From: Pseudothermotoga hypogea DSM 11164 = NBRC 106472 | Lineage (GTDB): Bacteria > Thermotogota > Thermotogae > Thermotogales > DSM-5069 | DNA: 64,000 bases | Assembly: GCF_000816145.1 (NCBI RefSeq) | Contig: NZ_CP007141.1 | Location: 434,001 to 498,000 of the forward strand | Direction of reading: 5' to 3' | Shown: positions 1-64,000 of the stretch, one piece after another | Layout of the letters: each line of letters starts with the position of its first letter | How positions within the stretch are numbered: the stretch's first letter is position 1 | Program-made: the position numbers and the translations under genes | Notes under the pieces: generated by a model | What the model saw: only the letters and a program-made list of their open reading frames with translations | The model's database searches: none | Told to the model about the DNA's origin: nothing

Positions 1-1193
1 GAGTACAGGGCGAGATCGAAATCCGCCTTCTTCAGCTTGGTGGTGAGACCTTCTGGACCTTGCACGTCGAGTTCAACTTGAATCCCCACGTTTTTCAGAT
101 AGAGTTTTATGTACTCTGCCATGTCCATGGCTTTCCTATCCGAAGACACCAAGAGCGTCAGCTTTTTGCCATCGTAATTGCTCTTTTTCAAAAGTTCCTT
201 CGCCATGGAAACGTTCTGCTGAACAGGTCCAACGCTCTCATCGTAGACCGCTTTGGCCCTCTTTGGGATCAAACCGAGCGATGCAACGTCTGCGAGCCCA
301 CTGTAGACCTTTTCAACCAGTTCTCGGTAGTTCAACGCGTGTAGCACGGCCTTTCTGAAATTCACATCGTCCATGGGCAACTTTCTGTGGTTGAACAGAA
401 TCACATTTACGACTCCACCCTCGATGAGTGCCACCTTGACGTTCGGGTACTTGTTCGGATTCTCCATGATCTGCTTTGCGAGCTCGGGATCGAGGTTCCA
501 GAAGAGATAGTCGTAATCACCCTTCACAAGGCCGAGAAATCCCATCGTCTCGTCCTGAACGATGTGAAACACCATGCCGTCCAACTGTTTCGGGGCGTCG
601 GGATGATCCTTGAAGAATTTCATGACCACACTCTGCGGTGTGAGTTTTTCGAACATGAGCACACCGCTACCGATAGGTCTTTCGATGTTCGGAAATTCGA
701 GCGGTTTTTCGATCTTCTCCCACACTGACTTTGGAATTATGGGTATCGCCATGGGTGCGAAGGAGAGCATCGACACGTTCATCGTTCTGAACTTGAGCTT
801 GACGGTCTTCTCATCGATCTTCTCAGCACCCGTGAAATAGGCCAAGATGGGTCCCAACGGCAACCTCTTCTGAAGGATGTAGTTGAACGAGAACACCACA
901 TCGTCGGCGCTCACGGGTGAACCATCGTGAAACTTTCGATCCCTCAGCTTGAGGATCAGGCTGTTGTCCGAAAAGTCAACCTGAAAGTCTTCCGCGAGCG
1001 CACCGACGACTTGCCCTGATCGCTGGGTGAGCAACGTTTCGTAGAGGTAACCCACGACGATACGTTCGGCGGCGGATTTCACCAAGAAAGGATTCAGAGA
1101 TCTCACTTCTCCAAGGACAGCGACGTTCAGTTGCGAAGAAAAAACAAACGCAGAAATCAAAACCACCAGAGCGAGAAAGAGAAATCTCCTCAC
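1..1193 (-). CDS. ABC transporter substrate-binding protein, family 5 (peptide/oligosaccharide type), C-terminus cut off by window
   Basis: Reading the minus strand from a GTG at 1193 gives an open frame to the window edge, about 397 residues. It begins with a signal peptide ([20 protein letters not shown]) and continues with features of the SBP_bac_5 family: SLNPF near the N-terminus, [16 protein letters not shown] around residues 90-105, and a later [11 protein letters not shown] motif. Such proteins capture peptides or, in Thermotogales, often oligosaccharides outside the cell for an Opp/Dpp-type importer. The start is fixed by GGAGGG seven bases upstream, and a good promoter lies just before it. 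Partner permeases must lie beyond the window. The ligand cannot be told from sequence. Confidence 0.9.
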
Positions 1194-1227
1194 TGCGCAT
1201 CCCTCCTCACAGAATTTGTCTGTTATC

Positions 1228-1256
1228 ATTATAAGTGGAGGTGTTCGACTTTGCAA
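1228..1256 (-). promoter_or_regulatory. Promoter of the family 5 binding-protein gene (TTGCAA-17-TATAAT)
   Basis: On the minus strand TTGCAA (1256-1251) and a perfect TATAAT (1233-1228) are separated by 17 bases. The element lies on top of the ribosome site and start codon of the plus-strand OsmC gene. Confidence 0.7.
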
Positions 1257-1664
1257 ACCGAATGGCTCGGCAAAATGACTTTTCTGGCACACACCGATTC
1301 TGGAAGGCAAGTCTTGATGGACGCGAAAAAGGAAAGCGGAGGACTTTCAGCCGGTCCCAGCCCGATGGAATTGGTTCTCGTCGCACTCACAGGTTGCACT
1401 GGAATGGATGTCGTCTCGATCCTCTCGAAGATGAAAGTGCTCGATGAGGTCGAAAGCTTCAGGATGGAAGTTTCTTCCGAACGCGCTCAGGATCATCCGA
1501 AGGTGTACACCAAGATCCACCTCAAGTACATCTTCAAGTTCAAGAACCAGCCTTTCAAGGAGCAGGTCGAAAAGGCCGTTCAACTGTCACAGGAAAAGTA
1601 CTGCAGCGTCGCTGGAATGTTGAAGAAAGCTGCTGAGCTGACCTACGAGATCGTCTACGAGTAG
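1251..1664 (+). CDS. OsmC/Ohr family protein
   Basis: A 137-residue OsmC-fold protein, probably a thiol peroxidase acting on organic hydroperoxides. The two family cysteines are visible, in the helix motif [13 protein letters not shown] (about residues 45-57) and in [10 protein letters not shown] near residue 115. Length and sequence are very close to the small Thermotoga OsmC protein. The TTG at 1251 is chosen as start because GGAGGTG lies seven bases before it and the protein then starts like its homologues; upstream in-frame codons would read into the opposite-strand gene. It heads a plus-strand run, with the macro-domain gene eight bases downstream. Confidence 0.88.
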
Positions 1665-1672
1665 GTGGTGCG

Positions 1673-2227
1673 ATGCTCCTGAAGAGTTTCACCTTTCAGG
1701 GCACTGTCATCGAAATCGTTCAGGACGACATAACCAAACAGGACACCGAGGCGATCGTAAACGCCGCCAATTCCTATCTGAAACACGGCGGAGGTGTCGC
1801 GGCAGCAATCGTGCGCGCGGGAGGGGAAGAGATCCAAAGAGAAAGCGATGAATACGTGAAGACGCACGGGCCGGTTCCCGTCTCGCAAGTCGCCGTGACG
1901 AAGGCTGGAAGACTGAAGGCAAAGTACGTGTTGCACGTCGTCGGACCACGCTGGGGCGAAGGGAACGAGCACGAAAAGCTTTACATGGCGGTGCAAAACG
2001 TTCTCAAAAAAGCCGAAGAGCTATCGCTCAGCTCGATCAGCATTCCAGCCATAAGCAGTGGTATTTTCGGTTTTCCGAAGGATCAGTGCGCGGAGGTTTT
2101 CTGCAGAGCCATCAGAGATTTTCTCGAAGAGCATCAAAACACGTCTTTGAAGCTCGTAAGACTCTGCAACATAGACGAAGAAACAAGTAAGATTTTCCTG
2201 TCGGTCTTTGAGAAGTACTGGAGGTGA
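1673..2227 (+). CDS. Macro-domain protein (ADP-ribose-1''-phosphate / O-acetyl-ADP-ribose processing)
   Basis: A 184-residue single macro domain. The ligand-loop motifs are clear: IVNAANSYLKHGGGVAAAI at about residues 30-48 and the second loop IPAISSGIFGFPKDQCAEV at about 121-139. Members bind ADP-ribose and many hydrolyse ADP-ribose-1''-phosphate, O-acetyl-ADP-ribose or ADP-ribosyl-protein bonds; the exact substrate is not predictable here. It starts at ATG eight bases after the OsmC stop, with GGTGG as ribosome site, and its stop is followed after four bases by the DUF1844 gene, so the three probably share a transcript. Confidence 0.9.
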   Translation: MLLKSFTFQGTVIEIVQDDITKQDTEAIVNAANSYLKHGGGVAAAIVRAGGEEIQRESDEYVKTHGPVPVSQVAVTKAGRLKAKYVLHVVGPRWGEGNEHEKLYMAVQNVLKKAEELSLSSISIPAISSGIFGFPKDQCAEVFCRAIRDFLEEHQNTSLKLVRLCNIDEETSKIFLSVFEKYWR

Positions 2228-2231
2228 GAGG

Positions 2232-2528
2232 GTGCAGGAGGAAGAAAAGGAAACAGTGAAACTCTCGATGGAACAGCTCATAATCCTTTTCTTCAACACG
2301 ATCGCGGCGCGTTGCTGGGCGAGGCTCGGTCTCACGAGGGACGAGTATGGAGAGTTGAGACAGGACTTGAAGGAAGCGCGTCTGGGAATCGACGTGCTGG
2401 ACGCCGTGCTCAGGGTAATCGAGGACGAATTGGACGATGAAATCAAGAGAGAGCTCGAAGGAGTTGTCGCAAACTTGAAACTGAACTACGTCAATCAATA
2501 CAGCAAATCGAAAGAGGCGAAATCATGA
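2232..2528 (+). CDS. DUF1844 family small protein
   Basis: A 98-residue acidic, mostly helical protein of the DUF1844 type, usually found next to housekeeping genes and of unknown function. A hydrophobic helix (about residues 14-27) is followed by charged helices. The GTG at 2232 is preferred because GGAGGTGA lies directly upstream; a longer TTG start at 2208 would overlap the macro-domain gene and lacks a ribosome site. The stop overlaps the ychF ATG by four bases, indicating translational coupling. Confidence 0.75.
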   Translation: MQEEEKETVKLSMEQLIILFFNTIAARCWARLGLTRDEYGELRQDLKEARLGIDVLDAVLRVIEDELDDEIKRELEGVVANLKLNYVNQYSKSKEAKS

Positions 2529-3610
2529 AGAAGGCTGGCATCGTTGGACTTCCAAACAGTGGAAAATCGACCCTCTTCAACGCGCTCACGAACCAAAACG
2601 TTCCCGCCGAGAAGTACCCGTTCTGCACCATAGATCCCAATGTGGGCGTGCTCGTCGTCGAGGATGAAAGACTCAACAAGCTCGCACAGTTGGAGGGTTC
2701 AAAGGACAAAGTCCACCCCTTCTTCCACATCGTGGACATCGCAGGCCTTGTCAAAGGTGCGAGCAAGGGCGAAGGTTTGGGAAACCAGTTTTTGGACCAC
2801 ATAAGTAAGGTCGATATGATATTCCACGTCGTGAGATGTTTCAAGATCGACGATGTCTCTCATCCCATGGGAAGTGTTGATCCTGCACGAGACATCGAGG
2901 TCGTCGAGATCGAACTGATGTTGAAGGACCTCGAGACGGTGAATAGGAGAATCGAGAAGATTGCGAAGCAAGCAAAAACGGGTGATGAAAATGCTCGCTT
3001 CGAGCTGTATTTTCTTGAACGCTTGAAGCATCATTTGGAATCTGGGAAACCGGCAAGGACTCTGGAAAGAAACGAGCAAGAACAAATTGTTCTCGATTCG
3101 CTGTTCTTGCTCTCAGAAAAACCTGTCATATACGTTGCGAACGTCGATGAATGGGGCTTGGAACAGGAACTGGACAAGATCGTCGAGAAGATGGCGAAAG
3201 AAAGATCTTCTGAAGCTATCGTTGTGAACGCACAGGTAGAATGCGAAGTGAGGGAGCTTCCCTTTGACGAAGCGAAAGAGTTGCTTTCGGCGTACGGTTT
3301 CGAAGAGGGTCTCAAAAAGAGATTTCTCGATCACATCAAGCGAGCTCTCAGGCTCATCTGTTTTCTCACGGCGACCAAGAACGAGGCTCGAAGCTGGTTG
3401 ATTCCGGAAGGAACCACGGCGTACGACGCCGCCGGCTTGATACATTCAGACATCCAAAAGGGCTTCATCAAGGCTGAGGTCATCGCTTTCGAAGAACTCC
3501 TTCGCTATTCTTCGTTCAAAGAAGCGCGCGAAGCGGGAGCTGTCAAATTTCATGGCAAAGATTACGTGATCAGGGAGGGAGACGTTGTCCATTTTCTGTT
3601 CCATGCTTGA
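2525..3610 (+). CDS. ychF: Ribosome-binding ATPase YchF (Obg family)
   Basis: A 361-residue YchF/OLA1 P-loop NTPase. The G1 loop GLPNSGKST is at residues 8-16, G3 is DIAGLVKGA near 74-82, and the G4 position reads NVDE instead of NKxD, the known change that makes YchF prefer ATP. A coiled-coil insertion follows (about 130-200) and the C-terminus is a TGS domain ending in HGKDYVIREGDVVHFLF. Length is standard. YchF associates with ribosomes and affects translation-linked stress responses. It overlaps the DUF1844 gene at its start and the DUF212 gene at its end. Confidence 0.97.
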   Translation: MKKAGIVGLPNSGKSTLFNALTNQNVPAEKYPFCTIDPNVGVLVVEDERLNKLAQLEGSKDKVHPFFHIVDIAGLVKGASKGEGLGNQFLDHISKVDMIFHVVRCFKIDDVSHPMGSVDPARDIEVVEIELMLKDLETVNRRIEKIAKQAKTGDENARFELYFLERLKHHLESGKPARTLERNEQEQIVLDSLFLLSEKPVIYVANVDEWGLEQELDKIVEKMAKERSSEAIVVNAQVECEVRELPFDEAKELLSAYGFEEGLKKRFLDHIKRALRLICFLTATKNEARSWLIPEGTTAYDAAGLIHSDIQKGFIKAEVIAFEELLRYSSFKEAREAGAVKFHGKDYVIREGDVVHFLFHA

Positions 3611-3962
3611 TCTGTTCAAGAACACACCACTTGTAGCTACAGTACTTTCTTTTTTGACCGCTCAGCTCATAAAGATCATCACACACCGCAGTTTGAAAGC
3701 CTTCAAGAAGTACGGTGGGATGCCTTCAGGTCACGCCGCGGCGATGTCCGGGCTGGCTTTTACACTTGGCAGGTGTGTCGGATACTCATCGCCCATCACC
3801 GCGGTTGCAGTTGCTTTACTTATGGTCGTGGTCTCAGACGCGGTCAATCTAAGGCCGTACGTTCGTGAAGATCTGGGGCACAGTTGGATCGAAGCCTTCG
3901 CTGGGATCGGTGTTGGTTTCCTTGTTTCACACCTTTTGCCTGCAAGGATTCCACTCTGGTGA
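3603..3962 (+). CDS. DUF212 / divergent PAP2-family membrane protein (YuiD-like)
   Basis: A 119-residue membrane protein with about four hydrophobic segments. It carries the family signature GGMPSGHAAAMSGLAF (residues 35-50), which resembles the acid-phosphatase/haloperoxidase loop, and a later LGHSWIEAFAGIGVG. Members average about 150 residues, so this is a short version; the loop between the last two helices is trimmed. The ATG at 3603 lies inside the ychF coding end. Enzyme activity for this group is unproven. The yifB start follows twelve bases downstream. Confidence 0.8.
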   Translation: MLDLFKNTPLVATVLSFLTAQLIKIITHRSLKAFKKYGGMPSGHAAAMSGLAFTLGRCVGYSSPITAVAVALLMVVVSDAVNLRPYVREDLGHSWIEAFAGIGVGFLVSHLLPARIPLW

Positions 3963-3974
3963 AGGAGGATAGAA

Positions 3975-5480
3975 ATGCCTGCGAAGCTCTCCTCTGCAAC
4001 GCTCGTGGGATTGAACGTGTCTTTGGTCGAGGTTGAGGTCGACATAGACAAAAAAAGCGTGATACACGATGTGGATATCGTCGGTCTGGGGGACACGGCC
4101 GTCAAGGAGAGTAAAAAGAGGATCAAGAGTGCGCTGAAAAATTCCGGTTTCGACTTTCCTCACGGCAAAATCGTGGTGAACCTCGCACCGGCCGATTTGA
4201 AAAAGGAAGGATCTCTGTTAGATCTTCCAATGGCTATGGGAATACTTCAAGCCTGTGGACATTTGAACGAGTGCGATTTTCTGTGCGTGGGTGAGCTGTC
4301 TCTGGATGGACACATCAGAAAGGTCAAAGGTGTTCTCACGATCCTCGCACAGCTGTCGAAAGAAGGTTTCTCGAAACCGATCGTCGTTCCAAAGGAGAAC
4401 GAGACGGAAGCCAAGATGGTGAAAAACCTTAAGGTCTTTTGCTTTGAGCACATCAAAGAACTCGTTGAGTTCATGAACGGACTCGTCAAGTACGAACCAG
4501 TGAAGTTCGAAGGTCTGCCACCATTCTCCTACGATGAAGATGTAGATTTCGCTGACGTGAAAGGTCAAACGTTGGCGAAAAGGGCGCTCGAGGTCGCAGC
4601 CGCTGGAGCGCACAACGTGCTCATGAAAGGAAGCCCCGGTGCGGGAAAAACGATGCTCGCCAGACGTATCTGTACGATTCTTCCACCGCTTTCCGATGAG
4701 GAAGCCTTGGAAGTGCTGACGATTTACAGCGCCGTTGGACAAGCGGATATCAAAAAACTCTCCAGGCCATTCCGCGCTCCACACCACACGGCTTCAACTG
4801 TTGCGATCATAGGTGGCGGAAACGATGCCAGGCCTGGAGAGATCAGTCTGGCCCACAATGGTGTTTTGTTTTTGGACGAATTTCCCGAGTTTCGACGTGA
4901 CGTGATTGAGGCACTCAGACAACCTCTGGAAGAAGGTTTCGTCACGGTTGCGAGGGCGAAAACGACGGTGACCTACCCATCGAGGTTCATGCTCGTCGCC
5001 GCGATGAATCCTTGTCCGTGTGGAAACTACGGTGATCCGAAGGCGGTATGCAACTGTTCACCTTATGACATCGTCAGGTACAACAAGAAGGTCTCCGGGC
5101 CGATACTCGACAGGATAGACATTCTCGTTCAACTTCCAAGACTCGAACCTGAGGAATATTTTTCGAAGAATTCCTCAGAGAAGAGTGAAAGGATTCGAGA
5201 AAGAGTGATCAAGGCCAGAGAGATCCAAAAGAGAAGGTACAGAGAAATCGGCATTTCGACCAACTCGCAGTTGAACGCAAAACTGATCAAGAGATTCGTC
5301 CAGCTCGACGAGAAAACCGAAGAACTGTTGAAGTTGACGGTGTCGAGGTACAACCTCTCCGCAAGATCCATCGACAAGATACTGAAGGTGGCCAGAACGA
5401 TCGCAGATCTGGAGGGTTCTGAGGCTCTGAACTACAAGCACGTGGCGGAGGCGATCCAGTACAAGCTGCAACAGGAATGA
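3975..5480 (+). CDS. YifB/ComM family AAA+ ATPase (Mg-chelatase-like)
   Basis: A 501-residue protein with the three-part ComM layout: an N-terminal ChlI/Lon-protease-like fold (about 1-170), a central AAA+ module with Walker A GSPGAGKTM near 218 and Walker B GVLFLDEFPEF near 294, then the Mg_chelatase_C region with the cysteine cluster NPCPCGNYGD. In Gram-negative bacteria ComM is a helicase promoting branch migration during natural transformation, which is compatible with competence described in some Thermotogales, but the role here is inferred from family only. AGGAGG precedes the ATG. Confidence 0.92.
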   Translation: MPAKLSSATLVGLNVSLVEVEVDIDKKSVIHDVDIVGLGDTAVKESKKRIKSALKNSGFDFPHGKIVVNLAPADLKKEGSLLDLPMAMGILQACGHLNECDFLCVGELSLDGHIRKVKGVLTILAQLSKEGFSKPIVVPKENETEAKMVKNLKVFCFEHIKELVEFMNGLVKYEPVKFEGLPPFSYDEDVDFADVKGQTLAKRALEVAAAGAHNVLMKGSPGAGKTMLARRICTILPPLSDEEALEVLTIYSAVGQADIKKLSRPFRAPHHTASTVAIIGGGNDARPGEISLAHNGVLFLDEFPEFRRDVIEALRQPLEEGFVTVARAKTTVTYPSRFMLVAAMNPCPCGNYGDPKAVCNCSPYDIVRYNKKVSGPILDRIDILVQLPRLEPEEYFSKNSSEKSERIRERVIKAREIQKRRYREIGISTNSQLNAKLIKRFVQLDEKTEELLKLTVSRYNLSARSIDKILKVARTIADLEGSEALNYKHVAEAIQYKLQQE

Positions 5481-5502
5481 TATAATTCATTGCGGTGATC
5501 GC

Positions 5503-5946
5503 ATGGACTGGATGATAGTTTACTTCACACGCACCGGCAATTGTGAGCGCATTGCCAAGAAGCTCGCGGAGACGACGGGTTATCCCGCGCTACGAATGAT
5601 TGACGATGTGAACTGGTCGGGCTTCTTCGGTTTCATGAAGGCTGGTTTCTACGCACTCACAGGAAAGCGAACCAAGATCAAGGTTGAGGGCAAGCTTGAA
5701 TCTGATCGCATTGTTCTGATCACACCGATCTGGGCAGGTTCCATCACACCTGCGGCGAAGTCGTTCTTGGACCATTTCGATCCTTCTAAGGTCCTGCTCG
5801 TGACCGTTTCGGAGGTGACGAAACCGCAGGACGTGTACAGGTCTTTGAAGAGGAAGTACAATCTTCTGGGTGTTCATGGTTTCAATCGGCAAGTCGACGA
5901 GGATAAATCGATAAAAGAGTTGGCCGAAAAGTTGCAGAGAGTTTGA
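5503..5946 (+). CDS. Flavodoxin-like protein
   Basis: A 147-residue flavodoxin fold. The FMN phosphate loop is YFTRTGNCERIA (residues 5-16) and the second loop TPIWAGSITPAAKSFLD (about 84-100) matches the flavin-stacking region. It could serve as a low-potential electron carrier or a flavodoxin-type reductase; no fused partner domain is present. A -10-like TATAAT at 5481-5486, only 17 bases before the ATG, suggests its own promoter with a very short leader, although the -35 match is poor. Confidence 0.82.
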   Translation: MDWMIVYFTRTGNCERIAKKLAETTGYPALRMIDDVNWSGFFGFMKAGFYALTGKRTKIKVEGKLESDRIVLITPIWAGSITPAAKSFLDHFDPSKVLLVTVSEVTKPQDVYRSLKRKYNLLGVHGFNRQVDEDKSIKELAEKLQRV

Positions 5947-5962
5947 AGATCTTTTTTGACCC

Positions 5963-5991
5963 TTGAAAATGTCTCGGACCTGTGGTAAGAT
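5963..5991 (+). promoter_or_regulatory. Promoter of the tRNA cluster (TTGAAA-17-TAAGAT)
   Basis: TTGAAA at 5963-5968 and TAAGAT at 5986-5991 are 17 bases apart, about 25 bases ahead of the first tRNA. The same hexamer pair occurs in front of the barrel-protein gene near 17.5 kb. Confidence 0.65.
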
Positions 5992-6014
5992 CTAAGTTGC
6001 ACTGTCGACTGGTT

Positions 6015-6090
6015 GACCCGCTAGCTCAGCAGGCAGAGCACCTGACTTTTAATCAGGGGGTCCTGGGTTCGAGTCCCAGGCGGGTCACCA
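6015..6090 (+). tRNA. tRNA-Lys (anticodon TTT)
   Basis: A full cloverleaf is visible: acceptor arms GACCCGC / GCGGGTC, anticodon stem CCTGA / TCAGG with loop CTTTTAA giving anticodon TTT, and a T arm with GGTTCGAGTCC. The CCA end is encoded. Confidence 0.97.
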
Positions 6091-6092
6091 GG

Positions 6093-6180
6093 GCGAGAGT
6101 GGCGGAACTGGCAGACGCGCTGGACTTAGAATCCAGTGGGCGATGAGTCCGTGTGGGTTCAAGTCCCACCTCTCGCACCA
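6093..6180 (+). tRNA. tRNA-Leu (anticodon TAG)
   Basis: A class II tRNA with acceptor arms GCGAGAG / CTCTCGC, anticodon stem CTGGA / TCCAG with loop CTTAGAA (anticodon TAG), a long variable arm (about 6146-6151, GGGCGATGAGTCC region) and an encoded CCA. It starts two bases after the Lys tRNA. Confidence 0.97.
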
Positions 6181-6184
6181 GATT

Positions 6185-6259
6185 GCGGGCGTAGCTCAGC
6201 GGTAGAGCGTCTGCTTGCCAAGCAGAAGGTCGCGGGTTCGAAACCCGTCGCCCGCTCCA
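6185..6259 (+). tRNA. tRNA-Gly (anticodon GCC)
   Basis: Acceptor arms are GCGGGCG / CGCCCGC, the anticodon stem is TCTGC / GCAGA with loop TTGCCAA (anticodon GCC), and CCA is encoded. It is the third member of the cluster and lies just ahead of the terminator. Confidence 0.97.
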
Positions 6260-6263
6260 AGAT

Positions 6264-6288
6264 AAACCCCCTGCATCGCAGGGGGTTT
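6264..6288 (+). terminator. Intrinsic terminator of the tRNA cluster
   Basis: An 11-bp perfect stem AAACCCCCTGC / GCAGGGGGTTT with a three-base loop is followed by a T-rich tail. It separates the tRNAs from uvrA. The roughly 100 bases from here to the uvrA start hold nothing else I can identify. Confidence 0.92.
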
Positions 6289-6393
6289 TATTTCGTTGAG
6301 CCTGGCCGGGTTTGATGTTAAGACAATTTTCAAGCAGTTTCAACATCGTTTCACCGTCTGTGGAAGATAATCGTTCGTGGAGGGAGTACCACT

Positions 6394-9162
6394 TTGAACT
6401 CCATCAGGATAAAGGGCGCACGTGTGCACAATCTGAAGAGTATTGATGTTGAGATACCAAAGAACACGATAACCGTCATAACGGGTGTCTCTGGTTCTGG
6501 CAAGTCTTCCCTCGCGATGGACACTATCTACGCTGAAGGCCAGAGGAGGTACTTGGAATCGCTTTCGGCCTACGCCAGACAGTTCCTCGGGGAATTGAAG
6601 AAACCTGATGTGGACAACATAGAAGGCTTGTCCCCAGCGATCGCGATAGATCAGAAAAGCGCATCGCACAATCCACGCTCCACGGTGGGCACTACGACGG
6701 AGATATACGATCATTTAAGGGTGCTCTTCGCCAAGATTGGAGAACCCCATTGTCCCTCCTGCGGCAGATCCGTGGAGAAGAAGAGCATAGATGAGATCGT
6801 CAAAGATGTTTTTTCGAGGTTTCCGCAATCATCACGCATCTACGTGCTTTCTCCCATCGCAATCGACAAAAAGGGTACCTTCAAAAAGGAACTGCAGAAT
6901 CTCGCCTCGAAAGGTTTCGTACGCGTCGAAGTCGATGGACAACTGTTCAGAATAGAGGAAGTTGGTGAACTCGACAAGAACAAACGTCACACGATCAAGC
7001 TTGTCGTGGACAGGCTTGTTCTGGAGGAAACGGAAAGACACAGAATTGCAGACGATATAGAAATAGCCTTCAGAGAGAGCAACGGATTCGTCGAGATCAG
7101 GAACGTTGACACGAACGAAAGCCTCATGTTCAGCGAGCACATGATGTGTCCAGTCTGCGGCATAGGACTTCCCGAGATAAATCCGAAGCTCTTCTCCTTC
7201 AACAATCCCTACGGTGCGTGCCCGAACTGTCACGGCTTAGGTTACAATCTCCAAATAGACCCCTCGCTCGTGGTCAACGAGAATCTCAGTATAGAGGAAG
7301 GTGCGCTTCTTCCCTTCGGCCAAAGCGAGTACTACATGCCCATTCTCAGAAAGATAGTGAAGATGTTTGGTGCGTCCAGTAAAGTGCCTTTCAAAGAATT
7401 GCCCACCATCGTTCAGGAGGCACTCCTTTACGGATACGCGGACTTCGAGGGTGCGGTGAATTTCCTCGAAAGACGTTACGAGCAGACCGCATCCGAAGAC
7501 ATCAAGCAGTGGATCGAAAAGAACTTCATCGTTCAAAAGGTGTGCCCTGTCTGCAACGGTAACAGGCTCAAACCTGAGGCACTCGCCGTCACCATAAGGG
7601 GACTCAACATCATCGATGTGACCAATTTGACGATCGAAAAAGCTTACAGTTTCTTTGAAGAGCTGCAAAACTCTCTCACAGACAGAGAAACCAAAATCGT
7701 GGGAGATTTGCTGATTGAGATAAAGAAAAGGCTTCAGTTCATGCTCGATGTAGGACTGGGCTATCTCACGCTCTCAAGGCCTGTGAACACCCTTTCCGGT
7801 GGAGAGGCACAGAGGATCAGGCTCGCCACTCAGATCGGCTCTGGACTCACCGGCGTCACATACGTTTTGGACGAGCCGACCATCGGGTTGCACCAGAGGG
7901 ACAACCTCAGGTTGATAAACACGCTGAAGAAACTGAAAGACCTTGGAAACACCGTGATCGTTGTCGAACACGATGAAGAGATCATAAGGAGCGCAGATTA
8001 CATAGTCGATCTTGGCCCGTACGGTGGAGAACGCGGAGGCAAGGTCGTATTCGCAGGCACGGTGCAACGCTTGATCGACAATCCGGACGGATCTCTCACG
8101 GGACAATACCTTGCAGGGATCAAGAAGATAGAACATCCCGTGGCTCGTCGGAAAGGAAACGGAAAATTTCTGACGATCGTCGGCGCCAGACACAACAATT
8201 TGAAGAACATAACGGTGAGCTTCCCGCTCGGCACTTTCATATGTGTCACCGGCGTTTCTGGTTCGGGAAAATCTTCCTTGATCATAGACACACTCTATCC
8301 CGCCCTGATGAACGCCATCTACAGGACCAAACTTTTCGTGGGTGAACACGACAGAATAGAGGGTCTGGAGAACGTCGACAAAGTCATAGCGATAGATCAA
8401 TCGCCCATAGGTAGAACACCCAGAAGCAATCCGGCCACCTACACGAAAGTTTTCGACGATATCCGAGAACTCTTCGCGATGACCCCCGAAGCGAAGGCGA
8501 GGGGTTACACCAAAAGCAGGTTCAGTTTTAACTTGAAGGGTGGCAGGTGTGAAGCGTGTCAGGGACATGGCCTTGTGAAAATCGAAATGCTCTTTCTTCC
8601 TGATGTCTACGTCGAGTGCGATGTTTGTAAAGGAAAACGCTACAACGAAGAGACCCTGCAAGTGAGATACAGAGGAAAGAACATACACGAAGTGCTTGAG
8701 ATGTCTGTGGAAGAAGCCTTGGAGTTCTTCAGGAACGTTCCAACGATCTATAGAACCTTGAGCCTCCTCAACGAGGTTGGACTCGGTTACATAAAGCTCG
8801 GCCAGCCTGCCACAACCTTATCCGGAGGAGAAGCCCAGAGAATAAAGCTCGCTTCTGAGCTGAGGAAGATAGCGACGGGAAAGACCATCTACATCCTCGA
8901 CGAGCCAACGGTCGGCTTGCACTTTGAAGACGTCAAGAAACTCATCAACGTTTTGCACAGGCTCGTCGACAAGGGAAACACCGTGATCGTGATAGAACAC
9001 AATTTAGACGTTGTGAAAAACGCAGACTACATCATCGACCTCGGGCCCGAGGGTGGAGACGACGGAGGATATGTAATTGCCTGTGGTACACCTGAAGAAG
9101 TGGCGAAGGTGGAGGGCTCACACACAGGCAGGTTTCTCAGAAAAGTTCTGAATGCGGGGTGA
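6394..9162 (+). CDS. uvrA: Excinuclease ABC subunit A
   Basis: A 922-residue UvrA, the damage-recognition ATPase of nucleotide excision repair, which works as a dimer with UvrB. Two ABC ATPase modules are present, with Walker A loops GVSGSGKSS near residues 31-39 and again near 626. ABC signatures read LSGGEAQRI in both halves. Zinc-module cysteine pairs are visible (CPVCG...CPNC, CPVCNG, CEACQG...CDVCKG). The TTG start at 6394 is supported by GGAGGGAG nine bases upstream and the typical N-terminus. The stop overlaps the beginning of the next gene's leader, so uvrA, the PHP gene and tsaB are probably cotranscribed. Confidence 0.98.
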
Positions 9163-9167
9163 TAGAT

Positions 9168-10892
9168 ATGAGAAAGATCTTCTTGTTTGTGCTTTTGTCC
9201 CTGACGATCTTCGTCTTTGCCTACAATTTCTATTTTGCCAACATTCACGCGCACACGTCTTATTCGGACGGGGTCGGCACACCCTTAGAAGCTTTCCAAC
9301 ATGCAAGAAGATACGTGCACGTTCAGGCGATCACGGACCACGCCTACTACTTTGAACAGAAGCTCAATGGCCTGGATAAACTGCTTCTCACGAAAGAACA
9401 GGCCATGAAATCTACTAAGATTGGTGAATTCGTCGCGCTGTGGGGATTCGAATGGACCGGTGGAGTCGGGCACATAAACGTCTACTGCACAGATGAATGG
9501 ATCAGCAGAAACCAAGTCGACCTGAAGGGCCTTTACAGATGGATCGTCGAGAAGAGGGCCTTGGCGCAGTTCAATCATCCGATATCAACCTTTGGGACCT
9601 TCAACGAGTTCGAATACGACCCACTGGTGGACGATTTCATGAATCTCATAGAAGTTGGAAATGGAAGTTGGAGGGGTAGGACCATAACAGACGAGATGCT
9701 CTCAAATTACCAACTCGCACTGAAAAAGGGTTGGCATCTTGGCGCGACGGCGAACCAAGACAACCACAGGGCAGAGTGGGGCTCTGCAAACGATACCAGA
9801 ACCGTCGTCTTGGCCGAAGAGTTGAGCTTCGAAGCGATAATGGAAGCCCTCTGGTCAAGGAGAGTCTATGCCAGCGAGGACAAAAACGCAAAATTGATCT
9901 TTGAATGCAACTCGCATCCCATGGGTTCAATCCTGTTCGGAGAAAAGAGTTTGAACTTCAAGATTGTTCTCAAAGACACTGAGTCCTTCGACGAAATCAG
10001 ATTGATCTCCAAACACGGTGTGGAGAGAGTCTGGAAAGTGAACGAAAAGGAGTTTCAAATCGATCTTGTGCTCGAACCAAAGGAAATCAACGAATGGTAC
10101 TACGTGCTCGCCGTCCAATGTGATGGAGATAGGATCGTCTCTTCACCCATATGGGTGAAGCAATCACTGGTATACGTCGTCAACGAAAGAACGAGGGTAC
10201 AAGGAAACACGGTGGGAATCTTCTTCGATCTTGTGAACTACTCGAGCGATGCGAGCGATGTCAGACTGACCGTCAAGGTTGGAGGGTTAGAGAAGAACTT
10301 TGAAGAACGCATCACTGGAAAGGAAAAAAAGAGCTTTGCGGTGGATTTCAGCGGTCTCGATGTTGGAAAACACTCCGTCACGATCCTCGTGAACGATTTG
10401 ATTGGCTGGAAAAGCGAGGTCGAGATCAAGAAAGAGCCTGTATTGATCGATATTTCCCACGAGAACGACCATCCACAATTCTTGCAGACCGTGAAGGCAT
10501 ATCTTGAGAGAAAAGGTTATCAAGTTGTTCTCAACAACAGATACTTCAAAAGGGTTCCACAAGCCATTCTCGTGATCCTTCCATTTCCAAAGAAGGGTGC
10601 TTTTGCAGAAACGAGTGATCTGAACGACTTCGAGATAGATGTGTTGGTGGACTACGTTTCTGCTGGTGGAAAGATCTTGTTGCTCGCTCTGCCGAACAGT
10701 TTTGTTCCCAGAGGCTTTGAAGAACTTTGCAAACGCCTTGTTCCAGACGCGAAACTGATCCAAGAGGATGATAGAATCCTCGTCTCACGCGAAGGACAGA
10801 CCTTAGACTCACTTCAGGAACGAGGGTTGATCTTCTTGTCCATCGATTCCGTTGAAAGAATCTTGGAGAGGTTGGAGGATACGCTCGAATGA
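9168..10892 (+). CDS. Secreted PHP-type metallohydrolase with C-terminal GATase-like region
   Basis: A 574-residue protein with a signal peptide followed by a PHP/CehA-like metal-dependent phosphoesterase domain. Metal-binding motifs are NIHAHTSYSDG (about 27-37), ITDHAY (about 56-61), QFNHP near 137 and NQDNHRAEWG near 200. A middle beta-rich section follows (about 250-420), and the last 150 residues look like a Rossmann or GATase-like fold (IDISHENDHPQFL). The substrate is unknown. The ATG at 9168 with GGGGTGAT upstream is preferred over a GTG that overlaps the uvrA stop. Its end overlaps tsaB by four bases. Confidence 0.75.
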   Translation: MRKIFLFVLLSLTIFVFAYNFYFANIHAHTSYSDGVGTPLEAFQHARRYVHVQAITDHAYYFEQKLNGLDKLLLTKEQAMKSTKIGEFVALWGFEWTGGVGHINVYCTDEWISRNQVDLKGLYRWIVEKRALAQFNHPISTFGTFNEFEYDPLVDDFMNLIEVGNGSWRGRTITDEMLSNYQLALKKGWHLGATANQDNHRAEWGSANDTRTVVLAEELSFEAIMEALWSRRVYASEDKNAKLIFECNSHPMGSILFGEKSLNFKIVLKDTESFDEIRLISKHGVERVWKVNEKEFQIDLVLEPKEINEWYYVLAVQCDGDRIVSSPIWVKQSLVYVVNERTRVQGNTVGIFFDLVNYSSDASDVRLTVKVGGLEKNFEERITGKEKKSFAVDFSGLDVGKHSVTILVNDLIGWKSEVEIKKEPVLIDISHENDHPQFLQTVKAYLERKGYQVVLNNRYFKRVPQAILVILPFPKKGAFAETSDLNDFEIDVLVDYVSAGGKILLLALPNSFVPRGFEELCKRLVPDAKLIQEDDRILVSREGQTLDSLQERGLIFLSIDSVERILERLEDTLE

Positions 10893-11554
10893 AAATCTTC
10901 GCTCTGGACACGTCCACAGAGGCGATCTGTGTTGGCTACACCGACGGACAGAATTTCTATTCGATGAACTACTTTGGTGTTGAGAAACACGCGGTGAAAC
11001 TTGCGCCTTTGGTCAACGATTTTCTAAAACTCTGCGATGTGAAAGTTTCAGACATCGACGTGTTCGGTTGTGGCATCGGGCCAGGTAGTTTAACGAGTTT
11101 GAGGATAGGCTTAGCGTTCGTTCAGGCCATGGCTTGCGTCACGTCTAAACCCATCGTTCCAGTTGTTTCTTCAAAAGTCGTTGCCATGAATCTTTCTGGT
11201 TGTGAGCAGGACGTGGTCATAGTGAAGAAGGCAAGAGAAGGTTTCGTTTACATCTCTTGTTACAGAAGCCTTCAAGAAGTTCTCGCACCGAGCGTGTTGG
11301 AAATTGAGAAAGCGTTCGATATTTTGAGAAACTTCAAAGATCCCGTCGTGGTCGGAGACGCAGCCCACATGTTCGAATCGGTCGCTCTCGTCGGCAAGAA
11401 AGAACTCCAATATCCACGGGGTGAGTTTCTCCTGCACGAGGTCATGCAGAATTTCAAAGCGAACGTGGTGAGAAAACCTCACGAGGTTGAACCACTCTAT
11501 CTACAGAAATCCATAGCGGAGATGAATTTGGAAAAACGTCTCAAAGGTCAGTGA
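10889..11554 (+). CDS. tsaB: tRNA threonylcarbamoyladenosine biosynthesis protein TsaB
   Basis: A 221-residue ASKHA-fold protein with the TsaB N-terminus (MKIFALDTSTEAICVGY), a conserved GIGPGSLTSLRIGL loop (about 64-77) and a degenerate C-terminal half. TsaB forms the TsaBDE complex that makes t6A37 in ANN-decoding tRNAs. It does not itself catalyse carbamoyl transfer; it scaffolds TsaD. The start overlaps the PHP gene, and the last seven bases overlap the convergent Lon-like gene. Confidence 0.93.
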   Translation: MKIFALDTSTEAICVGYTDGQNFYSMNYFGVEKHAVKLAPLVNDFLKLCDVKVSDIDVFGCGIGPGSLTSLRIGLAFVQAMACVTSKPIVPVVSSKVVAMNLSGCEQDVVIVKKAREGFVYISCYRSLQEVLAPSVLEIEKAFDILRNFKDPVVVGDAAHMFESVALVGKKELQYPRGEFLLHEVMQNFKANVVRKPHEVEPLYLQKSIAEMNLEKRLKGQ

Positions 11555-13914
11555 CTCTTTTTCTTTCTCTTGGTCTTCTTGGCTTCTTTCATCCTTTCAG
11601 CTCTCTTTAGAGCTTGGACCACCAAGTAGTTCACCGAGCCTTTCTCAAAGCCCCCAGTCTTTGTAGTTCGACCGGCCTTTTTACCCGTGAGCAATTCGAT
11701 CGCTTCGTCTATGTGTTCCACCGTCCAGATGTGGAACTCACCTTTTTTGACACTTTCAAGAACTTCGTCCTTCAAGATGAGGTTCTTCAAGTTCGCTTTC
11801 GGTATCACCACACCCTGCGTTTTGGTAAAACCCCGGAGCTTGCAAGCCCTGTAGAAACCTTCCACCTTTTCTGTGACACCACCAACTGGCTGAACCTCAC
11901 CGTGCTGGTTCATCGAACCGGTCACCGCTATGTCTTGCCTCAGAGGCACGTTGGCGATGGCCGAAATCAAAGCGAGTACTTCCGCCACCGAAGCGCTGTC
12001 GCCTTCCACAACGCTGTAGACCTGTTCGAAACTTAAAGTCGCATTGAGACTGAAGTGAACGTGCTTGGAATACCTTTCTCTGAAGAATCCTTCGATCGTT
12101 AGGACAGCTTTGTTGTGTATGCTACCACTCAGATCGACCTCCCTGTGGATGTCTATGACTCCACGCTCACCAACGTGAACCTTCGCAGTGATCTTCACAG
12201 GTACACCAAAGGAATGATCGTGCAGATCTATCACTGTAAGACCGTTTATCTGTCCGACACGACTGCCCTTTGTTTCTATCATCAGATCGCGATTTTTGAT
12301 GTGTTCGTCGTATTTCGTCTGGAGCAGATTCACCCTTTCTTCGCGCTGCCTTATAGCCTCGACCATGTCCTCTCTCTTCACCACGTTCGAACCTCTTTTC
12401 ATCGCAACGGTGCACGCTTCCCTCACAAGGCTGCTGATCTCACCGAGCCTCATGGAAAGCTTGTTTCGGTCACCTGCAAGTCTCGCAGAGTACCACATGA
12501 GTTTCTCCACCGCTTGTCTTTCGAGATGTGGTGCGTTCAATCTACAACAAGTGGAAGCAACAAAGCCGAGGTACTTTTGAATGTTTTCCCTGCTCGCATC
12601 CATCTCCCAGTCGAACTCGCTCTTTATACGAAACAGTTTCTCCGCATCTTCATCGTACATCTGTAACAGATAGTACAGTCTGGGTGAACAGATCAGAAAC
12701 ACTTTGACGTTGAGTGGTATGGGTTGTGGCCGGAGCGACACTATGCTGGAAAGTCCGAGGGCCGTCTCCAGGTTCTCGACGACGATCTGATCGGTCATCA
12801 AGCATCTTTTCACGTATTCCCAGGCATAGGCATACCTCAACACGTTTTCAGCTTCCAGTATGAGAAAGCCACCGTTCGCACGGTGGAAAGCTCCAGGTTT
12901 TATCATCGTGAAATCCGTGAACAGCATACCACCCTTGCTGTAGTATTCGACCTTGCCGGCCAGGTTCGCGTAAGTGGGGTTTCTCTCGAAGACCACGGGT
13001 GATCCGACGACCGCGGAGTTGTCGACGATGAGGTTCACGGAGTATCTCTTCTTGAAAGCCTGCCGGACCTCTTCATCACCGCTGCGCAGTTGTGCGAGAT
13101 TCTCGAGTATATCATTCTGAACGTTCGAAAGGTAGCGTACGATGTGCGGGTTGGACTCGTACTGATTCTTCAGTTCCTCGAACATCGCTCCAACGGTGAA
13201 CAGAGCCGCATCTTTGTCCAGAGCCATGAGCTTTTCTTTGTACTCTCTGTCCAGCCTGCGCGACTTGTAAAGCGTTCCCTCAACGATAAGTTTCAACTTC
13301 CTGCTGTTTTCGTTGAAGACCTGCTTGACTTCATCTGGCAACGCTTCAAATGCGTCTGGAGTCAGGAGCTTTCCCTCGTAGACGGGAACAGTCACCACAC
13401 CGGTGGGCGCTATCTGCACTGCGAAACCCAGCTCCGAGGCCTTCTGCTTCAACTCTTCCCAGAGTTGTGTTTTCTTTTGCATGTACTCGTCCTCGAGCTC
13501 GGACTTTCTCCGTGCGTACTCGTCGCTCTCGAAAATCTTCTCCAGCGCCTCCATTACTTCATCCGCGAGCCGTTGCATATCCTGCTTGAAGATCTTTCCC
13601 CTGCCCGCTTCCAAAGAGATGGCCTCGGGCTCCGATGGGTTCGAGAAATTGTAGACGTACACCCAGTCCTTGGGTGTCGGCATGTTCGCGGCGATCTGTC
13701 TCAAGTAAGAATTAACGAAACTCCTTCTACCCGTACCAGGCAACCCAACAACAAAGACGTTGAACCCCTTCCCCTTTATCTCGAGAGCCTGATCGATCGC
13801 TCTTCTTGCTTTGTCTTGCCCTATGAACCCGTGTGCCGGCTCTATTTCCTCGGTGGTTTTGAAGCTGGGCATATGATCGAGTCTGTATATCAAGTCACGA
13901 TAGCTGATCTCCAC
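11548..13914 (-). CDS. Lon-like S16 protease with degenerate AAA domain
   Basis: A 788-residue protein of the YcbZ/LonB-like group. The N-terminal AAA_32-type ATPase region has a P-loop reading GLPGTGRRS (about 57-65), where the usual lysine is arginine, followed by a long coiled-coil insertion (about 100-260), and the Walker-B-like HRANGGFLILEAENVL near 345. The C-terminal Lon protease domain is intact: catalytic serine in EGDSASVAEVLAL (about 645-657) and lysine in GGVTEKVEGFYRAC (about 690). A basic tail ends the protein. It probably degrades misfolded proteins in the cytosol. GTG at 13914 has GGGGG upstream. It is convergent with tsaB and downstream of the FmdB gene. Confidence 0.9.
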   Translation of the reverse strand: MEISYRDLIYRLDHMPSFKTTEEIEPAHGFIGQDKARRAIDQALEIKGKGFNVFVVGLPGTGRRSFVNSYLRQIAANMPTPKDWVYVYNFSNPSEPEAISLEAGRGKIFKQDMQRLADEVMEALEKIFESDEYARRKSELEDEYMQKKTQLWEELKQKASELGFAVQIAPTGVVTVPVYEGKLLTPDAFEALPDEVKQVFNENSRKLKLIVEGTLYKSRRLDREYKEKLMALDKDAALFTVGAMFEELKNQYESNPHIVRYLSNVQNDILENLAQLRSGDEEVRQAFKKRYSVNLIVDNSAVVGSPVVFERNPTYANLAGKVEYYSKGGMLFTDFTMIKPGAFHRANGGFLILEAENVLRYAYAWEYVKRCLMTDQIVVENLETALGLSSIVSLRPQPIPLNVKVFLICSPRLYYLLQMYDEDAEKLFRIKSEFDWEMDASRENIQKYLGFVASTCCRLNAPHLERQAVEKLMWYSARLAGDRNKLSMRLGEISSLVREACTVAMKRGSNVVKREDMVEAIRQREERVNLLQTKYDEHIKNRDLMIETKGSRVGQINGLTVIDLHDHSFGVPVKITAKVHVGERGVIDIHREVDLSGSIHNKAVLTIEGFFRERYSKHVHFSLNATLSFEQVYSVVEGDSASVAEVLALISAIANVPLRQDIAVTGSMNQHGEVQPVGGVTEKVEGFYRACKLRGFTKTQGVVIPKANLKNLILKDEVLESVKKGEFHIWTVEHIDEAIELLTGKKAGRTTKTGGFEKGSVNYLVVQALKRAERMKEAKKTKRKKKSH

Positions 13915-13927
13915 ACGTCATTCCCCC

Positions 13928-14131
13928 TTAAGAGCGCGAACTACAAGACGAGCAACCCGAGCAACTGTTGGAGGTGCAGGAAGAACCACCCACACCTTTC
14001 AGCTGCACCCGGGGTATTTGTTTGTCCATTTTCGAGCCACACTTTGGACAATTTGGATCTTCATCGTTCATTCGCATCAAGAAAGTTTGCTCTTCCTTGC
14101 AGTTTGGGCAGACGTATCTGTAGAGTGGCAC
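13928..14131 (-). CDS. FmdB-type zinc-ribbon protein
   Basis: A 67-residue protein with one zinc ribbon: CPNC at residues 8-11 and CPKC near 28-31. A serine/cysteine-rich tail (SCTSNSCSGCSSCSS) follows. FmdB-like proteins are common small putative regulators of unclear function. The GTG start has GGAGGTG upstream. The Lon-like gene starts 13 bases after its stop, so both are likely on one transcript. Confidence 0.85.
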   Translation of the reverse strand: MPLYRYVCPNCKEEQTFLMRMNDEDPNCPKCGSKMDKQIPRVQLKGVGGSSCTSNSCSGCSSCSSRS

Positions 14132-14164
14132 TCTTCGACACCTCCAAGTTGAAGTATAAAACGA

Positions 14165-14188
14165 AAAGGGCGCCCCGAGGCGCCCTTT
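14165..14188 (-). terminator. Intrinsic terminator of the FMN-binding protein gene
   Basis: The perfect stem AAAGGGCGCC / GGCGCCCTTT with a four-base loop is followed on the minus strand by TCGTTTTATA. It separates the FMN-binding gene from fmdB. Confidence 0.85.
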
Positions 14189-14203
14189 CCAAAAATCTTT
14201 GCT

Positions 14204-14959
14204 TCACTGTCGCGCTTTGGCCCACTCCAAAGCCCTTTGAATTGCCTGGATGAACTTGTTCGAGCTGGAAGTCGCCCCCGTGTACACGTCCACCTGATAC
14301 GTCTGTTTTTCGATGACGGCTTTCGTTATGGCCGTCTTCGCTTCGTGAAATTCTGGCCAAGGATAATCTCCACCTTTGAAAACCCATACCGTTCTTCCAG
14401 CCGCATCCACAACGGTTTTACCGTCCTTCACCGAGGGTGTTGTTTCTTCGAGCACAACTTTGACTATCGTGTCGTTCTCGATCGTGACCCAAGCCACCGC
14501 ATGACCTCTGGCCGTGAAGTCAGAGACGCCCATGAAGGTGCCGTCCAAGTATTTCGTCTTGCTCGGTTCGATCTTCGCCTTTTCCAGCGCGAACTTCACC
14601 GCTTCCATGACCTTTTTGGATGTACCAGTGGCACCTGTGAAGACGTCGACTTGATAGCTGTTCGCCTCGACGATGCGCTTGGCCAAGGTCTCGTGCGCTT
14701 CTCTTATCGCTGGAAAGAACTGACCGTAAACCTCGTAGAGTTTCTCGACTCCGAAACCGTCGAATTCTTTGATCGCCACACTCTTGATCTTGTCGTTCTC
14801 GAGCGTCACGGTGACCATCGCGTATCCGTACTTGTCGCCCTGAGAGACAGCGGTGAAGGTCCCATCCCTATAGACTCTGCTGGAACTGTTGCCGTACATG
14901 AACACGATCAGAGCCAGAGAAAGAACTGTGATTAACGTGGACACGAAAAACCTTCTCAA
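14204..14959 (-). CDS. Membrane-anchored protein with two FMN-binding domains
   Basis: A 251-residue protein with an N-terminal signal anchor (FFVSTLITVLSLALIVFMYG) and two tandem FMN_bind domains (about 30-130 and 135-250). Each ends in a flavinylation-type motif: DVFTGATGTS and DVYTGATSSS, in which the second threonine of T-G-A-T is the known attachment residue for FMN in this family, added by ApbE. The domains would face outside the cytoplasmic membrane and act in extracytoplasmic electron transfer. No ApbE gene lies in the window. The TTG at 14959 has GGAGTGAG eight bases upstream; an earlier TTG would put that site inside the gene. Confidence 0.85.
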   Translation of the reverse strand: MRRFFVSTLITVLSLALIVFMYGNSSSRVYRDGTFTAVSQGDKYGYAMVTVTLENDKIKSVAIKEFDGFGVEKLYEVYGQFFPAIREAHETLAKRIVEANSYQVDVFTGATGTSKKVMEAVKFALEKAKIEPSKTKYLDGTFMGVSDFTARGHAVAWVTIENDTIVKVVLEETTPSVKDGKTVVDAAGRTVWVFKGGDYPWPEFHEAKTAITKAVIEKQTYQVDVYTGATSSSNKFIQAIQRALEWAKARQ

Positions 14960-15005
14960 CGTGCTCACTCCTTTCAAAAATATTCATGGTCCTTTTTCGT
15001 TTTGT

Positions 15006-15033
15006 ATTTTACCATACTATTTCAGATACGCAA
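15006..15033 (-). promoter_or_regulatory. Possible promoter of the FMN-binding protein gene
   Basis: The minus strand reads TTGCGT (15033-15028), 16 bases, TAAAAT (15011-15006), about 45 bases before the start codon. Both hexamers deviate from consensus. Confidence 0.4.
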
Positions 15034-15036
15034 TTC

Positions 15037-15264
15037 TTGATTCGATAAAGTCATTGTTCTGTAATCTTCTTTCGTTCGAACCTGTCGTATGCCGAGAATT
15101 CTTAACGCTTTCATTCACATATCTTCAATTTTTTATTGGCAAAGCCCCTCGGACTGAAACGTAAAATAGGCATGAGGAAGACCACTTTCAGGAGGTGAAA
15201 TGCCTTGGAAGGTACCAGTAGTTCGTTAAGTTTACCGCCATAAACTGCGTCAGGAGGTGGATCG
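15037..15264 (+). promoter_or_regulatory. mgtE 5' leader region
   Basis: The stretch from the FMN-binding gene to mgtE (about 305 bases) holds a weak plus-strand promoter candidate, TTGATT (15037-15042), 17 bases, TGTAAT (15060-15065). A short ORF with its own strong ribosome site follows at 15200, then a hairpin AGTTTA / TAAACT (15229-15246) and the mgtE ribosome site GGAGG at 15253. I do not see the conserved core of the M-box magnesium riboswitch. Confidence 0.4.
15200..15229 (+). CDS. Possible leader peptide MPWKVPVVR upstream of mgtE
   Basis: An ATG preceded by the near-perfect ribosome site AGGAGGTGA (15190-15198) opens a nine-codon ORF with two proline codons that stops at 15229. The stop codon touches the first base of a hairpin that lies directly before the mgtE ribosome site. 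Spacing from ribosome site to ATG is short (four bases after GGAGG). Nothing but position, ribosome site and analogy to proline-containing leaders of other Mg transport genes supports it. Confidence 0.35.
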   Translation: MPWKVPVVR

Positions 15265-16608
15265 ATGAAAGTGAAGGTGAAACTCGACATCAAGAGCTTC
15301 ATCGAAAGAGGAGATTTTCGCACCTTAAAGGTAATCCTTTCCCAGCAAGAACCTGCCGACATACTGGAAATGATTGAAGAATTACCCCCCGACGAGAAAA
15401 TCGTCGTTTTTCGTCTTCTTCCAAAAGATCAGGCGGCGTTAGTTTTCAGCGAACTGGAAGCTGACGATCAGATAGCCCTCATCGAGTTGTTCAAGGAAGA
15501 AAAATTGAAAGAGATCATCTCGTCGATGAGTCCCGACGATCGCGCTGAGCTCCTTGAAGAGATGCCCGCGAACGTCGTTAACAGACTCCTCTCTTATTTG
15601 ACCCCAGAAGAAAGAAAAGAAACACTTGCTCTGCTCAACTATCCCGAAAACTCGGCGGGTCGTCTGACGACTCCAAAATGCGTCGAACTGCATCCGGAGA
15701 TGTCGGTGAAAGAAGCTCTCGAGAAGATCAGAAGGGAAGGCAGAGATAAGGAGACCATTTACCTTATGCCTGTGATAGACCACCAAAGAAAACTTCTTGG
15801 TGTCGTCACCCTCGAAGACCTGATCTTTTCCGATCCAGACATGCTCGTAGAGCAGGTGATGGACGATCAGCCTGTGTACGTTTACGCGACCACGGACCAA
15901 GAAGAAGTGGCTCAGATCATGAGAAAGTATGACCTGGTTGCGGTTCCTGTTGTTGACAGCGAGCAGAGGCTCATAGGCATCATTACCATAGACGACGTGG
16001 TGGACGTGATAGACGAAGAGGCAACGGAAGACATCCAAAAGATGAGCTCGATCGTCGTCACCGAACAGTCATACTTTCACACTTCTTCTTGGCAGTTCTT
16101 CATAAATCGTTTGCCGTGGCTCGCCGCGCTACTGTTGCTTGGAACTCTGAGCAGTGGGATCATCGCAAGGTTTGAACACCTCCTCGCTTCTTTACCCATA
16201 ATCGCAGCCTTCATGCCAGCGATGGTGGACACCGGAGGCAACATTGGTTCTCAGATATCTGCGCTCGTGATAAGGGGAATGGCTCTGGGAGAGATCGATC
16301 AGAAGGATTGGTGGAGAGTGCTCACCAGGGAATTGCTCATCGGTGCGATGCTTGCTTCAACTCTGGCTGTCGCTGTTCTACTGCGCGTGGTCTTCGTCAC
16401 GAGGGTAACACACATCATGCTGGCTGTCTCGACGGCGCTCTTTGTCGTTGTCATCGTTTCGAACATCATTGGAGCACTCTTGCCGTTCATCGCTAAGTCT
16501 TTGAAGATCGACCCCGCAATAATGGCTGGCCCCCTTCTGACAACTATAGTTGACTTGCTGGGCATAGCGATATATTTCAGCGTGGTGAACTTCATGCTTT
16601 CCGTGTAG
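15265..16608 (+). CDS. mgtE: Magnesium transporter MgtE
   Basis: A 447-residue MgtE with the full architecture: an N-terminal superhelical MgtE_N domain (about 1-130), two CBS domains (about 135-255), a plug helix, and five transmembrane helices in the last 180 residues. The pore-lining motif is PAMVDTGGNIGSQ near residues 313-325. MgtE is a Mg2+-gated channel closed by Mg2+ binding to the cytosolic domains. Length is typical. The start has AGGAGGTG seven bases upstream. Confidence 0.96.
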   Translation: MKVKVKLDIKSFIERGDFRTLKVILSQQEPADILEMIEELPPDEKIVVFRLLPKDQAALVFSELEADDQIALIELFKEEKLKEIISSMSPDDRAELLEEMPANVVNRLLSYLTPEERKETLALLNYPENSAGRLTTPKCVELHPEMSVKEALEKIRREGRDKETIYLMPVIDHQRKLLGVVTLEDLIFSDPDMLVEQVMDDQPVYVYATTDQEEVAQIMRKYDLVAVPVVDSEQRLIGIITIDDVVDVIDEEATEDIQKMSSIVVTEQSYFHTSSWQFFINRLPWLAALLLLGTLSSGIIARFEHLLASLPIIAAFMPAMVDTGGNIGSQISALVIRGMALGEIDQKDWWRVLTRELLIGAMLASTLAVAVLLRVVFVTRVTHIMLAVSTALFVVVIVSNIIGALLPFIAKSLKIDPAIMAGPLLTTIVDLLGIAIYFSVVNFMLSV

Positions 16609-16609
16609 C

Positions 16610-16637
16610 TTCACTTTTCATGTGAAAGGTGTATAAT
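16610..16637 (+). promoter_or_regulatory. Promoter of the cold-shock gene (TTCACT-16-TATAAT)
   Basis: A perfect TATAAT lies at 16632-16637 with TTCACT at 16610-16615. The transcript would have a leader of about 40 bases containing a small CCCC-GAGA-GGGG hairpin (16647-16658) before AAGGAGGAG. Confidence 0.65.
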
Positions 16638-16686
16638 TGTCTCAAGCCCCGAGAGGGGAGTTATTCAAGTAAGGAGGAGTTGTGTC

Positions 16687-16887
16687 ATGAGAGGTACTGT
16701 CAAGTGGTTTGACCCCAAGAAGGGGTACGGCTTCATAACCAAGAAGGAGGGCGGAGACGTCTTCGTCCACTGGTCCGCAGTGGAGATGGAAGGCTTCAAG
16801 ACCCTCAAGGAAGGTCAGGAAGTCGAGTTCGAAATCCAAGAAGGTCCCAAGGGCCCGCAGGCTGCTCACGTGAAAGTTGTGAAGTGA
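16687..16887 (+). CDS. csp: Cold-shock protein (CspA/CspB family)
   Basis: A 66-residue single cold-shock domain with both RNA-binding motifs: KGYGFI (residues 12-17) and DVFVHW (about 24-29, where many homologues have DVFVHF). It binds single-stranded RNA and acts as an RNA chaperone. It is monocistronic, with its own promoter and terminator. Confidence 0.97.
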
Positions 16888-16902
16888 TTCCTGACCATGA
16901 TT

Positions 16903-16926
16903 AAGCCCCGGCGTTCGCCGGGGCTT
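16903..16926. terminator. Intrinsic terminator shared by csp and the convergent barrel-protein gene
   Basis: The stem AAGCCCCGGC / GCCGGGGCTT with loop GTTC is followed by TTAAAACTTTT on the plus strand. The convergent minus-strand gene ends at 16945, so the hairpin can serve both directions. Confidence 0.85.
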
Positions 16927-16944
16927 TAAAACTTTTGATGCCTC

Positions 16945-17475
16945 TCAGAACTTTATGTTTGCCAAAACTCCAACCGGTACTGTGGTGATCGAAGATGTTC
17001 CGTAGGTTCTCATCTCGATGCCCGCACCGAAGCCAACATTGAAGTCGACCATGTCGAAGACGTAGAGAACCTTCGCTCCCACGATGTAGCCAAGTTTGTC
17101 GAATCCAGTGAAACCAGGTATGGACAATCCGCCGTAACCTTTGACGACAACTGCTGAGAAGTCGTTGATCGGTATGGCATACTTGGCGCTGACTGTGAGA
17201 TCCAGCGTCCACTGTGTTGGACTCGCCACTCCCAAGAAAGCGGTTGCAGCTGTTGCATCGGGCAGGAAGTACGCGAGGCCCACGCCTCCTCCAATCTGTA
17301 CGCCCTCCGTCACCTCATAACCAACCTGCAGGCCAAAACTCAGATAGCTGATGCTCGCCGCGGCTGTTGGGGTTGCACTGAGCGTGAAGTGGTAGTTTCC
17401 AAAGACGTCCAGGTTCACCGCTGCCAACGCAAGCGCGGAAACAACGAGCACGGCCATGACGACAAGCCTTCTCAT
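16945..17475 (-). CDS. Small secreted beta-barrel-like protein
   Basis: A 176-residue protein with a signal peptide (VVMAVLVVSALALA) followed by alternating hydrophobic strands rich in glycine, tyrosine and threonine, and a C-terminal phenylalanine (VPVGVLANIKF), the pattern of an outer-membrane beta-barrel of about eight strands. I do not recognise the family. It lies 38 bases downstream of the GH4 gene but has a good promoter of its own inside the end of that gene. Confidence 0.65.
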   Translation of the reverse strand: MRRLVVMAVLVVSALALAAVNLDVFGNYHFTLSATPTAAASISYLSFGLQVGYEVTEGVQIGGGVGLAYFLPDATAATAFLGVASPTQWTLDLTVSAKYAIPINDFSAVVVKGYGGLSIPGFTGFDKLGYIVGAKVLYVFDMVDFNVGFGAGIEMRTYGTSSITTVPVGVLANIKF

Positions 17476-17496
17476 TCCGAACTCCTCCTTTCCGAC

Positions 17497-19672
<2,176 letters not shown>

Positions 19673-19680
<8 letters not shown>

Positions 19681-20425
19681 CTTCCTCACTCCCAAGGTAA
19701 GCCTCTATGACTTTCGGATCCTTTGTGACCTCTTCAGGTGTTCCTTCGGCGATCTTCACGCCGTAGTCGAGAACCGTTATTCTCTGGGCAACCTTCACGG
19801 TGAAGTGCATGTCGTGTTCTATGAACAGGATCGTCACTCCGGATTGATTTATCTTCTTCACCACGTCGATCATTTCTTGAGTTTCGAGATCGTTCAAACC
19901 TGACACGGGTTCATCCAGAAGTAAGAGCTTCGGTTTCACAGCGAGAGCCCGTGCAATTTCCACTTTTCTCTGCAGTCCCAGCGGTAAGGTACCTGCAGCC
20001 GCGAACGCGTACTTTTCTATTCCAAGCATTTCTATTATTCTCCAGGCCTGCCGTATGTACTCTCTTTCGAAAGGCGAACGGAGGAAGGCATCCATGTTCG
20101 GATAGATATCCACGCCAAGACCTGCCAGAACGTTTTCCAGGACACTCAGGCTGGCAAAAACCTTCACGATCTGAAAAGTTCTTCCCAGACCAATTTTTGT
20201 GATCTTGCTCGGTCTCATACCGACAATGTTTTTCCCGTCGAATACGACGCTACCTGAATCCGGTCTCAAAAAACCGTTTATTATGTTGAAAAGTGTCGTC
20301 TTTCCCGCCCCATTCGGTCCTATGATCGCCCTGATCTCGCCGGCATCGACGTCGAACGAGACATCTTTAAGTGCTTGCAATCCTCCGAATCTTTTCGACA
20401 CGTTTCTTACCGAGAGGAGTGTCAC
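19673..20425 (-). CDS. Liv-type ABC transporter ATP-binding protein (LivG-like)
   Basis: A 250-residue HAAT-family ATPase. Walker A is GPNGAGKTT (about 36-44); the signature region reads LPLGLQRKVEIARAL near 147-161, the LivG variant without the canonical LSGGQ, and Walker B LLLLDEP follows. The GTG start lies inside the last 59 bases of the upstream permease gene, an unusually long overlap, with AAGGGG about ten bases before it. Confidence 0.9.
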
Positions 20426-21278
20426 CGAACATCAACCCCTTTATGCTCCCGACTATTCCTTTCGGCATGAAGAACATCGTGAAGACTATGATCAAACCGT
20501 AGATCAACATTCTGTAGTCCCTGGCGAACCTCAGCACCTCAGGCAGAACAGTGACTATGACTGCACCGATCATCGGTCCAACGAGCGTTCCAACTCCACC
20601 GATGACTACCATGGTCAGAATACCTATAGACACGGGAAAAGAGAAATTATCTGGAAAGACCACAGTCATGTAGTGTGCCCAGAGGTTGCCTGCCAGCCCC
20701 GCTAAAAGACCTGCTATCGCGAAAGCGTACATCTTGTACCTCGGCGAGCTAACACCCACAGATTCGGCAGCGTCTTCGTCTTCTCTCAGAGCATCGAATC
20801 CAAGTTTCGAATAAGTGTTGGAAAGATACTTCACAAAGAACACGACCACGAGCGTCCATACGAGCACGTAGAGTGCATATTCCTTCGTGGTGAAAGCGTG
20901 ACCGAACAGACTCGGTCTGGGCAAACCCAAGATACCGTAAGGTCCACCGAAGAACTGCACGTAGTTGAAAATCGATACAACGACGAAGTTGACCCCGATC
21001 GTTGCCAGAACCAGGAAATCTTCTTTCACCCTGAGTGCTGGCAGACCAAGGAGCAGTCCAACCAAGCCACTTATCAGCACTGACAACAACAGAGCGGGCC
21101 AGTAACCCATGCCGAGCTTAACGGTGAGAACCGCTGAAGTGTAGGCTCCAATGCCAAAGAATGCTGCATGTCCCAAAGAAACTTGACCCGCATAGCCGGT
21201 CAGGATGTTCAGACTCAGCGCGAGTATCATGTTTATCATGGTGAAAACCGAAACCGTCAAGAAATAGTCCAGGCTCAT
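20367..21278 (-). CDS. Liv-type ABC transporter permease (LivM-like)
   Basis: A 303-residue membrane protein with about eight to nine hydrophobic segments and the family motif GYAGQVSLGHAAFFGIGAY (about residues 28-46). It forms the channel with the LivH-like permease. The ATG overlaps the LivH-like stop by four bases. Confidence 0.92.
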   Translation of the reverse strand: MSLDYFLTVSVFTMINMILALSLNILTGYAGQVSLGHAAFFGIGAYTSAVLTVKLGMGYWPALLLSVLISGLVGLLLGLPALRVKEDFLVLATIGVNFVVVSIFNYVQFFGGPYGILGLPRPSLFGHAFTTKEYALYVLVWTLVVVFFVKYLSNTYSKLGFDALREDEDAAESVGVSSPRYKMYAFAIAGLLAGLAGNLWAHYMTVVFPDNFSFPVSIGILTMVVIGGVGTLVGPMIGAVIVTVLPEVLRFARDYRMLIYGLIIVFTMFFMPKGIVGSIKGLMFGDTPLGKKRVEKIRRIAST

Positions 21279-22135
21279 CTTCGCACCTTCCCGAACAAGC
21301 CTTCAGGCTTGAACATCAGTAGCAAGATCATCGTTAGAAACGCGATCGCATCCCTGGGCAAGAGAAAGCCAAAGTAATAAACAACGAAGGTTTCCACCAA
21401 TGCGAGAATGTAGCTGGCGAGCACCGCACCCTTGATACTCCCGAAACCACCGAGCACAACCACAACGAAGGCTTTGTAAGATGGAACACTACCCATCGTT
21501 GGATAAACCGTGTTGTCGTAAAGTCCTACCAGAATTCCACCCAGAGCTGCAAGGGACGAACCGATCAGGAATGCGAACGTCACACTCCTGTCCGTGTTTA
21601 TACCAAATGCCCCAGCGAGGCTGAGATCGTTCGAACACGCCCTGAGAGATTTTCCAAGCTTCGTCCTCATCAACAATAGATAGAGCAACACGATGACAAC
21701 GGCTGTGACGATGAGCATCAGGACGCCTTTGGAACTGAGATACAGCGTTGGGCTCATCACATCCGGTAAACCGATGTAGGCATCGAAGGGACGTTTGTAC
21801 GGTCCCCATATGAGTCTGTAGAGATCTTCAAGCGTTGCGAACAAACCCACACTCATCACGAGGGGAACGATACGTCCCCTATCCAAGACATGCTTGTAGA
21901 AACCTTTGTAAATGAACGCGCCAAGCAACGAGGAAAAGATCAAAGACAGCACGATTGCAAAGACCAAGGGTAAACCAAGTTCACAAAGGTAAACCGCAAA
22001 GAGCGCTCCAAATGCATATATTCCCGCGTGTGCTATGTGGAGTATCTTCAAAATTCCGTACACGAGCGTCAGCCCAACGGCGATCATCACGTAACTGCTA
22101 CCGAGGACCAAAGCGTTAACGATGTTCTGCAACAC
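21275..22135 (-). CDS. Liv-type ABC transporter permease (LivH-like)
   Basis: A 286-residue permease beginning LQNIVNALVLGSSYVMIAVG and carrying the characteristic NDLSLAGAFGIN cytosolic loop (about 178-189) and VVVLGGFGSIKGA near 238. The GTG at 22135 has AAGGTGGGG upstream; a longer frame would run into the hairpin between this gene and the binding-protein gene. It is the first permease of the operon. Confidence 0.9.
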   Translation of the reverse strand: MLQNIVNALVLGSSYVMIAVGLTLVYGILKILHIAHAGIYAFGALFAVYLCELGLPLVFAIVLSLIFSSLLGAFIYKGFYKHVLDRGRIVPLVMSVGLFATLEDLYRLIWGPYKRPFDAYIGLPDVMSPTLYLSSKGVLMLIVTAVVIVLLYLLLMRTKLGKSLRACSNDLSLAGAFGINTDRSVTFAFLIGSSLAALGGILVGLYDNTVYPTMGSVPSYKAFVVVVLGGFGSIKGAVLASYILALVETFVVYYFGFLLPRDAIAFLTMILLLMFKPEGLFGKVRR

Positions 22136-22172
22136 TTCGATTCCCCACCTTCTCAAGTTTGTGAGAAAGAGG

Positions 22173-22192
22173 ATGGGGGCCGAAGCCCCCAT
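22173..22192 (-). terminator. Hairpin between binding-protein and permease genes (partial terminator)
   Basis: ATGGGGGC / GCCCCCAT with a four-base loop begins three bases after the binding-protein stop codon. The T-rich tail is poor (CCTCTTTCTC), so it probably stabilises the upstream mRNA or ends only part of the transcripts. Confidence 0.65.
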
Positions 22193-22195
22193 TCT

Positions 22196-23338
22196 TCACG
22201 GAGTCACAATCTTTGGATCCTTAACTTCCCAGAACCAGTGGAACCTGTTGCCAAGGTATATCTGACAAGTCACGGTCCTGAGCGATTCTCTCTTTTCTGT
22301 AAAACCTCTGAATCCCGTGACGAAATCTTCCAGCTCTTCATCTCCAGCCTTGATGGTCGCCAGTGCATCTCTTATCTTAGCTGGATCGTAGCTACCAGCT
22401 ATCTGGATGGCTTTCGCTGCGGCCATGACGGCGTCGAAGGCCGAAGCGGCGACCATGTCGGCGTCCAAGCCGTACCTCTTGGCGTACTCCTCGATGAACC
22501 AGCGAACGATGGGTTTCTCACTGTCTCTGTCCAAGTCAGTTGTAATGACCACACCATTTGCGGCACCAGCTTCGGCCAGTTTTGCAAACTGTGGCGAGTC
22601 GTAACCCTCCTGACCGATGATCGGGATGAAGATACCCATCTGTCTTGCTTGCGTGACGAGCCTCGCAGCCTCAGAAAAATAACCCGTCGCGTATATGACG
22701 TCTGGCCTTGCGCTTCTAATTCGTGTCAAGAGTGGCCTGAAATCCGTCTCCCCAAGGGGATACTTCTGTTCGAACACGATCTCTGCCCCGAGCTTGATAG
22801 CTTCTTCCTTGAAGCCCGCGGTGAGCGATACACCGAAATCGTTGTCAATGGTGAGTATGGCTATCTTTTTAGCACCGAGCTTTTCAACGGCAAGGTGTGC
22901 ACCTGCTCTTCCTTGAACTGTGGCGAGTGTTCCCACTCTGAAGATGTACTCTCCCGTCGCCACGATGTCTGGGTGAACCGCATACGCTGCGATCATTGGA
23001 ACCTTCAATTGCTGGTATATTCCAGCCGCGGCGCGCGTCATACCGCTGTAAGAACCGCTCACCACGACTGCGACTCTGTCCTGTTGCACGAGCTTGTACG
23101 CAATGCTGACTGCTTGATCTGCCTTGAAGTTGTCATCGTACCAAACCAGTTCCACAGGTTCACCCAGCACTCCTCCACGCGCGTTGATGTACTCCACGGC
23201 CAACTGCGCTCCGTGCAACGCGCTCGCACCATCCGCCGCCGCAGGACCTGTGAGTGGCGCGAAGAATCCTATCTTGACAGCGGCGAACGAAAGTAGCGAA
23301 ACAACCAACAGCATAACCACGAACAGTCTCTTCACCAC
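22196..23338 (-). CDS. Liv-type ABC transporter substrate-binding protein
   Basis: A 380-residue type I periplasmic-binding-fold protein (Peripla_BP_6). The signal peptide is VVKRLFVVMLLVVSLLSFAA, followed by the family opening KIGFFAPLTGPAAADG and later VSGSYSGMTRAAAGIYQ (about 87-103). The first of two GTG codons (23338) has AAGGAGGG eight bases upstream. Members bind leucine-type amino acids, but many bind amides, urea or other small organics; a downstream GH4 gene leaves the ligand open. A TATAAT lies about 40 bases upstream. Confidence 0.9.
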   Translation of the reverse strand: MVKRLFVVMLLVVSLLSFAAVKIGFFAPLTGPAAADGASALHGAQLAVEYINARGGVLGEPVELVWYDDNFKADQAVSIAYKLVQQDRVAVVVSGSYSGMTRAAAGIYQQLKVPMIAAYAVHPDIVATGEYIFRVGTLATVQGRAGAHLAVEKLGAKKIAILTIDNDFGVSLTAGFKEEAIKLGAEIVFEQKYPLGETDFRPLLTRIRSARPDVIYATGYFSEAARLVTQARQMGIFIPIIGQEGYDSPQFAKLAEAGAANGVVITTDLDRDSEKPIVRWFIEEYAKRYGLDADMVAASAFDAVMAAAKAIQIAGSYDPAKIRDALATIKAGDEELEDFVTGFRGFTEKRESLRTVTCQIYLGNRFHWFWEVKDPKIVTP

Positions 23339-23372
23339 CAGCGATCCCTCCTTCGTTGGAAAGTCTGCTACT

Positions 23373-23378
23373 ATTATA
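23373..23378 (-). promoter_or_regulatory. -10 element of the Liv-type operon
   Basis: A perfect TATAAT on the minus strand precedes the binding-protein gene by 35 bases. The best -35 (TTGCTT) is 19 bases away, so only the -10 is convincing. Confidence 0.45.
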
Positions 23379-23477
23379 GAACAACAAGAAGGTAGGAAAG
23401 CAAAATCTTGGAACTGTGGTTTGATAAAATCAAAACGTGGGGTGTCTCTGAGGGTCGGGGGTGAACACATCAACAAG

Positions 23478-24338
23478 GTGGCTCGTTCCGGGTTTTTGAG
23501 GACCGTTCTCATCTTCTTAGTTCTAATCATCGTTTCATCTCTTGTCCTTCCAAAACGGGGTGAAGTTGACGAGATTTTGCTCTATCTGAAGCTTCTGGAT
23601 TTCGGTTTCAGGGTTTTGATGGTCTACATCGTCTACGGTTATCGGTACGTTCCAATGAAAATTGGGATGTCTCTGATCAGCTTCTCTGCGCTGATAAACT
23701 TCTTGGACAGTTATCTGATATTACCGGCATCTGAACTGATCGAGACCCTGTCGAGCCTTTCTGGCTGTTTTGTTGTGGCGATCAGCTTGTTGTGGTTGTT
23801 CAAAGACTTCATAAGCGAGGAATTCCACAGACTTTTGTACACAGACTATCTCACGGGTGTGCTCAACCGTCAGACTTTCATGAAACTCGCCAGCAGAAAA
23901 CTTCAATCACTCAAAGAAAATGAAACGGCGTGTCTGTTGTATCTCGATCTGGATGGATTCAAGAAAGTCAACGATGAGTTTGGCCACTCTTTCGGTGATA
24001 AGTTACTACAGGCGGCTGCCAAGAGAATCAAATCTTCGATACGATCAAGCGACCTTCTGGGTAGAATAGGAGGAGACGAGTTCGTTCTGTTTCTCGCTGG
24101 TGCCGATGTCAGGATGGCTGAAGAAGTGTTGGAAAGGATCAACGAAAAACTCAAAGAACCTTTCGGCATAGATGGGGTCAGGATCGAACTGAGCTTGAGC
24201 GCTGGTACGGCAGTTTATCCAAAGGACGGGGAGAGCCTTGAGGATCTGATCGAAGCGTCCGACAAGGCCATGTACCGAGCCAAGTCTATGAAGAGGGGGA
24301 AAGAACGTGTTCGAGGAAGCGAAGAGATCGTTGGTTGA
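23478..24338 (+). CDS. Membrane-bound GGDEF diguanylate cyclase
   Basis: About 286 residues: four predicted transmembrane helices in the first 110 residues, then a GGDEF domain. The active site reads GRIGGDEFVLF, and the upstream RSSD in the RxxD position is an intact product-inhibition site, so an active cyclase making c-di-GMP from two GTP is expected. The start is uncertain: the GTG at 23478 has GGGGGTGA about 13 bases upstream, and a GTG at 23442 is possible. It diverges from the Liv operon and overlaps the aldolase gene by 32 bases. Confidence 0.88.
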   Translation: MARSGFLRTVLIFLVLIIVSSLVLPKRGEVDEILLYLKLLDFGFRVLMVYIVYGYRYVPMKIGMSLISFSALINFLDSYLILPASELIETLSSLSGCFVVAISLLWLFKDFISEEFHRLLYTDYLTGVLNRQTFMKLASRKLQSLKENETACLLYLDLDGFKKVNDEFGHSFGDKLLQAAAKRIKSSIRSSDLLGRIGGDEFVLFLAGADVRMAEEVLERINEKLKEPFGIDGVRIELSLSAGTAVYPKDGESLEDLIEASDKAMYRAKSMKRGKERVRGSEEIVG

Positions 24339-24951
24339 ATATGGGAGAAGATTGCTCGAATCGAACATGGTGGGTGGCACGGCGGGAAATCTGAGCGTTA
24401 GAGTCAGTGAGGAACTTTTCGCGATAACGCCCAGTGGGATGCCGTACAACGAAATCGAGTGCGATGATGTGCCCATCCTCGACATGACAGGACACGTTGT
24501 CGAGGGAAGCAGAAAACCATCCATAGAGTTCAGATTGCATCTGCAAATCTACAAGAACTTTTCAGATGTTCAAGCGATCGTGCACGCACATCCCATCTAC
24601 TGTGGAGTGCTTTCGATCCTGAGATTGCCCTTGCCCGCCTTGAACGAAACGATGCTGATGTATTCTGTGTTCGTGCCCGTGAGCGAATACGCAAATTCCG
24701 GTACTGAACAGCTCGCCAGGAACGTTGTTTCAGCGATGAGACAGAGCAGAGCGGTCATAATGGCGAACCACGGTTTGGTGTGTGCAGGGGAAAGTCTTAA
24801 AGAAGCCTTCGACATGTGTGAAACGATAGAGAGAACTGCGAAGATGTACGTTTTGGCACTATCAACAGGCAAAACGATCTTTACGATCGATGAAAAGGAT
24901 GCACTCGAGGCGATGGAGTTTCTCAGAAAGAACTACGGACAGAGATCGTGA
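24307..24951 (+). CDS. Class II aldolase/adducin family protein (fuculose-/ribulose-phosphate aldolase or epimerase type)
   Basis: A 214-residue zinc aldolase-fold protein. Family motifs are GGTAGNLSVR (about 23-32), ITPSGMPYNEI (about 40-50), the metal-binding VHAHPIYCG near 97, and MANHGLVCAG near 155. Glu in SIEFRLH and the three histidines match L-fuculose-1-phosphate aldolase or L-ribulose-5-phosphate 4-epimerase. Substrate is not decidable. It overlaps the GGDEF gene at its start and the convergent phosphoesterase at its end (29 bases). Confidence 0.85.
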   Translation: MFEEAKRSLVEYGRRLLESNMVGGTAGNLSVRVSEELFAITPSGMPYNEIECDDVPILDMTGHVVEGSRKPSIEFRLHLQIYKNFSDVQAIVHAHPIYCGVLSILRLPLPALNETMLMYSVFVPVSEYANSGTEQLARNVVSAMRQSRAVIMANHGLVCAGESLKEAFDMCETIERTAKMYVLALSTGKTIFTIDEKDALEAMEFLRKNYGQRS

Positions 24952-25771
24952 AAGAATCAATGATCTTGCCGTCTATGGAGATCGCCTCACACTCGATCCG
25001 ATCTTCCTCGAGCCTGACCTTCACGAAGTGATGAACCACTGCGCTCACCAAGAGTCCTTCGATGGGGTTCACTCGATAGAGCGGTGCACCTCCCCCACCT
25101 GTCACGACATATGTCACACCGTCTCTGACTACTCTTTGGTAATTATGATCGTGTGAGCCAAAGACGAGTGGCACTTTCAACTCTCGAAGTACATCGTGGA
25201 GGGCCTGTAGGTTCTTGACCGTCTGTGTGGTACCGTGAGGTCCGCCGCTGAAGATGGGATAGTGAGAGAAGACGATGGGAATCTTGTTCGACAGGTCTAC
25301 AGATCTGAGAAAACTTTCGCATCCCTTCACACCGACGTCGGGATCCAAAAAGATGAGCACGTAATTTCCCACACGAGCCCAGTAGTTGTACAAGCCGAAG
25401 TACTGTCTGTAGTACACGTCGGGTTTTTCGTGGTTGCCCTTCACGGGTTGAAAGAAAGCGTAACTCCTCAAAGGTGACGTTATTTCAAAGAAGATTTCCC
25501 ATTCTTCTCTGTTGTCGCCACTGTTCACCATGTCCCCCAGATGAACCACGATGGAAGGTTTGTACCTATCCATCATCTCGACGAGCCTTCGGTGCGTTGC
25601 GTTGCCCCATCTCGAGTCTCCATACACGATCATCGTCAGAGGTAAGGTGGGTTTCTCAACGAAAATTTCTTCTCCAACGACTTTCCATCCTTCTCTGAGC
25701 AGAATCTTCGTCGATGTTTGTGCGATGATCGAGATTGTGAAGAACAGTAAGACGATGATAATTCGCTTCAT
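24923..25771 (-). CDS. Secreted calcineurin-like metallophosphoesterase
   Basis: A 282-residue protein with an N-terminal signal or anchor (RIIIVLLFFTISIIAQ). Metal-binding motifs in order are IVYGDSRWG (about 48-56), VVHLGDMVNSGD (about 75-86), VKGNHE (about 109-114), FSHYPIF and FGSHDHNYQR (about 205-214). The first motif has D-S-R where many members have D-x-H, as in purple-acid-phosphatase-like secreted enzymes. The substrate is unknown. ATGA overlap with the preceding membrane-protein gene places it last in a proC operon. Confidence 0.85.
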   Translation of the reverse strand: MKRIIIVLLFFTISIIAQTSTKILLREGWKVVGEEIFVEKPTLPLTMIVYGDSRWGNATHRRLVEMMDRYKPSIVVHLGDMVNSGDNREEWEIFFEITSPLRSYAFFQPVKGNHEKPDVYYRQYFGLYNYWARVGNYVLIFLDPDVGVKGCESFLRSVDLSNKIPIVFSHYPIFSGGPHGTTQTVKNLQALHDVLRELKVPLVFGSHDHNYQRVVRDGVTYVVTGGGGAPLYRVNPIEGLLVSAVVHHFVKVRLEEDRIECEAISIDGKIIDSFTISVRSSF

Positions 25772-26238
25772 TCAACTTTTCTCCTTAAACTCTTGACTAA
25801 GATTACCACGCCGAAAATTATGAGAACGATGCCAAACAACACCCTCGCCCAACTGACATGGAAAAACGTAGCCATAAAGAGGATCGCTGAAAGAACGATC
25901 AAGACTATGGAAGCGGTCAAGAGTCCTTTCGATTTCTTCACCAGATAAGCTTGAAACAGTCCAAATCCAGGTGCAAGCACGAACGCTGGCCACAGATAGT
26001 TCATCTTATCGTAGCCGAAGATGTTACAGACCAACAGCACTGAGCCTATCACGAGAAGGATCCCAGCTGGTACGAAACTACCGGCACCTCTGCCGAGAAC
26101 GCCGAACTCGAAGAGGAGACCAAGAAGAATCAAGAAAATCGACCAAAAATAATTCGCACTGAGTTTCGTCAACAGAACGACTCCAAGAATGGTGAAAACG
26201 ATTCCGAAAAGAAGACCGACCCTCTTCGCGTTCGCCAC
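25768..26238 (-). CDS. Small multi-helix membrane protein (DUF5668/LiaF-like)
   Basis: A 156-residue protein made almost entirely of five or six transmembrane helices, with LLFGIVFTILGVVLL at the N-terminus and repeated short glycine-containing helices, as in the DUF5668 part of LiaF-like proteins. Function is unknown. The GTG at 26238 lies just after the proC stop with GGGGGTGAA overlapping that stop. It is linked on both sides, to proC and to the phosphoesterase. Confidence 0.7.
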   Translation of the reverse strand: MANAKRVGLLFGIVFTILGVVLLTKLSANYFWSIFLILLGLLFEFGVLGRGAGSFVPAGILLVIGSVLLVCNIFGYDKMNYLWPAFVLAPGFGLFQAYLVKKSKGLLTASIVLIVLSAILFMATFFHVSWARVLFGIVLIIFGVVILVKSLRRKVE

Positions 26239-26242
26239 GAGT

Positions 26243-27052
26243 TCACCCCCCAAATTGGTCGTTGAGTTCCTTTCTCAATTGTAACGCACGCAAGTACGTT
26301 TCCTGAATGGTCTTCATCAGAGCGCCTCTAACACCTTCTCTTTCCATCCTGTAGATGCCTTCGATCGTCGTACCTGCAGGCGAGGTCACGACATGTCTGA
26401 ACTCGCCGGGGTGGTTGTCAAGCTTCAACAAAAGTTCCGCAGAACCTGCCATCGTCTCGAGCACCATCAAACGAGACTTTTCGTACGATAATCCCATTCT
26501 TATACCAGCATCTATCAAAGCTTCCACGATGACAAAGATGAACGCAGGCGCACTGCCACTAAGCGCAGTCACCGCTTCCATTTGTTCTTCCTTCACTTCG
26601 ACGACAGTTCCCAGACAGGATAGCAGCTTCAAGCATGTCTGCCACGTTCCATCATCGATATGGACAGATCTACAGGCACCAACCAAACCTTTTCCGATCA
26701 TCGCCGGAACGTTCGGCATGATCCTGACGATCCTCTTCGCGCCGGTCCTTTTGGAGATCCTTTCGATGCTCACTGCGGTCATCGTGCTGATCAACATCTT
26801 GTCCTCCACTTTACCCAGCTCAGCAAACATCCGCTCGCTGTCCTGAGGTTTGACACACAAGAAGATGACATCGCACAACGTGCCCATCTGACTCGTACTC
26901 GCCACGGAATAACCTTTTTCAATGAAAGATCTGAGCTTTTCACTGGTTCTGTTGCTCAGAAACACTTGTCTGGGTTCAAACAGTCCCGATTCGACCAATC
27001 TGTTCGCGATGATTCCACCTATGTTTCCGACTCCCACCACACCGACTTTCAA
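26243..27052 (-). CDS. proC: Pyrroline-5-carboxylate reductase
   Basis: A 269-residue ProC that reduces pyrroline-5-carboxylate to proline with NAD(P)H. The dinucleotide loop is VVGVGNIGG at residues 4-12, and the C-terminal signature reads ALSGSAPAFIFVIVEALIDAG then VTSPAGTTIEGI, the catalytic dimer region. Length is standard. TTG start with GGAGGTGG upstream. Confidence 0.95.
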   Translation of the reverse strand: MKVGVVGVGNIGGIIANRLVESGLFEPRQVFLSNRTSEKLRSFIEKGYSVASTSQMGTLCDVIFLCVKPQDSERMFAELGKVEDKMLISTMTAVSIERISKRTGAKRIVRIMPNVPAMIGKGLVGACRSVHIDDGTWQTCLKLLSCLGTVVEVKEEQMEAVTALSGSAPAFIFVIVEALIDAGIRMGLSYEKSRLMVLETMAGSAELLLKLDNHPGEFRHVVTSPAGTTIEGIYRMEREGVRGALMKTIQETYLRALQLRKELNDQFGG

Positions 27053-27085
27053 CGTCCCACCTCCATGTTTCCTAAAAGTTTATCA

Positions 27086-27114
27086 CATTGAAGAGCACTA
27101 AAATTTGTTGTAGA
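27086..27114 (+). promoter_or_regulatory. Promoter of the Tct operon (TTGAAG-17-TAGAAT)
   Basis: TTGAAG (27086-27091) and TAGAAT (27109-27114) are 17 bases apart, 40 bases before the tctC-like ATG. Confidence 0.6.
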
Positions 27115-27153
27115 ATGTTGACAGTAGATTTCATTTCGAAAGGAGGGGTCAGC

Positions 27154-28140
27154 ATGAGAAAGTTGTTGGTGGCTCTGATCGCGGTTCTTGCCGTAATTTC
27201 GTTCGCCCAATGGAAACCCGCAAAGTCTATCACCGTAATCGTTCCTTGGGCTGCCGGTGGCTCGACCGATCAAGTCACGAGAATGATCACGTCCCAGATG
27301 GAACCGTTGCTCGGAAGAAAGTTCATCATCGTCAACACACCCGGTGGTGCCGGTTCGATCGGAACGTTGAACGCATGGCAGGCTCCACACGATGGCTATA
27401 CTTGGACAGCGAACGCAACACTTGACATCACCAAGTACGCCGTGCTCGGTTACATGAACGTCACACACAGGGACTGGACGTACTTTTTGTGCGCGGAGGC
27501 ACCGAACGTGGTCGTCGTGAATCCCAACACACCTTACAAAACCATCGAAGATCTGGTCAAAGCGATGAGGGAGAATCCAGAGATACCTTTGAGTTCCGCA
27601 GGCACTGGTAGCGGTGGACACGTAGCTCTCGAGATATTTGCAGAGCATCTGAAACTGAAGTACAAACATGTTCCGTACGCAGGTGGAGCTCCCGCAACGA
27701 CTGCCGTGGTGAGTGGCGAAGTTGTTGGAAACATGCAGTTCATCCACGAAGTGGCGGACATGGCCAGAGCTGGAAAACTCAGAATCCTGTGCACACTCGC
27801 ATCAGAACCTATCAACCTGCAAGGTTACGGTGAAGTTCCATCGATAAGACAGTGGTATCCCGACTTCCCTGACGTGCGTTTCCACTTCGGCTTGATCATC
27901 CCGAAGGACGTTCCTGAAGAAGTGTTGAAGACCGTTGCAGAGGTGTTTGAGAAGGCTGCGAACACAGATGCTTACAAAGAATGGGCACTCAAACAGGGGC
28001 TCAGACCCGTCTGCTACTGCGGCAAAGAGGCAGAAGACATCGTTGAACAAGTTGCAAGAAGGGTTACTTGGCTGCTTTACGATCGAGGCATCGCAACAAT
28101 ATCGCCAGAGCAGTTCGGAATTCCAAGGATAGGTCAGTGA
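27154..28140 (+). CDS. tctC: Tripartite tricarboxylate transporter substrate-binding protein (TctC/Bug family)
   Basis: A 328-residue extracytoplasmic binding protein. The signal peptide (RKLLVALIAVLAVISFA) is followed by Bug-family hallmarks: VPWAAGGSTDQVTRM (about 30-44), NTPGGAGSIG near 66 and AGTGSGGHVALE near 152. Bug proteins bind carboxylates through the aspartate-rich first loop; ligands range from citrate to aromatic acids. ATG at 27154 with AGGAGGGG. It heads a seven-gene operon. Confidence 0.93.
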   Translation: MRKLLVALIAVLAVISFAQWKPAKSITVIVPWAAGGSTDQVTRMITSQMEPLLGRKFIIVNTPGGAGSIGTLNAWQAPHDGYTWTANATLDITKYAVLGYMNVTHRDWTYFLCAEAPNVVVVNPNTPYKTIEDLVKAMRENPEIPLSSAGTGSGGHVALEIFAEHLKLKYKHVPYAGGAPATTAVVSGEVVGNMQFIHEVADMARAGKLRILCTLASEPINLQGYGEVPSIRQWYPDFPDVRFHFGLIIPKDVPEEVLKTVAEVFEKAANTDAYKEWALKQGLRPVCYCGKEAEDIVEQVARRVTWLLYDRGIATISPEQFGIPRIGQ

Positions 28141-28146
28141 AGCTTG

Positions 28147-28168
28147 GGTGCCCGCTCTTGCGGGCACC
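28147..28168 (+). terminator. Hairpin between tctC and tctB (partial terminator)
   Basis: A nine-base-pair stem GGTGCCCGC / GCGGGCACC with loop TCTT starts six bases after the tctC stop and is followed only by TCTTT, so read-through is expected. Confidence 0.65.
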
Positions 28169-28186
28169 TCTTTGGAGGCCCACGCG

Positions 28187-28627
28187 ATGAAGGACAGAAT
28201 TTCTGCTTCGGTCTTCATATTCCTTGGGATTTTCTTTTTGATCGGCGCATTGAAAATGCCGAGGATCACCGAGTACGGTAAGTATGGTGCCCCGGGGATC
28301 GTACCTGCGTTCTTCTCGATCATGGTCATTCTTCTGTGTTTCTTCATGCTCGTTCGAAAACAAAAAGTGAGCCCCGATATCTCTTCCAAGTCTGCGGAAG
28401 TGAAACGCGCGGAGAACAGAAGGCTCTTGCTCGCGTCTGCGATGTTCTTAGCTTACGTGTTTTTGCTTGGAAAGATAAACTTCGTCGTACTGACATCGAT
28501 CTTTTTGAGTGCGGCCTCAATGGTGTTCTTGAGAAAGAGATTCGTGCTGACAGCTGCAGTTTCACTGGCTGTCACGTTGGGTATATATTATCTTTTCTCC
28601 AGAGTTTTTCTGCTCCCTCTCCCATGA
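28187..28627 (+). CDS. tctB: Tripartite tricarboxylate transporter small membrane subunit (TctB)
   Basis: A 146-residue protein with four transmembrane helices in the TctB arrangement: an N-terminal helix, GKYGAPGIVPAFFSIMVILL, then two C-terminal helices. It is poorly conserved in sequence; the assignment rests on size, topology and position between TctC and TctA. ATG at 28187 has GGAGG eight bases upstream. Confidence 0.85.
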   Translation: MKDRISASVFIFLGIFFLIGALKMPRITEYGKYGAPGIVPAFFSIMVILLCFFMLVRKQKVSPDISSKSAEVKRAENRRLLLASAMFLAYVFLLGKINFVVLTSIFLSAASMVFLRKRFVLTAAVSLAVTLGIYYLFSRVFLLPLP

Positions 28628-28642
28628 AAGGGGTCTTGAAGC

Positions 28643-30139
28643 ATGTACACAACGAAGGTCTTCTTCGAGTCCATGATCTCTACACTTTCGAACCCGCTTC
28701 TTCTGTTTCATCTGTCTTGGTCCACACTCCTTGGAATCTTGGTTGGAATCCTACCAGGTTTGACGGCCACGCTCGGTGTGGCGATACTGACCACGCTCAC
28801 GTTCGGTTTCCCACCAGAGGTTGCAATACCGATGCTTTTGTGCGTGTACGTCGGTGCGATATACGGTGGTAGTAGAACAGCCATCGTATTGAACATACCC
28901 GGAACACCGGCGAATGCGGCCACGACGGTGGATGGATTTCCACTGGCTCGTTCTGGTATGGCGGGCTTCGCACTGAACGTGGCCACGATCATGAGTGGTA
29001 TAGGCTCGATCATAGGTGCGATCTTCATCGTTTCGTTGGCTCCAGCACTCGGTGCCCTCGCGCTGAAGTTCGGTTCTTGGGAGTTCGCGATCCTCGCGAT
29101 CTTCGGAACGATCATCGCTGGGAGCTTGACCGCTCCGAAAGACCCGTTGAAGGGATGGATCGCTGGTTTTCTTGGTCTCATGATCGCGATGATAGGTTTG
29201 GACGAGATCGTTTCTTTCCCACGTTACACCTTCGGGAATATTCAACTGTACGGTGGTATTTCACTCTTGCCCGTGCTCGTTGGTGTCTACGGGGTTCCAG
29301 AGATATTGACCAGCCTCAAGCGCGTGACGAAAGCAGAGGTAGTTTTGGATTTCTCAAAGAGTGAACGGAAGCTTTCTTATCTGGAGACCATAAAGAAGAA
29401 CGCGCTGAATCTTGTGAGATCTGGCATCATAGGCGTTTTCATAGGTGTCATACCCGGCGTGGGTGAGGACGTTGCCGCGTGGGTTGCCTACGATGCGGCA
29501 AAACGCATGAGCAAGGAACCTGAAATGTTTGGAAAAGGTTCCATAGAAGGGCTCACGGCTGCAGAGACTGCGAACAACGCCTGCGTTGGTGGGGCCATAA
29601 TACCCGTGCTCACGCTCGCCGTACCGGGTAGTGCGCCAGCGGCGGTGCTTTTGGCTGCGATGTGGATACACGGCATAAAGGCTGGCCCGCTACTTCCCAT
29701 TCAGCATCCCGAGATGATAGGATACGTCGCGGGATCTTTCGTAATTGCCACAATCCTCATGGTCGTCTTTGGCTTGCTCGTGACGAGACTGTTTTTGAAG
29801 ATCCTTCTGGTTCCGACAGAGATACTCATGCCCATAATATTTGTCCTATGCGTCGTGGGTACCTACGTTTTGAACGGAAGGCTTTTCGACGTGTGGGTCA
29901 TGCTGTTGTTTGGACTGCTGGGATATTTCATGAGGATCAACGACTTTCCTGCGGCACCCTTCGTTCTCGGATTCATCCTTGGACCCATGGCCGACACGAA
30001 CATCAGAAGGGCGTTGATGCTCAAGAACGGTGATATATCTCCATTCTTCACCAGACCCATTTCTCTCGTTCTCATCGTCGCGATCGTGCTGATCGTTCTT
30101 TCGAAGTACTTACCGAAGAAGAGAGGTGAAAAACGATGA
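28643..30139 (+). CDS. tctA: Tripartite tricarboxylate transporter large membrane subunit (TctA)
   Basis: A 498-residue permease with about twelve transmembrane helices and the TctA signatures GILPGLTATLGVAIL (about 33-47), IYGGSRTAIVLNIPGTPANAATT near 72, and GVIPGVGEDVAAWVAYDAAKR near 270. It uses an ion gradient to bring in the carboxylate delivered by TctC. The stop overlaps the next ATG by four bases. Confidence 0.95.
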   Translation: MYTTKVFFESMISTLSNPLLLFHLSWSTLLGILVGILPGLTATLGVAILTTLTFGFPPEVAIPMLLCVYVGAIYGGSRTAIVLNIPGTPANAATTVDGFPLARSGMAGFALNVATIMSGIGSIIGAIFIVSLAPALGALALKFGSWEFAILAIFGTIIAGSLTAPKDPLKGWIAGFLGLMIAMIGLDEIVSFPRYTFGNIQLYGGISLLPVLVGVYGVPEILTSLKRVTKAEVVLDFSKSERKLSYLETIKKNALNLVRSGIIGVFIGVIPGVGEDVAAWVAYDAAKRMSKEPEMFGKGSIEGLTAAETANNACVGGAIIPVLTLAVPGSAPAAVLLAAMWIHGIKAGPLLPIQHPEMIGYVAGSFVIATILMVVFGLLVTRLFLKILLVPTEILMPIIFVLCVVGTYVLNGRLFDVWVMLLFGLLGYFMRINDFPAAPFVLGFILGPMADTNIRRALMLKNGDISPFFTRPISLVLIVAIVLIVLSKYLPKKRGEKR

Positions 30140-31317
30140 AGAAGATCAGAGTTGGTATCGTTGGTGCAGGTTTCGTGTCTCACATACACATCGCCGCCTA
30201 CAGGGAGAACAGAGAGTACTTCGAAGTGTTGGGTGTTTGTGCTGCACACAAGCAGAGCGCGGAAAGGCTCGCACGTCAATACGGCATCGAGAAGGTCTTC
30301 GACGATTTTGAGCAACTCGCAAGCTGTGAACAGATAGATGTCGTGGACGTTTGTGTTCCAACCAACGTTCATGACGATGTGATACTGACGGCGTGCAAGT
30401 ATAAAAAACACATCATATGCGAAAAGCCTTTGACTGGCTATTTCGGTGAAGACATGCCAGAGTTTGAGCGCGTGGGTGACATCAGCAAGGAACACATGTA
30501 CCAAAAGCTTCTCGAGAAGCTCGAAAGGATAGAAGAAGCCGTCACTTTGAGCGGTACGAAGTTCATGTATGCGGAAAACTTCGTCTACGCACCCGCCGTA
30601 ACGAAGGCTAAGAGACTGATCGCAGCCTCCAACGCTCCCATTTTGGAACTGAGAGCCGAAGAGAGCCATTCTGGCTCACACGCGGCCTATTCGAGAAGAT
30701 GGCGGACCGCCGGCGGTGGGAGTTTGCTACGCATGGGCTCGCACCCCGTGGGTGCCGTCATACACATGAAACACTTCGAGGGAAGACTGCGCTATGGGAA
30801 ACCCATACGCGTCAAGTCAGTTTTTGCCGAGACTGCAAGTTTGACCAAGCTTGATTCTGTCAAACAGTTCGGCAAAGCGAGCATGGTCACGGATTGGTTC
30901 GATGTCGAAGACTGGTCCTGTGCGGTTTTGACCTTCGAAGATGGTTCAAAGGCGATCGTGATCTCCAACGACGTTAGCCTTGGTGGTGTGAAAAACTTGC
31001 TTCAGATAAACACTGCAAGCGGCATGATCTACTGCAACATGACTCCCAACAACATGATGTTGGCTTACACACCTAATCCTGAAACCTGGAAAGACGAATA
31101 CATAGCCGAGAAGATAGAGACCAAGGCGGGTTGGACCTTCCCCTCTCCCGATGAAGATTGGGTCAGAGGTTATCCACAAGAGATGAGAGATTTCGCGATG
31201 TGCCTTTTGGAAAACAAGATGCCCGAATCTGACTTCGAACTGGCGAAAGAAACGGTGAAGGTGATCTACGCTGCGTACTTGTCGGCGGAGAAAGGCGTGA
31301 GGGTCGATCTACTGTGA
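30136..31317 (+). CDS. Gfo/Idh/MocA family NAD(P)-dependent oxidoreductase
   Basis: A 393-residue dehydrogenase. The N-terminal Rossmann domain opens RVGIVGAGFVSHIHIAAY (residues 4-21) and contains the family motif CEKPLTGY near 96; the C-terminal half is the alpha/beta substrate domain. Members oxidise sugars, inositols and sugar acids. An insertion with DMPEFERVGDISKEHMYQ (about 108-125) lies after the EKP motif. Coupling to tctA by ATGA overlap suggests that it acts on the imported compound or an early intermediate. Confidence 0.88.
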   Translation: MKKIRVGIVGAGFVSHIHIAAYRENREYFEVLGVCAAHKQSAERLARQYGIEKVFDDFEQLASCEQIDVVDVCVPTNVHDDVILTACKYKKHIICEKPLTGYFGEDMPEFERVGDISKEHMYQKLLEKLERIEEAVTLSGTKFMYAENFVYAPAVTKAKRLIAASNAPILELRAEESHSGSHAAYSRRWRTAGGGSLLRMGSHPVGAVIHMKHFEGRLRYGKPIRVKSVFAETASLTKLDSVKQFGKASMVTDWFDVEDWSCAVLTFEDGSKAIVISNDVSLGGVKNLLQINTASGMIYCNMTPNNMMLAYTPNPETWKDEYIAEKIETKAGWTFPSPDEDWVRGYPQEMRDFAMCLLENKMPESDFELAKETVKVIYAAYLSAEKGVRVDLL

Positions 31318-31327
31318 GGTGAACGGA

Positions 31328-32488
31328 ATGGATCTATCATGCGAATACGCGGGGCTGAAGCTGAAGAATCCCATCGTCGTGGCTTCTTCTGGTTTGACGG
31401 AGAATCTGAAAAACATGAAGAAAGCCGAAGAACACGGTGCTGCGTGCGTCGTGGTCAAATCTTTGTTCGAAGAAGAAGTGTGCAGGATTTCTCCCACACC
31501 GAGGTTTGAAATCATAGAGCGAAGGATGGGAAAGCTGAGATCACACACGTTCTACTCCTTCGAGCAGGCGAGCAACTTCGATGAACGCGAGTACTTCGAA
31601 GAGATTCGAAAGGCAGTGAACGTGCTTTCGATTCCCGTTATTCCCAGCGTAAACTGCATCAGCGATGAGGGCTGGAGGAAATACGCGAGGATGGCGGAAG
31701 AATCTGGTGCACCAGCGCTGGAGCTGAACGTGTCTTGCCCACACGGTTCGATATCCTTCAGGGGTGGAGATGTTGAGGAGAAGATATTGAACGTCGCCCG
31801 CGTGGTTCGCGACACGGTCAAGATACCGATCATCGTGAAGTTGCCCATGCAACTCTCCTCTCCCATCTCTATGGCAGGTATGCTGGAGAGAATCGGTGTG
31901 AACGGTGTGGTGATGTTCAACCGTCTCACGGGACTCGACATAGACGTCGAGAACGAAAAGCCTATCATGCACGGCGGTTATGCGGGTCACGGAGGTCCTT
32001 GGTCGTTCAACGCGGTGCTCAGATGGGTCGCGGCGAGCAGTCCTCATCTGAACATCTCGATCGCTGCCTCTGGTGGTGTGGGAAGTGGTATCGACGTGGC
32101 AAAGTTCATCTACGCTGGTGCAGATGTGGTCGAAGTGTGCAGTCTCATCTATCTGATGGGTTACGAAGCCATAGAGATGATATTGAAAGAACTTCAGCAG
32201 TTCATGGAGCAAAAATCTTACAAATCCTTGGACGAGTTCAGGGGCAAAGTGAGTGGACCCAAAATCCTGAGCAACGAACAGATCGACAGAAGGCACATAT
32301 ACGTCGCCAAGATCGATCCAAAGCTCTGCAGTATGTGCGATATTTGCAGAAAAGTGTGCATCTACGATGCACCTTACAAATCTGAAAAAACGTACGTGAT
32401 TGGCAACACATGCGATGGCTGTGGTCTTTGCGTGAAGTTGTGTCCAACCAAGGCGATTGACCTCGTTTCGAGGGGGAAGGAAGGATGA
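31328..32488 (+). CDS. Dihydroorotate-dehydrogenase-like protein with two 4Fe-4S clusters (PreA-like)
   Basis: A 386-residue protein: a TIM-barrel flavin domain of the DHOD/PreA type (about 1-300; NPIVVASSGLTEN, ELNVSCPHG, IAASGGVGSG) and a C-terminal ferredoxin domain with CSMCDICRKVC and CDGCGLCVKLC motifs. After CPHG the sequence runs SISFRGGDVEE, without the GxACGQ or TDPE stretch found in PreA or DHOD, so the usual catalytic cysteine seems absent and a different substrate is likely. ATG at 31328 with GAGGTGA is preferred to a GTG overlapping the previous stop. It is coupled to the flavoprotein gene by ATGA. Confidence 0.82.
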   Translation: MDLSCEYAGLKLKNPIVVASSGLTENLKNMKKAEEHGAACVVVKSLFEEEVCRISPTPRFEIIERRMGKLRSHTFYSFEQASNFDEREYFEEIRKAVNVLSIPVIPSVNCISDEGWRKYARMAEESGAPALELNVSCPHGSISFRGGDVEEKILNVARVVRDTVKIPIIVKLPMQLSSPISMAGMLERIGVNGVVMFNRLTGLDIDVENEKPIMHGGYAGHGGPWSFNAVLRWVAASSPHLNISIAASGGVGSGIDVAKFIYAGADVVEVCSLIYLMGYEAIEMILKELQQFMEQKSYKSLDEFRGKVSGPKILSNEQIDRRHIYVAKIDPKLCSMCDICRKVCIYDAPYKSEKTYVIGNTCDGCGLCVKLCPTKAIDLVSRGKEG

Positions 32489-34254
32489 AAAAGTTCTTCG
32501 CGGACGTTGCCGTGATAGGTGGTGGGGGTGCGGGGCTCCGTGCCGCGATCGCCGCTAAAGAAAAAGTACCTTCGTTGAAAGTTTTACTTTTGAGCAAGAA
32601 GCCTCTCGGTGTTGGTGGCACAACGGCGATCGCCTGTTCGGACAGAATGGCTTTCCACGCAACATTACCTTACACACTTCCCGAGAAGGACAATTGGCGT
32701 CACCACGCGATGGACATATACAGAATAGGTGGTGAAGTCTCAGATTACAACTTGGCGGAGATCTTGGCTCGAGAGAGTGCAGACGCGCTGGAGTACCTTT
32801 TGAATTTGAATGTTCCCTTCGTGAAAACGAAGGACGGCAAAGTAGATCAGTTCTTGACGGATGGATCGATTTACCCGAGGGCTTGCTACGTTGGACCTGA
32901 GACCGCCGTGGAGATACACAAGGCACTTTTGAGAAAATTCAAAGCTTTGAACATAGACCTTCGTGAGAACGCCATGCTGTACGACTTCATCGTCAAAGAT
33001 GACAGAGTCATCGCAGCGAAGTTCGTCGATGTTGAAACGAACGAACCTTTCTGCGTGTTCGCCAAGGCCTTCGTGCTCGCCACGGGTGGTGCGGGAAGAC
33101 TGTTCAAAAGAAACGTCTTTCCTTCTGAGATGACAGGAGATGGCTATGCGGCGGCGTTGAGAGCCGGTGCGGAGCTTGTGAATCTCGAATTCATGCAGAT
33201 AGGTGTATGTCATCCGCACATTTTGTTCGCAAGCTCGGGTAGCATGTTCAGAAGCCTTCCAAGGATCGTGGATGAGAAAGGCGAGGAATTCATACCGAGG
33301 TACCTTTCTGAGGAAGACAGAAGACATCTCACAGAGTTACAGTTCAAAAAGGGTGCGCATTGGCCCGTCTCGTACGAATCACCCACCAGAGTGATAGACC
33401 TCGCCGTGTATGCGCACCTCGAAAAAGGGCACAGAGTTTTCTTCGACTTCATGAAGAATCCTTCCTACCTTTCACTCGAGTCCGTCCCAGAAGAAATACT
33501 CAAATGGAGCGAGAAGGTCGATTCAAAACTCTTCTCACTGCCCACACCTTACGAGAGATTGTTGAAGATAAATCCACGTGTCGTCGAATGGTTGAAGGAA
33601 AGGCATATCGATCTGTCAAAAGAGCCATTGGAAGTTCAGAACGCACTTCAACACTTTCAAGGCGGTGTCAAGATCGATGAACGCGCGCGAACATCTTTGA
33701 AGGGACTCTACGCGGCAGGTGAATGTGCAGGAGGTCAACATGGGGCGAACAGACCAGGTGGAAACTCGCTCTTGGACACGCAGGTGTTCGGGAAGATCGC
33801 AGGAGAGAACGCGGCGCTCGAAGCGATGAACAAACAGATTGCGGACGTTCCGATCGAGCAAGAGAAGTTCTTTGGCGAAGTTCCTGCGAGCGAGGCACGA
33901 AGAATCGTTGTGGACCTCATCTCGAAGCACGGTTTTTTGGTGAGGTTCGATGAAGGCCTGAAGCTCGCGCTCGGCCAGTTAGAAAAACTTCAAGAACAAG
34001 GCGTTGCGCAGGATGAAAAGGGTCTTTCCTTCTTGCTCGAAACCAGAAACATGCTGACCTTAGCCAGAGCCATCCTGTCCGCCGAACTGATTCGAAACGA
34101 GAGCAGGGGACCTCATCTAAAGTTCGAAGCCTTCGATCCACCGACGATGAATTTCGTACAGAGAAGGGAAGATTGGAACAGATACATCGTCCTTCGCCTC
34201 GTTGACGGGCAAATTCGTCACGAGATCAGAGAACCCGTGAGACCCAAGGAGTGA
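32485..34254 (+). CDS. FAD-dependent fumarate reductase / succinate dehydrogenase-type flavoprotein
   Basis: A 589-residue flavoprotein. The FAD loop is VAVIGGGGAGLRAAIAA (8-24), then GGTTAIACSDRMA near 44 and VLATGGAGRLF near 196. The region HFQGGVKIDERARTSLKGLY (about 391-410) and GANRPGGNSLLDTQVFG hold the histidine and arginine used for hydride and proton transfer in this family. A helical C-terminal domain follows. Compared with fumarate reductases a proline replaces the residue after the catalytic Arg (NRPGGNSL for NRLGGNSL). The neighbouring Fe-S protein may exchange electrons with it. Confidence 0.85.
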   Translation: MKKFFADVAVIGGGGAGLRAAIAAKEKVPSLKVLLLSKKPLGVGGTTAIACSDRMAFHATLPYTLPEKDNWRHHAMDIYRIGGEVSDYNLAEILARESADALEYLLNLNVPFVKTKDGKVDQFLTDGSIYPRACYVGPETAVEIHKALLRKFKALNIDLRENAMLYDFIVKDDRVIAAKFVDVETNEPFCVFAKAFVLATGGAGRLFKRNVFPSEMTGDGYAAALRAGAELVNLEFMQIGVCHPHILFASSGSMFRSLPRIVDEKGEEFIPRYLSEEDRRHLTELQFKKGAHWPVSYESPTRVIDLAVYAHLEKGHRVFFDFMKNPSYLSLESVPEEILKWSEKVDSKLFSLPTPYERLLKINPRVVEWLKERHIDLSKEPLEVQNALQHFQGGVKIDERARTSLKGLYAAGECAGGQHGANRPGGNSLLDTQVFGKIAGENAALEAMNKQIADVPIEQEKFFGEVPASEARRIVVDLISKHGFLVRFDEGLKLALGQLEKLQEQGVAQDEKGLSFLLETRNMLTLARAILSAELIRNESRGPHLKFEAFDPPTMNFVQRREDWNRYIVLRLVDGQIRHEIREPVRPKE

Positions 34255-34259
34255 AGAAC

Positions 34260-35351
34260 GTGAGATTCAAAGCGATGGTTCTTGAAGCGTTCGGAGAACC
34301 CCTTAGAATGAGAGAGTTCGAAATAAGGGAACTTGCTGAAGGTAGCGTTCTGGTGAGAACGCTCGCGAGTGGTGTCTGTGGAAGCGACGTTCACATCGCC
34401 AAAGGAGAAGATCCCAGAACACCCGTTCCCATCATTTTGGGTCACGAAGGTGTGGGAGAAGTCATCGAAGTCGTGGGAGAAAAGAAGGACATCAACGGCG
34501 AACCGATCCGTCCCAAGGACCGAATCATCTGGAACAGAGGCATCGTGTGCAAAAAATGTTACTGGTGTACCGTGGCGAAACAACGACACCTCTGTCCCAA
34601 CAGGAAGGTCTACGGGATAAACATGACCTGCAAGGACTATCCTCACCTACTGGGTTGTTATTCAGAAGCGATCGTGTTGCTTCCAGAGGTTGAAGTGTTG
34701 AGGCTTTCTCACGACATCGACCCATGTACCATCGTGACAGCGTCTTGCTCTGGTGCGACCGCCATGAACGCTCTCGATTCCCTCGCAGAACCACTCGTTG
34801 GAAAGACCGTCGTGGTTCAAGGCGTTGGACCGCTGGGTATCTTCATTGCCGTGGCTGCCAAGTCCTTGGGCGCTTCGACCGTTGTGGTCATAGGTGGCTC
34901 TCTTGAGAGACTGAGCGTTGCTAAAGAATTTGTCGATGTTTCGCTCAACAGAAGAGAGCTTTCGGAAGAAGAGAGAAAAAAGAGAGTTCTCGAAATCACA
35001 CACAATCGAGGTGCAGACATCGTCATCGAAGCCACTGGAGACAGTCAAGCACTGCTCGAAGGGTTCAACCTGCTCAGACGCGGAGGCACTTACTTGGTCA
35101 CAGGCGTCGCCGTACCACAGCAACCAATCCCATTCTCAGTCTATGAAAACCTCGTACTCAAGGGTATCACAGTTCAAGGTGTGTGGGTCAGCGACACGAG
35201 ACACTTAATTCAAGCTGTGAACATCGTGGCTTCTCGTTCAAAGGTGTTCGAAAAACTCGTCACGCACAAATTCAAGCTCGAACAAGCGAATGAAGCGCTC
35301 GAGTGTGTTGAACAAAGAAAAGCGCTGAAGGCGGTCATCTGCTTCGAATAA
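34260..35351 (+). CDS. Zinc-dependent medium-chain alcohol dehydrogenase
   Basis: A 363-residue MDR dehydrogenase. Catalytic zinc ligands are in SGVCGSDVH (about 36-44) and GHEGVGEV (about 61-68). Structural-zinc cysteines appear as CKKCYWC and later HLCPNRK, so the fourth ligand is kept. The nucleotide loop is VQGVGPLGIF near 188. It probably oxidises a polyol or sugar-acid hydroxyl. GTG at 34260 with GGAGTGA eight bases upstream is preferred to the overlapping GTG at 34251. Last gene of the operon. Confidence 0.9.
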   Translation: MRFKAMVLEAFGEPLRMREFEIRELAEGSVLVRTLASGVCGSDVHIAKGEDPRTPVPIILGHEGVGEVIEVVGEKKDINGEPIRPKDRIIWNRGIVCKKCYWCTVAKQRHLCPNRKVYGINMTCKDYPHLLGCYSEAIVLLPEVEVLRLSHDIDPCTIVTASCSGATAMNALDSLAEPLVGKTVVVQGVGPLGIFIAVAAKSLGASTVVVIGGSLERLSVAKEFVDVSLNRRELSEEERKKRVLEITHNRGADIVIEATGDSQALLEGFNLLRRGGTYLVTGVAVPQQPIPFSVYENLVLKGITVQGVWVSDTRHLIQAVNIVASRSKVFEKLVTHKFKLEQANEALECVEQRKALKAVICFE

Positions 35352-35355
35352 AAAA

Positions 35356-35374
35356 CCGCGCAAAAAACGCGCGG
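35356..35374 (-). terminator. Intrinsic terminator of the envelope cluster
   Basis: On the minus strand CCGCGC-GTTTTTT-GCGCGG is followed by TTTTTTATT. A second small hairpin CCCTG-TTT-CAGGG (35401-35389) lies just before it. The plus-strand alcohol dehydrogenase ends at 35351 with no T-tract of its own. Confidence 0.8.
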
Positions 35375-35413
35375 ATGAAATAGAAACACCCTGAAACAGG
35401 GGCGAGTGATTCT

Positions 35414-36568
35414 CTAAAAGTTCACGCCGAATCCAACTTTGAAGCAAGGTCTGTTCGTCGAGAAATTGTACGCCATTCCCACCAAAACGAAGAAATTCTT
35501 CGTGAAGTTGAACTTCACATCGCCTGAAATGACCATCGCAGATTCGCTGAAGATACCCAATGTGATGGTGACTTCATCGAAGCTCAGAACCATTCCGAAC
35601 GACCATTCTGGGGATTTGAACGTTGCATCCTGTAAGGATATCTTTATGGGATACAGACTCGCAAAGAGTGAGAGAAAATTCGTCAGCTTCGAAACGTCTG
35701 AAAATCCCAAGGCCAAGCACAGTTCTTGCCCGTAGCTGATCTTAGCCCCTGCCCTGAGACCTTCACCACCGACGAGCTTCTCTAAACCTACCGAGAAATT
35801 CATCGACGGTATCGAAACACTCGCGCTCAAGACGATGCCCGCATCGGTCCAGAGCACGAGGTCCACTCGACCTTGAAAGTTACCATCGTAGATGAGTACA
35901 CCGTAGACCTCGCTCGGTTCCCTCTCGATCTCTTCGAGGAAGATTTTCGCCATCTCGTCGAGACTAGCTGACGAATACAAGTTTTCCTGTGGCAGAGCAG
36001 AAGCAACGCTCACCTTCGCATAGAGAGCAACGTGTTGAAAACCATCATCTTTTTTGAGCGTGACGAGCCCGATCAAGGAAAAATCATCCCTGCTGATCTC
36101 CAGCTCGTTTTCAAAACGCGTTGGACCGTAGGGATCAGAGATTGAGACCTTCGTCACCACAACTCGATCAAGGATGCGCACCGGTGTCAGTTCGAACTTC
36201 AAACCTTTTCCCGTTCGAACACCCGTCAAGAGTGAAAACTCTTCACTCGCGATCGTTATCGCAGCCTTTCGGTTCACGATCGTTGACAACCACGGTCTGG
36301 TGGAAGATCTACTCTTGCTTGTCCTTTCACCAACTTCAAAGCTCATCTGGATCAACGGCAAAGCGATGTTCAGTTCCATTTGTTTTGGAAGATAGCTGAA
36401 GGAGAAGAAGCTTCCATCCTTTGGGAACTTGGCCTCGAACTCCTTCAAATTGAACTTGGTCACGAACTCTTGATTCAGTTGCACCAACTCGAACTGGTAG
36501 ATGACAACCTGTGTCGCCGTGATGACAACGGCAAACAACAACGACAAGAACAGAAGGGTTCTCATCAT
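35414..36568 (-). CDS. Secreted protein with beta-barrel-like C-terminus, downstream of a secretin
   Basis: A 384-residue protein with a signal peptide (LLFLSLLFAVVITAT). The first half contains repeated beta-strand pairs; the second half (about 235-384) alternates hydrophobic and polar residues and ends FKVGFGVNF, with a terminal phenylalanine typical of outer-membrane barrels. I do not recognise a family. It starts 13 bases after the secretin stop with GAGAGGGG as ribosome site, so it is cotranscribed and may be a partner or pilot of the secretin. Confidence 0.6.
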   Translation of the reverse strand: MMRTLLFLSLLFAVVITATQVVIYQFELVQLNQEFVTKFNLKEFEAKFPKDGSFFSFSYLPKQMELNIALPLIQMSFEVGERTSKSRSSTRPWLSTIVNRKAAITIASEEFSLLTGVRTGKGLKFELTPVRILDRVVVTKVSISDPYGPTRFENELEISRDDFSLIGLVTLKKDDGFQHVALYAKVSVASALPQENLYSSASLDEMAKIFLEEIEREPSEVYGVLIYDGNFQGRVDLVLWTDAGIVLSASVSIPSMNFSVGLEKLVGGEGLRAGAKISYGQELCLALGFSDVSKLTNFLSLFASLYPIKISLQDATFKSPEWSFGMVLSFDEVTITLGIFSESAMVISGDVKFNFTKNFFVLVGMAYNFSTNRPCFKVGFGVNF

Positions 36569-36581
36569 AGGAATACCCCTC

Positions 36582-37742
36582 TCAGAGCTTCTCGACGCTC
36601 AGGAATATCACCAGTTCTCGCTGTTCAGACGATTCCGACCTCACTCCGAACAAGTATCTGAGAAGAGGTATTCTCGACAACAGAGGTAAACCTGAACTGC
36701 TCTGAGAATCGCCTTCGACCGTGAGGCCACTCACCGCCACGGTTTGACCACTTCGAATGATCAACGTCGTGGACATCTCGTTCCTCTTCGTCGACAGGGT
36801 CCTCGTCGTTCGTCCGTTGGAGAAGTAGCTCACACTCGGTGTGAGTGAAACCTCTATCTCGTTCTCTGCAACGACTCTCGCGATTATGTCGAGCCCAATG
36901 CCCACATCCACAGTCTGTATCGTGGCCGCGGCACCTTCGGGTTGTACTATGATGATCTCTCTCTGACCAACGAACAATCTGGCTGGTTTGTTCTCCTTCG
37001 CTATGATCCAAGGATCTGCCTTTATCTTCGCTTGACGTTGCTCCTCGAGCGCCGCTATCTTGGCCACGATCGTACCAAAGATGTCCGTCTGGATGGCCAA
37101 AGCGCCCGAAACGAGTCCAGTTATCGCCTGCCAGTTCTCGTTGAACTGCTGGTTCGCACCGAAACTGTAGCCTATTTCCTGAAGACCGAGCTCTGAGAGC
37201 TTGTCCTTGGAGATCTCCGTCACCAGAACGCTTATTTTGATCTGACTCGGAGCGACGTCTATTTGGCTCAAAATCTTTTCGAATTCAGCAACAAACTCCA
37301 CAGGAGCTGTGATCGTGACTTGGTTCGTTTCCTTGTCGACTTTCACGAAAGGTTCGTACATGGTGGGCATCAAACTGCTCAAAGAATCAACGGTGAGATA
37401 CTTCAACTTGTACGTTTTCGTCTGGGCGATGTGCCTGAACGCCGGATTCTTTGGATCTGGTGAACCGACGAAGTAGAAGCCGTCCAACTTTGTGTAGGTG
37501 TAACCGCCGGGCATGAGCACCATCTTCAATGCTTGTTCGAGTGGAACGTCTTTGAATTCCACCGTCACAAAACCAGTGACCGTCGTGTCCGCTATGATCG
37601 AGACACCCGTCTGAGCCGACATATCGGCCAGAATGTCCAGAATGTAGGCATCCTGGAAGATGTTCGTCACGAGCGGTTCTTGTTGAAAGAAACACGTGAT
37701 CGCGATCAACAGTAAAAACGAAAACGCCATCACCTTTCTCAT
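36582..37742 (-). CDS. Minimal secretin (GspD/PilQ superfamily)
   Basis: A 386-residue outer-membrane secretin. After a signal peptide an N0/STN-like domain is visible (VSIIADTTVTGFVTVEFKDV, about 40-59), then one N1/Secretin_N domain (YKLKYLTVDSLSSLMP, VTITAPVEFVAEFEKIL), then the secretin core ending in GLPLLSRIPLLRYLFG (about 355-370), the family signature, and ELVIFLSVEKL. Normal GspD and PilQ proteins are 600-1200 residues with more N-domains, so this is very short. The ATG overlaps the upstream stop by four bases. No pilus or secretion ATPase gene is nearby. Confidence 0.85.
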   Translation of the reverse strand: MRKVMAFSFLLLIAITCFFQQEPLVTNIFQDAYILDILADMSAQTGVSIIADTTVTGFVTVEFKDVPLEQALKMVLMPGGYTYTKLDGFYFVGSPDPKNPAFRHIAQTKTYKLKYLTVDSLSSLMPTMYEPFVKVDKETNQVTITAPVEFVAEFEKILSQIDVAPSQIKISVLVTEISKDKLSELGLQEIGYSFGANQQFNENWQAITGLVSGALAIQTDIFGTIVAKIAALEEQRQAKIKADPWIIAKENKPARLFVGQREIIIVQPEGAAATIQTVDVGIGLDIIARVVAENEIEVSLTPSVSYFSNGRTTRTLSTKRNEMSTTLIIRSGQTVAVSGLTVEGDSQSSSGLPLLSRIPLLRYLFGVRSESSEQRELVIFLSVEKL

Positions 37743-39358
37743 TGTTCCTCGCCCCTTTCTATTCTGATCCTCTCTCTGATCATGACTTGTTCCATGTTTT
37801 GTAGGTCCAATCGAGCTATGAGTACGTACTCTCCGCTTTTCAAATCAACGTTCAGACCAACCATGAACAGTCTCTGCGTCCCGGGGAGCATTGGATTATC
37901 AGCTTTGTAAGAAGCGCTCACAATCCTTTCACTCGATTCGGGATAAACGATCCCGCCCTCTTCACGTTCCGGTATGATTCTTTCGAGTCCAACACTGATA
38001 GAAGGCGAAAAGTGCATGTTTCCTTCGTTGTTAACTACCAAATCAACCTCCAAACCTTCTTCCGTGGGAACGACCTTCGTAAATTGCATAGAAGCCCTTT
38101 GGATCATTTCTTCGTCTTTCCCAACGAACACGAGCAAGTTTGCACCCTGTTCGCTCTTGAGATCTTCCGCCGTCGCCACGAAGGAGAGGTCGAAGTACTG
38201 GCCTCCTTTAACATCTTCCGATGGTCTTACGCTGATCCTCAGCTTTCTACTCTGGTTAGGTTTCAACTGAAACGAAGTTGGACTGATCTCGATCCAACTC
38301 GGTGCTTGACCTCTGGTTTCGGTGGGAACCAGTTCGCCTTCGAGGTCGTACACCAGAGGATACACGGAAGCTGAAATGTTCACCGTCTGATTGCCCCTGT
38401 TGAAGATCTCCACCGTCGTGCTTCTGAACGCACCTGGAAGGCATTTCAGTTCTATGTTTCCAGGTTCGACGAAGATCAGTGGTGCCTCACTCTGTTTTTG
38501 AGTCTTCGAAACCGCTTCATCCTTAACGATGTTCAGCTCCGCTTCCAAGATCGCGGGCCTGTAGCCTCCGTAGTTGACCACGGCCCTCGCGATGTAGCTT
38601 CCTTCGGGAAACTGTCGAGTCGTTATGCTCCTCAGTTCCACCTCGGCTCCAGGCAGGATGTTCCCACTGCCCATGGGAAACTTCGCCAAGGTCCTATTGT
38701 CTTTGGTCTTGATGGTCAGCTCACCGTGAGCTTGCACATGAACGTTGCCCTTGTTGAGAACCGTCACCGCGAAAACGTTCGCGTTCGGACCGATGATGTT
38801 CTGTACTTCCGCCAACGATGGTATCTCACTTATCTTTCTCAGAGAAAGGCCTGTAACGTAAAGTTCTGGCCTCTTTCGCAAGGAGTCGATGTTCAACTCG
38901 ATGAAGCTCGCTATCTGATAGTCTAAGAGTACGCCGAAGCCCGTTGCCTCTTCCATCCCCGTCAGTTCCTCTTTCTTGGTCACGATCTTGAGCACCACGG
39001 CCGCGTACCTGCCACCTATGACACCACGAGGAACGTTTATTTCAACGTCAACTTTAGCGGATCTTTTCGGTTGCACGCTGAACTTCGCCGGCGTCACCTT
39101 GGTCCATTTGGCAGCCGAGTAGTCGGTCGAGCCGGCGGGTGCCACAACGTATCCACCTTCTCTGTTTTGAACGATGTCCATGATCGAGACTTCGAAGTTT
39201 ATAGTCTCGAACTCGTCTGCGTTCTCGATGAAGATCGAAGCTGAAGTTTTCTCGCCTTGTCCGACGACTTTACTTATCAAAATCGGATCGATACGTATGT
39301 TGAAAGAAAAAATCATCATACACATCGATAAGATCAACACAGCTGTTATCTTTCTCAT
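37739..39358 (-). CDS. Secreted multi-domain Ig-fold protein (COG1470-like)
   Basis: A 539-residue protein with a signal peptide and about four beta-sandwich domains. Repeated edge motifs typical of such domains are seen: PAKFSVQPKRSAKVDVEINVP (first part) and SPTSFQLKPNQSRKLRISVRP (about 365-385), as well as NRGNQTVNISASVYP. Some resemble the peptidoglycan-linked and NEW3 domains of COG1470 proteins. It is probably periplasmic. ATG at 39358 has GGGGTGA six bases upstream. It is translationally coupled to the secretin. Confidence 0.65.
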   Translation of the reverse strand: MRKITAVLILSMCMMIFSFNIRIDPILISKVVGQGEKTSASIFIENADEFETINFEVSIMDIVQNREGGYVVAPAGSTDYSAAKWTKVTPAKFSVQPKRSAKVDVEINVPRGVIGGRYAAVVLKIVTKKEELTGMEEATGFGVLLDYQIASFIELNIDSLRKRPELYVTGLSLRKISEIPSLAEVQNIIGPNANVFAVTVLNKGNVHVQAHGELTIKTKDNRTLAKFPMGSGNILPGAEVELRSITTRQFPEGSYIARAVVNYGGYRPAILEAELNIVKDEAVSKTQKQSEAPLIFVEPGNIELKCLPGAFRSTTVEIFNRGNQTVNISASVYPLVYDLEGELVPTETRGQAPSWIEISPTSFQLKPNQSRKLRISVRPSEDVKGGQYFDLSFVATAEDLKSEQGANLLVFVGKDEEMIQRASMQFTKVVPTEEGLEVDLVVNNEGNMHFSPSISVGLERIIPEREEGGIVYPESSERIVSASYKADNPMLPGTQRLFMVGLNVDLKSGEYVLIARLDLQNMEQVMIRERIRIERGEEQ

Positions 39359-39393
39359 CTTCACTCACCCCTGTCTTCCTCAGTTTAGAAAAA

Positions 39394-39417
39394 ACGAGGG
39401 GACGTGAATCCCCTCGT
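39394..39417 (-). terminator. Intrinsic terminator inside the envelope cluster
   Basis: The minus strand reads ACGAGGGG-ATTCACGT-CCCCTCGT followed by TTTTTTCT, eight base pairs and a good T-tract. It divides the two small secreted-protein genes from the Ig/secretin/barrel genes, which either depend on read-through or on an internal promoter I cannot see. Confidence 0.8.
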
Positions 39418-39436
39418 GCTCAAAGCGATCCGCTTC

Positions 39437-40129
39437 TTACTGTCCCGGCAGCTGAGTGTAGTTGTAATCTGGTTTGAAGAAACCTGTCTCTGGATCGATC
39501 CAGGGCTTGATCCTCTGCAACGTCAGAACAACCATACCGCTCGTTTTGTAGGTGCTCGCCGAATTGCATTCCGCAACGAATATCTTGCTCCACAGCTTCG
39601 TTTCGAATCCGTAGTGCAGTTGGTTGCTGTCTGGAATGATGAAACTGACGGTTGACAAATCGGAAGCAGCTACGAACTGGACGTTCTGGTTGCTGCTACC
39701 GTACCCAACCCACATCTCTATGAAGTCCTTGACCGTCGTGTACGGTCCTTGGTAAGTTGGATTGCCAAGGCCAACGAAAGAAACTGCGACTTCACCGTTG
39801 CTCGCGATGTTCGCCGTGATGCAGTCTGTCAAATACGTCCCAGGTTTTCTCACGTACCAAGCCCACTTGGTGCCAGTGACCTTGAAATCGATCCACTGAG
39901 CGACCTGGACCTCAACCTCTGCGTTGATCGTCCATCTTTGCTTGTTGCATCTGCCCTCGGCTCCACCCAGCGAGAAGGCCCATGCGTCAGCCTCAACGTC
40001 CTCAGGTCCGTCGCTGATGGAAACCCAAGTTCCATTGATCAATTTCCAAACTTCCAGCTGTGATTGTGCGAACGCTGTGAATGCGAACGCTACCAGTATT
40101 GCCACCAACGTCAGTACGATCTTCCTCAT
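39437..40129 (-). CDS. Secreted protein of unknown family (paralogue of the upstream neighbour)
   Basis: A 230-residue protein with a clear signal peptide ending AFTAFAQ. The mature part starts LEVWKLINGTWVSISD and contains WAWYVRKPGTYLTDCITANI (about 97-116), closely matching SWYMKKPGEYVASFLTATI in the protein encoded upstream. Strand-rich; three cysteines. ATG at 40129 with GGAGGGAACAGG upstream. No known domain recognised. Confidence 0.65.
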   Translation of the reverse strand: MRKIVLTLVAILVAFAFTAFAQSQLEVWKLINGTWVSISDGPEDVEADAWAFSLGGAEGRCNKQRWTINAEVEVQVAQWIDFKVTGTKWAWYVRKPGTYLTDCITANIASNGEVAVSFVGLGNPTYQGPYTTVKDFIEMWVGYGSSNQNVQFVAASDLSTVSFIIPDSNQLHYGFETKLWSKIFVAECNSASTYKTSGMVVLTLQRIKPWIDPETGFFKPDYNYTQLPGQ

Positions 40130-40175
40130 ACCTGTTCCCTCCTTTTCGTTTCGTGGTTGAAACTTTCCGTCGAAT

Positions 40176-41240
40176 TCATTGTTTTTCGACGTAATCTTCC
40201 ACCGCTCTGAGTGTGAAGGTTATCGTGGCCGAGTTTCGGTACGTTCCACTCTGCTGAACTGAAAGCTGGACTTTGTGTAGCATGTTCAACCGCTCACCAG
40301 ATTGCAAGTTCAATGACATACCGTTCAGATCTTTTGCCCTTATCCAGCTCTCTACGTTCGCCAAATCATTTGTGAACGTGTAGTGAACCAACAATCTCTC
40401 CTCTCCGCCTCCTTCCAACGAAAGATCATCGAAATTCGAGAAAGTGACAGTGACAGGATGGCTACTGCTCACAATCGTTGCCGTCAAAAAACTGGCAACG
40501 TACTCTCCAGGTTTCTTCATGTACCAGCTGATCTTTCCCCCGTTGAATTCAATGCACATCTCGTTCTCTTCTTCCCCTGCCCCCCAGGCCGTTTCTTTTC
40601 GCGTTCCGTTCGTGATGGAAAGATGTAGCAACACGTAAACTGTGTCCGTGTTCGGTGTGGCGGGGAGCGCTACGTCGTAAGTTCCGTGATTCACCGTCGG
40701 TGAGTACGACTGCTTGTGGGGGAAACTGCCAGGTGCCAGATCAATGTTGCTCAGATTCGTTGGCTCTTCAGTCATGACAAGCAGGTGCGATTCGTCCGCG
40801 AGCCAAGATCCAAAGAGAGTGAACGAGACTATCAATCTGCCGTTCTCACTTTTCACCTTTGCCCTTCCGATCTTCTCGGTCTGACCTGCCAGGATCTCGT
40901 AGTTCCTGTCGAGCCCGTCCAAAGGATAGGTCATGTAGTAGTACCATCTGTTTTGATTGTTTGAACCTTTACTCGTCATCTGAGAAACGGTTTCAGATTC
41001 TGGAGGCTGTAAGACTATCGTTCCAGTTATGGGTATCGCAACGTTGCTGTTCAAGAAATCCTTGACGGAGGGCAACTGAGCCGCAATTTCAGATTCTTTC
41101 GGATCTACCCTTTTCCAAAGACCCGTTTGTGAATCGTACCTGTAGACGGTTGGCGCTTGGGCAAGTGTCACCGAAACGAATGAGACCAAAAGAGACAGAA
41201 CTAACCATGTTTTTAGAATCTTTCTCGACCACTCGCCCAT
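40176..41240 (-). CDS. Secreted protein of unknown family, longer member of the pair
   Basis: A 354-residue protein with a signal peptide (WLVLSLLVSFVSVTLAQ) and mature start VYRYDSQTGLWKRVD, like its shorter neighbour. Two copies of a similar beta-rich unit seem present: one around residues 60-190 and one around 200-354, the latter containing SWYMKKPGEY and a final TITFTLRAVEDY. The ATG at 41240 is chosen because AGGGTGTG lies at proper distance, while a GTG at 41249 overlaps that site. First gene of the envelope cluster. Confidence 0.65.
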   Translation of the reverse strand: MGEWSRKILKTWLVLSLLVSFVSVTLAQAPTVYRYDSQTGLWKRVDPKESEIAAQLPSVKDFLNSNVAIPITGTIVLQPPESETVSQMTSKGSNNQNRWYYYMTYPLDGLDRNYEILAGQTEKIGRAKVKSENGRLIVSFTLFGSWLADESHLLVMTEEPTNLSNIDLAPGSFPHKQSYSPTVNHGTYDVALPATPNTDTVYVLLHLSITNGTRKETAWGAGEEENEMCIEFNGGKISWYMKKPGEYVASFLTATIVSSSHPVTVTFSNFDDLSLEGGGEERLLVHYTFTNDLANVESWIRAKDLNGMSLNLQSGERLNMLHKVQLSVQQSGTYRNSATITFTLRAVEDYVEKQ

Positions 41241-41352
41241 GCTATCCACACCCTTCTGGTTCAGAAGATAACCATCTCGCTCAAAGTGAGCTGAAATTTG
41301 ACTTTTAATCGGCTGAAGATTTACTCAAGATTGGCTCAAAACGAAGAGGAAA

Positions 41353-41374
41353 AAGGGGAGCAGTCGCTCCCCTT
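41353..41374 (-). terminator. Intrinsic terminator after trpB2
   Basis: AAGGGGAGC / GCTCCCCTT with a four-base loop begins at the stop codon of trpB2 and is followed on the minus strand by TTTCCTC. Confidence 0.8.
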
Positions 41375-42645
41375 CAAGAAACGTAGGCAATGAGGTCGAA
41401 CAGACCGTGGCCACTGAGGTTGAACACGATGACTTCTTCCTTCTTTTCTTCTTTCGCCCTTAGAGCTTCCTTGATCGCACCGTATATCGCGTAGGAACTC
41501 TCCGGTGCGGGTACTATCCCTTCGAGTTTTGCGAACAGTCTGGCTGCGTTGAACACTTCTTCTTGGTCGAACGCGACCGCCTCGATCAAACCTTCCTTCA
41601 AGAGCCGTGAAACGATCGGTGCAGCCCCGTGGTAACGCAGTCCACCCGCGTGGATCTTTGGAGGGATGAAATCTTTCCCGAGCGTGTACATCTTCAACAG
41701 TGGCGTCATGCCCGCCGTATCGCCGTAGTCGTACTCGTATCTTCCCTTCGTCAAGGACGGACATGCCGTTGGCTCACACGCGATGAGCCTTATGTTCTTG
41801 CCCGCCAACTTGTCCGGTACGAAGGGAAGGATCGTCCCTGCGAAGTTCGAGCCTCCACCGTGACAACCCAGAACTATTGTGGGCGTTTCGTTCAAGAGCG
41901 CGAGTTGTTTTTTGATCTCCAACCCTATCACCGTTTGGTGCAACAGTACGTGGTTCAACACGCTTCCCAAAGAATATTTCGTGCCCGGGTCGGACACGGC
42001 AACTTCTATCGCCTCACTGATGGCTATGCCCAGACTGCCCGGCATGTCCCCGTTCTTTTCGAGCAGAGACCTTCCAAAATTCGTCCTGTCGCTCGGGCTC
42101 GGCACGACATCGCCACCGAAGAGCTTCATCAAGTACTTGCGCATGGGCTTTTGCTCGTAGCTGATCCTCACCATGAACACGTTCACAGTTAAGCCGAACT
42201 TCGCCCCCGCATAGCACAGCGCACTTCCCCATTGACCCGCTCCAGTTTCCGTGACCAACCTCTTCGTACCGGAAATCTTGTTGTAGTAAGCCTGTGCGAG
42301 TGCTGTGTTCGTCTTGTGGCTACCCGTGGGGCTGGCACCTTCGTACTTGTAGTAGATGCGCGCCGGCGTTTGAAGGTATTCTTCCAAATAAGTGGCCCTG
42401 TAGAGTGGCGTCGGTCTGAAGACGGCGTACTCTCTCAAAACAGGCTCGGGGATGGGAATCTCTCTCTTCTCGCTCACCTCCTGTTCGATGAGCGCTTCTG
42501 GAAAGATCGCGGAAAGCGCCTGCGGAGAAATGGGCTGTTTGGTTCTTGGATCCAGCGGAGGATCGAGTTTGAAAGGCAAATCTGCGAGCACGTTGTACCA
42601 GTATTTCGGCATTTCTTCAACCTTCAAATCCACCCTGACTCTCAC
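41374..42645 (-). CDS. trpB2: Tryptophan synthase beta chain, TrpB2 type
   Basis: A 423-residue PLP enzyme of the TrpB2 group, which has a longer N-terminus than TrpB1 and often works without TrpA on free indole and serine. The PLP lysine is in [11 protein letters not shown] (Lys111), and the phosphate loop is [11 protein letters not shown] near 255. Both [15 protein letters not shown] and the C-terminal LSGHGLFD are standard. The GTG start has GGAGGTGA upstream. It is monocistronic, ending in its own terminator, and preceded by a complete Trp-codon attenuator. Confidence 0.95.
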
Positions 42646-42678
42646 AATTTCACCTCCAGTAGGTTTTCAAATAAAAAA

Positions 42679-42760
42679 GGGGCTCTCTTTTTCAAGAGAG
42701 CCCCGATTCGATGCGAGGTAAAGGCACGCGGTGCTTACCCCACCGAATCGGGGCAGCACC
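42679..42760 (-). promoter_or_regulatory. Tryptophan transcription attenuator of trpB2
   Basis: Three mutually exclusive stems are visible on the minus strand. Stem 1:2 is GGTGCTgCCCC (42760-42750) with GGGGtaAGCACC (42741-42730). The antiterminator pairs CGAATCGGGG (plus 42744-42753) with CCCCGATTCG (plus 42701-42710). The terminator pairs GGGGCTCTCTT with AAGAGAGCCCC (42704-42679) and is followed by six T. The GGGG of the antiterminator's 3' strand is also the start of the terminator. A ribosome stalled on the Trp codons would cover strand 1 and favour antitermination. Confidence 0.92.
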
Positions 42761-42824
42761 ACCACCAGTTCTTCTGAACGAGAATCTCTTCAACTAAAGA
42801 TTTTGTTCGACTCAGAAACTTCAC
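42735..42824 (-). CDS. trpL: trp leader peptide with three consecutive Trp codons
   Basis: The frame ends QKNWWWCCPDSVG followed by TAA at 42737-42735; TGG-TGG-TGG is at 42767-42759. From the GTG at 42824 it has 29 codons. The start is uncertain: no ATG is in frame, GAGGTGA (42827-42821) overlaps the GTG, and a CTG at 42815 sits at proper spacing behind that site. The stop codon lies inside strand 2 of the attenuator, as in enteric trp leaders. Confidence 0.85.
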   Translation of the reverse strand: MKFLSRTKSLVEEILVQKNWWWCCPDSVG

Positions 42825-42839
42825 CTCGACTTTGGTTAC

Positions 42840-42867
42840 ATTATACCACGATCAAATTCCTTGTCAA
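42840..42867 (-). promoter_or_regulatory. trpB2 promoter (TTGACA-16-TATAAT, both hexamers perfect)
   Basis: TTGACA at 42867-42862 and TATAAT at 42845-42840 on the minus strand, 16 bases apart. Transcription would start near 42833, about ten bases before the leader-peptide GTG. It lies between trpB2 and the divergent uxuA. Confidence 0.92.
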
Positions 42868-42903
42868 CTCTTCGAAGTAGAATTCAAAGTAGAGGTGAAG
42901 AAC

Positions 42904-43971
42904 TTGAAGATCGTCTTTCGCTGGTTCGGTGATGACGATCCGGTGAAGCTCGAACACATCAGACAAATCCCAGGCGTGGAAGGAATCGTCGGTGCGCTCT
43001 TCGACGTACCCGTGGGTGAAGTTTGGCCCTTGGAGAAGATAATGAAACTGAAGGCGAAGGTGGAATCCCACGGTTTGAAACTCGAAGTGATCGAGAGTGT
43101 GAACGTGCACGAGGATATAAAGCTCGGTCTTCCCACAAGGAGAAAGTACATCGACAACTACAAAGATACGATCGTGAACCTCGCAAAGGCAGGAATAAAA
43201 ATCGTCACCTACAACTTCATGCCCGTGTTCGATTGGCTCAGGACGGATCTGAGATACAAACTTTGCGACGGCTCAGAAACGATGTACTACGACGATGAAC
43301 TGGTGCGAAACATCACACCGAAACAACTCGTCGCGATGATGAAGCAGAACGCCGCGAACTTTGTCTTACCCGGATGGGAGTGGGACAGGCTCGCAGAACT
43401 GGAAAAGACTCTGAACATGTACGGAGGCATGAGGGAGGAGGATCTCTTCGAGAACTTGGTGTACTTTCTGAAAGAAATCGTTCCCGTGTGTGAACAGTTG
43501 AATGTGAAGATGGCTCTGCACCCCGACGATCCACCTTGGAGCGTTTTCAACCTTCCAAGGATCGTCACATGTCAAGAGAACATAGAAAGAATTCTCAAGA
43601 GTGTGGACAGTCCGTCCAACACGCTCGCTCTCTGCACAGGCTCGCTCGGTGTCAACACGAAGAACGACATACCAAAGATGATACGACACTTCGGTTCGAT
43701 GAAGAGGATCAGCTTCGTTCACTTGAGAAACTTCAAACTGCTTGGGGAGAGAAAATTCTACGAGAGCGCACATCCAAGCTTTTGTGGCTCGCTCGACATG
43801 TTCCAGATCGTCAAAGCTCTGCACGAAGTTGGCTATGACGGTTATCTCAGACCCGACCACGGAAGGACGATCTGGAACGAGAAAGCCAGGCCCGGTTATG
43901 GTCTTTACGACAGGGCACTCGGTGCGTGTTACATACTCGGCCTGTGGGAGGCGTTCAGCTCGAAAGACTGA
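42904..43971 (+). CDS. uxuA: Mannonate dehydratase
   Basis: A 355-residue UxuA that converts D-mannonate to 2-keto-3-deoxygluconate in glucuronate breakdown. It begins LKIVFRWFGDDDPV, and contains VIESVNVHEDIKLG (about 64-77), a long middle region with NFMPVFDWLRT, and the metal-site motifs MALHPDDPPW (about 202-211), CTGSLGV, FVHLRN and LRPDHGR (about 320). TTG at 42904 has GAGGTGAAG upstream and gives the family N-terminus; longer in-frame starts would lie in the trpB2 promoter. No other uronate gene adjoins. Confidence 0.95.
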   Translation: MKIVFRWFGDDDPVKLEHIRQIPGVEGIVGALFDVPVGEVWPLEKIMKLKAKVESHGLKLEVIESVNVHEDIKLGLPTRRKYIDNYKDTIVNLAKAGIKIVTYNFMPVFDWLRTDLRYKLCDGSETMYYDDELVRNITPKQLVAMMKQNAANFVLPGWEWDRLAELEKTLNMYGGMREEDLFENLVYFLKEIVPVCEQLNVKMALHPDDPPWSVFNLPRIVTCQENIERILKSVDSPSNTLALCTGSLGVNTKNDIPKMIRHFGSMKRISFVHLRNFKLLGERKFYESAHPSFCGSLDMFQIVKALHEVGYDGYLRPDHGRTIWNEKARPGYGLYDRALGACYILGLWEAFSSKD

Positions 43972-44038
43972 TTGAAGTTTCTCTACCAACAGAGCTTTAC
44001 CCACGGTTCTATAACTGTCCACAAAATCTTGAGTCCTC

Positions 44039-45244
44039 CTATTGAGCTTCACCAGTTGGAGTCCAACCACAGTATTGTGGAAAAGAGAATCTTGAGATGC
44101 GAGTACAATCGAGCTCCCAAGCACGATCAAAAGCCATCTTGTACAGAACTTGTTCCAATTCGACGTAGTGGATCGATGCAATGTACCGCACAAAATCCCA
44201 GGCTATGTGAGAAGAAGTGTAAGAAACCAGAGTTTCATGGAACCCGCTCGTCCACTCTCCGCCGGAATCTTCTGGGTTTGGATCTTTCTTCCCATCGCAG
44301 TCGCCGTAAGATAAATGATCAGCATCAGTTGCAGTCATTATAGCCAACAGATTTGTCAAACCATCGTACCACAGGTCATCGATGAAGCTTCCCGAATGAC
44401 ATGCATCGAGGATCACATAGAACTTCGTTCCAGAATGATTCCTGATGATGTTACGAAGATCCTCAGAGGTCAAAACACTTTCTCCCATGACCAACTTATC
44501 TCTGCTACCATGAGAAGAAATGTAAACCGTCACGCGCATAGCACCGCCTTGAACAAGAGCGTCGACAGCATTTTCAAAATTCGCTTTTGAATTGTTTGGA
44601 TAGTCCAACGTCCTAACAGCATTTTCCCCATAGAAGCGCCTGTAGAACTGTTCCATGTGTTCTTTGTCCTTGGAAATACCGACATCAGGATAGCGCGTTG
44701 GGTCGTTGCCATTCACCACCAACGCACAGTTGGCAGGTACACTCACCACGACTTCTGAAGCAACGACCGACTCAGAGACAGCCAGCTCGAAATTGTTCCA
44801 CTTGATTTTCGAGAACGATGGACGATAAATTTCACCGAGGAACAGTGGTTGATCGTTCACGAAAGGCATCCATTCGGCATCGTGTTGTTCGACGATTTCA
44901 AAATCCTCGTTCAAGTAGATGTAAACAACATCATGGGCAAATCTTCCGAGAGGATTCTTGTCGAGAACGAAGAGCCATCTTGCTTCCTCTGGCACTGCTT
45001 TTCGCAGGCTCTTGAACGGGGCACCTTCCGAAACGATATCACCGCTTTTCAGTTCTGTTGCGTAGAAGATTATGAACCTGTCGTCCGTCGACTGACTCGT
45101 TTTTGGTAAACCAAGTTGATCAGCAATGGCAACCGCGGCCAATCTCATTTGATCTTGTTCTTGAATCGTGGCGCAGGATGTAACGATGAACATCACCAAC
45201 AGAAACAGCAGAACACATAGGCAGCAAAGACACTTTGTCCTCAT
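44039..45244 (-). CDS. Caspase-like cysteine peptidase, predicted lipoprotein
   Basis: A 401-residue protein with a lipobox-type signal peptide (LLVMFIVTSC, Cys24). The catalytic pair of the caspase/legumain clan is visible: histidine in TVYISSHGSRDK (about 242-253) and cysteine in YVILDACHSGSF (about 280-291). Between and after these the fold pattern is normal up to about residue 330. The N-terminal 170 residues match nothing I know. Surface or periplasmic location is predicted, with no obvious adaptor domain. Neighbours are unrelated, and the gene is convergent with uxuA. Functional role unknown. Confidence 0.8.
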   Translation of the reverse strand: MRTKCLCCLCVLLFLLVMFIVTSCATIQEQDQMRLAAVAIADQLGLPKTSQSTDDRFIIFYATELKSGDIVSEGAPFKSLRKAVPEEARWLFVLDKNPLGRFAHDVVYIYLNEDFEIVEQHDAEWMPFVNDQPLFLGEIYRPSFSKIKWNNFELAVSESVVASEVVVSVPANCALVVNGNDPTRYPDVGISKDKEHMEQFYRRFYGENAVRTLDYPNNSKANFENAVDALVQGGAMRVTVYISSHGSRDKLVMGESVLTSEDLRNIIRNHSGTKFYVILDACHSGSFIDDLWYDGLTNLLAIMTATDADHLSYGDCDGKKDPNPEDSGGEWTSGFHETLVSYTSSHIAWDFVRYIASIHYVELEQVLYKMAFDRAWELDCTRISRFSFPQYCGWTPTGEAQ

Positions 45245-45596
45245 CTAACCCCCCCTTTACGATATCATACTCCTGTGATCGTTGCAGACATCGGTCGGTT
45301 ATGCGGGACTTGGTTCCATCGTGAGATGGTTCATGGCTGAGACGTGGTAACCTTCAAAAGAGGCACGAAGGCAGTGGTGAAAGAGATAGCACTTCATTGC
45401 AAGACACTTGAATCATTCTCACTACAAACAGCACTCTCAAGAAGAACAATCGTTGGAGTGAGAATGGATGGACAAGTTGGAGAACTTCTCGCCTTCGATA
45501 TCTGTTTGACTGAGTTAGAATCGCAAGGTTCAGAACTTTCAGATCTTGGTAACTGACAGCCACAGAATTCGTCTAAATTTGTGGAGGTGTGACACT
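45245..45596. other. 350-base stretch without a recognisable gene
   Basis: Between the caspase-like gene and copA only a 70-residue plus-strand ORF (45344-45556, GTG start, ending ELSDLGN) is open. It lacks a clear ribosome site, and a stop codon lies two codons upstream in the same frame, before which the frame also reads open. It may be a relic of a decayed gene or leader sequence. I see no tRNA, riboswitch or strong terminator. Confidence 0.35.
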
Positions 45597-47747
45597 TTGA
45601 ACGAAGAACGGTTCAAGAGAACTTTCCTCGTCACGGGAATGACCTGTGCGACGTGTGCGAGGATAGTTGAACAAGCGCTCAAGAAGATCGATGGTGTGAA
45701 GTTCGCTTCTGTGAATTTGGCGACTTCTACAGGTTTCATTTTGGCTGAAAGAGAGATAGATTTCGAAACGATAAAGAAAGCGGTTGAAGCGGTCGGCTAT
45801 GGCGTCGAAACTGAGCTTGGAGAAGACGTCGAATCGAGACGGTACGCTGAAGCGAAGAAGAACGTCATCTTGGTCTGGCTTTTCACTGGCCCACTCATGT
45901 CGTTCATGTTGCTTCACATGTTCTTTCACATCCCTTGGCTCGGTTGGCTCGAGTTTGTTCTGCTGAGCTTCGTCATCTTCTTCGTCGGAAGAAGGATCAT
46001 CAAAGGCGCCTGGATCGCCATCACGCACAAACACGCCAACATGGACGTTCTCACTTTTCTTGGCGCGTTCAGCGCTTGGATGACGGGTTTGCTTTCGATG
46101 CTTCATCTTCCAGTCACTTCCTTCGCCGCAGTCGGTGCCATGATCGTGGCGTTCAACATCACTGGCAGGTTCATCGAATCGCGTCTACGGGATAAAGCGA
46201 GCAAGCAGTTGAAATCTTTGATGCAACTTCGAGCGAAACAGGCGTGTGTTCTGTTAGATTCTGGTGAGATTCTTTTGCCCATCGAAGCGGTGAAGGAAGG
46301 CTTCGTCGTGGTTGTCAAGCCGTCGGAACGTGTCCCTGTCGACGGTGTGATCGTGGAAGGATCAGGACTCATCGATGAGTCTATGATAACTGGTGAGTCT
46401 GTGCCTGTAATCAAGAAGGCTGGAGATCCTGTGACGGCAGGTTCGTTGAACCTCACATCTTCGTTCAAGATCCGAGTCACGAAGGTGGGTGAAGATACAT
46501 TCTTGTCTCAAATGCTCAAGCTCGTTCGGGAGGCACAGGGATTCAAGGTCCCGATACAGGCGCTCGCGGATCGAATAACGAACTTTTTCGTTCCCTTGGT
46601 GTTCATCTTGGCAGTCTTCAGTGCCGTGTTTTGGTACTTCAACTACGAAAGATTTTCGACTTTTCTTGAGAAAATGAGTCGCATCGTTCCTTGGATCGTC
46701 CACACGAACGCTTTCAGCTTCTCGATCTTCGTCTTCGTTTCAACCTTGGTCATAGCCTGTCCGTGTGCGCTGGGACTCGCAACACCCATGGCACTGTTGG
46801 TGGGAACGACTCAAGCGATGAAGAAAGGTTTGCTCATCAGAAACGCCGAAGCGATACAGACAGCGAAAGATGTGGGTTTCGTTCTCACCGACAAAACCGG
46901 CACGCTCACCACAGGTGAACCCGTGGTGGTCGAACACAACTTGGACGAAGAACTTTTGAAGATCGTTTCGGGTATCGAGAAAAAGTCGAACCATCCCTTC
47001 GCCAAGGCGATCGCAAAGCTTGTCAATGCAGATATCGAAACACAGCATTTCGAAGAGATCGTCGGTGAGGGTGTGAAAGCGATCGTGAAGGGCAGAGAGT
47101 ACTTCGTTGGAAGGCCTTCGGATTATTCACACTATGAAAAGCAGCTCGAACAGGGAAGAACGATCGTTGAGGTGAGAGTGGATGGAGAAATCAGAGGTTT
47201 TCTCGCCTTGGAGGACAAATTGAGGGAAGATGCAAAAGAAGCCGTGGAAAAACTGAAGAAGATGGAAATAGAAACCATCATGGTCACGGGAGACAACGAG
47301 AGGGTCGCCAGAGCCGTGGCGAAGAAACTTGCGATAGACAAGGTTCATGCGCAGTTGAAACCTCAAGAAAAGCTCGGGTTGGTGAGAAAGTACCAATCTT
47401 TCGGCAAGAAGGTCATGATGGTGGGAGATGGGATGAACGACGCCGCGGCACTGAAAGCCGCCGACATAGGTGTGGCGATGGGCAGCGGTACGGACATCGC
47501 CATGGACAGTGCCGACATCGTCGTGGTGAAAGGTGGTATATTCAAAGTTGTGGAAGCCATAGAGGTGTCGAAGGGGACGTTGAAGAAGATCAGGCAGAAT
47601 CTGTTTTGGGCGTTCTTCTACAACGTCGTTGCGATCCCGTTGGCTATGGCGGGTTTGATCCACCCACTGGTGGCAGAAATCGCGATGCTGTTCAGTTCGA
47701 TCAGCGTGGTGCTCAACTCTCTGAGGATGAAAGAGGTGGGACGATGA
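45597..47747 (+). CDS. copA: Copper-translocating P-type ATPase
   Basis: A 716-residue P1B-ATPase. One N-terminal metal-binding HMA domain carries GMTCATCA (about 15-22). Eight transmembrane helices surround the actuator loop (MITGES near 261) and the ion site CPCALGLATP near 385. The phosphorylation motif is DKTGTLTTG (about 428), the HP motif SNHPFAKAI and the hinge GDGMNDAAAL follow. The CPC site indicates Cu(I) or Ag(I) export. TTG at 45597 has GGAGGTG seven bases upstream. The stop overlaps copZ. Confidence 0.96.
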   Translation: MNEERFKRTFLVTGMTCATCARIVEQALKKIDGVKFASVNLATSTGFILAEREIDFETIKKAVEAVGYGVETELGEDVESRRYAEAKKNVILVWLFTGPLMSFMLLHMFFHIPWLGWLEFVLLSFVIFFVGRRIIKGAWIAITHKHANMDVLTFLGAFSAWMTGLLSMLHLPVTSFAAVGAMIVAFNITGRFIESRLRDKASKQLKSLMQLRAKQACVLLDSGEILLPIEAVKEGFVVVVKPSERVPVDGVIVEGSGLIDESMITGESVPVIKKAGDPVTAGSLNLTSSFKIRVTKVGEDTFLSQMLKLVREAQGFKVPIQALADRITNFFVPLVFILAVFSAVFWYFNYERFSTFLEKMSRIVPWIVHTNAFSFSIFVFVSTLVIACPCALGLATPMALLVGTTQAMKKGLLIRNAEAIQTAKDVGFVLTDKTGTLTTGEPVVVEHNLDEELLKIVSGIEKKSNHPFAKAIAKLVNADIETQHFEEIVGEGVKAIVKGREYFVGRPSDYSHYEKQLEQGRTIVEVRVDGEIRGFLALEDKLREDAKEAVEKLKKMEIETIMVTGDNERVARAVAKKLAIDKVHAQLKPQEKLGLVRKYQSFGKKVMMVGDGMNDAAALKAADIGVAMGSGTDIAMDSADIVVVKGGIFKVVEAIEVSKGTLKKIRQNLFWAFFYNVVAIPLAMAGLIHPLVAEIAMLFSSISVVLNSLRMKEVGR

Positions 47748-47947
47748 AATACGAACTCCTCGTTCCAGACATTTCCTGCGGTCACTGCAGAAACAAAATC
47801 AGTAGAGCGCTCGAAGAACTCGGTGTGAAGAACTACCAGATAGACGTACAGACGAAGAAAGTGATCGTGGAAGCACAAAACATTGAGCCCATAACGAGAA
47901 AGCTCGAACAGATGGGTTATCCTGTGGAAAGTTTCAAACAGATCTGA
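47744..47947 (+). CDS. copZ: Heavy-metal-associated domain protein (CopZ-like chaperone)
   Basis: A 67-residue single HMA domain with the metal motif DISCGHCRNK (residues 9-18), where CGHC replaces the usual CxxC with two variable residues, still C-x-x-C. It likely hands copper to CopA. The ATG overlaps the copA stop by four bases. Its stop is three bases from the convergent htpX stop. Confidence 0.9.
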   Translation: MKYELLVPDISCGHCRNKISRALEELGVKNYQIDVQTKKVIVEAQNIEPITRKLEQMGYPVESFKQI

Positions 47948-47949
47948 TA

Positions 47950-48930
47950 TCAACCTTCTTGGAGCTCTCTCAAAACGATCTCGTCTGGAACGTTTTCCAA
48001 CAACGCGATGCGCTTGTGTATGGGTGGATGCGTGCTGAACAGGTTCGCGAAGAATCCCTCCTTGTTGTTCACCGATCTTTTCAACGGATCTGAGATGAAC
48101 AGATGCGCCGTCGCGATCGTGGCACCTTTGACTTTCCCCTTATTCTTCTGCATCTTTGCGATCTTTCTCAGCGCACCCGACAATCCTTTTGGGTTTCTTG
48201 TCAATTCAACGGCCTTCGCGTCCGCAAGGTACTCTCTGGTCCTTGAAACTGCGAAGATGCTGACGCGTCCGATCAGAGAAAAGAGCGTCGCAACGAGCGC
48301 GAGGATGAGCAACGCCACAAGGATGTAACCCACTCCAGAATCTTTTTTCTTCGATGACCTTCTCCCCCCACCACTCCACGCCAGAAACCTCAAGCTCCTC
48401 CACGCGAAAAGTTGCACCAAGACCATGGTGCCCAAAATAGCGCTTATGGTGGTCATCAAGAGCGTGTCTCTGTTCTTTATGTGACTGATCTCGTGCGCGA
48501 TGACACCTTCGGTCTCTTCCCTGTTGAGATGTTTCAGAAGGCCACTGGTGACACACACCGCACTCTTTTCAACCTTGAAGCCCGTGGCGAAGGCGTTTAT
48601 GTTCTCGTCCTCCATCACGTAAACTTCTGGGGTTTTTTCAAGACCAGCGGCGATCGTGAGCTCTTCAACGATGTTCTTGAGCTGTTTTTCTTCAAGGCTC
48701 TTCTCATTTATCTTCCGAGCGTTGACCGATCTGAGCACCAAAGCTGGTCCAGACGACATACCCGCCAGAATCTGGATCAAGGCGATGAAGATCAGAAGGA
48801 TCGTTCCGAACGGGAAAACACCGAACAGAGCGTCCACGATCAGCCCGAGCGTGGCCATCAAGAACAGAAACAAAAAGACCAAAAGATAGGTTTTTTTCAA
48901 ATTCTTCTTCTGTTGCACCAGATAGTCCAT
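47950..48930 (-). CDS. htpX: HtpX-type M48 membrane metalloprotease
   Basis: A 326-residue integral membrane protease. Two N-terminal transmembrane helices, the zinc site VIAHEISHIKNRD (about 145-157), and a further pair of helices with an inserted lysine/serine-rich loop (GGGRRSSKKKDSG near 192). The third zinc ligand is in SRTREYLADAKAVEL. It degrades damaged membrane proteins. It lies 12 bases after lemA, the usual pairing. Confidence 0.95.
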   Translation of the reverse strand: MDYLVQQKKNLKKTYLLVFLFLFLMATLGLIVDALFGVFPFGTILLIFIALIQILAGMSSGPALVLRSVNARKINEKSLEEKQLKNIVEELTIAAGLEKTPEVYVMEDENINAFATGFKVEKSAVCVTSGLLKHLNREETEGVIAHEISHIKNRDTLLMTTISAILGTMVLVQLFAWRSLRFLAWSGGGRRSSKKKDSGVGYILVALLILALVATLFSLIGRVSIFAVSRTREYLADAKAVELTRNPKGLSGALRKIAKMQKNKGKVKGATIATAHLFISDPLKRSVNNKEGFFANLFSTHPPIHKRIALLENVPDEIVLRELQEG

Positions 48931-48942
48931 AAGATCACTCTC

Positions 48943-49500
48943 TCAAAACGTCAGATCCACCTTGGGTGTTTCCTTCTCCGCCGCGGTGGCTTCGAAGAAG
49001 GGGAAGGGTTTGAAGTTGAACATCTTGGCAACGACGTTGGTTGGGAACATCTCGATAGAGGCGTTGTACTTCATCACAGTGTCGTTGTAGAACTGTCTCG
49101 CGTAAGTGATCCTGTTCTCTGTGCTGGTGAGTTCTTCCATGAGCTGTTTCACCTGCTCGTTGGATTTGAGCTCTGGGTATCTTTCAAAAACTGCGAGCAA
49201 GCGAGACAGTGCACCTGAAAGCTCCCCTTCCGCCTTTATGCGATCGTCTATCGAACCACCAGACACAGCTTTGGCGCGCGCGTTTATCACGGCTTCCAAT
49301 GTTTCTTTCTCGTACTTCATATACCCCTTCACCGCGTTCACAAGGTTGGGTATGAGATCGTGCCTTCTCTTCAACTGAACATCGATTTGACTCCACGCGT
49401 TCTCGACGCGCTTCTTCCTTGAAACCAACGAGTTGTACGTTCCAACGAACCAGATCAGAAGGATCAGTACTATCGCCACGATGATGCCGACCACTATCAC
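48943..49500 (-). CDS. lemA: LemA family protein
   Basis: A 185-residue LemA protein: one N-terminal transmembrane helix then a helical bundle with the conserved YNSLVSRKKRVENAWSQIDV (about 23-42) and LKRRHDLIPNLVNAVKGYM. Function is not known, but lemA is often next to htpX, as here. The GTG at 49500 is preferred because GGAGGTGA lies six bases before it; an earlier GTG at 49515 would sit on that site. Confidence 0.9.
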   Translation of the reverse strand: MIVVGIIVAIVLILLIWFVGTYNSLVSRKKRVENAWSQIDVQLKRRHDLIPNLVNAVKGYMKYEKETLEAVINARAKAVSGGSIDDRIKAEGELSGALSRLLAVFERYPELKSNEQVKQLMEELTSTENRITYARQFYNDTVMKYNASIEMFPTNVVAKMFNFKPFPFFEATAAEKETPKVDLTF

Positions 49501-49540
49501 AACGATCACCTCCACCGAAGAGAATCATACACCAAAAATT

Positions 49541-49565
49541 AAACCCCGGCACAAGGCCGGGGTTT
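49541..49565 (-). terminator. Intrinsic terminator of the OmpB-like gene
   Basis: AAACCCCGGC / GCCGGGGTTT with a five-base loop, followed on the minus strand by AATTTTTGG. It ends the OmpB-like transcript before lemA. Confidence 0.85.
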
Positions 49566-49581
49566 TATGTGTTGACTTCAA

Positions 49582-50550
49582 TCAGAACGTTACGCGCATT
49601 CTCCAAGCAACAGTAGCGATCGTTCCATCCCACGAGAGAGCCAACCTGTGGCCAATCAAACCCGTCTTCCAGGAAGCGTAACCTGCGAGTAGGAAGTTTG
49701 TTATGCTTGTGATGTTTGGTATCACAACATCCGCACCAACTGTGACTGGGGCAAGCGCTGTCGTTTTGACCGCAATGCCAAGCTGGTTGTTATTATCGAA
49801 CGCGACGCTCGCACTCAGCTTTTCGATGCCAACGTCCGCACCGACGAGGTATTTCTGGAGAATTGGCGAGCCTGCTGGATTAATCGTGAAATAGCCAAAA
49901 CCTTTCAATGTTGCACCTTGAATTGCCAAAGCCTTTGCAAGATCAACACTTGCTGAGAGACTAAACGGTGGCAAACCTGACGTGGCGTTCAGCAGATCTT
50001 GAACAAGTATTCCGGTGCTCAAGAATCCAAAGCTCAAGCTGTTAAACACATCAACGTTGACGATCTTGGTTGCATCGGGCGTCACAAAAACACTTAGACT
50101 GTCGGAGAGATCTCCAGAGCTGATATCAAACTTCAAGCCGACCGCTGCGTCATCGGAATACGCGGTAAAGGACGGCGTGGTGATAAGCCAGCTGAAGTTG
50201 GCACCTGACGCGCTGGACCAACCGCGCTCGAGATTTCCAGCCTGAAGCGTTACCGTGAACGAATCAGATGTGTAGAGCTTCTGCCAGACGTATCCCCAGT
50301 AGCTCCAAGAGAACGCTGGTGGGGTAGAGGTAGTAACTGTTGGGGAAATGGAAACGTAGAAGCCTGTCGTTTGGTCCTCATTCGATGCTTCGATGTAGAG
50401 TGCTCCAGCGACACCAACTGAGAAGCTCATGCTGGTTGGTGTAGCTGTGTACGTTAGTTTCGGTGTCACGTCAAGACGACCAGAAAAGTTCACCGCTGCG
50501 AATGCTGCGACCGTTACCAGGGCGACCAACAGAACAAGCAGTTTCCTCAT
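49582..50550 (-). CDS. Outer-membrane beta-barrel protein, candidate toga OmpB
   Basis: A 322-residue protein with a signal peptide (LLVLLVALVTVAAFA), a barrel-like body of alternating strands and the terminal signal VAWRMRVTF. It lies directly downstream of an OmpA1-type gene, the position of the barrel component (OmpB) of the Thermotogales toga. Sequence similarity between such barrels is low, so context weighs heavily. Serine, threonine and alanine dominate. ATG has GGAGGG upstream. Confidence 0.7.
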   Translation of the reverse strand: MRKLLVLLVALVTVAAFAAVNFSGRLDVTPKLTYTATPTSMSFSVGVAGALYIEASNEDQTTGFYVSISPTVTTSTPPAFSWSYWGYVWQKLYTSDSFTVTLQAGNLERGWSSASGANFSWLITTPSFTAYSDDAAVGLKFDISSGDLSDSLSVFVTPDATKIVNVDVFNSLSFGFLSTGILVQDLLNATSGLPPFSLSASVDLAKALAIQGATLKGFGYFTINPAGSPILQKYLVGADVGIEKLSASVAFDNNNQLGIAVKTTALAPVTVGADVVIPNITSITNFLLAGYASWKTGLIGHRLALSWDGTIATVAWRMRVTF

Positions 50551-50580
50551 AAGTTAACACCCTCCTTCACTTTAAATTTT

Positions 50581-50595
50581 ACCCCTCACTGGGGT
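50581..50595 (-). terminator. Weak hairpin between ompA1 and the OmpB-like gene
   Basis: ACCCC-AGTGA-GGGGT on the minus strand, immediately after the ompA1 stop, with the tail AAAATTT. Too short for full termination; it may reduce expression of the second gene. Confidence 0.4.
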
Positions 50596-51804
50596 TCACA
50601 TTGCACCCACTATCATGGCGGCGACTGCAATGATTATAGCACCTATGACGGCGCCAGTCAAAGCCGCATTGGCCTTGGAGAGATCCTCGATCTTCTTGAG
50701 CAGCTCGGCCTTGACGCTGTCGATGGTGCTTCCAACTTGAGTGAATCTCTCATCCGTATCGGATCTCACCGCAAACAAACCGTCTCTGAGTTCGCTCAGC
50801 TGAGTGTTGACAGAATCGAGTTCGTCAAGGATGTAATCGATCTGTTCTTCGTGCATCGCCATGAATTCGTCAACTTTACCAGCGAGTTCTTCGAGCTTCT
50901 TGGCTTGAGCTTCTATCAGTTGCTTGTTCGATGCTATAGCTTCTCTGTTGGAAGCTATGGCTTCTTCGTTCGCCGAAACCTTTGCGTTCAACTTGGCGAT
51001 GGCTTCTTCGTTTGCATTGACTCTCGCATCGATCTTGTCGACCTTTTCACTCAATCTGTCCAGCTTGATGGAAACATAGCCAAGATTCTTGACCGCATTG
51101 TCGAGCATCGAAGAAAGATCTCCCACCTGAGCCTCGAGAGCGGTTATCCTGTTAGACTGAGCACGTGTGTAAGATGTGAGATCCTTGACGATGTTCTTCA
51201 CTGGCTCGAGCGCGAGCAGTTTCTTGTCCAGATCCGCGATCTTGTTTTCGATCTTGGAGATCGCTGCCTCACAGTTTGCCGCGTGGTCGGCGAGTTTGCT
51301 TTCGAACGCAGAGCTCAGTTTGGCAAGATCCTCTTCGTGTTTCCTCTGCAGATTGGCGATCGCTTCGTAGAGTTTGATGACGTCTTTGTCATGGATGTTC
51401 ACAGTCTGTTTGAGAGACTCCAACGATTTTGCAAGCTCTTCGACCTTGGTTGAGGCTGCGAGCTCTCCAACTTTCTTCTCCAGCTGATCCACCCTCTGAA
51501 TGGTCGAACCGAGCTTGACGCTGATGGCATCCAGGACCTTCAAAACATCGCTGATGTAAGGACCGACGATCTGTGTTTCGATCAGCCCGATGAGTCTGCT
51601 GATCATTGCGGCTTCTTCGTAGCGTGTGATGTTGCGATCTCCCTTGAAGGTCCCATCGGGATATCCAATGACGATACCCTTATCCTTCAGATGTTTCACG
51701 TACTCATAGGCCCAGTGTTTTTCTGGTACGTCTGGAAACATCCCGGAAGCGAACACCCCTACGGCAACGACCAATGCCACGACTGTGAGGAAAAGTTTCT
51801 TCAT
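50596..51804 (-). CDS. ompA1: OmpA1-type toga spacer protein (SLH domain, coiled coil, C-terminal anchor)
   Basis: A 402-residue protein: signal peptide, one SLH domain (FPDVPEKHWAYEYVKHLKDK, GYPDGTFKGD; about 22-65), a coiled coil of about 300 residues and a final hydrophobic helix (GAVIGAIIIAVAAMIVGAM). In Thermotoga OmpA1 links the cell wall to the outer toga: the SLH part binds the peptidoglycan side and the C-terminus sits in the outer membrane. Tandem 14-residue units starting VNANEEAIAKLNAK / VSANEEAIASNREA occur near 285-325. The ATG at 51804 has GGGAGG upstream. Confidence 0.9.
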   Translation of the reverse strand: MKKLFLTVVALVVAVGVFASGMFPDVPEKHWAYEYVKHLKDKGIVIGYPDGTFKGDRNITRYEEAAMISRLIGLIETQIVGPYISDVLKVLDAISVKLGSTIQRVDQLEKKVGELAASTKVEELAKSLESLKQTVNIHDKDVIKLYEAIANLQRKHEEDLAKLSSAFESKLADHAANCEAAISKIENKIADLDKKLLALEPVKNIVKDLTSYTRAQSNRITALEAQVGDLSSMLDNAVKNLGYVSIKLDRLSEKVDKIDARVNANEEAIAKLNAKVSANEEAIASNREAIASNKQLIEAQAKKLEELAGKVDEFMAMHEEQIDYILDELDSVNTQLSELRDGLFAVRSDTDERFTQVGSTIDSVKAELLKKIEDLSKANAALTGAVIGAIIIAVAAMIVGAM

Positions 51805-51891
51805 GGCGCCAACCTCCCTTCTGATTATTCTCTTTGGTGGGAACTGCTCCCCCCCACTTGTCAAAGACCGAAACAACCCAGCTCAGAACTC

Positions 51892-51921
51892 ATTATATCA
51901 CTCGAACGACATGTAAATCAA
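51892..51921 (-). promoter_or_regulatory. ompA1 promoter (TTGATT-18-TATAAT)
   Basis: TTGATT (51921-51916) and a perfect TATAAT (51897-51892) on the minus strand, just before the tyrS stop region ends. The leader to the ompA1 ATG is about 85 bases. Confidence 0.65.
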
Positions 51922-51925
51922 GTCT

Positions 51926-53128
51926 TCAATCCGTCTCTCTGCGAACCAGTTTGAAGAACTGTCTCTTGCCAACCTTCAGGATCTTTTCTGTCTCCAGTGT
52001 GAGCTTCGCATGGATGTCGGTGATCTTTTCTCCGTCGACTTTGACGCCACCTTGTTGGATCAACCTCTTTGCCTCACTTTTGCTCTCAGCCACGTTCAAC
52101 TTCATGAGTAATTCTACCAGTTCGACATGGTCCCTGTCAAGATGCACGGTGGGCATTTCTTCGGGAAGCTCTCTTTTCGAAAAGACTTTGACGAAATGTT
52201 CTTGTGCTTCTCTGGCTTCATCTTCTCCGTGGAAGAACTTGGTGATCTCGAACGCCAACTTCATCTTGACGTCCCTTGGGTTGATCTTTCCCTCTTTCAT
52301 CAACCTTTCGTACTCTTCGATCTTTTCTTCCGACACGTTCGTCAGAAGTCTCATGTACTTCACAATGAGCCAGTCTGGGATCGACATGAGCTTTCCGAAC
52401 ATCTCGTTGGGTGGGTCGTTGAAGGCTATGTAGTTGCCGTAACTTTTACTCATCTTCATCTTTCCATCCGTGCCCTCTATGATGGGCATCGTCATGACGA
52501 TCTGAGGTTCTTGTCCGAGCTGTTGTTGGATGTGTCTGCCAACCAGAAGATTGAAGTACTGATCTGTTCCTCCAAGTTCCACGTCGGCTTCTATCGCCAC
52601 GGAATCTTGAGCTTGAGCGAGTGGATAGAGAAATTCTGCGATCGAAATGGGAACGTTCTCTTTGTACCTCTTTGCAAAATCGTCCCTCTCGAGCATACGT
52701 GCGACAGTGTACTTGGACGCGAGCTTAATCACGTCGGCGAAGCTCATCTTTCCGAGCCATTCGCTGTTGAAACGAAGCTCCGTCTTCTCTCGGTCCAAGA
52801 TTTTGAAGACCTGCTGTGCGTAAGTTTCCGCGTTTTTCTTCACTTCCTCTTCGCTGAGCATGGGTCTTGTCGAATCTCTTCCTGAAGGATCACCTATCTG
52901 TGCGGTGAAATCTCCGATGATGAGCACGACCCTATGACCCAGCTCCTGAAACTGTTTCAACTTGAAGAGCACCACGGCGTGTCCAAGGTGAAGGTCTGGT
53001 CTTGAGGGATCGACGCCGAGTTTGACACGAAGCTGTTTTTTTCGCTTCAACTTGTCCAAAAGTTCTTCCTCGTTGACCAGATCGACCACGTTCTTCTTCA
53101 AGATCTGAAGTTGTTTCAGTGGGTCCAT
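51926..53128 (-). CDS. tyrS: Tyrosyl-tRNA synthetase
   Basis: A 400-residue class I synthetase of the TyrZ/TyrS2 type. HIGH motif is HLGHA (about 47-51), tyrosine-binding GGTDQYFNLLVGR near 190, KMSKS in KMKMSKSYGN (about 228-237). A C-terminal S4 RNA-binding domain (AKRLIQQGGVKVDGEKI) follows. It starts four bases after secG. No T-box is seen in front of the pair. Confidence 0.97.
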   Translation of the reverse strand: MDPLKQLQILKKNVVDLVNEEELLDKLKRKKQLRVKLGVDPSRPDLHLGHAVVLFKLKQFQELGHRVVLIIGDFTAQIGDPSGRDSTRPMLSEEEVKKNAETYAQQVFKILDREKTELRFNSEWLGKMSFADVIKLASKYTVARMLERDDFAKRYKENVPISIAEFLYPLAQAQDSVAIEADVELGGTDQYFNLLVGRHIQQQLGQEPQIVMTMPIIEGTDGKMKMSKSYGNYIAFNDPPNEMFGKLMSIPDWLIVKYMRLLTNVSEEKIEEYERLMKEGKINPRDVKMKLAFEITKFFHGEDEAREAQEHFVKVFSKRELPEEMPTVHLDRDHVELVELLMKLNVAESKSEAKRLIQQGGVKVDGEKITDIHAKLTLETEKILKVGKRQFFKLVRRETD

Positions 53129-53132
53129 CGAC

Positions 53133-53363
53133 TCACCTCGCGATGAAGAAGGCTGTCAGAATGCTGCTGACCATGAACGCTATGGCAAGACCGAGTGTGA
53201 TCTTTCCGGGCGTGTCGAGGCCTTTCTTTCTTCCGAACATCGTGTAGAGAGAACCTGAGCCGAAGGCGCCTCCGAGTTCTGCGAACTTGCCCATCTGCTG
53301 GATCACCATGTAGATGAGCCCAGCGCTGATGAGTGAATGAACGATTATCATGAACGTTTTCAC
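53133..53363 (-). CDS. secG: Preprotein translocase subunit SecG
   Basis: A 76-residue protein with two transmembrane helices and the SecG loop GGAFGSGSLYTMFGRKKGLD (about 31-50). It assists SecYE. The GTG start has AGGAGGTGG upstream. It is the first gene of a secG-tyrS transcript. Confidence 0.93.
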   Translation of the reverse strand: MKTFMIIVHSLISAGLIYMVIQQMGKFAELGGAFGSGSLYTMFGRKKGLDTPGKITLGLAIAFMVSSILTAFFIAR

Positions 53364-53397
53364 CTTTCCACCTCCTGCAAGGCTTCGACTGAAAAAG

Positions 53398-53403
53398 ATT
53401 ATA
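53398..53403 (-). promoter_or_regulatory. -10 element for secG-tyrS
   Basis: TATAAT on the minus strand 35 bases before the secG start; no convincing -35 hexamer. Confidence 0.45.
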
Positions 53404-53436
53404 CAACAAACGCCCCATCTTGACTCGAGAAACTAA

Positions 53437-53458
53437 AAAACCCCCGTTTGGGGGTTTT
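53437..53458 (-). terminator. Intrinsic terminator of tRNA-Met
   Basis: AAAACCCCC-AAAC-GGGGGTTTT followed by TTAG on the minus strand. The first A of the stem is the final A of the encoded CCA, so no trailer separates tRNA and terminator. Confidence 0.88.
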
Positions 53459-53534
53459 GGTGGCGGCGGTGGGATTCGAACCCACGACATAGTGATTATG
53501 AATCACTCGCTCTGACCATCTGAGCTACACCGCC
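53458..53534 (-). tRNA. tRNA-Met (anticodon CAT)
   Basis: Acceptor arms GGCGGTG / CGCCGCC, anticodon stem AGTGA / TCACT with loop TTCATAA, T arm GTGGG-TTCGAAT-CCCAC, CCA encoded. The first pair is G-C, so it is not the initiator; elongator Met is most likely, but a lysidine-modified tRNA-Ile cannot be excluded by sequence alone. Confidence 0.92.
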
Positions 53535-53589
53535 ACTCACTTTGAATGATACCACAACGAACCAGAAGGTTCAAGTGGCACGGCGAGAT

Positions 53590-54837
53590 CTATTTCGCCA
53601 GTATCAAGATTAGATCGTTCACGTTCGTGCCCGTCGGACCTGTGATGAGAAGATCGTTTGAGATTTTCAGAGCGTTGTACGAATCGTTGTTTTCCAAGAA
53701 CGCTTGTGGATCGAAGCCTGAGTCTTTGATCCTTTGAACCGTTTTCCCATCCACTACACCACCTGCGGCATCGGTGGGGCCATCGGTGCCGTCTGTGCCG
53801 ATCGAGCAAACCACGACGCCATCGAGGCCTGCTATCTTCAACGCCGCGGCGAGCGCGAGCTCTTGGTTTCTTCCACCTTTTCCTTTTCCTTTGACGCGCA
53901 CCACGGTTTCTCCACCGAGCACGAGCGCGCAAGGTCTTTTCACAGGTCTATCGTGAAGGACCAGCTCTTTCGCGATCGAGCCGACGAAAAAGCCTGCTTC
54001 TCTCGCTTCGCACTCCAAGCTCGTCGTCAAGATCGCGGTGTTGTAGCCAAGCCTTTCGGCGACTTCGACGGCCTTCTCGCAGGCGAGCTTCAAATCTGCG
54101 ACGATGTAGCTTTCCACGTTCGAAAGGATTTTCGGCGTTTCATCTTTCAACTCTTTGAGAACATTCTCATCCACCTGCACGTTGTACTTTTCGAGCACGT
54201 TCAAGGCATCTTCGCTCGTGCTGAGGTCTGGATGGGCTGGACCCGATGCGATCACATCGAGCCTGTTGAACAGAACGTCCGAGAGGATCAGACACACCAC
54301 ACGCGCGGGGAAGACCTTCTGCGCGAACCTGCCACCTTTGACTTCAGAAAGATGCTTCCTCACCGCGTTGATCTGGCCTATGTTCGCTCCGCTCTTCAAA
54401 AGTTGATCGGTGATATTCTGAAGTTGCTTCAAGGTGACGCTACCCTTGGGCTTTTCGAAGAGCGAAGAACCACCGCCAGAGATCAAGAACAAAACGGTAT
54501 CTTCTTCGCTCAGATCTTTCACGATCTCGAGAGCACGTTCGGTGGCTCTGATCGTGTTTTCGTCTGGAACGGGATGGCCGGCCTCGTAGATTTCCAGACC
54601 TTCGATCTCACCTTCGCTGTGGCCATACTTGGTGATGACGATGCCTTTTTCTATCTTTTCTTTCAGAACCTCTTTGGCAGCTTTCGCCATTCGCCAAGCG
54701 GCTTTTCCTATCGCGACGAGCACAACGCGCGAAAGGTTCAGCTCTTTCAACTTCTCTTTCACCGCGTTGTCTGGAAGAACGTGCCGAATCGATTCTTCAA
54801 CGATCGTGAGCGCATCTTGTTTCAAACTTCGGCTCAT
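53590..54837 (-). CDS. Glycerate 2-kinase (MOFRL/GckA family)
   Basis: A 415-residue kinase converting glycerate to 2-phosphoglycerate. Family features are IGKAAWRMAKAA (about 43-54), FLISGGGSSLF (about 115-125), the conserved GGETVVRVKGKGKGGRNQELAL (about 308-329, split here as the MOFRL core) and GTDGTDGPTDAAGG near 345. Last gene of the minus-strand operon that begins with a sugar ABC transporter, overlapping the preceding membrane-protein gene by four bases. It would channel a C3 breakdown product into glycolysis. Confidence 0.92.
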   Translation of the reverse strand: MSRSLKQDALTIVEESIRHVLPDNAVKEKLKELNLSRVVLVAIGKAAWRMAKAAKEVLKEKIEKGIVITKYGHSEGEIEGLEIYEAGHPVPDENTIRATERALEIVKDLSEEDTVLFLISGGGSSLFEKPKGSVTLKQLQNITDQLLKSGANIGQINAVRKHLSEVKGGRFAQKVFPARVVCLILSDVLFNRLDVIASGPAHPDLSTSEDALNVLEKYNVQVDENVLKELKDETPKILSNVESYIVADLKLACEKAVEVAERLGYNTAILTTSLECEAREAGFFVGSIAKELVLHDRPVKRPCALVLGGETVVRVKGKGKGGRNQELALAAALKIAGLDGVVVCSIGTDGTDGPTDAAGGVVDGKTVQRIKDSGFDPQAFLENNDSYNALKISNDLLITGPTGTNVNDLILILAK

Positions 54838-55418
54838 GTTCTTCTCTCCTTCAAAAATTTTCTTCCGATACGAACTGCAAAGTAGCTTCCAAAAACGTTG
54901 AAGATCAGATCGAACATGGTGTCGTCCAAGCCACGTTGAGCGTTGACTGAAAAGATTTTGTCCGCGATGAATTCGGCTATCTCCCAGAGCACGCCAGCGA
55001 AGTTGGCAAGCAAGAAAGACACAAGTTGCGCCATCTTATCGCTGAGCGATCGCCAGAACTTCGAATCTTTGCAAAGAACGTGGTAGAAGAAGAACGCGAT
55101 GGTGAAAGAACCAAAGAAATGCAGTGCCTTGTCCCAGAGTGGAACGGAATCGTAGAATTTGAGAAAATGGCCGAAGAAAGAGTGAAGGACCAAATGGAGT
55201 CGCAGAAGGTTTTTCAACACGTTCGGCAAGTCCTGTTGAACGATGTGGCTGTAGACGTCGATGAACCTGTCTGCCAGAACGTAGAGGAAGTAGCCAACAC
55301 TTTGAACGAGCCTCCCGAGAAGGAGGCTCGTCACGAATGGTAGCATCAACAAGATAGTGAAGAAGACTTCCAAGACCCTTTCCAGCGTAAGCTTCCTTTC
55401 GGCTTCCAGTTGTCGCAC
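54834..55418 (-). CDS. Membrane protein, DUF2238/YjdF-like
   Basis: A 194-residue protein with about five transmembrane helices. Conserved-looking polar motifs within the membrane part are DKALHFFGSFTIAF (about 96-109), WEIAEFIADKIF (about 145-156) and LDDTMFDLIFNVFG (about 164-177), the pattern of DUF2238 proteins. Function is unknown. GTG start with GAGG upstream; ten bases after the amidohydrolase gene. Confidence 0.65.
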   Translation of the reverse strand: MRQLEAERKLTLERVLEVFFTILLMLPFVTSLLLGRLVQSVGYFLYVLADRFIDVYSHIVQQDLPNVLKNLLRLHLVLHSFFGHFLKFYDSVPLWDKALHFFGSFTIAFFFYHVLCKDSKFWRSLSDKMAQLVSFLLANFAGVLWEIAEFIADKIFSVNAQRGLDDTMFDLIFNVFGSYFAVRIGRKFLKERRT

Positions 55419-55428
55419 CGTGCTTACC

Positions 55429-56691
55429 TCACAACAAGTTTTTGACGATCTCTCCCTCTTTCATGACCATGACGACGTTCTTTTCGTTCAAGAGCGATTC
55501 GACGTCTTCCAAAGGATTCTTCTCCAGCACTATCACATCGGCGAGCTTGCCCTCTTCTATTGTACCAACCTGTTTCGAAAGTCCAGCGGCTTCTGCGGCG
55601 TGCTTCGTTGCACAGACCAAGGCTTCTTCTTTCTTCATACCGAGTTTCTCAACGAAGAGCAGTATCTCGAGCGCGTTGTCACCCTGTCTGAAAGCTTTGA
55701 TCCCTCCAAGAAAGTCGGTGCCAGTGGCGAGTTTCACACCGCGTTGGTATGCCAACTTTATGTTCTCGACGTGAGCTCTGTAAACTTCTTCGGACTTCTT
55801 CAAGCCCCACTCGGGTATGCCTATCTCTTTACCAAAGCGCATGATGTGTTCCACGATGGAGAGCGTTGGTACAACGATCGCGTCGAGCTTCTTCGCAAGT
55901 TCACAACACTCTTCGTCGATGAATATGCCGTGCGCGATGACCTTCACGCCAGCGAGCAACGCGTTCTTGATACCCTCTGTGCCCTGTGCGTGCGAATGGA
56001 CGAACGTTCCCGCGTGTCTCGCTTCTTGAACGATGGCTTGGATTTCTTCCATGGTGAACTGCACCTGCTCGGGTCTGTCTTTTTCTGACAGCACACCACC
56101 AGTGGACATGATCTTGATGAAGTCCGCTCCACAACGCAAAGCGTAGCGTGCAGCCTTGCGGCACTCGTCCACACCGTCACAGATCAAAGAACCAAAGGGG
56201 GTTTTGAACTTCGAAGTCCTTGGATCAACATAATCGATGGGTAGATAGTGCGCATCTCCGTGGCCGAAGGTTTGAGACAGAGAAGGTCCTGCGGCGACGA
56301 TCCTCGGTCCGACGATCGTTTTCTCTTGTACGGCTTTCTTCAAATTCACGGCGATGGAACCACCTGCGTCCACGATGGTCGTGAAACCCGCGTTGATGAG
56401 AGATTCCAAGTCCTTCACGGCGCGCGCCACGAGCGTTTCGTACGGAACCAAGAGATGTTCCTTGACAGAATCACCAGAGCGCATGCCCGTCAGATGCAAA
56501 TGCGCGTCGATGAGACCCGGCATGAGAAAGAGACCGTCAAGATCGATGCGGGAAAAACCGGCGGGGATGGTGGTTGAATCGAGCTTTGAAACCTTCACGA
56601 TACGACCTTTTTCTACCAAGACGACGGCCTTCTCGAGGATCGAACCGTCACCGACGAAAACCGTGGCGTTGAGCAACGCGAAACTCTCCAC
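55429..56691 (-). CDS. Metal-dependent amidohydrolase (imidazolonepropionase/prolidase-like)
   Basis: A 420-residue amidohydrolase. The first metal motif is GLIDAHLHLTG (about 57-67), a lysine in DFIKIMSTGG (about 167-176) is the likely carbamylated ligand, further histidines are in FVHSHAQG and VIAHGIFID, and the last aspartate in ATGTDFLGG (about 300-308). Similar proteins cleave N-acyl amino acids or dipeptides such as Xaa-Pro and Xaa-Arg. No signal peptide is seen with the GTG at 56691, which has AAAGGAGGG seven bases upstream. In the context of a muramidase gene a role in processing amide-linked wall fragments is possible. Confidence 0.85.
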   Translation of the reverse strand: MESFALLNATVFVGDGSILEKAVVLVEKGRIVKVSKLDSTTIPAGFSRIDLDGLFLMPGLIDAHLHLTGMRSGDSVKEHLLVPYETLVARAVKDLESLINAGFTTIVDAGGSIAVNLKKAVQEKTIVGPRIVAAGPSLSQTFGHGDAHYLPIDYVDPRTSKFKTPFGSLICDGVDECRKAARYALRCGADFIKIMSTGGVLSEKDRPEQVQFTMEEIQAIVQEARHAGTFVHSHAQGTEGIKNALLAGVKVIAHGIFIDEECCELAKKLDAIVVPTLSIVEHIMRFGKEIGIPEWGLKKSEEVYRAHVENIKLAYQRGVKLATGTDFLGGIKAFRQGDNALEILLFVEKLGMKKEEALVCATKHAAEAAGLSKQVGTIEEGKLADVIVLEKNPLEDVESLLNEKNVVMVMKEGEIVKNLL

Positions 56692-56766
56692 CGAGATCCC
56701 TCCTTTGATTTGCAGTGCGAACTTTTTTGATATGATAGCCGATCTTTCTTGGATCGTCAAGTGGGA

Positions 56767-57837
56767 TCATTTCAAATGACAAGCGACCTCGATGAGCTCG
56801 TATCTTCTACTTCCAAGTCCGATCTGTTCTGCGTAGGCAAGCTGAGTTTCCCAACTCACGTTGGGATGAACCTGAAGGAAGGGATCTTGGTGGGTGGCTT
56901 TCAACACCAAATCGATGCACGCTTGATCGATCGCCACAGGATCATCGCTCACCGCGATGCCGATGTCAGGTGCGACCGCAGGTCTGTTCACGTGCCAACA
57001 ATCACAATCGGGTGAGACGTTCACGATGAAGTTTACGAAGATCGCGCGCTTGTCTTTCAAGACAGCTTTTGCGTACTCGACCATCTTCTTGCTCAAAAGT
57101 TCCGCCGAGCTGTCCCAACTCGGCTCCACGGCTCCATAGTTGCACACGGCGATGCACTGGCCACAACCTATGCACACGTCATAATCGATCTTCGCGATTT
57201 TCGAAACTCTGATCGCACCCGTAGGGCAGAACCTTTCACACGTCCTGCAAGCGACGCACTTGCTCTCGACAATCTTCGGCTTGGAGTCTGAATGCTGTTC
57301 GAGCTTGCCCTGTCTGGACGCACAACCCATCCCGATGTTCTTCAGCGCACCACCGAAGCCTGTTTGCTCGTGCCCTTTGAAGTGCGTGACGAAGATCAGA
57401 ACGTCGGCCAACGCGATCGCAGAAGCTATCTTCGCTTCCTTGACGTAGTTTCCATCCACCTTCACGATCAGTTGATCGTTTCCCTTCAAACCGTCGGCAA
57501 TGATCACTGGGGCACCCACCACGTCCATCGTGAAGCCGTTGAGGTACGCGTTCAAAAGATGATCGACCGCGTTGCTGCGATGACCCACGTACAAGGTGTT
57601 GGCGTCGGTCAAAAAGATCTTCGCACCGGAAGGCTTCAGCTTCTCCACGAGCACTCTCAGATACTGTGGTCTTACGAACGCGAGATTGCCGTACTCGCCG
57701 AAATGAAGCTTTATCGCGACGAACTCGTCTTTTCTCGCGAGGGTGTTTATTCCAATCTTATCGAGCAGGAGAGAAAACTTTTGAAGCAGATTCATGTTGC
57801 TGTTTGTGCTCAAGTCGGTGAAATAAACGCGCGCCAC
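56767..57837 (-). CDS. DUF362 protein with two 4Fe-4S ferredoxin motifs
   Basis: A 356-residue protein: DUF362 domain (about 1-170) with HFGEYGNLAFVRPQY and THFKGHEQTGFGGALKNIGMG, then ferredoxin clusters CVACRTCERFC and CIGCGQCIAVC (about 193-235), then a DUF362-like tail with VSDDPVAIDQACIDL. Such proteins occur as predicted iron-sulfur oxidoreductases; no activity is established. GTG at 57837 has GGAGG eight bases upstream. It starts 13 bases after the NamZ-type gene. Confidence 0.82.
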   Translation of the reverse strand: MARVYFTDLSTNSNMNLLQKFSLLLDKIGINTLARKDEFVAIKLHFGEYGNLAFVRPQYLRVLVEKLKPSGAKIFLTDANTLYVGHRSNAVDHLLNAYLNGFTMDVVGAPVIIADGLKGNDQLIVKVDGNYVKEAKIASAIALADVLIFVTHFKGHEQTGFGGALKNIGMGCASRQGKLEQHSDSKPKIVESKCVACRTCERFCPTGAIRVSKIAKIDYDVCIGCGQCIAVCNYGAVEPSWDSSAELLSKKMVEYAKAVLKDKRAIFVNFIVNVSPDCDCWHVNRPAVAPDIGIAVSDDPVAIDQACIDLVLKATHQDPFLQVHPNVSWETQLAYAEQIGLGSRRYELIEVACHLK

Positions 57838-57850
57838 GCGGTGAACCTCC

Positions 57851-59011
57851 TCAATAGAGTCTGTGCTTTTCGATTCTCTGAGAGAATTTGAATGACTCTT
57901 TGTTCCAGATTCTATCAAAGTCTTTCGACGTGGCGCCTTCGTCGATCGCTTTTCTGTAGAAGTCGCTTCCGACCAGCAGGTCGAAATAATACCTCTCAGT
58001 TTCATCGTGCACGTAGCTGTCCCAGCGGAAACTTTCTGGATGAAGCCTTTTCAGACACGAGATGAGATCGACCGCAAGGTGCAAAGGTTTGATCTTCCTT
58101 TTATCCGTGACGAAGAACTCTAGTCCCCGACACACTTGGTTGGACAACTTGAAAGCGAACGGGACGAAGAACCTCTCTCTGAAGGCAACACCTTCGTGGT
58201 TGAACTTTCTCAATTCTTCGTAGAGTTTTGCTGAATCGATCCAAGGAGCGCCTATGAACTTGAACGGGTGCGTCGTTCCGCGACCCACAGAGACGTTCAC
58301 ACCTTCCAGAAGGCAGAAACCTGCGTAGAGGATCGTGTGCTCTAACGATGGTAGATTGGGCGAAGGTGTGTTCCATAGCAAGCCAGTTTCGTCGAAATAG
58401 CTCTCAGGATCGTAGTTTTCCATCTTTATTACCTCGAGTTCCGCGTTCATGTCAAATTCTTCGTTCAAGTAATGTGCGAGCTCTCCGATCGTCAAACCGT
58501 ATCTGAGTGCAAGTTCATAACCTCCGACGAAGCTCTCAAATTCTTTCTCGATCGTGGGCCCTTCTATTTTCTTCGAAAGTGGGTTCGGTCTGTCCAAGAC
58601 GACGAACTTGATTTTGTGCTTGCCACACTCTTCCATACAGTAGGCCATCGTGTAGATGTAGGTGTAGAAACGAAGGCCGACGTCTTGGATGTCGTAAACG
58701 AGTGCATCGATGCCTGAAAGCATCTCCTCGGTGGGTCTGAGCCTTTCACCGTAGAGAGAATGGACGACTATGCCATATTTCGGTTCGATCGAATCTTGCA
58801 CCTTTGCACCGTCTGCCGCCGCTGTGAAGATCCCATGTTCGGGCCCGAAGAGTCTGACGAGTTTCAGACCTTTTTCCATGAAGAGATCAACGTTTCTCTT
58901 CAGCTCAGAGTTGATCCCCGTCGCGTTGGTGATCAGACCGATGCGCAAGTTCTTGTAACGATCGACGAACTTTTCCAAAAAGACGTCCAAGCCGAGTTTG
59001 ACAGTCTTCAC
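57851..59011 (-). CDS. namZ: NamZ-type exo-beta-N-acetylmuramidase (DUF1343)
   Basis: A 386-residue DUF1343 protein. Conserved segments are RIGLITNATGIN (about 24-35), FGPEHGIF (about 56-63), ALVYDIQDVGLRFYTYIYTM (about 105-124), LDRPNPL, and NTPSPNLPS then NVSVGRGTTHPF (about 245). The family includes Bacillus NamZ, which removes terminal MurNAc. In contrast to secreted members no signal peptide is visible, so it acts in the cytoplasm. GTG at 59011 overlaps the permease stop by four bases, linking it tightly to the ABC transporter. Confidence 0.85.
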   Translation of the reverse strand: MKTVKLGLDVFLEKFVDRYKNLRIGLITNATGINSELKRNVDLFMEKGLKLVRLFGPEHGIFTAAADGAKVQDSIEPKYGIVVHSLYGERLRPTEEMLSGIDALVYDIQDVGLRFYTYIYTMAYCMEECGKHKIKFVVLDRPNPLSKKIEGPTIEKEFESFVGGYELALRYGLTIGELAHYLNEEFDMNAELEVIKMENYDPESYFDETGLLWNTPSPNLPSLEHTILYAGFCLLEGVNVSVGRGTTHPFKFIGAPWIDSAKLYEELRKFNHEGVAFRERFFVPFAFKLSNQVCRGLEFFVTDKRKIKPLHLAVDLISCLKRLHPESFRWDSYVHDETERYYFDLLVGSDFYRKAIDEGATSKDFDRIWNKESFKFSQRIEKHRLY

Positions 59012-59835
59012 TTGATCGCCCCCTGCGTCATGCCAGCGATGAAGAACCGAGAGAAGATCAAGAAGAGTATAACGGTTGGAGCTATCGAGAGAGTGAGACC
59101 CGCGAACAACAGAGGCCATTGGATCGAGTATTCACCGAAGAATATGGACACGGCGAGCGTGATCGTGGCTTTGGATCGATCGTTTATGAGGATCAACGGG
59201 AAGAAGAAGTCGTTCCAGACATTGACGAAGGTCACGATGGCAACTATGGAGAGTGCAGGTTTGGTGAGCGGAAGAATCAACTTGTAATAGATGTATCCCA
59301 CGCTCGCTCCGTCTATGCGCGCCGCTTCACACAGCTCGTTAGGCACAGCATCTATGAAGTTCTTCAAGATGAAGATCGAAAAGGGAAGATTGACCGAGCT
59401 GTAGATCAAGACGAGACCTGCCAACGAGTTGGTCAAGTTCATGTTCCTGAGAAGGATGAATATGGGTATAACGGCGAGCCTCGCAGGTAAAGCGAGCCCC
59501 AGCATGGTGTACAGGAAAACGCCCCTTCTGAAAGAAAAATCGTACTTCGAGACCATGTAAGCGAACATGCTCGCAAGCAAAACCACGACGATCACAGTCG
59601 CCCCAGCGACGAGCAAACTGTTCCTGTAACCAACTCCGATTTTGGCGAAGTTCCACGCCTTGGAGAAGTTGTCGAACTTGAAGGTGGATGGAAACGAGAA
59701 AGGTTTCAAGAAGAGTTCTCTCATGGATTTGAAAGAGTTCATGACCATCATCGTGAAGGGTACGACTATGATCAACGCGTAGATCGTCAAGAAAGCGTAG
59801 GCTAAGATCGTCCCAGTCTTAGTGAGTCTCACCAT
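59008..59835 (-). CDS. Carbohydrate ABC transporter permease (MalG-like)
   Basis: A 275-residue permease with six transmembrane helices and the EAA loop ELCEAARIDGASVGYIYYKL (about 168-187) that docks the ATPase. It is the inner partner of the MalF-like protein encoded just upstream (overlap of seven bases). No ATPase gene is present in the operon; a shared ATPase elsewhere, as for many sugar CUT1 systems, must serve it. Confidence 0.93.
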   Translation of the reverse strand: MVRLTKTGTILAYAFLTIYALIIVVPFTMMVMNSFKSMRELFLKPFSFPSTFKFDNFSKAWNFAKIGVGYRNSLLVAGATVIVVVLLASMFAYMVSKYDFSFRRGVFLYTMLGLALPARLAVIPIFILLRNMNLTNSLAGLVLIYSSVNLPFSIFILKNFIDAVPNELCEAARIDGASVGYIYYKLILPLTKPALSIVAIVTFVNVWNDFFFPLILINDRSKATITLAVSIFFGEYSIQWPLLFAGLTLSIAPTVILFLIFSRFFIAGMTQGAIK

Positions 59836-60731
59836 GCCCTTTCCCTTCTTTCGACGAGAAAAACGTACAGGATCGAAAGGGGCATCACGATGGCGAAGAT
59901 AAACACAGTGACTGCTGCGCCGAGTCCCATGTCTGTGTAAGCACTGCCGAGTCCACCGAAGGCTGTTCTGTAGAAGACCGTGCCGAGTACGTCGGTTTTC
60001 CTGAAAGGCCCTGCTTGCACACCGGTCATGGCGTAGACCATGTCGAAGACGTTGAAGCTTCCTATGAACAACAGTATCAGCAAAGTTCTGAAGGTCGGTA
60101 GAACCAACGGAAGAACGATTTTCGTTGCTATCTTCCTGTTGTTAGCGCCATCTATGTACGCGGCTTCGATTAAATCTGGTGAGATGTTCAGAATCGCAGC
60201 GAGGATGACCAGAACATAAAAACCAAGGTGCCTCCACGTGTTCACCAAGATGATGCTCAAGAGCGCCGTGGATGGATCACCCAACCAAGGTCTGGCAAGA
60301 CTTTTCAAACCTATGAATTTGAGAAAGTTGTTCACGAGTCCTATCTGCGGGTTCAAAAACAGATTCCACATGAAGCCAACGATCACCAGAGGTATCATGT
60401 TGGGCATGTACACCACTGTGCGGAAGAGTTTTGCTCCTCTGAGCTTGCTCGCAAGAAGGAATGCTATCAGAAAACCAAGACCGAGCTCGAGTGTCGCTGC
60501 AACGATGAAGAAATAGATGTTGTGGAAGAAGGCGTTGAAGACTTCTTTTGAAAAACCACCGAAGAACATCTCTCTGAAGTTCTTCAAACCTACGAAGATC
60601 TTTGGTCCAACGCCTTTCCACGAATAGAAACTCAACATCAGACTATCGAACAGAGGATAGACTACGAACAAACTGTAGAGAGCAAGCGCTGGAAGGATGA
60701 AAAGAAGAACGTACCTCGCTTTCACCTTCAT
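59829..60731 (-). CDS. Carbohydrate ABC transporter permease (MalF-like)
   Basis: A 300-residue CUT1 permease with six transmembrane helices, an early LFVVYPLFDSLMLSFYSW and the EAA loop DLIEAAYIDGANNRKIATKI (about 183-202). It lies between the binding-protein gene, with a hairpin in the 55-base gap, and the MalG-like gene. Confidence 0.93.
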   Translation of the reverse strand: MKVKARYVLLFILPALALYSLFVVYPLFDSLMLSFYSWKGVGPKIFVGLKNFREMFFGGFSKEVFNAFFHNIYFFIVAATLELGLGFLIAFLLASKLRGAKLFRTVVYMPNMIPLVIVGFMWNLFLNPQIGLVNNFLKFIGLKSLARPWLGDPSTALLSIILVNTWRHLGFYVLVILAAILNISPDLIEAAYIDGANNRKIATKIVLPLVLPTFRTLLILLFIGSFNVFDMVYAMTGVQAGPFRKTDVLGTVFYRTAFGGLGSAYTDMGLGAAVTVFIFAIVMPLSILYVFLVERRERAW

Positions 60732-60755
60732 CCACGTTCACCCCATTTTTCAAAA

Positions 60756-60777
60756 GCCCCAGCCCGAAGGCTGGGGC
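60756..60777 (-). terminator. Hairpin between binding-protein and permease genes (partial terminator)
   Basis: The nine-base-pair stem GCCCCAGCC / GGCTGGGGC with a four-base loop is followed on the minus strand by TTTTGAAAAAT. It starts nine bases after the binding-protein stop and would let only some transcripts reach the permeases. Confidence 0.75.
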
Positions 60778-60786
60778 GTGTCCTGT

Positions 60787-62031
60787 TCACTTTCCAAGTC
60801 TCTTCTTCAGCGGTTCGTACCACTGAGATATGGCTTCCTGAGCCTTCTTGGAGAGCTCTTCAGGTGTGATCCTGCCCGCGTACATCTCCTGCATGCCTGG
60901 GCTCAGCACGTCGTCGTAGAGCGAAGGTTTCTGCGTGACGAACACCGAGCCGACCCAGTACACATAGGGAGAAGCATGCTTGAGATACACATCGACGACC
61001 TCTTCCAGTATCGGTACCTTCGGCAATTCGGCTCCGGAAACAGCGGGGATGTTGTAGGTGATGTTCGCGAAGATGGTACCGAACTTGGGTGTTGCACAGA
61101 ATTTCAGAACCTCGATGGAGTCCTTGAGGTTCTTCACGTTCGACGTGAGCGTTATGGCACCGTCCATGTAAACGTACGCGTAAGGTTTTTGATCCTTCGT
61201 GAGCGGTGGAACCATGAAGTAACCCACTTCGATGTCTGGGTTCAAATTCTTCCAGTTCTGATAACCCCAAATTCCGTAGAACACCATCGCCGCTTGACCA
61301 AAGGCGAAGGCTGCGTCCATGTCTGTGGTGGAGTTCGCCAAGAAGCCGTCTTGGTAGTAAACCTTGAGATCGTTCAACCTGCGGTTCAGATCGGTGAACT
61401 TCGGATCGAGGAAGTCCGTTTCTCCATCGATGAGCTTCTTGATCCATTCCGGTCCAAGGACGCTCACACCGCACATGGCGTGCTGCATAGTCAATGTCCA
61501 TGCCTCTTTTCCAGGTATGAAGAAAGGTGTGATACCGTTTTTCTTCAAAGTCTTGGCGATCTCAACGAGCTCGTCCCAAGTTTCTGGTTCTTTGAGTTTG
61601 AACTTGTTGAAGTACTCCTTGTTGTAGAAGATACCCACAACTTGGACAGCGAACGGGACGCCATACTTCTTACCTTGGAAGGTCACAGAATTCAGAATGG
61701 TCTGCGAGAAGTTCGAGAAGTCGATGTACTCGTCGATGGGTAGATACAGCCCGTTCTCGATCATCGTCTGGGTTCGTCCGCCGGGAAGTCTTCTGGAATA
61801 GACGATGTCTGGTCCAGTACCCGTTTGAAGCGCGACGGCGATCTTGGCGTCGTACTCAGTCGGTACGAACGCCGTGAAGTTGATCTTGATGTCTTTGCCC
61901 ATCTTCCTGAGTTCCTCTTCAACCTGCTTCCACACCTCGGCGTCTTGGCTCCTCCAGCTCCAGATGTTGACTTCACCTGCAAGCACGAGGACACACAACA
62001 AGACTGCCACCAACACCACCAGTTTCCTCAT
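60787..62031 (-). CDS. Carbohydrate ABC transporter substrate-binding protein (family 1)
   Basis: A 414-residue extracellular binding protein. Signal peptide (KLVVLVAVLLCVLVLAG), then EVNIWSWRSQDAEVWK and the SBP_bac_1 motif GTGPDIVYSR (about 73-82); aromatic residues in YGIWGYQNW and EAWTL are typical of sugar pockets. The ATG at 62031 has GAGGGGGTG upstream; a GTG two codons earlier overlaps that site. The ligand may be a muramyl sugar, judged only from the namZ gene downstream. Confidence 0.92.
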   Translation of the reverse strand: MRKLVVLVAVLLCVLVLAGEVNIWSWRSQDAEVWKQVEEELRKMGKDIKINFTAFVPTEYDAKIAVALQTGTGPDIVYSRRLPGGRTQTMIENGLYLPIDEYIDFSNFSQTILNSVTFQGKKYGVPFAVQVVGIFYNKEYFNKFKLKEPETWDELVEIAKTLKKNGITPFFIPGKEAWTLTMQHAMCGVSVLGPEWIKKLIDGETDFLDPKFTDLNRRLNDLKVYYQDGFLANSTTDMDAAFAFGQAAMVFYGIWGYQNWKNLNPDIEVGYFMVPPLTKDQKPYAYVYMDGAITLTSNVKNLKDSIEVLKFCATPKFGTIFANITYNIPAVSGAELPKVPILEEVVDVYLKHASPYVYWVGSVFVTQKPSLYDDVLSPGMQEMYAGRITPEELSKKAQEAISQWYEPLKKRLGK

Positions 62032-62061
62032 AAACACACCCCCTCGAAGTGGTCTGAATTT

Positions 62062-62090
62062 ATTATATCAAAAAGACAATTTGAGTACAA
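62062..62090 (-). promoter_or_regulatory. Promoter of the sugar ABC / namZ operon (TTGTAC-17-TATAAT)
   Basis: TATAAT at 62067-62062 on the minus strand with TTGTAC (62090-62085) 17 bases upstream; the -35 matches consensus only in its first three bases. Confidence 0.5.
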
Positions 62091-62170
62091 TGCGTATATC
62101 AAAAAGGCTCGAGGACCTCGCAAAGAACTGCTGGTGCTGTTTTATAATTTACTAAGGATGGTGTGAGAAC

Positions 62171-63427
62171 GTGAGGGGAACTCTCGTCGCGCTGTTCGTT
62201 TTCTCCGCGGTTTTATTCGGTGCGACTTTTCAAATTGAAACAGAGCTCGAGTACGATTTCAAGCAGGTTTTCGATTCCATCAAATTCCGTCTCATAGTGC
62301 CGCTCATGGGAACTGAATTCATCGCGAGCGGTGGTTTCAGAAAAGACAACATCGTCACTCCACCATATGGCGACTTTCTCAGGGGACATTATTGGTATTG
62401 GGATGAGGGTTATTTCAAGTATCGAGGGCAAAACATCGAAGTCGACGTGGGCGTGAAGAAGAACACGGTCGGGCCGGGAGAGTTTTACAACCTTTTCCTC
62501 TCAGAGAAGGATTTTTCTTACCCCACTGTGAGAGTAACGTGGTTCTATCTTTCCCGAAAAATATCTGTGGAAACCCTTTGGGCAGTTTTGAGAACCTTTT
62601 CGACTGAAGACAAGCCTGCGAAAGGTTTGGTGTACAGAAGACTGTTACTGTTACCCCTGGAAGGTCTGGAGATCGGTTATCAGGAATCGGTACTTTTTCT
62701 GAACAGATATTTCGATCCGTACTATTATTTTGTCCCGATACCTATTCCAGGAATTCAAGAGTTCTGGCATCTTTCAGCTCCTTGGGGTGTTAGGCCTGCC
62801 CAGTTGGATGACAACTCCATGGTCGGAGCGTACGCTGTTCTCCACGGTGGTTCGTGGCGCACTTACGCTGAACTCCTCATTGACGACATAAACATGAACA
62901 GGTTCCTTTCACCGGAAAGCTATCAAAATCCTGACAAGATCGCGTTCTTGATAGGTTTTTCGGGGCGAAGAGATCCCGTGAGGTTCACGATAGAGGTGGC
63001 AGGTGCGACCGCTTACACGTTCGAAAGAACGAGAGCCGACAAACCTTACGAGTACGTGTTCTTCGAAGGAACGAGTTATCCCATCGAGAAGAACATGATC
63101 GGTTACAAGTACGGCGAGAACAACATAGCTTGCGTGATCGATTTCGAGTATCGTTTTGCAAATTGGACCTTCAGCTTGGGATGGGAATCTGTCATTTTCG
63201 GAACCAGAACACCCCATCTACCCTGGCACGGTGGGAGCATGCCCAGCGGTACGAGATGGTTGATCGGAGAGATCTCATCGCTGAACACGTTGAGAGCCAC
63301 GATCAGTTACCGATCGCAAGAGGTGTACGCGTTCAATCTCGAAGACGTGTTCTTCGCCGGAACGCTTGGCGTGAGAAATTCACAACCTTTCGTTGGATTT
63401 TCCTTCAGTTTGTCTATAAACATGTGA
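62171..63427 (+). CDS. Wzi-like outer-membrane barrel protein
   Basis: A 418-residue protein with a signal peptide (LVALFVFSAVLFG), many tyrosine- and tryptophan-rich strands, and the Wzi-type segment DDNSMVGAYAVLHG...YAELLIDD (about 215-240). Wzi is an outer-membrane lectin that holds capsule polysaccharide. The neighbouring nucleotidyltransferase gene fits a polysaccharide role. The GTG at 62171 lies behind GGATGGTGTGAG; a TATAAT at 62143-62148 may be its -10. Similarity to Wzi is distant. Confidence 0.6.
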   Translation: MRGTLVALFVFSAVLFGATFQIETELEYDFKQVFDSIKFRLIVPLMGTEFIASGGFRKDNIVTPPYGDFLRGHYWYWDEGYFKYRGQNIEVDVGVKKNTVGPGEFYNLFLSEKDFSYPTVRVTWFYLSRKISVETLWAVLRTFSTEDKPAKGLVYRRLLLLPLEGLEIGYQESVLFLNRYFDPYYYFVPIPIPGIQEFWHLSAPWGVRPAQLDDNSMVGAYAVLHGGSWRTYAELLIDDINMNRFLSPESYQNPDKIAFLIGFSGRRDPVRFTIEVAGATAYTFERTRADKPYEYVFFEGTSYPIEKNMIGYKYGENNIACVIDFEYRFANWTFSLGWESVIFGTRTPHLPWHGGSMPSGTRWLIGEISSLNTLRATISYRSQEVYAFNLEDVFFAGTLGVRNSQPFVGFSFSLSINM

Positions 63428-63439
63428 GGAGGTTTGCAA

Positions 63440-64000
63440 ATGAAGGGTTTGGTTCTGTGTGCGGGTAAGGGAACGAGGCTCAGGCCTTTGACGTACACGA
63501 CGGCGAAGCATTTGATACCTGTGGCCAACAAACCTGTGATCTTCTACACACTCGAGTTCATGAAAAAGGCTAATGTGAACGAGATCGCGATCGTGGTGAG
63601 CCCAGAAAACGAAGCGTTGTTCAAAGAGACTCTGAAAGACGGTGCGCAGCTTGGAATGCACATCGAGTACGTCGTTCAGCCTCAACCCAAAGGCATAGCG
63701 CACGCAGTGTTCATTTCCAGGGAATTTTTAAAAGACGAGCCCTTCCTCTTGGTGCTCGGAGACAACTTGGTGTTCGAGGATACCTCGAGCGTGGTGAAAA
63801 GCTTCGAATCGGAAAACATCGACGCTTACGTGTTGCTCGCGCGCGTGAAGGATCCGAGAGCTTACGGTGTCGCAGTGCTAGAAGATGGAAGGATCGTTCA
63901 CGTGGAGGAAAAACCCAAAGAGCCGAAGAGTGATCTGGCGATCGTGGGGGTTTATCTGTTCAGAAAGAGCGTCTTCGAGGCCATAGAGAACATCAAACCG
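63440..64000 (+). CDS. Sugar-1-phosphate nucleotidyltransferase (RmlA long form), C-terminus beyond window
   Basis: The first 187 residues of a nucleotidyltransferase. The nucleotide-binding signature is LVLCAGKGTRLRPLTYTTAKH (residues 4-24, with Lys in the RPLT..K position), VVQPQPKGIAHAV (about 75-87) and LVLGDNLVF (about 108-116) with the metal-binding Asp. It resembles the long glucose-1-phosphate thymidylyltransferases (about 355 residues) that make dTDP-glucose or UDP-sugars for surface glycans. ATG with GAGGAGG upstream, 12 bases after the Wzi-like gene. Confidence 0.9.
   Translation, partial: MKGLVLCAGKGTRLRPLTYTTAKHLIPVANKPVIFYTLEFMKKANVNEIAIVVSPENEALFKETLKDGAQLGMHIEYVVQPQPKGIAHAVFISREFLKDEPFLLVLGDNLVFEDTSSVVKSFESENIDAYVLLARVKDPRAYGVAVLEDGRIVHVEEKPKEPKSDLAIVGVYLFRKSVFEAIENIKP

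Follow-up and report, generated by a model that had tools for sequence, protein, structure and literature searches.

The trpB2 gene of Pseudothermotoga hypogea DSM 11164 is very probably controlled by a classical ribosome-mediated attenuator that senses charged tRNA-Trp, and its product would make tryptophan from scavenged indole. The gene lies in a window of 64,000 nucleotides (contig NZ_CP007141.1, positions 434,001 to 498,000), the whole stretch of DNA analysed here, to which all coordinates refer. The parts of the attenuator are conserved among relatives, its 2:3 helix covaries, and the rest of the trp pathway is missing. Conserved Trp codons and pairing, together with the missing pathway, support the core reading of the initial annotation, namely that a stand-alone trpB2 serving indole salvage is under ribosome-mediated Trp attenuation. 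The attenuator recurs in most families of the Thermotogota, a phylum made up largely of thermophiles, and is relevant to the role of TrpB2, long an open question.

The trpB2 leader region

All elements of the leader lie on the minus strand. The promoter consists of a -35 box with the exact consensus TTGACA (42862..42867), a 16-nt spacer and a -10 box TATAAT directly preceded by TG (42840..42845); the two boxes match the consensus at 12 of 12 positions, and from the promoter spacing the transcript is expected to start at about 42833. TTGAC(A/T) promoters are found at a comparable distance in the leaders of most relatives. A ribosome site, GAGGTG (42822..42827), which aligns with the SD motifs of relatives, is followed by the open frame of the leader peptide, (M)SRTKSLVEEILVQKNWWWCCPDSVG (42735..42815). 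This frame ends in NWWWCCPDSVG, with three consecutive Trp codons (TGG TGG TGG, TGGTGGTGG; 42759..42767) and a TAA stop codon (42735..42737). Downstream are the ribosome site of trpB2, GGAGGTG (42651..42657), and trpB2 itself (41374..42645, with a GTG start at 42645), which encodes a TrpB-like PLP enzyme of 423 aa (TIGR01415, trpB_rel). A probable terminator with a 10-bp stem lies directly 3' of the gene (41352..41375), so that trpB2 is probably transcribed as a single gene. The promoter, WWW leader, three mutually exclusive stems, six-T terminator and trpB2 ribosome site listed in the initial annotation were all confirmed in the sequence.

No suitable ATG, GTG or TTG was found behind the leader ribosome site in the window; the sole in-frame GTG of the leader overlaps GAGGTG and has no ribosome site of its own. 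The probable start is a CTG (42813-42815) placed seven bases after GAGGTG, chosen because the homologous codon of relatives is TTG, GTG or ATG. CTG is usually a weak start codon, which counts against the attenuator reading in the window; a rare CTG start in a regulatory frame might serve the tuning of the basal level.

The divergent neighbour is uxuA. Its longest frame (42832-43971, plus strand) begins within the trpB2 promoter region, and the true start is probably a GTG near 42895, since the UxuA profile begins at residue 26.

Stability and covariation of the alternative helices

The protector hairpin 1:2 (42730..42760) pairs GGTGCTgCCCC with GGGGtaAGCACC. The antiterminator helix 2:3 (42701..42753) has as its core CCCCGATTCG paired with CGAATCGGGG, plus inner pairs, and the intrinsic terminator 3:4 (42673..42704) pairs GGGGCTCTCTT with AAGAGAGCCCC in an 11-bp G+C-rich stem (42704-42679) followed by six T. 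Strand 2 runs from the 5' CCCC arm of hairpin 1:2 across its loop and through its 3' arm, and the GGGG of strand 3 is common to helices 2:3 and 3:4.

For each leader, the 2:3 duplex was computed by pairing strand 2, taken as the bases that follow WWW, with strand 3, taken as those leading up to and into the 5' arm of the terminator. Of the 59 leaders, 57 had a duplex that no more than one of 200 shuffles equalled in stability; in the window none of the 200 did. The exceptions were L125 and L161; in L161 a significant 2:3 helix was not found in the shuffle test. The mean energy of the duplex was -28.6 kcal/mol with a leader's own partners and -15.3 kcal/mol when partners were swapped between families; strands 2 and 3 have therefore changed together between families. 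The strand sequences are wholly different, with CCCCGATTCG in the family of the window, CCCCCGATCTG in family f3, CCGGTATTTTGG in family f8, GGCAATTGTCC in Thermosipho-like genomes and CCCGGTGGGTGTCTAC in Marinitoga-like genomes.

Pairs were counted after aligning 15 leaders drawn from two families; in helix 2:3, 92.4% of the cells were paired and seven pairs carried two-sided (compensatory) changes. No shuffle matched either the number of paired cells or the covariation score, and the helix stood far above all slid controls. Helix 3:4 covaries as well.

Hairpin 1:2 has an energy of -24.5 kcal/mol in the window, compared with -15.3 kcal/mol in shuffles. Over 61 leaders its median z was -2.5; it is weak in about one third of them, and the window and family f1 have strong hairpins (z of -3 to -6.5). 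The hairpin overlaps the Trp codons or the nucleotides that immediately follow. In the two-family alignment its pairing was barely above that of shuffled sequences, and pair counts across families are uninformative for this stem because it shifts register. The stop codon lies within strand 2 in several families (CCC CCG ATC TGA), which is the placement to be expected if a ribosome that finishes the leader must cover strand 2.

Masked folding and proposed mechanism

The leader was folded in silico with the ribosome represented as a mask. Folded only as far as strand 3 reaches, with the ribosome on the first Trp codon, it formed the 2:3 antiterminator; with the ribosome on the stop codon, strand 2 was covered and the terminator 3:4 formed. 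Folded without a ribosome and with the terminator complete, the leader formed 1:2 and 3:4. These outcomes held at 37, 65 and 75°C. A ribosome masked on the third Trp codon weakened helix 2:3. In equilibrium folding the complete terminator wins even with the ribosome stalled; the switch must therefore be kinetic. That of the E. coli trp attenuator is likewise kinetic.

The mechanism that we infer, with its ribosome stalling, response to tryptophan, direction of control and source of indole, would run as follows. Transcription would begin at about 42833 and a ribosome would load on the short leader frame. With ample Trp-tRNA, the ribosome would pass TGG-TGG-TGG, reach the stop codon and cover strand 2 (or hairpin 1:2 would re-form behind it); strand 3 would then pair with strand 4, and transcription would end near 42673. 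With scarce Trp-tRNA, it would stall on the Trp codons and cover strand 1, and the freed strand 2 would pair with strand 3, so that the terminator would be blocked and trpB2 transcribed. In the absence of a ribosome, the 1:2 hairpin would leave the terminator on. TrpB2 would then join scavenged indole to (phospho)serine, giving tryptophan in a cell without an indole-making pathway.

Recurrence of the leader across Thermotogota

The sample comprised 103 Thermotogota genomes, 74 of them with a TrpB2 at E 1e-100 or better; 70 of these trpB2 genes could be assessed, having a complete gene start and sufficient sequence upstream. The leader layout was found before 61 of the 70; 60 of these have WWW or WWWW, and the remaining one has WYWW. 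The frame reaches its stop within 26 codons, usually at a distance of 70 to 230 bases from trpB2, and a terminator hairpin follows it in nearly all 61. The initial annotation had proposed an alignment with related genomes; in such a comparison, the Trp codons and the alternative pairing proved to be kept across most Thermotogota families. Beyond the 61, the leader is also present in G037, before a TrpB2 whose match missed E 1e-100. This TrpB2 (L181, 1086-2342, minus strand) matches its profiles in two stretches and so may contain an insertion or deletion within the gene; its leader is intact.

Chance was assessed on 71 trpB2 upstream regions, 60 of which contain WWW with a stop codon no more than 26 codons further on. 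The same search on the opposite strand of these regions gave none, and dinucleotide shuffles gave 0.07 such leaders on average. The P. hypogea genome has three separate sites with the arrangement TGGTGGTGG-N(55-85)-TTTTT; of these, only the one at trpB2 showed a terminator hairpin, as judged by eye. Model R1, which covers the helix families of CCCC/GGGG type (38 of the 103 genomes), found a single site in G000; the other families were recognised by reading the upstream DNA.

These figures bear on the reading that the frame is a small functional protein, or a Trp-rich frame arisen by chance, and the hairpin an ordinary terminator. Terminators and short frames are indeed common, and leader peptides that act in trans are described for other bacteria (peTrpL, in the account of PMC7298713). 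Chance, however, would supply only about 0.07 leaders among the 71 regions, and the peptide flanking WWW is unconserved, yet WWW, the position of the stop and the alternative helices are kept. The peptides of Thermotogota trpB2 leaders share only the Trp codons, which are therefore the part that is kept. The terminator, moreover, sits between the promoter and trpB2 and must therefore be regulated, as trpB2 would otherwise be nearly silent. We regard this reading as extremely improbable next to that of a Trp attenuator.

The TGC-TGC that follows WWW in the window had been proposed as a second signal, by which the leader would answer both Trp and Cys shortage and link TrpB2 to cysteine/serine supply. 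Serine or phosphoserine is a substrate of TrpB2, and the two Cys codons recur in four related genomes. The codons after WWW nevertheless vary freely: CC occurs in only 5 of the 61 leaders, and YC, HS, IS, KM, QE, SC, TP, NS, RL and others are found elsewhere. In the window, the TGC-TGC bases pair within hairpin 1:2, and their presence is explained by that pairing. A Cys signal was rejected as very unlikely, and the leader is taken to answer tryptophan.

Identity of TrpB2 and loss of the trp pathway

The window's enzyme scored 677.8 bits with TIGR01415 (trpB_rel; cut-off 518.85) and 154 bits with the TrpB1 model TIGR00263 (cut-off 392); being above the one cut-off and below the other, it is a TrpB2 and not a TrpB1. 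No trpA, trpC, trpF, chorismate-binding TrpE or trpB1 was found in the window's genus, in searches whose trpA, trpC, trpF and TrpE families match in all 14 control genomes. Likewise, 52 of the 61 leader-bearing genomes, some of them incomplete, lack trpA and trpC above the cut-off. TrpB2 enzymes are described as having a high affinity for indole (Hettwer and Sterner, 2002, as cited in PMC11917138) and as using O-phosphoserine (Busch et al., 2014, as cited in PMC11917138). Judged from sequence, TrpB2 most probably serves as a tryptophan synthase for indole salvage, with its induction triggered by shortage of Trp-tRNA. A Trp-sensing attenuator on the sole remaining trp gene matches the need of such an enzyme.

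TrpB2 might instead not make tryptophan in vivo (acting, for example, on serine), and the attenuator would then tie some other process to tryptophan. Phyletic patterns had once led to the proposal that it acts as a serine deaminase (as related in PMC1854888); against this, the same source relates that TrpB1 and TrpB2 proteins have poor deaminase activity. Leaders of the same attenuator class stand on trpE, trpD and trpB1 within the phylum (see below), and Trp control of a gene that mostly occurs without trpA or trpC fits a salvage enzyme. A role other than tryptophan synthesis therefore seems to us unlikely.

Trp-codon control in genomes without other trp genes is independent evidence that TrpB2 makes tryptophan in the cell. 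Its recurrence over nearly the whole phylum suggests that trpB2 makes tryptophan from scavenged indole when tryptophan is short, and points to a source of indole in the habitats or the own metabolism of these organisms.

Relation to known attenuators

No Rfam family matched at the gathering threshold, and no attenuator or T-box family at E 5; in particular, neither RF00513 (Trp_leader) nor, in the window, the T-box (RF00230) matched at gathering or at E 5. The best sub-threshold match was to BjrC68, a Bradyrhizobiaceae sRNA (42670-42754, minus strand; 25.8 bits, with gathering at 39), and reflects perhaps just a common hairpin-plus-terminator shape.

The leader shares with the E. coli trp attenuator (RF00513) tandem Trp codons, the 1:2, 2:3 and 3:4 alternatives, an intrinsic terminator and a stop codon placed so that the finishing ribosome covers strand 2. 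It differs in its target, a lone trpB2 rather than trpEDCBA, in its host, a thermophile of the Thermotogota, in having three Trp codons and in its helices. It works like a classical Trp attenuator, yet is outside the Rfam Trp_leader sequence family. TRAP and the T-box also control trp genes through transcription termination, but without reading a leader peptide.

The initial annotation had contrasted proteobacterial attenuation with TRAP and T-boxes in Gram-positive bacteria. This contrast is outdated, since leader-peptide attenuators also occur in Actinobacteria and a His case is known in Firmicutes (PMC2965389); as of 2010, leader-peptide attenuation was unknown outside Proteobacteria and Actinobacteria, apart from that then new His case (PMC2965389). 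The actinobacterial leaders (C. glutamicum trp and S. venezuelae trpE, as presented in PMC4833913) resemble the present one as Trp-codon attenuation outside Proteobacteria; unlike it, they act on trpE or the trp operon, in another phylum and with other structures. An RNA regulon survey published in 2013, with 11 Thermotogales genomes in its set, relied solely on the Rfam Trp leader (PMC3766115), and a 2016 survey of leader genes had Thermotogae only as a noisy group (PMC4833913). No prior report of leader-peptide attenuation in Thermotogota was found in the literature outside subscription journals. The mechanism is already known; its presence in Thermotogota and its trpB2 target appear new to the openly readable literature.

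Absence from Thermotoga and leaders in other settings

No such leader was found before trpB2 in the members of genus g13, which is Thermotoga by gene content, and in G089 (L101-L107; G089-G096), nor before trpB2 in two f2 genomes. G090 has a complete trp operon, and no leader was seen upstream of the trp operons of G089, G090, G091 and G094. The attenuator has apparently been lost in the genus Thermotoga. Thermotoga is the usual model genus of the phylum, and its lack of the attenuator at trpB2, with none seen at the trp operon either, may explain why the device escaped notice. G091, an otherwise complete Thermotoga-like genome, retains of TrpB2 no more than an internal piece (residues 164-355; G091:C1:123648-124223), probably a decaying gene.

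Leaders with WW or WWW and a terminator head the trp genes trpE, trpD or trpB1 in 14 Thermotogota genomes, the genes behind them having been named with NCBIfam for a sample. They precede trpE in Petrotogaceae-like genomes (WWWHL*), G063, G025 and G012, trpD in G018, G020 and G021, and trpB1 in G028; R1 also matches the corresponding place in G019. G002 has one leader before a trpE-like gene and another on trpB2. These leaders resemble that of trpB2 in the succession of WW or WWW, stop, terminator and start of a trp gene; they differ in that the full trp pathway is mostly present and in having peptides such as WWWHL* and unrelated helices.

Outside the phylum, Melioribacter (L172) has a leader WWWNSSLPLF* with a terminator before trpB2, and two small genomes of other phyla (L173 and L174, one of them Roizmanbacteria) have NNWWTSNLW* with a terminator at the same place. 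We consider it rather likely that Trp attenuation by leader peptides is ancient and general in the Thermotogota, that its helices were wholly rebuilt between families while WWW and the logic were kept, and that, where the trp pathway was lost, it now stands on an orphan TrpB2 as a Trp-regulated last salvage step; to judge from Melioribacter and the two small genomes, the link with trpB2 would be wider still.

The Petrotogaceae-like trpE leaders with WWWHL* are L183-L188 (G062, G047, G060, G045, G059 and G046), and L183 and L184 have a second terminator-like hairpin between the attenuator and trpE. In G012 (L180, 562-1364, plus strand), a WWWHRSLFFEG... leader and a terminator precede a gene for a TIGR04076 plus 4Fe-4S ferredoxin-domain protein, possibly an unrecognised member of the Trp regulon.
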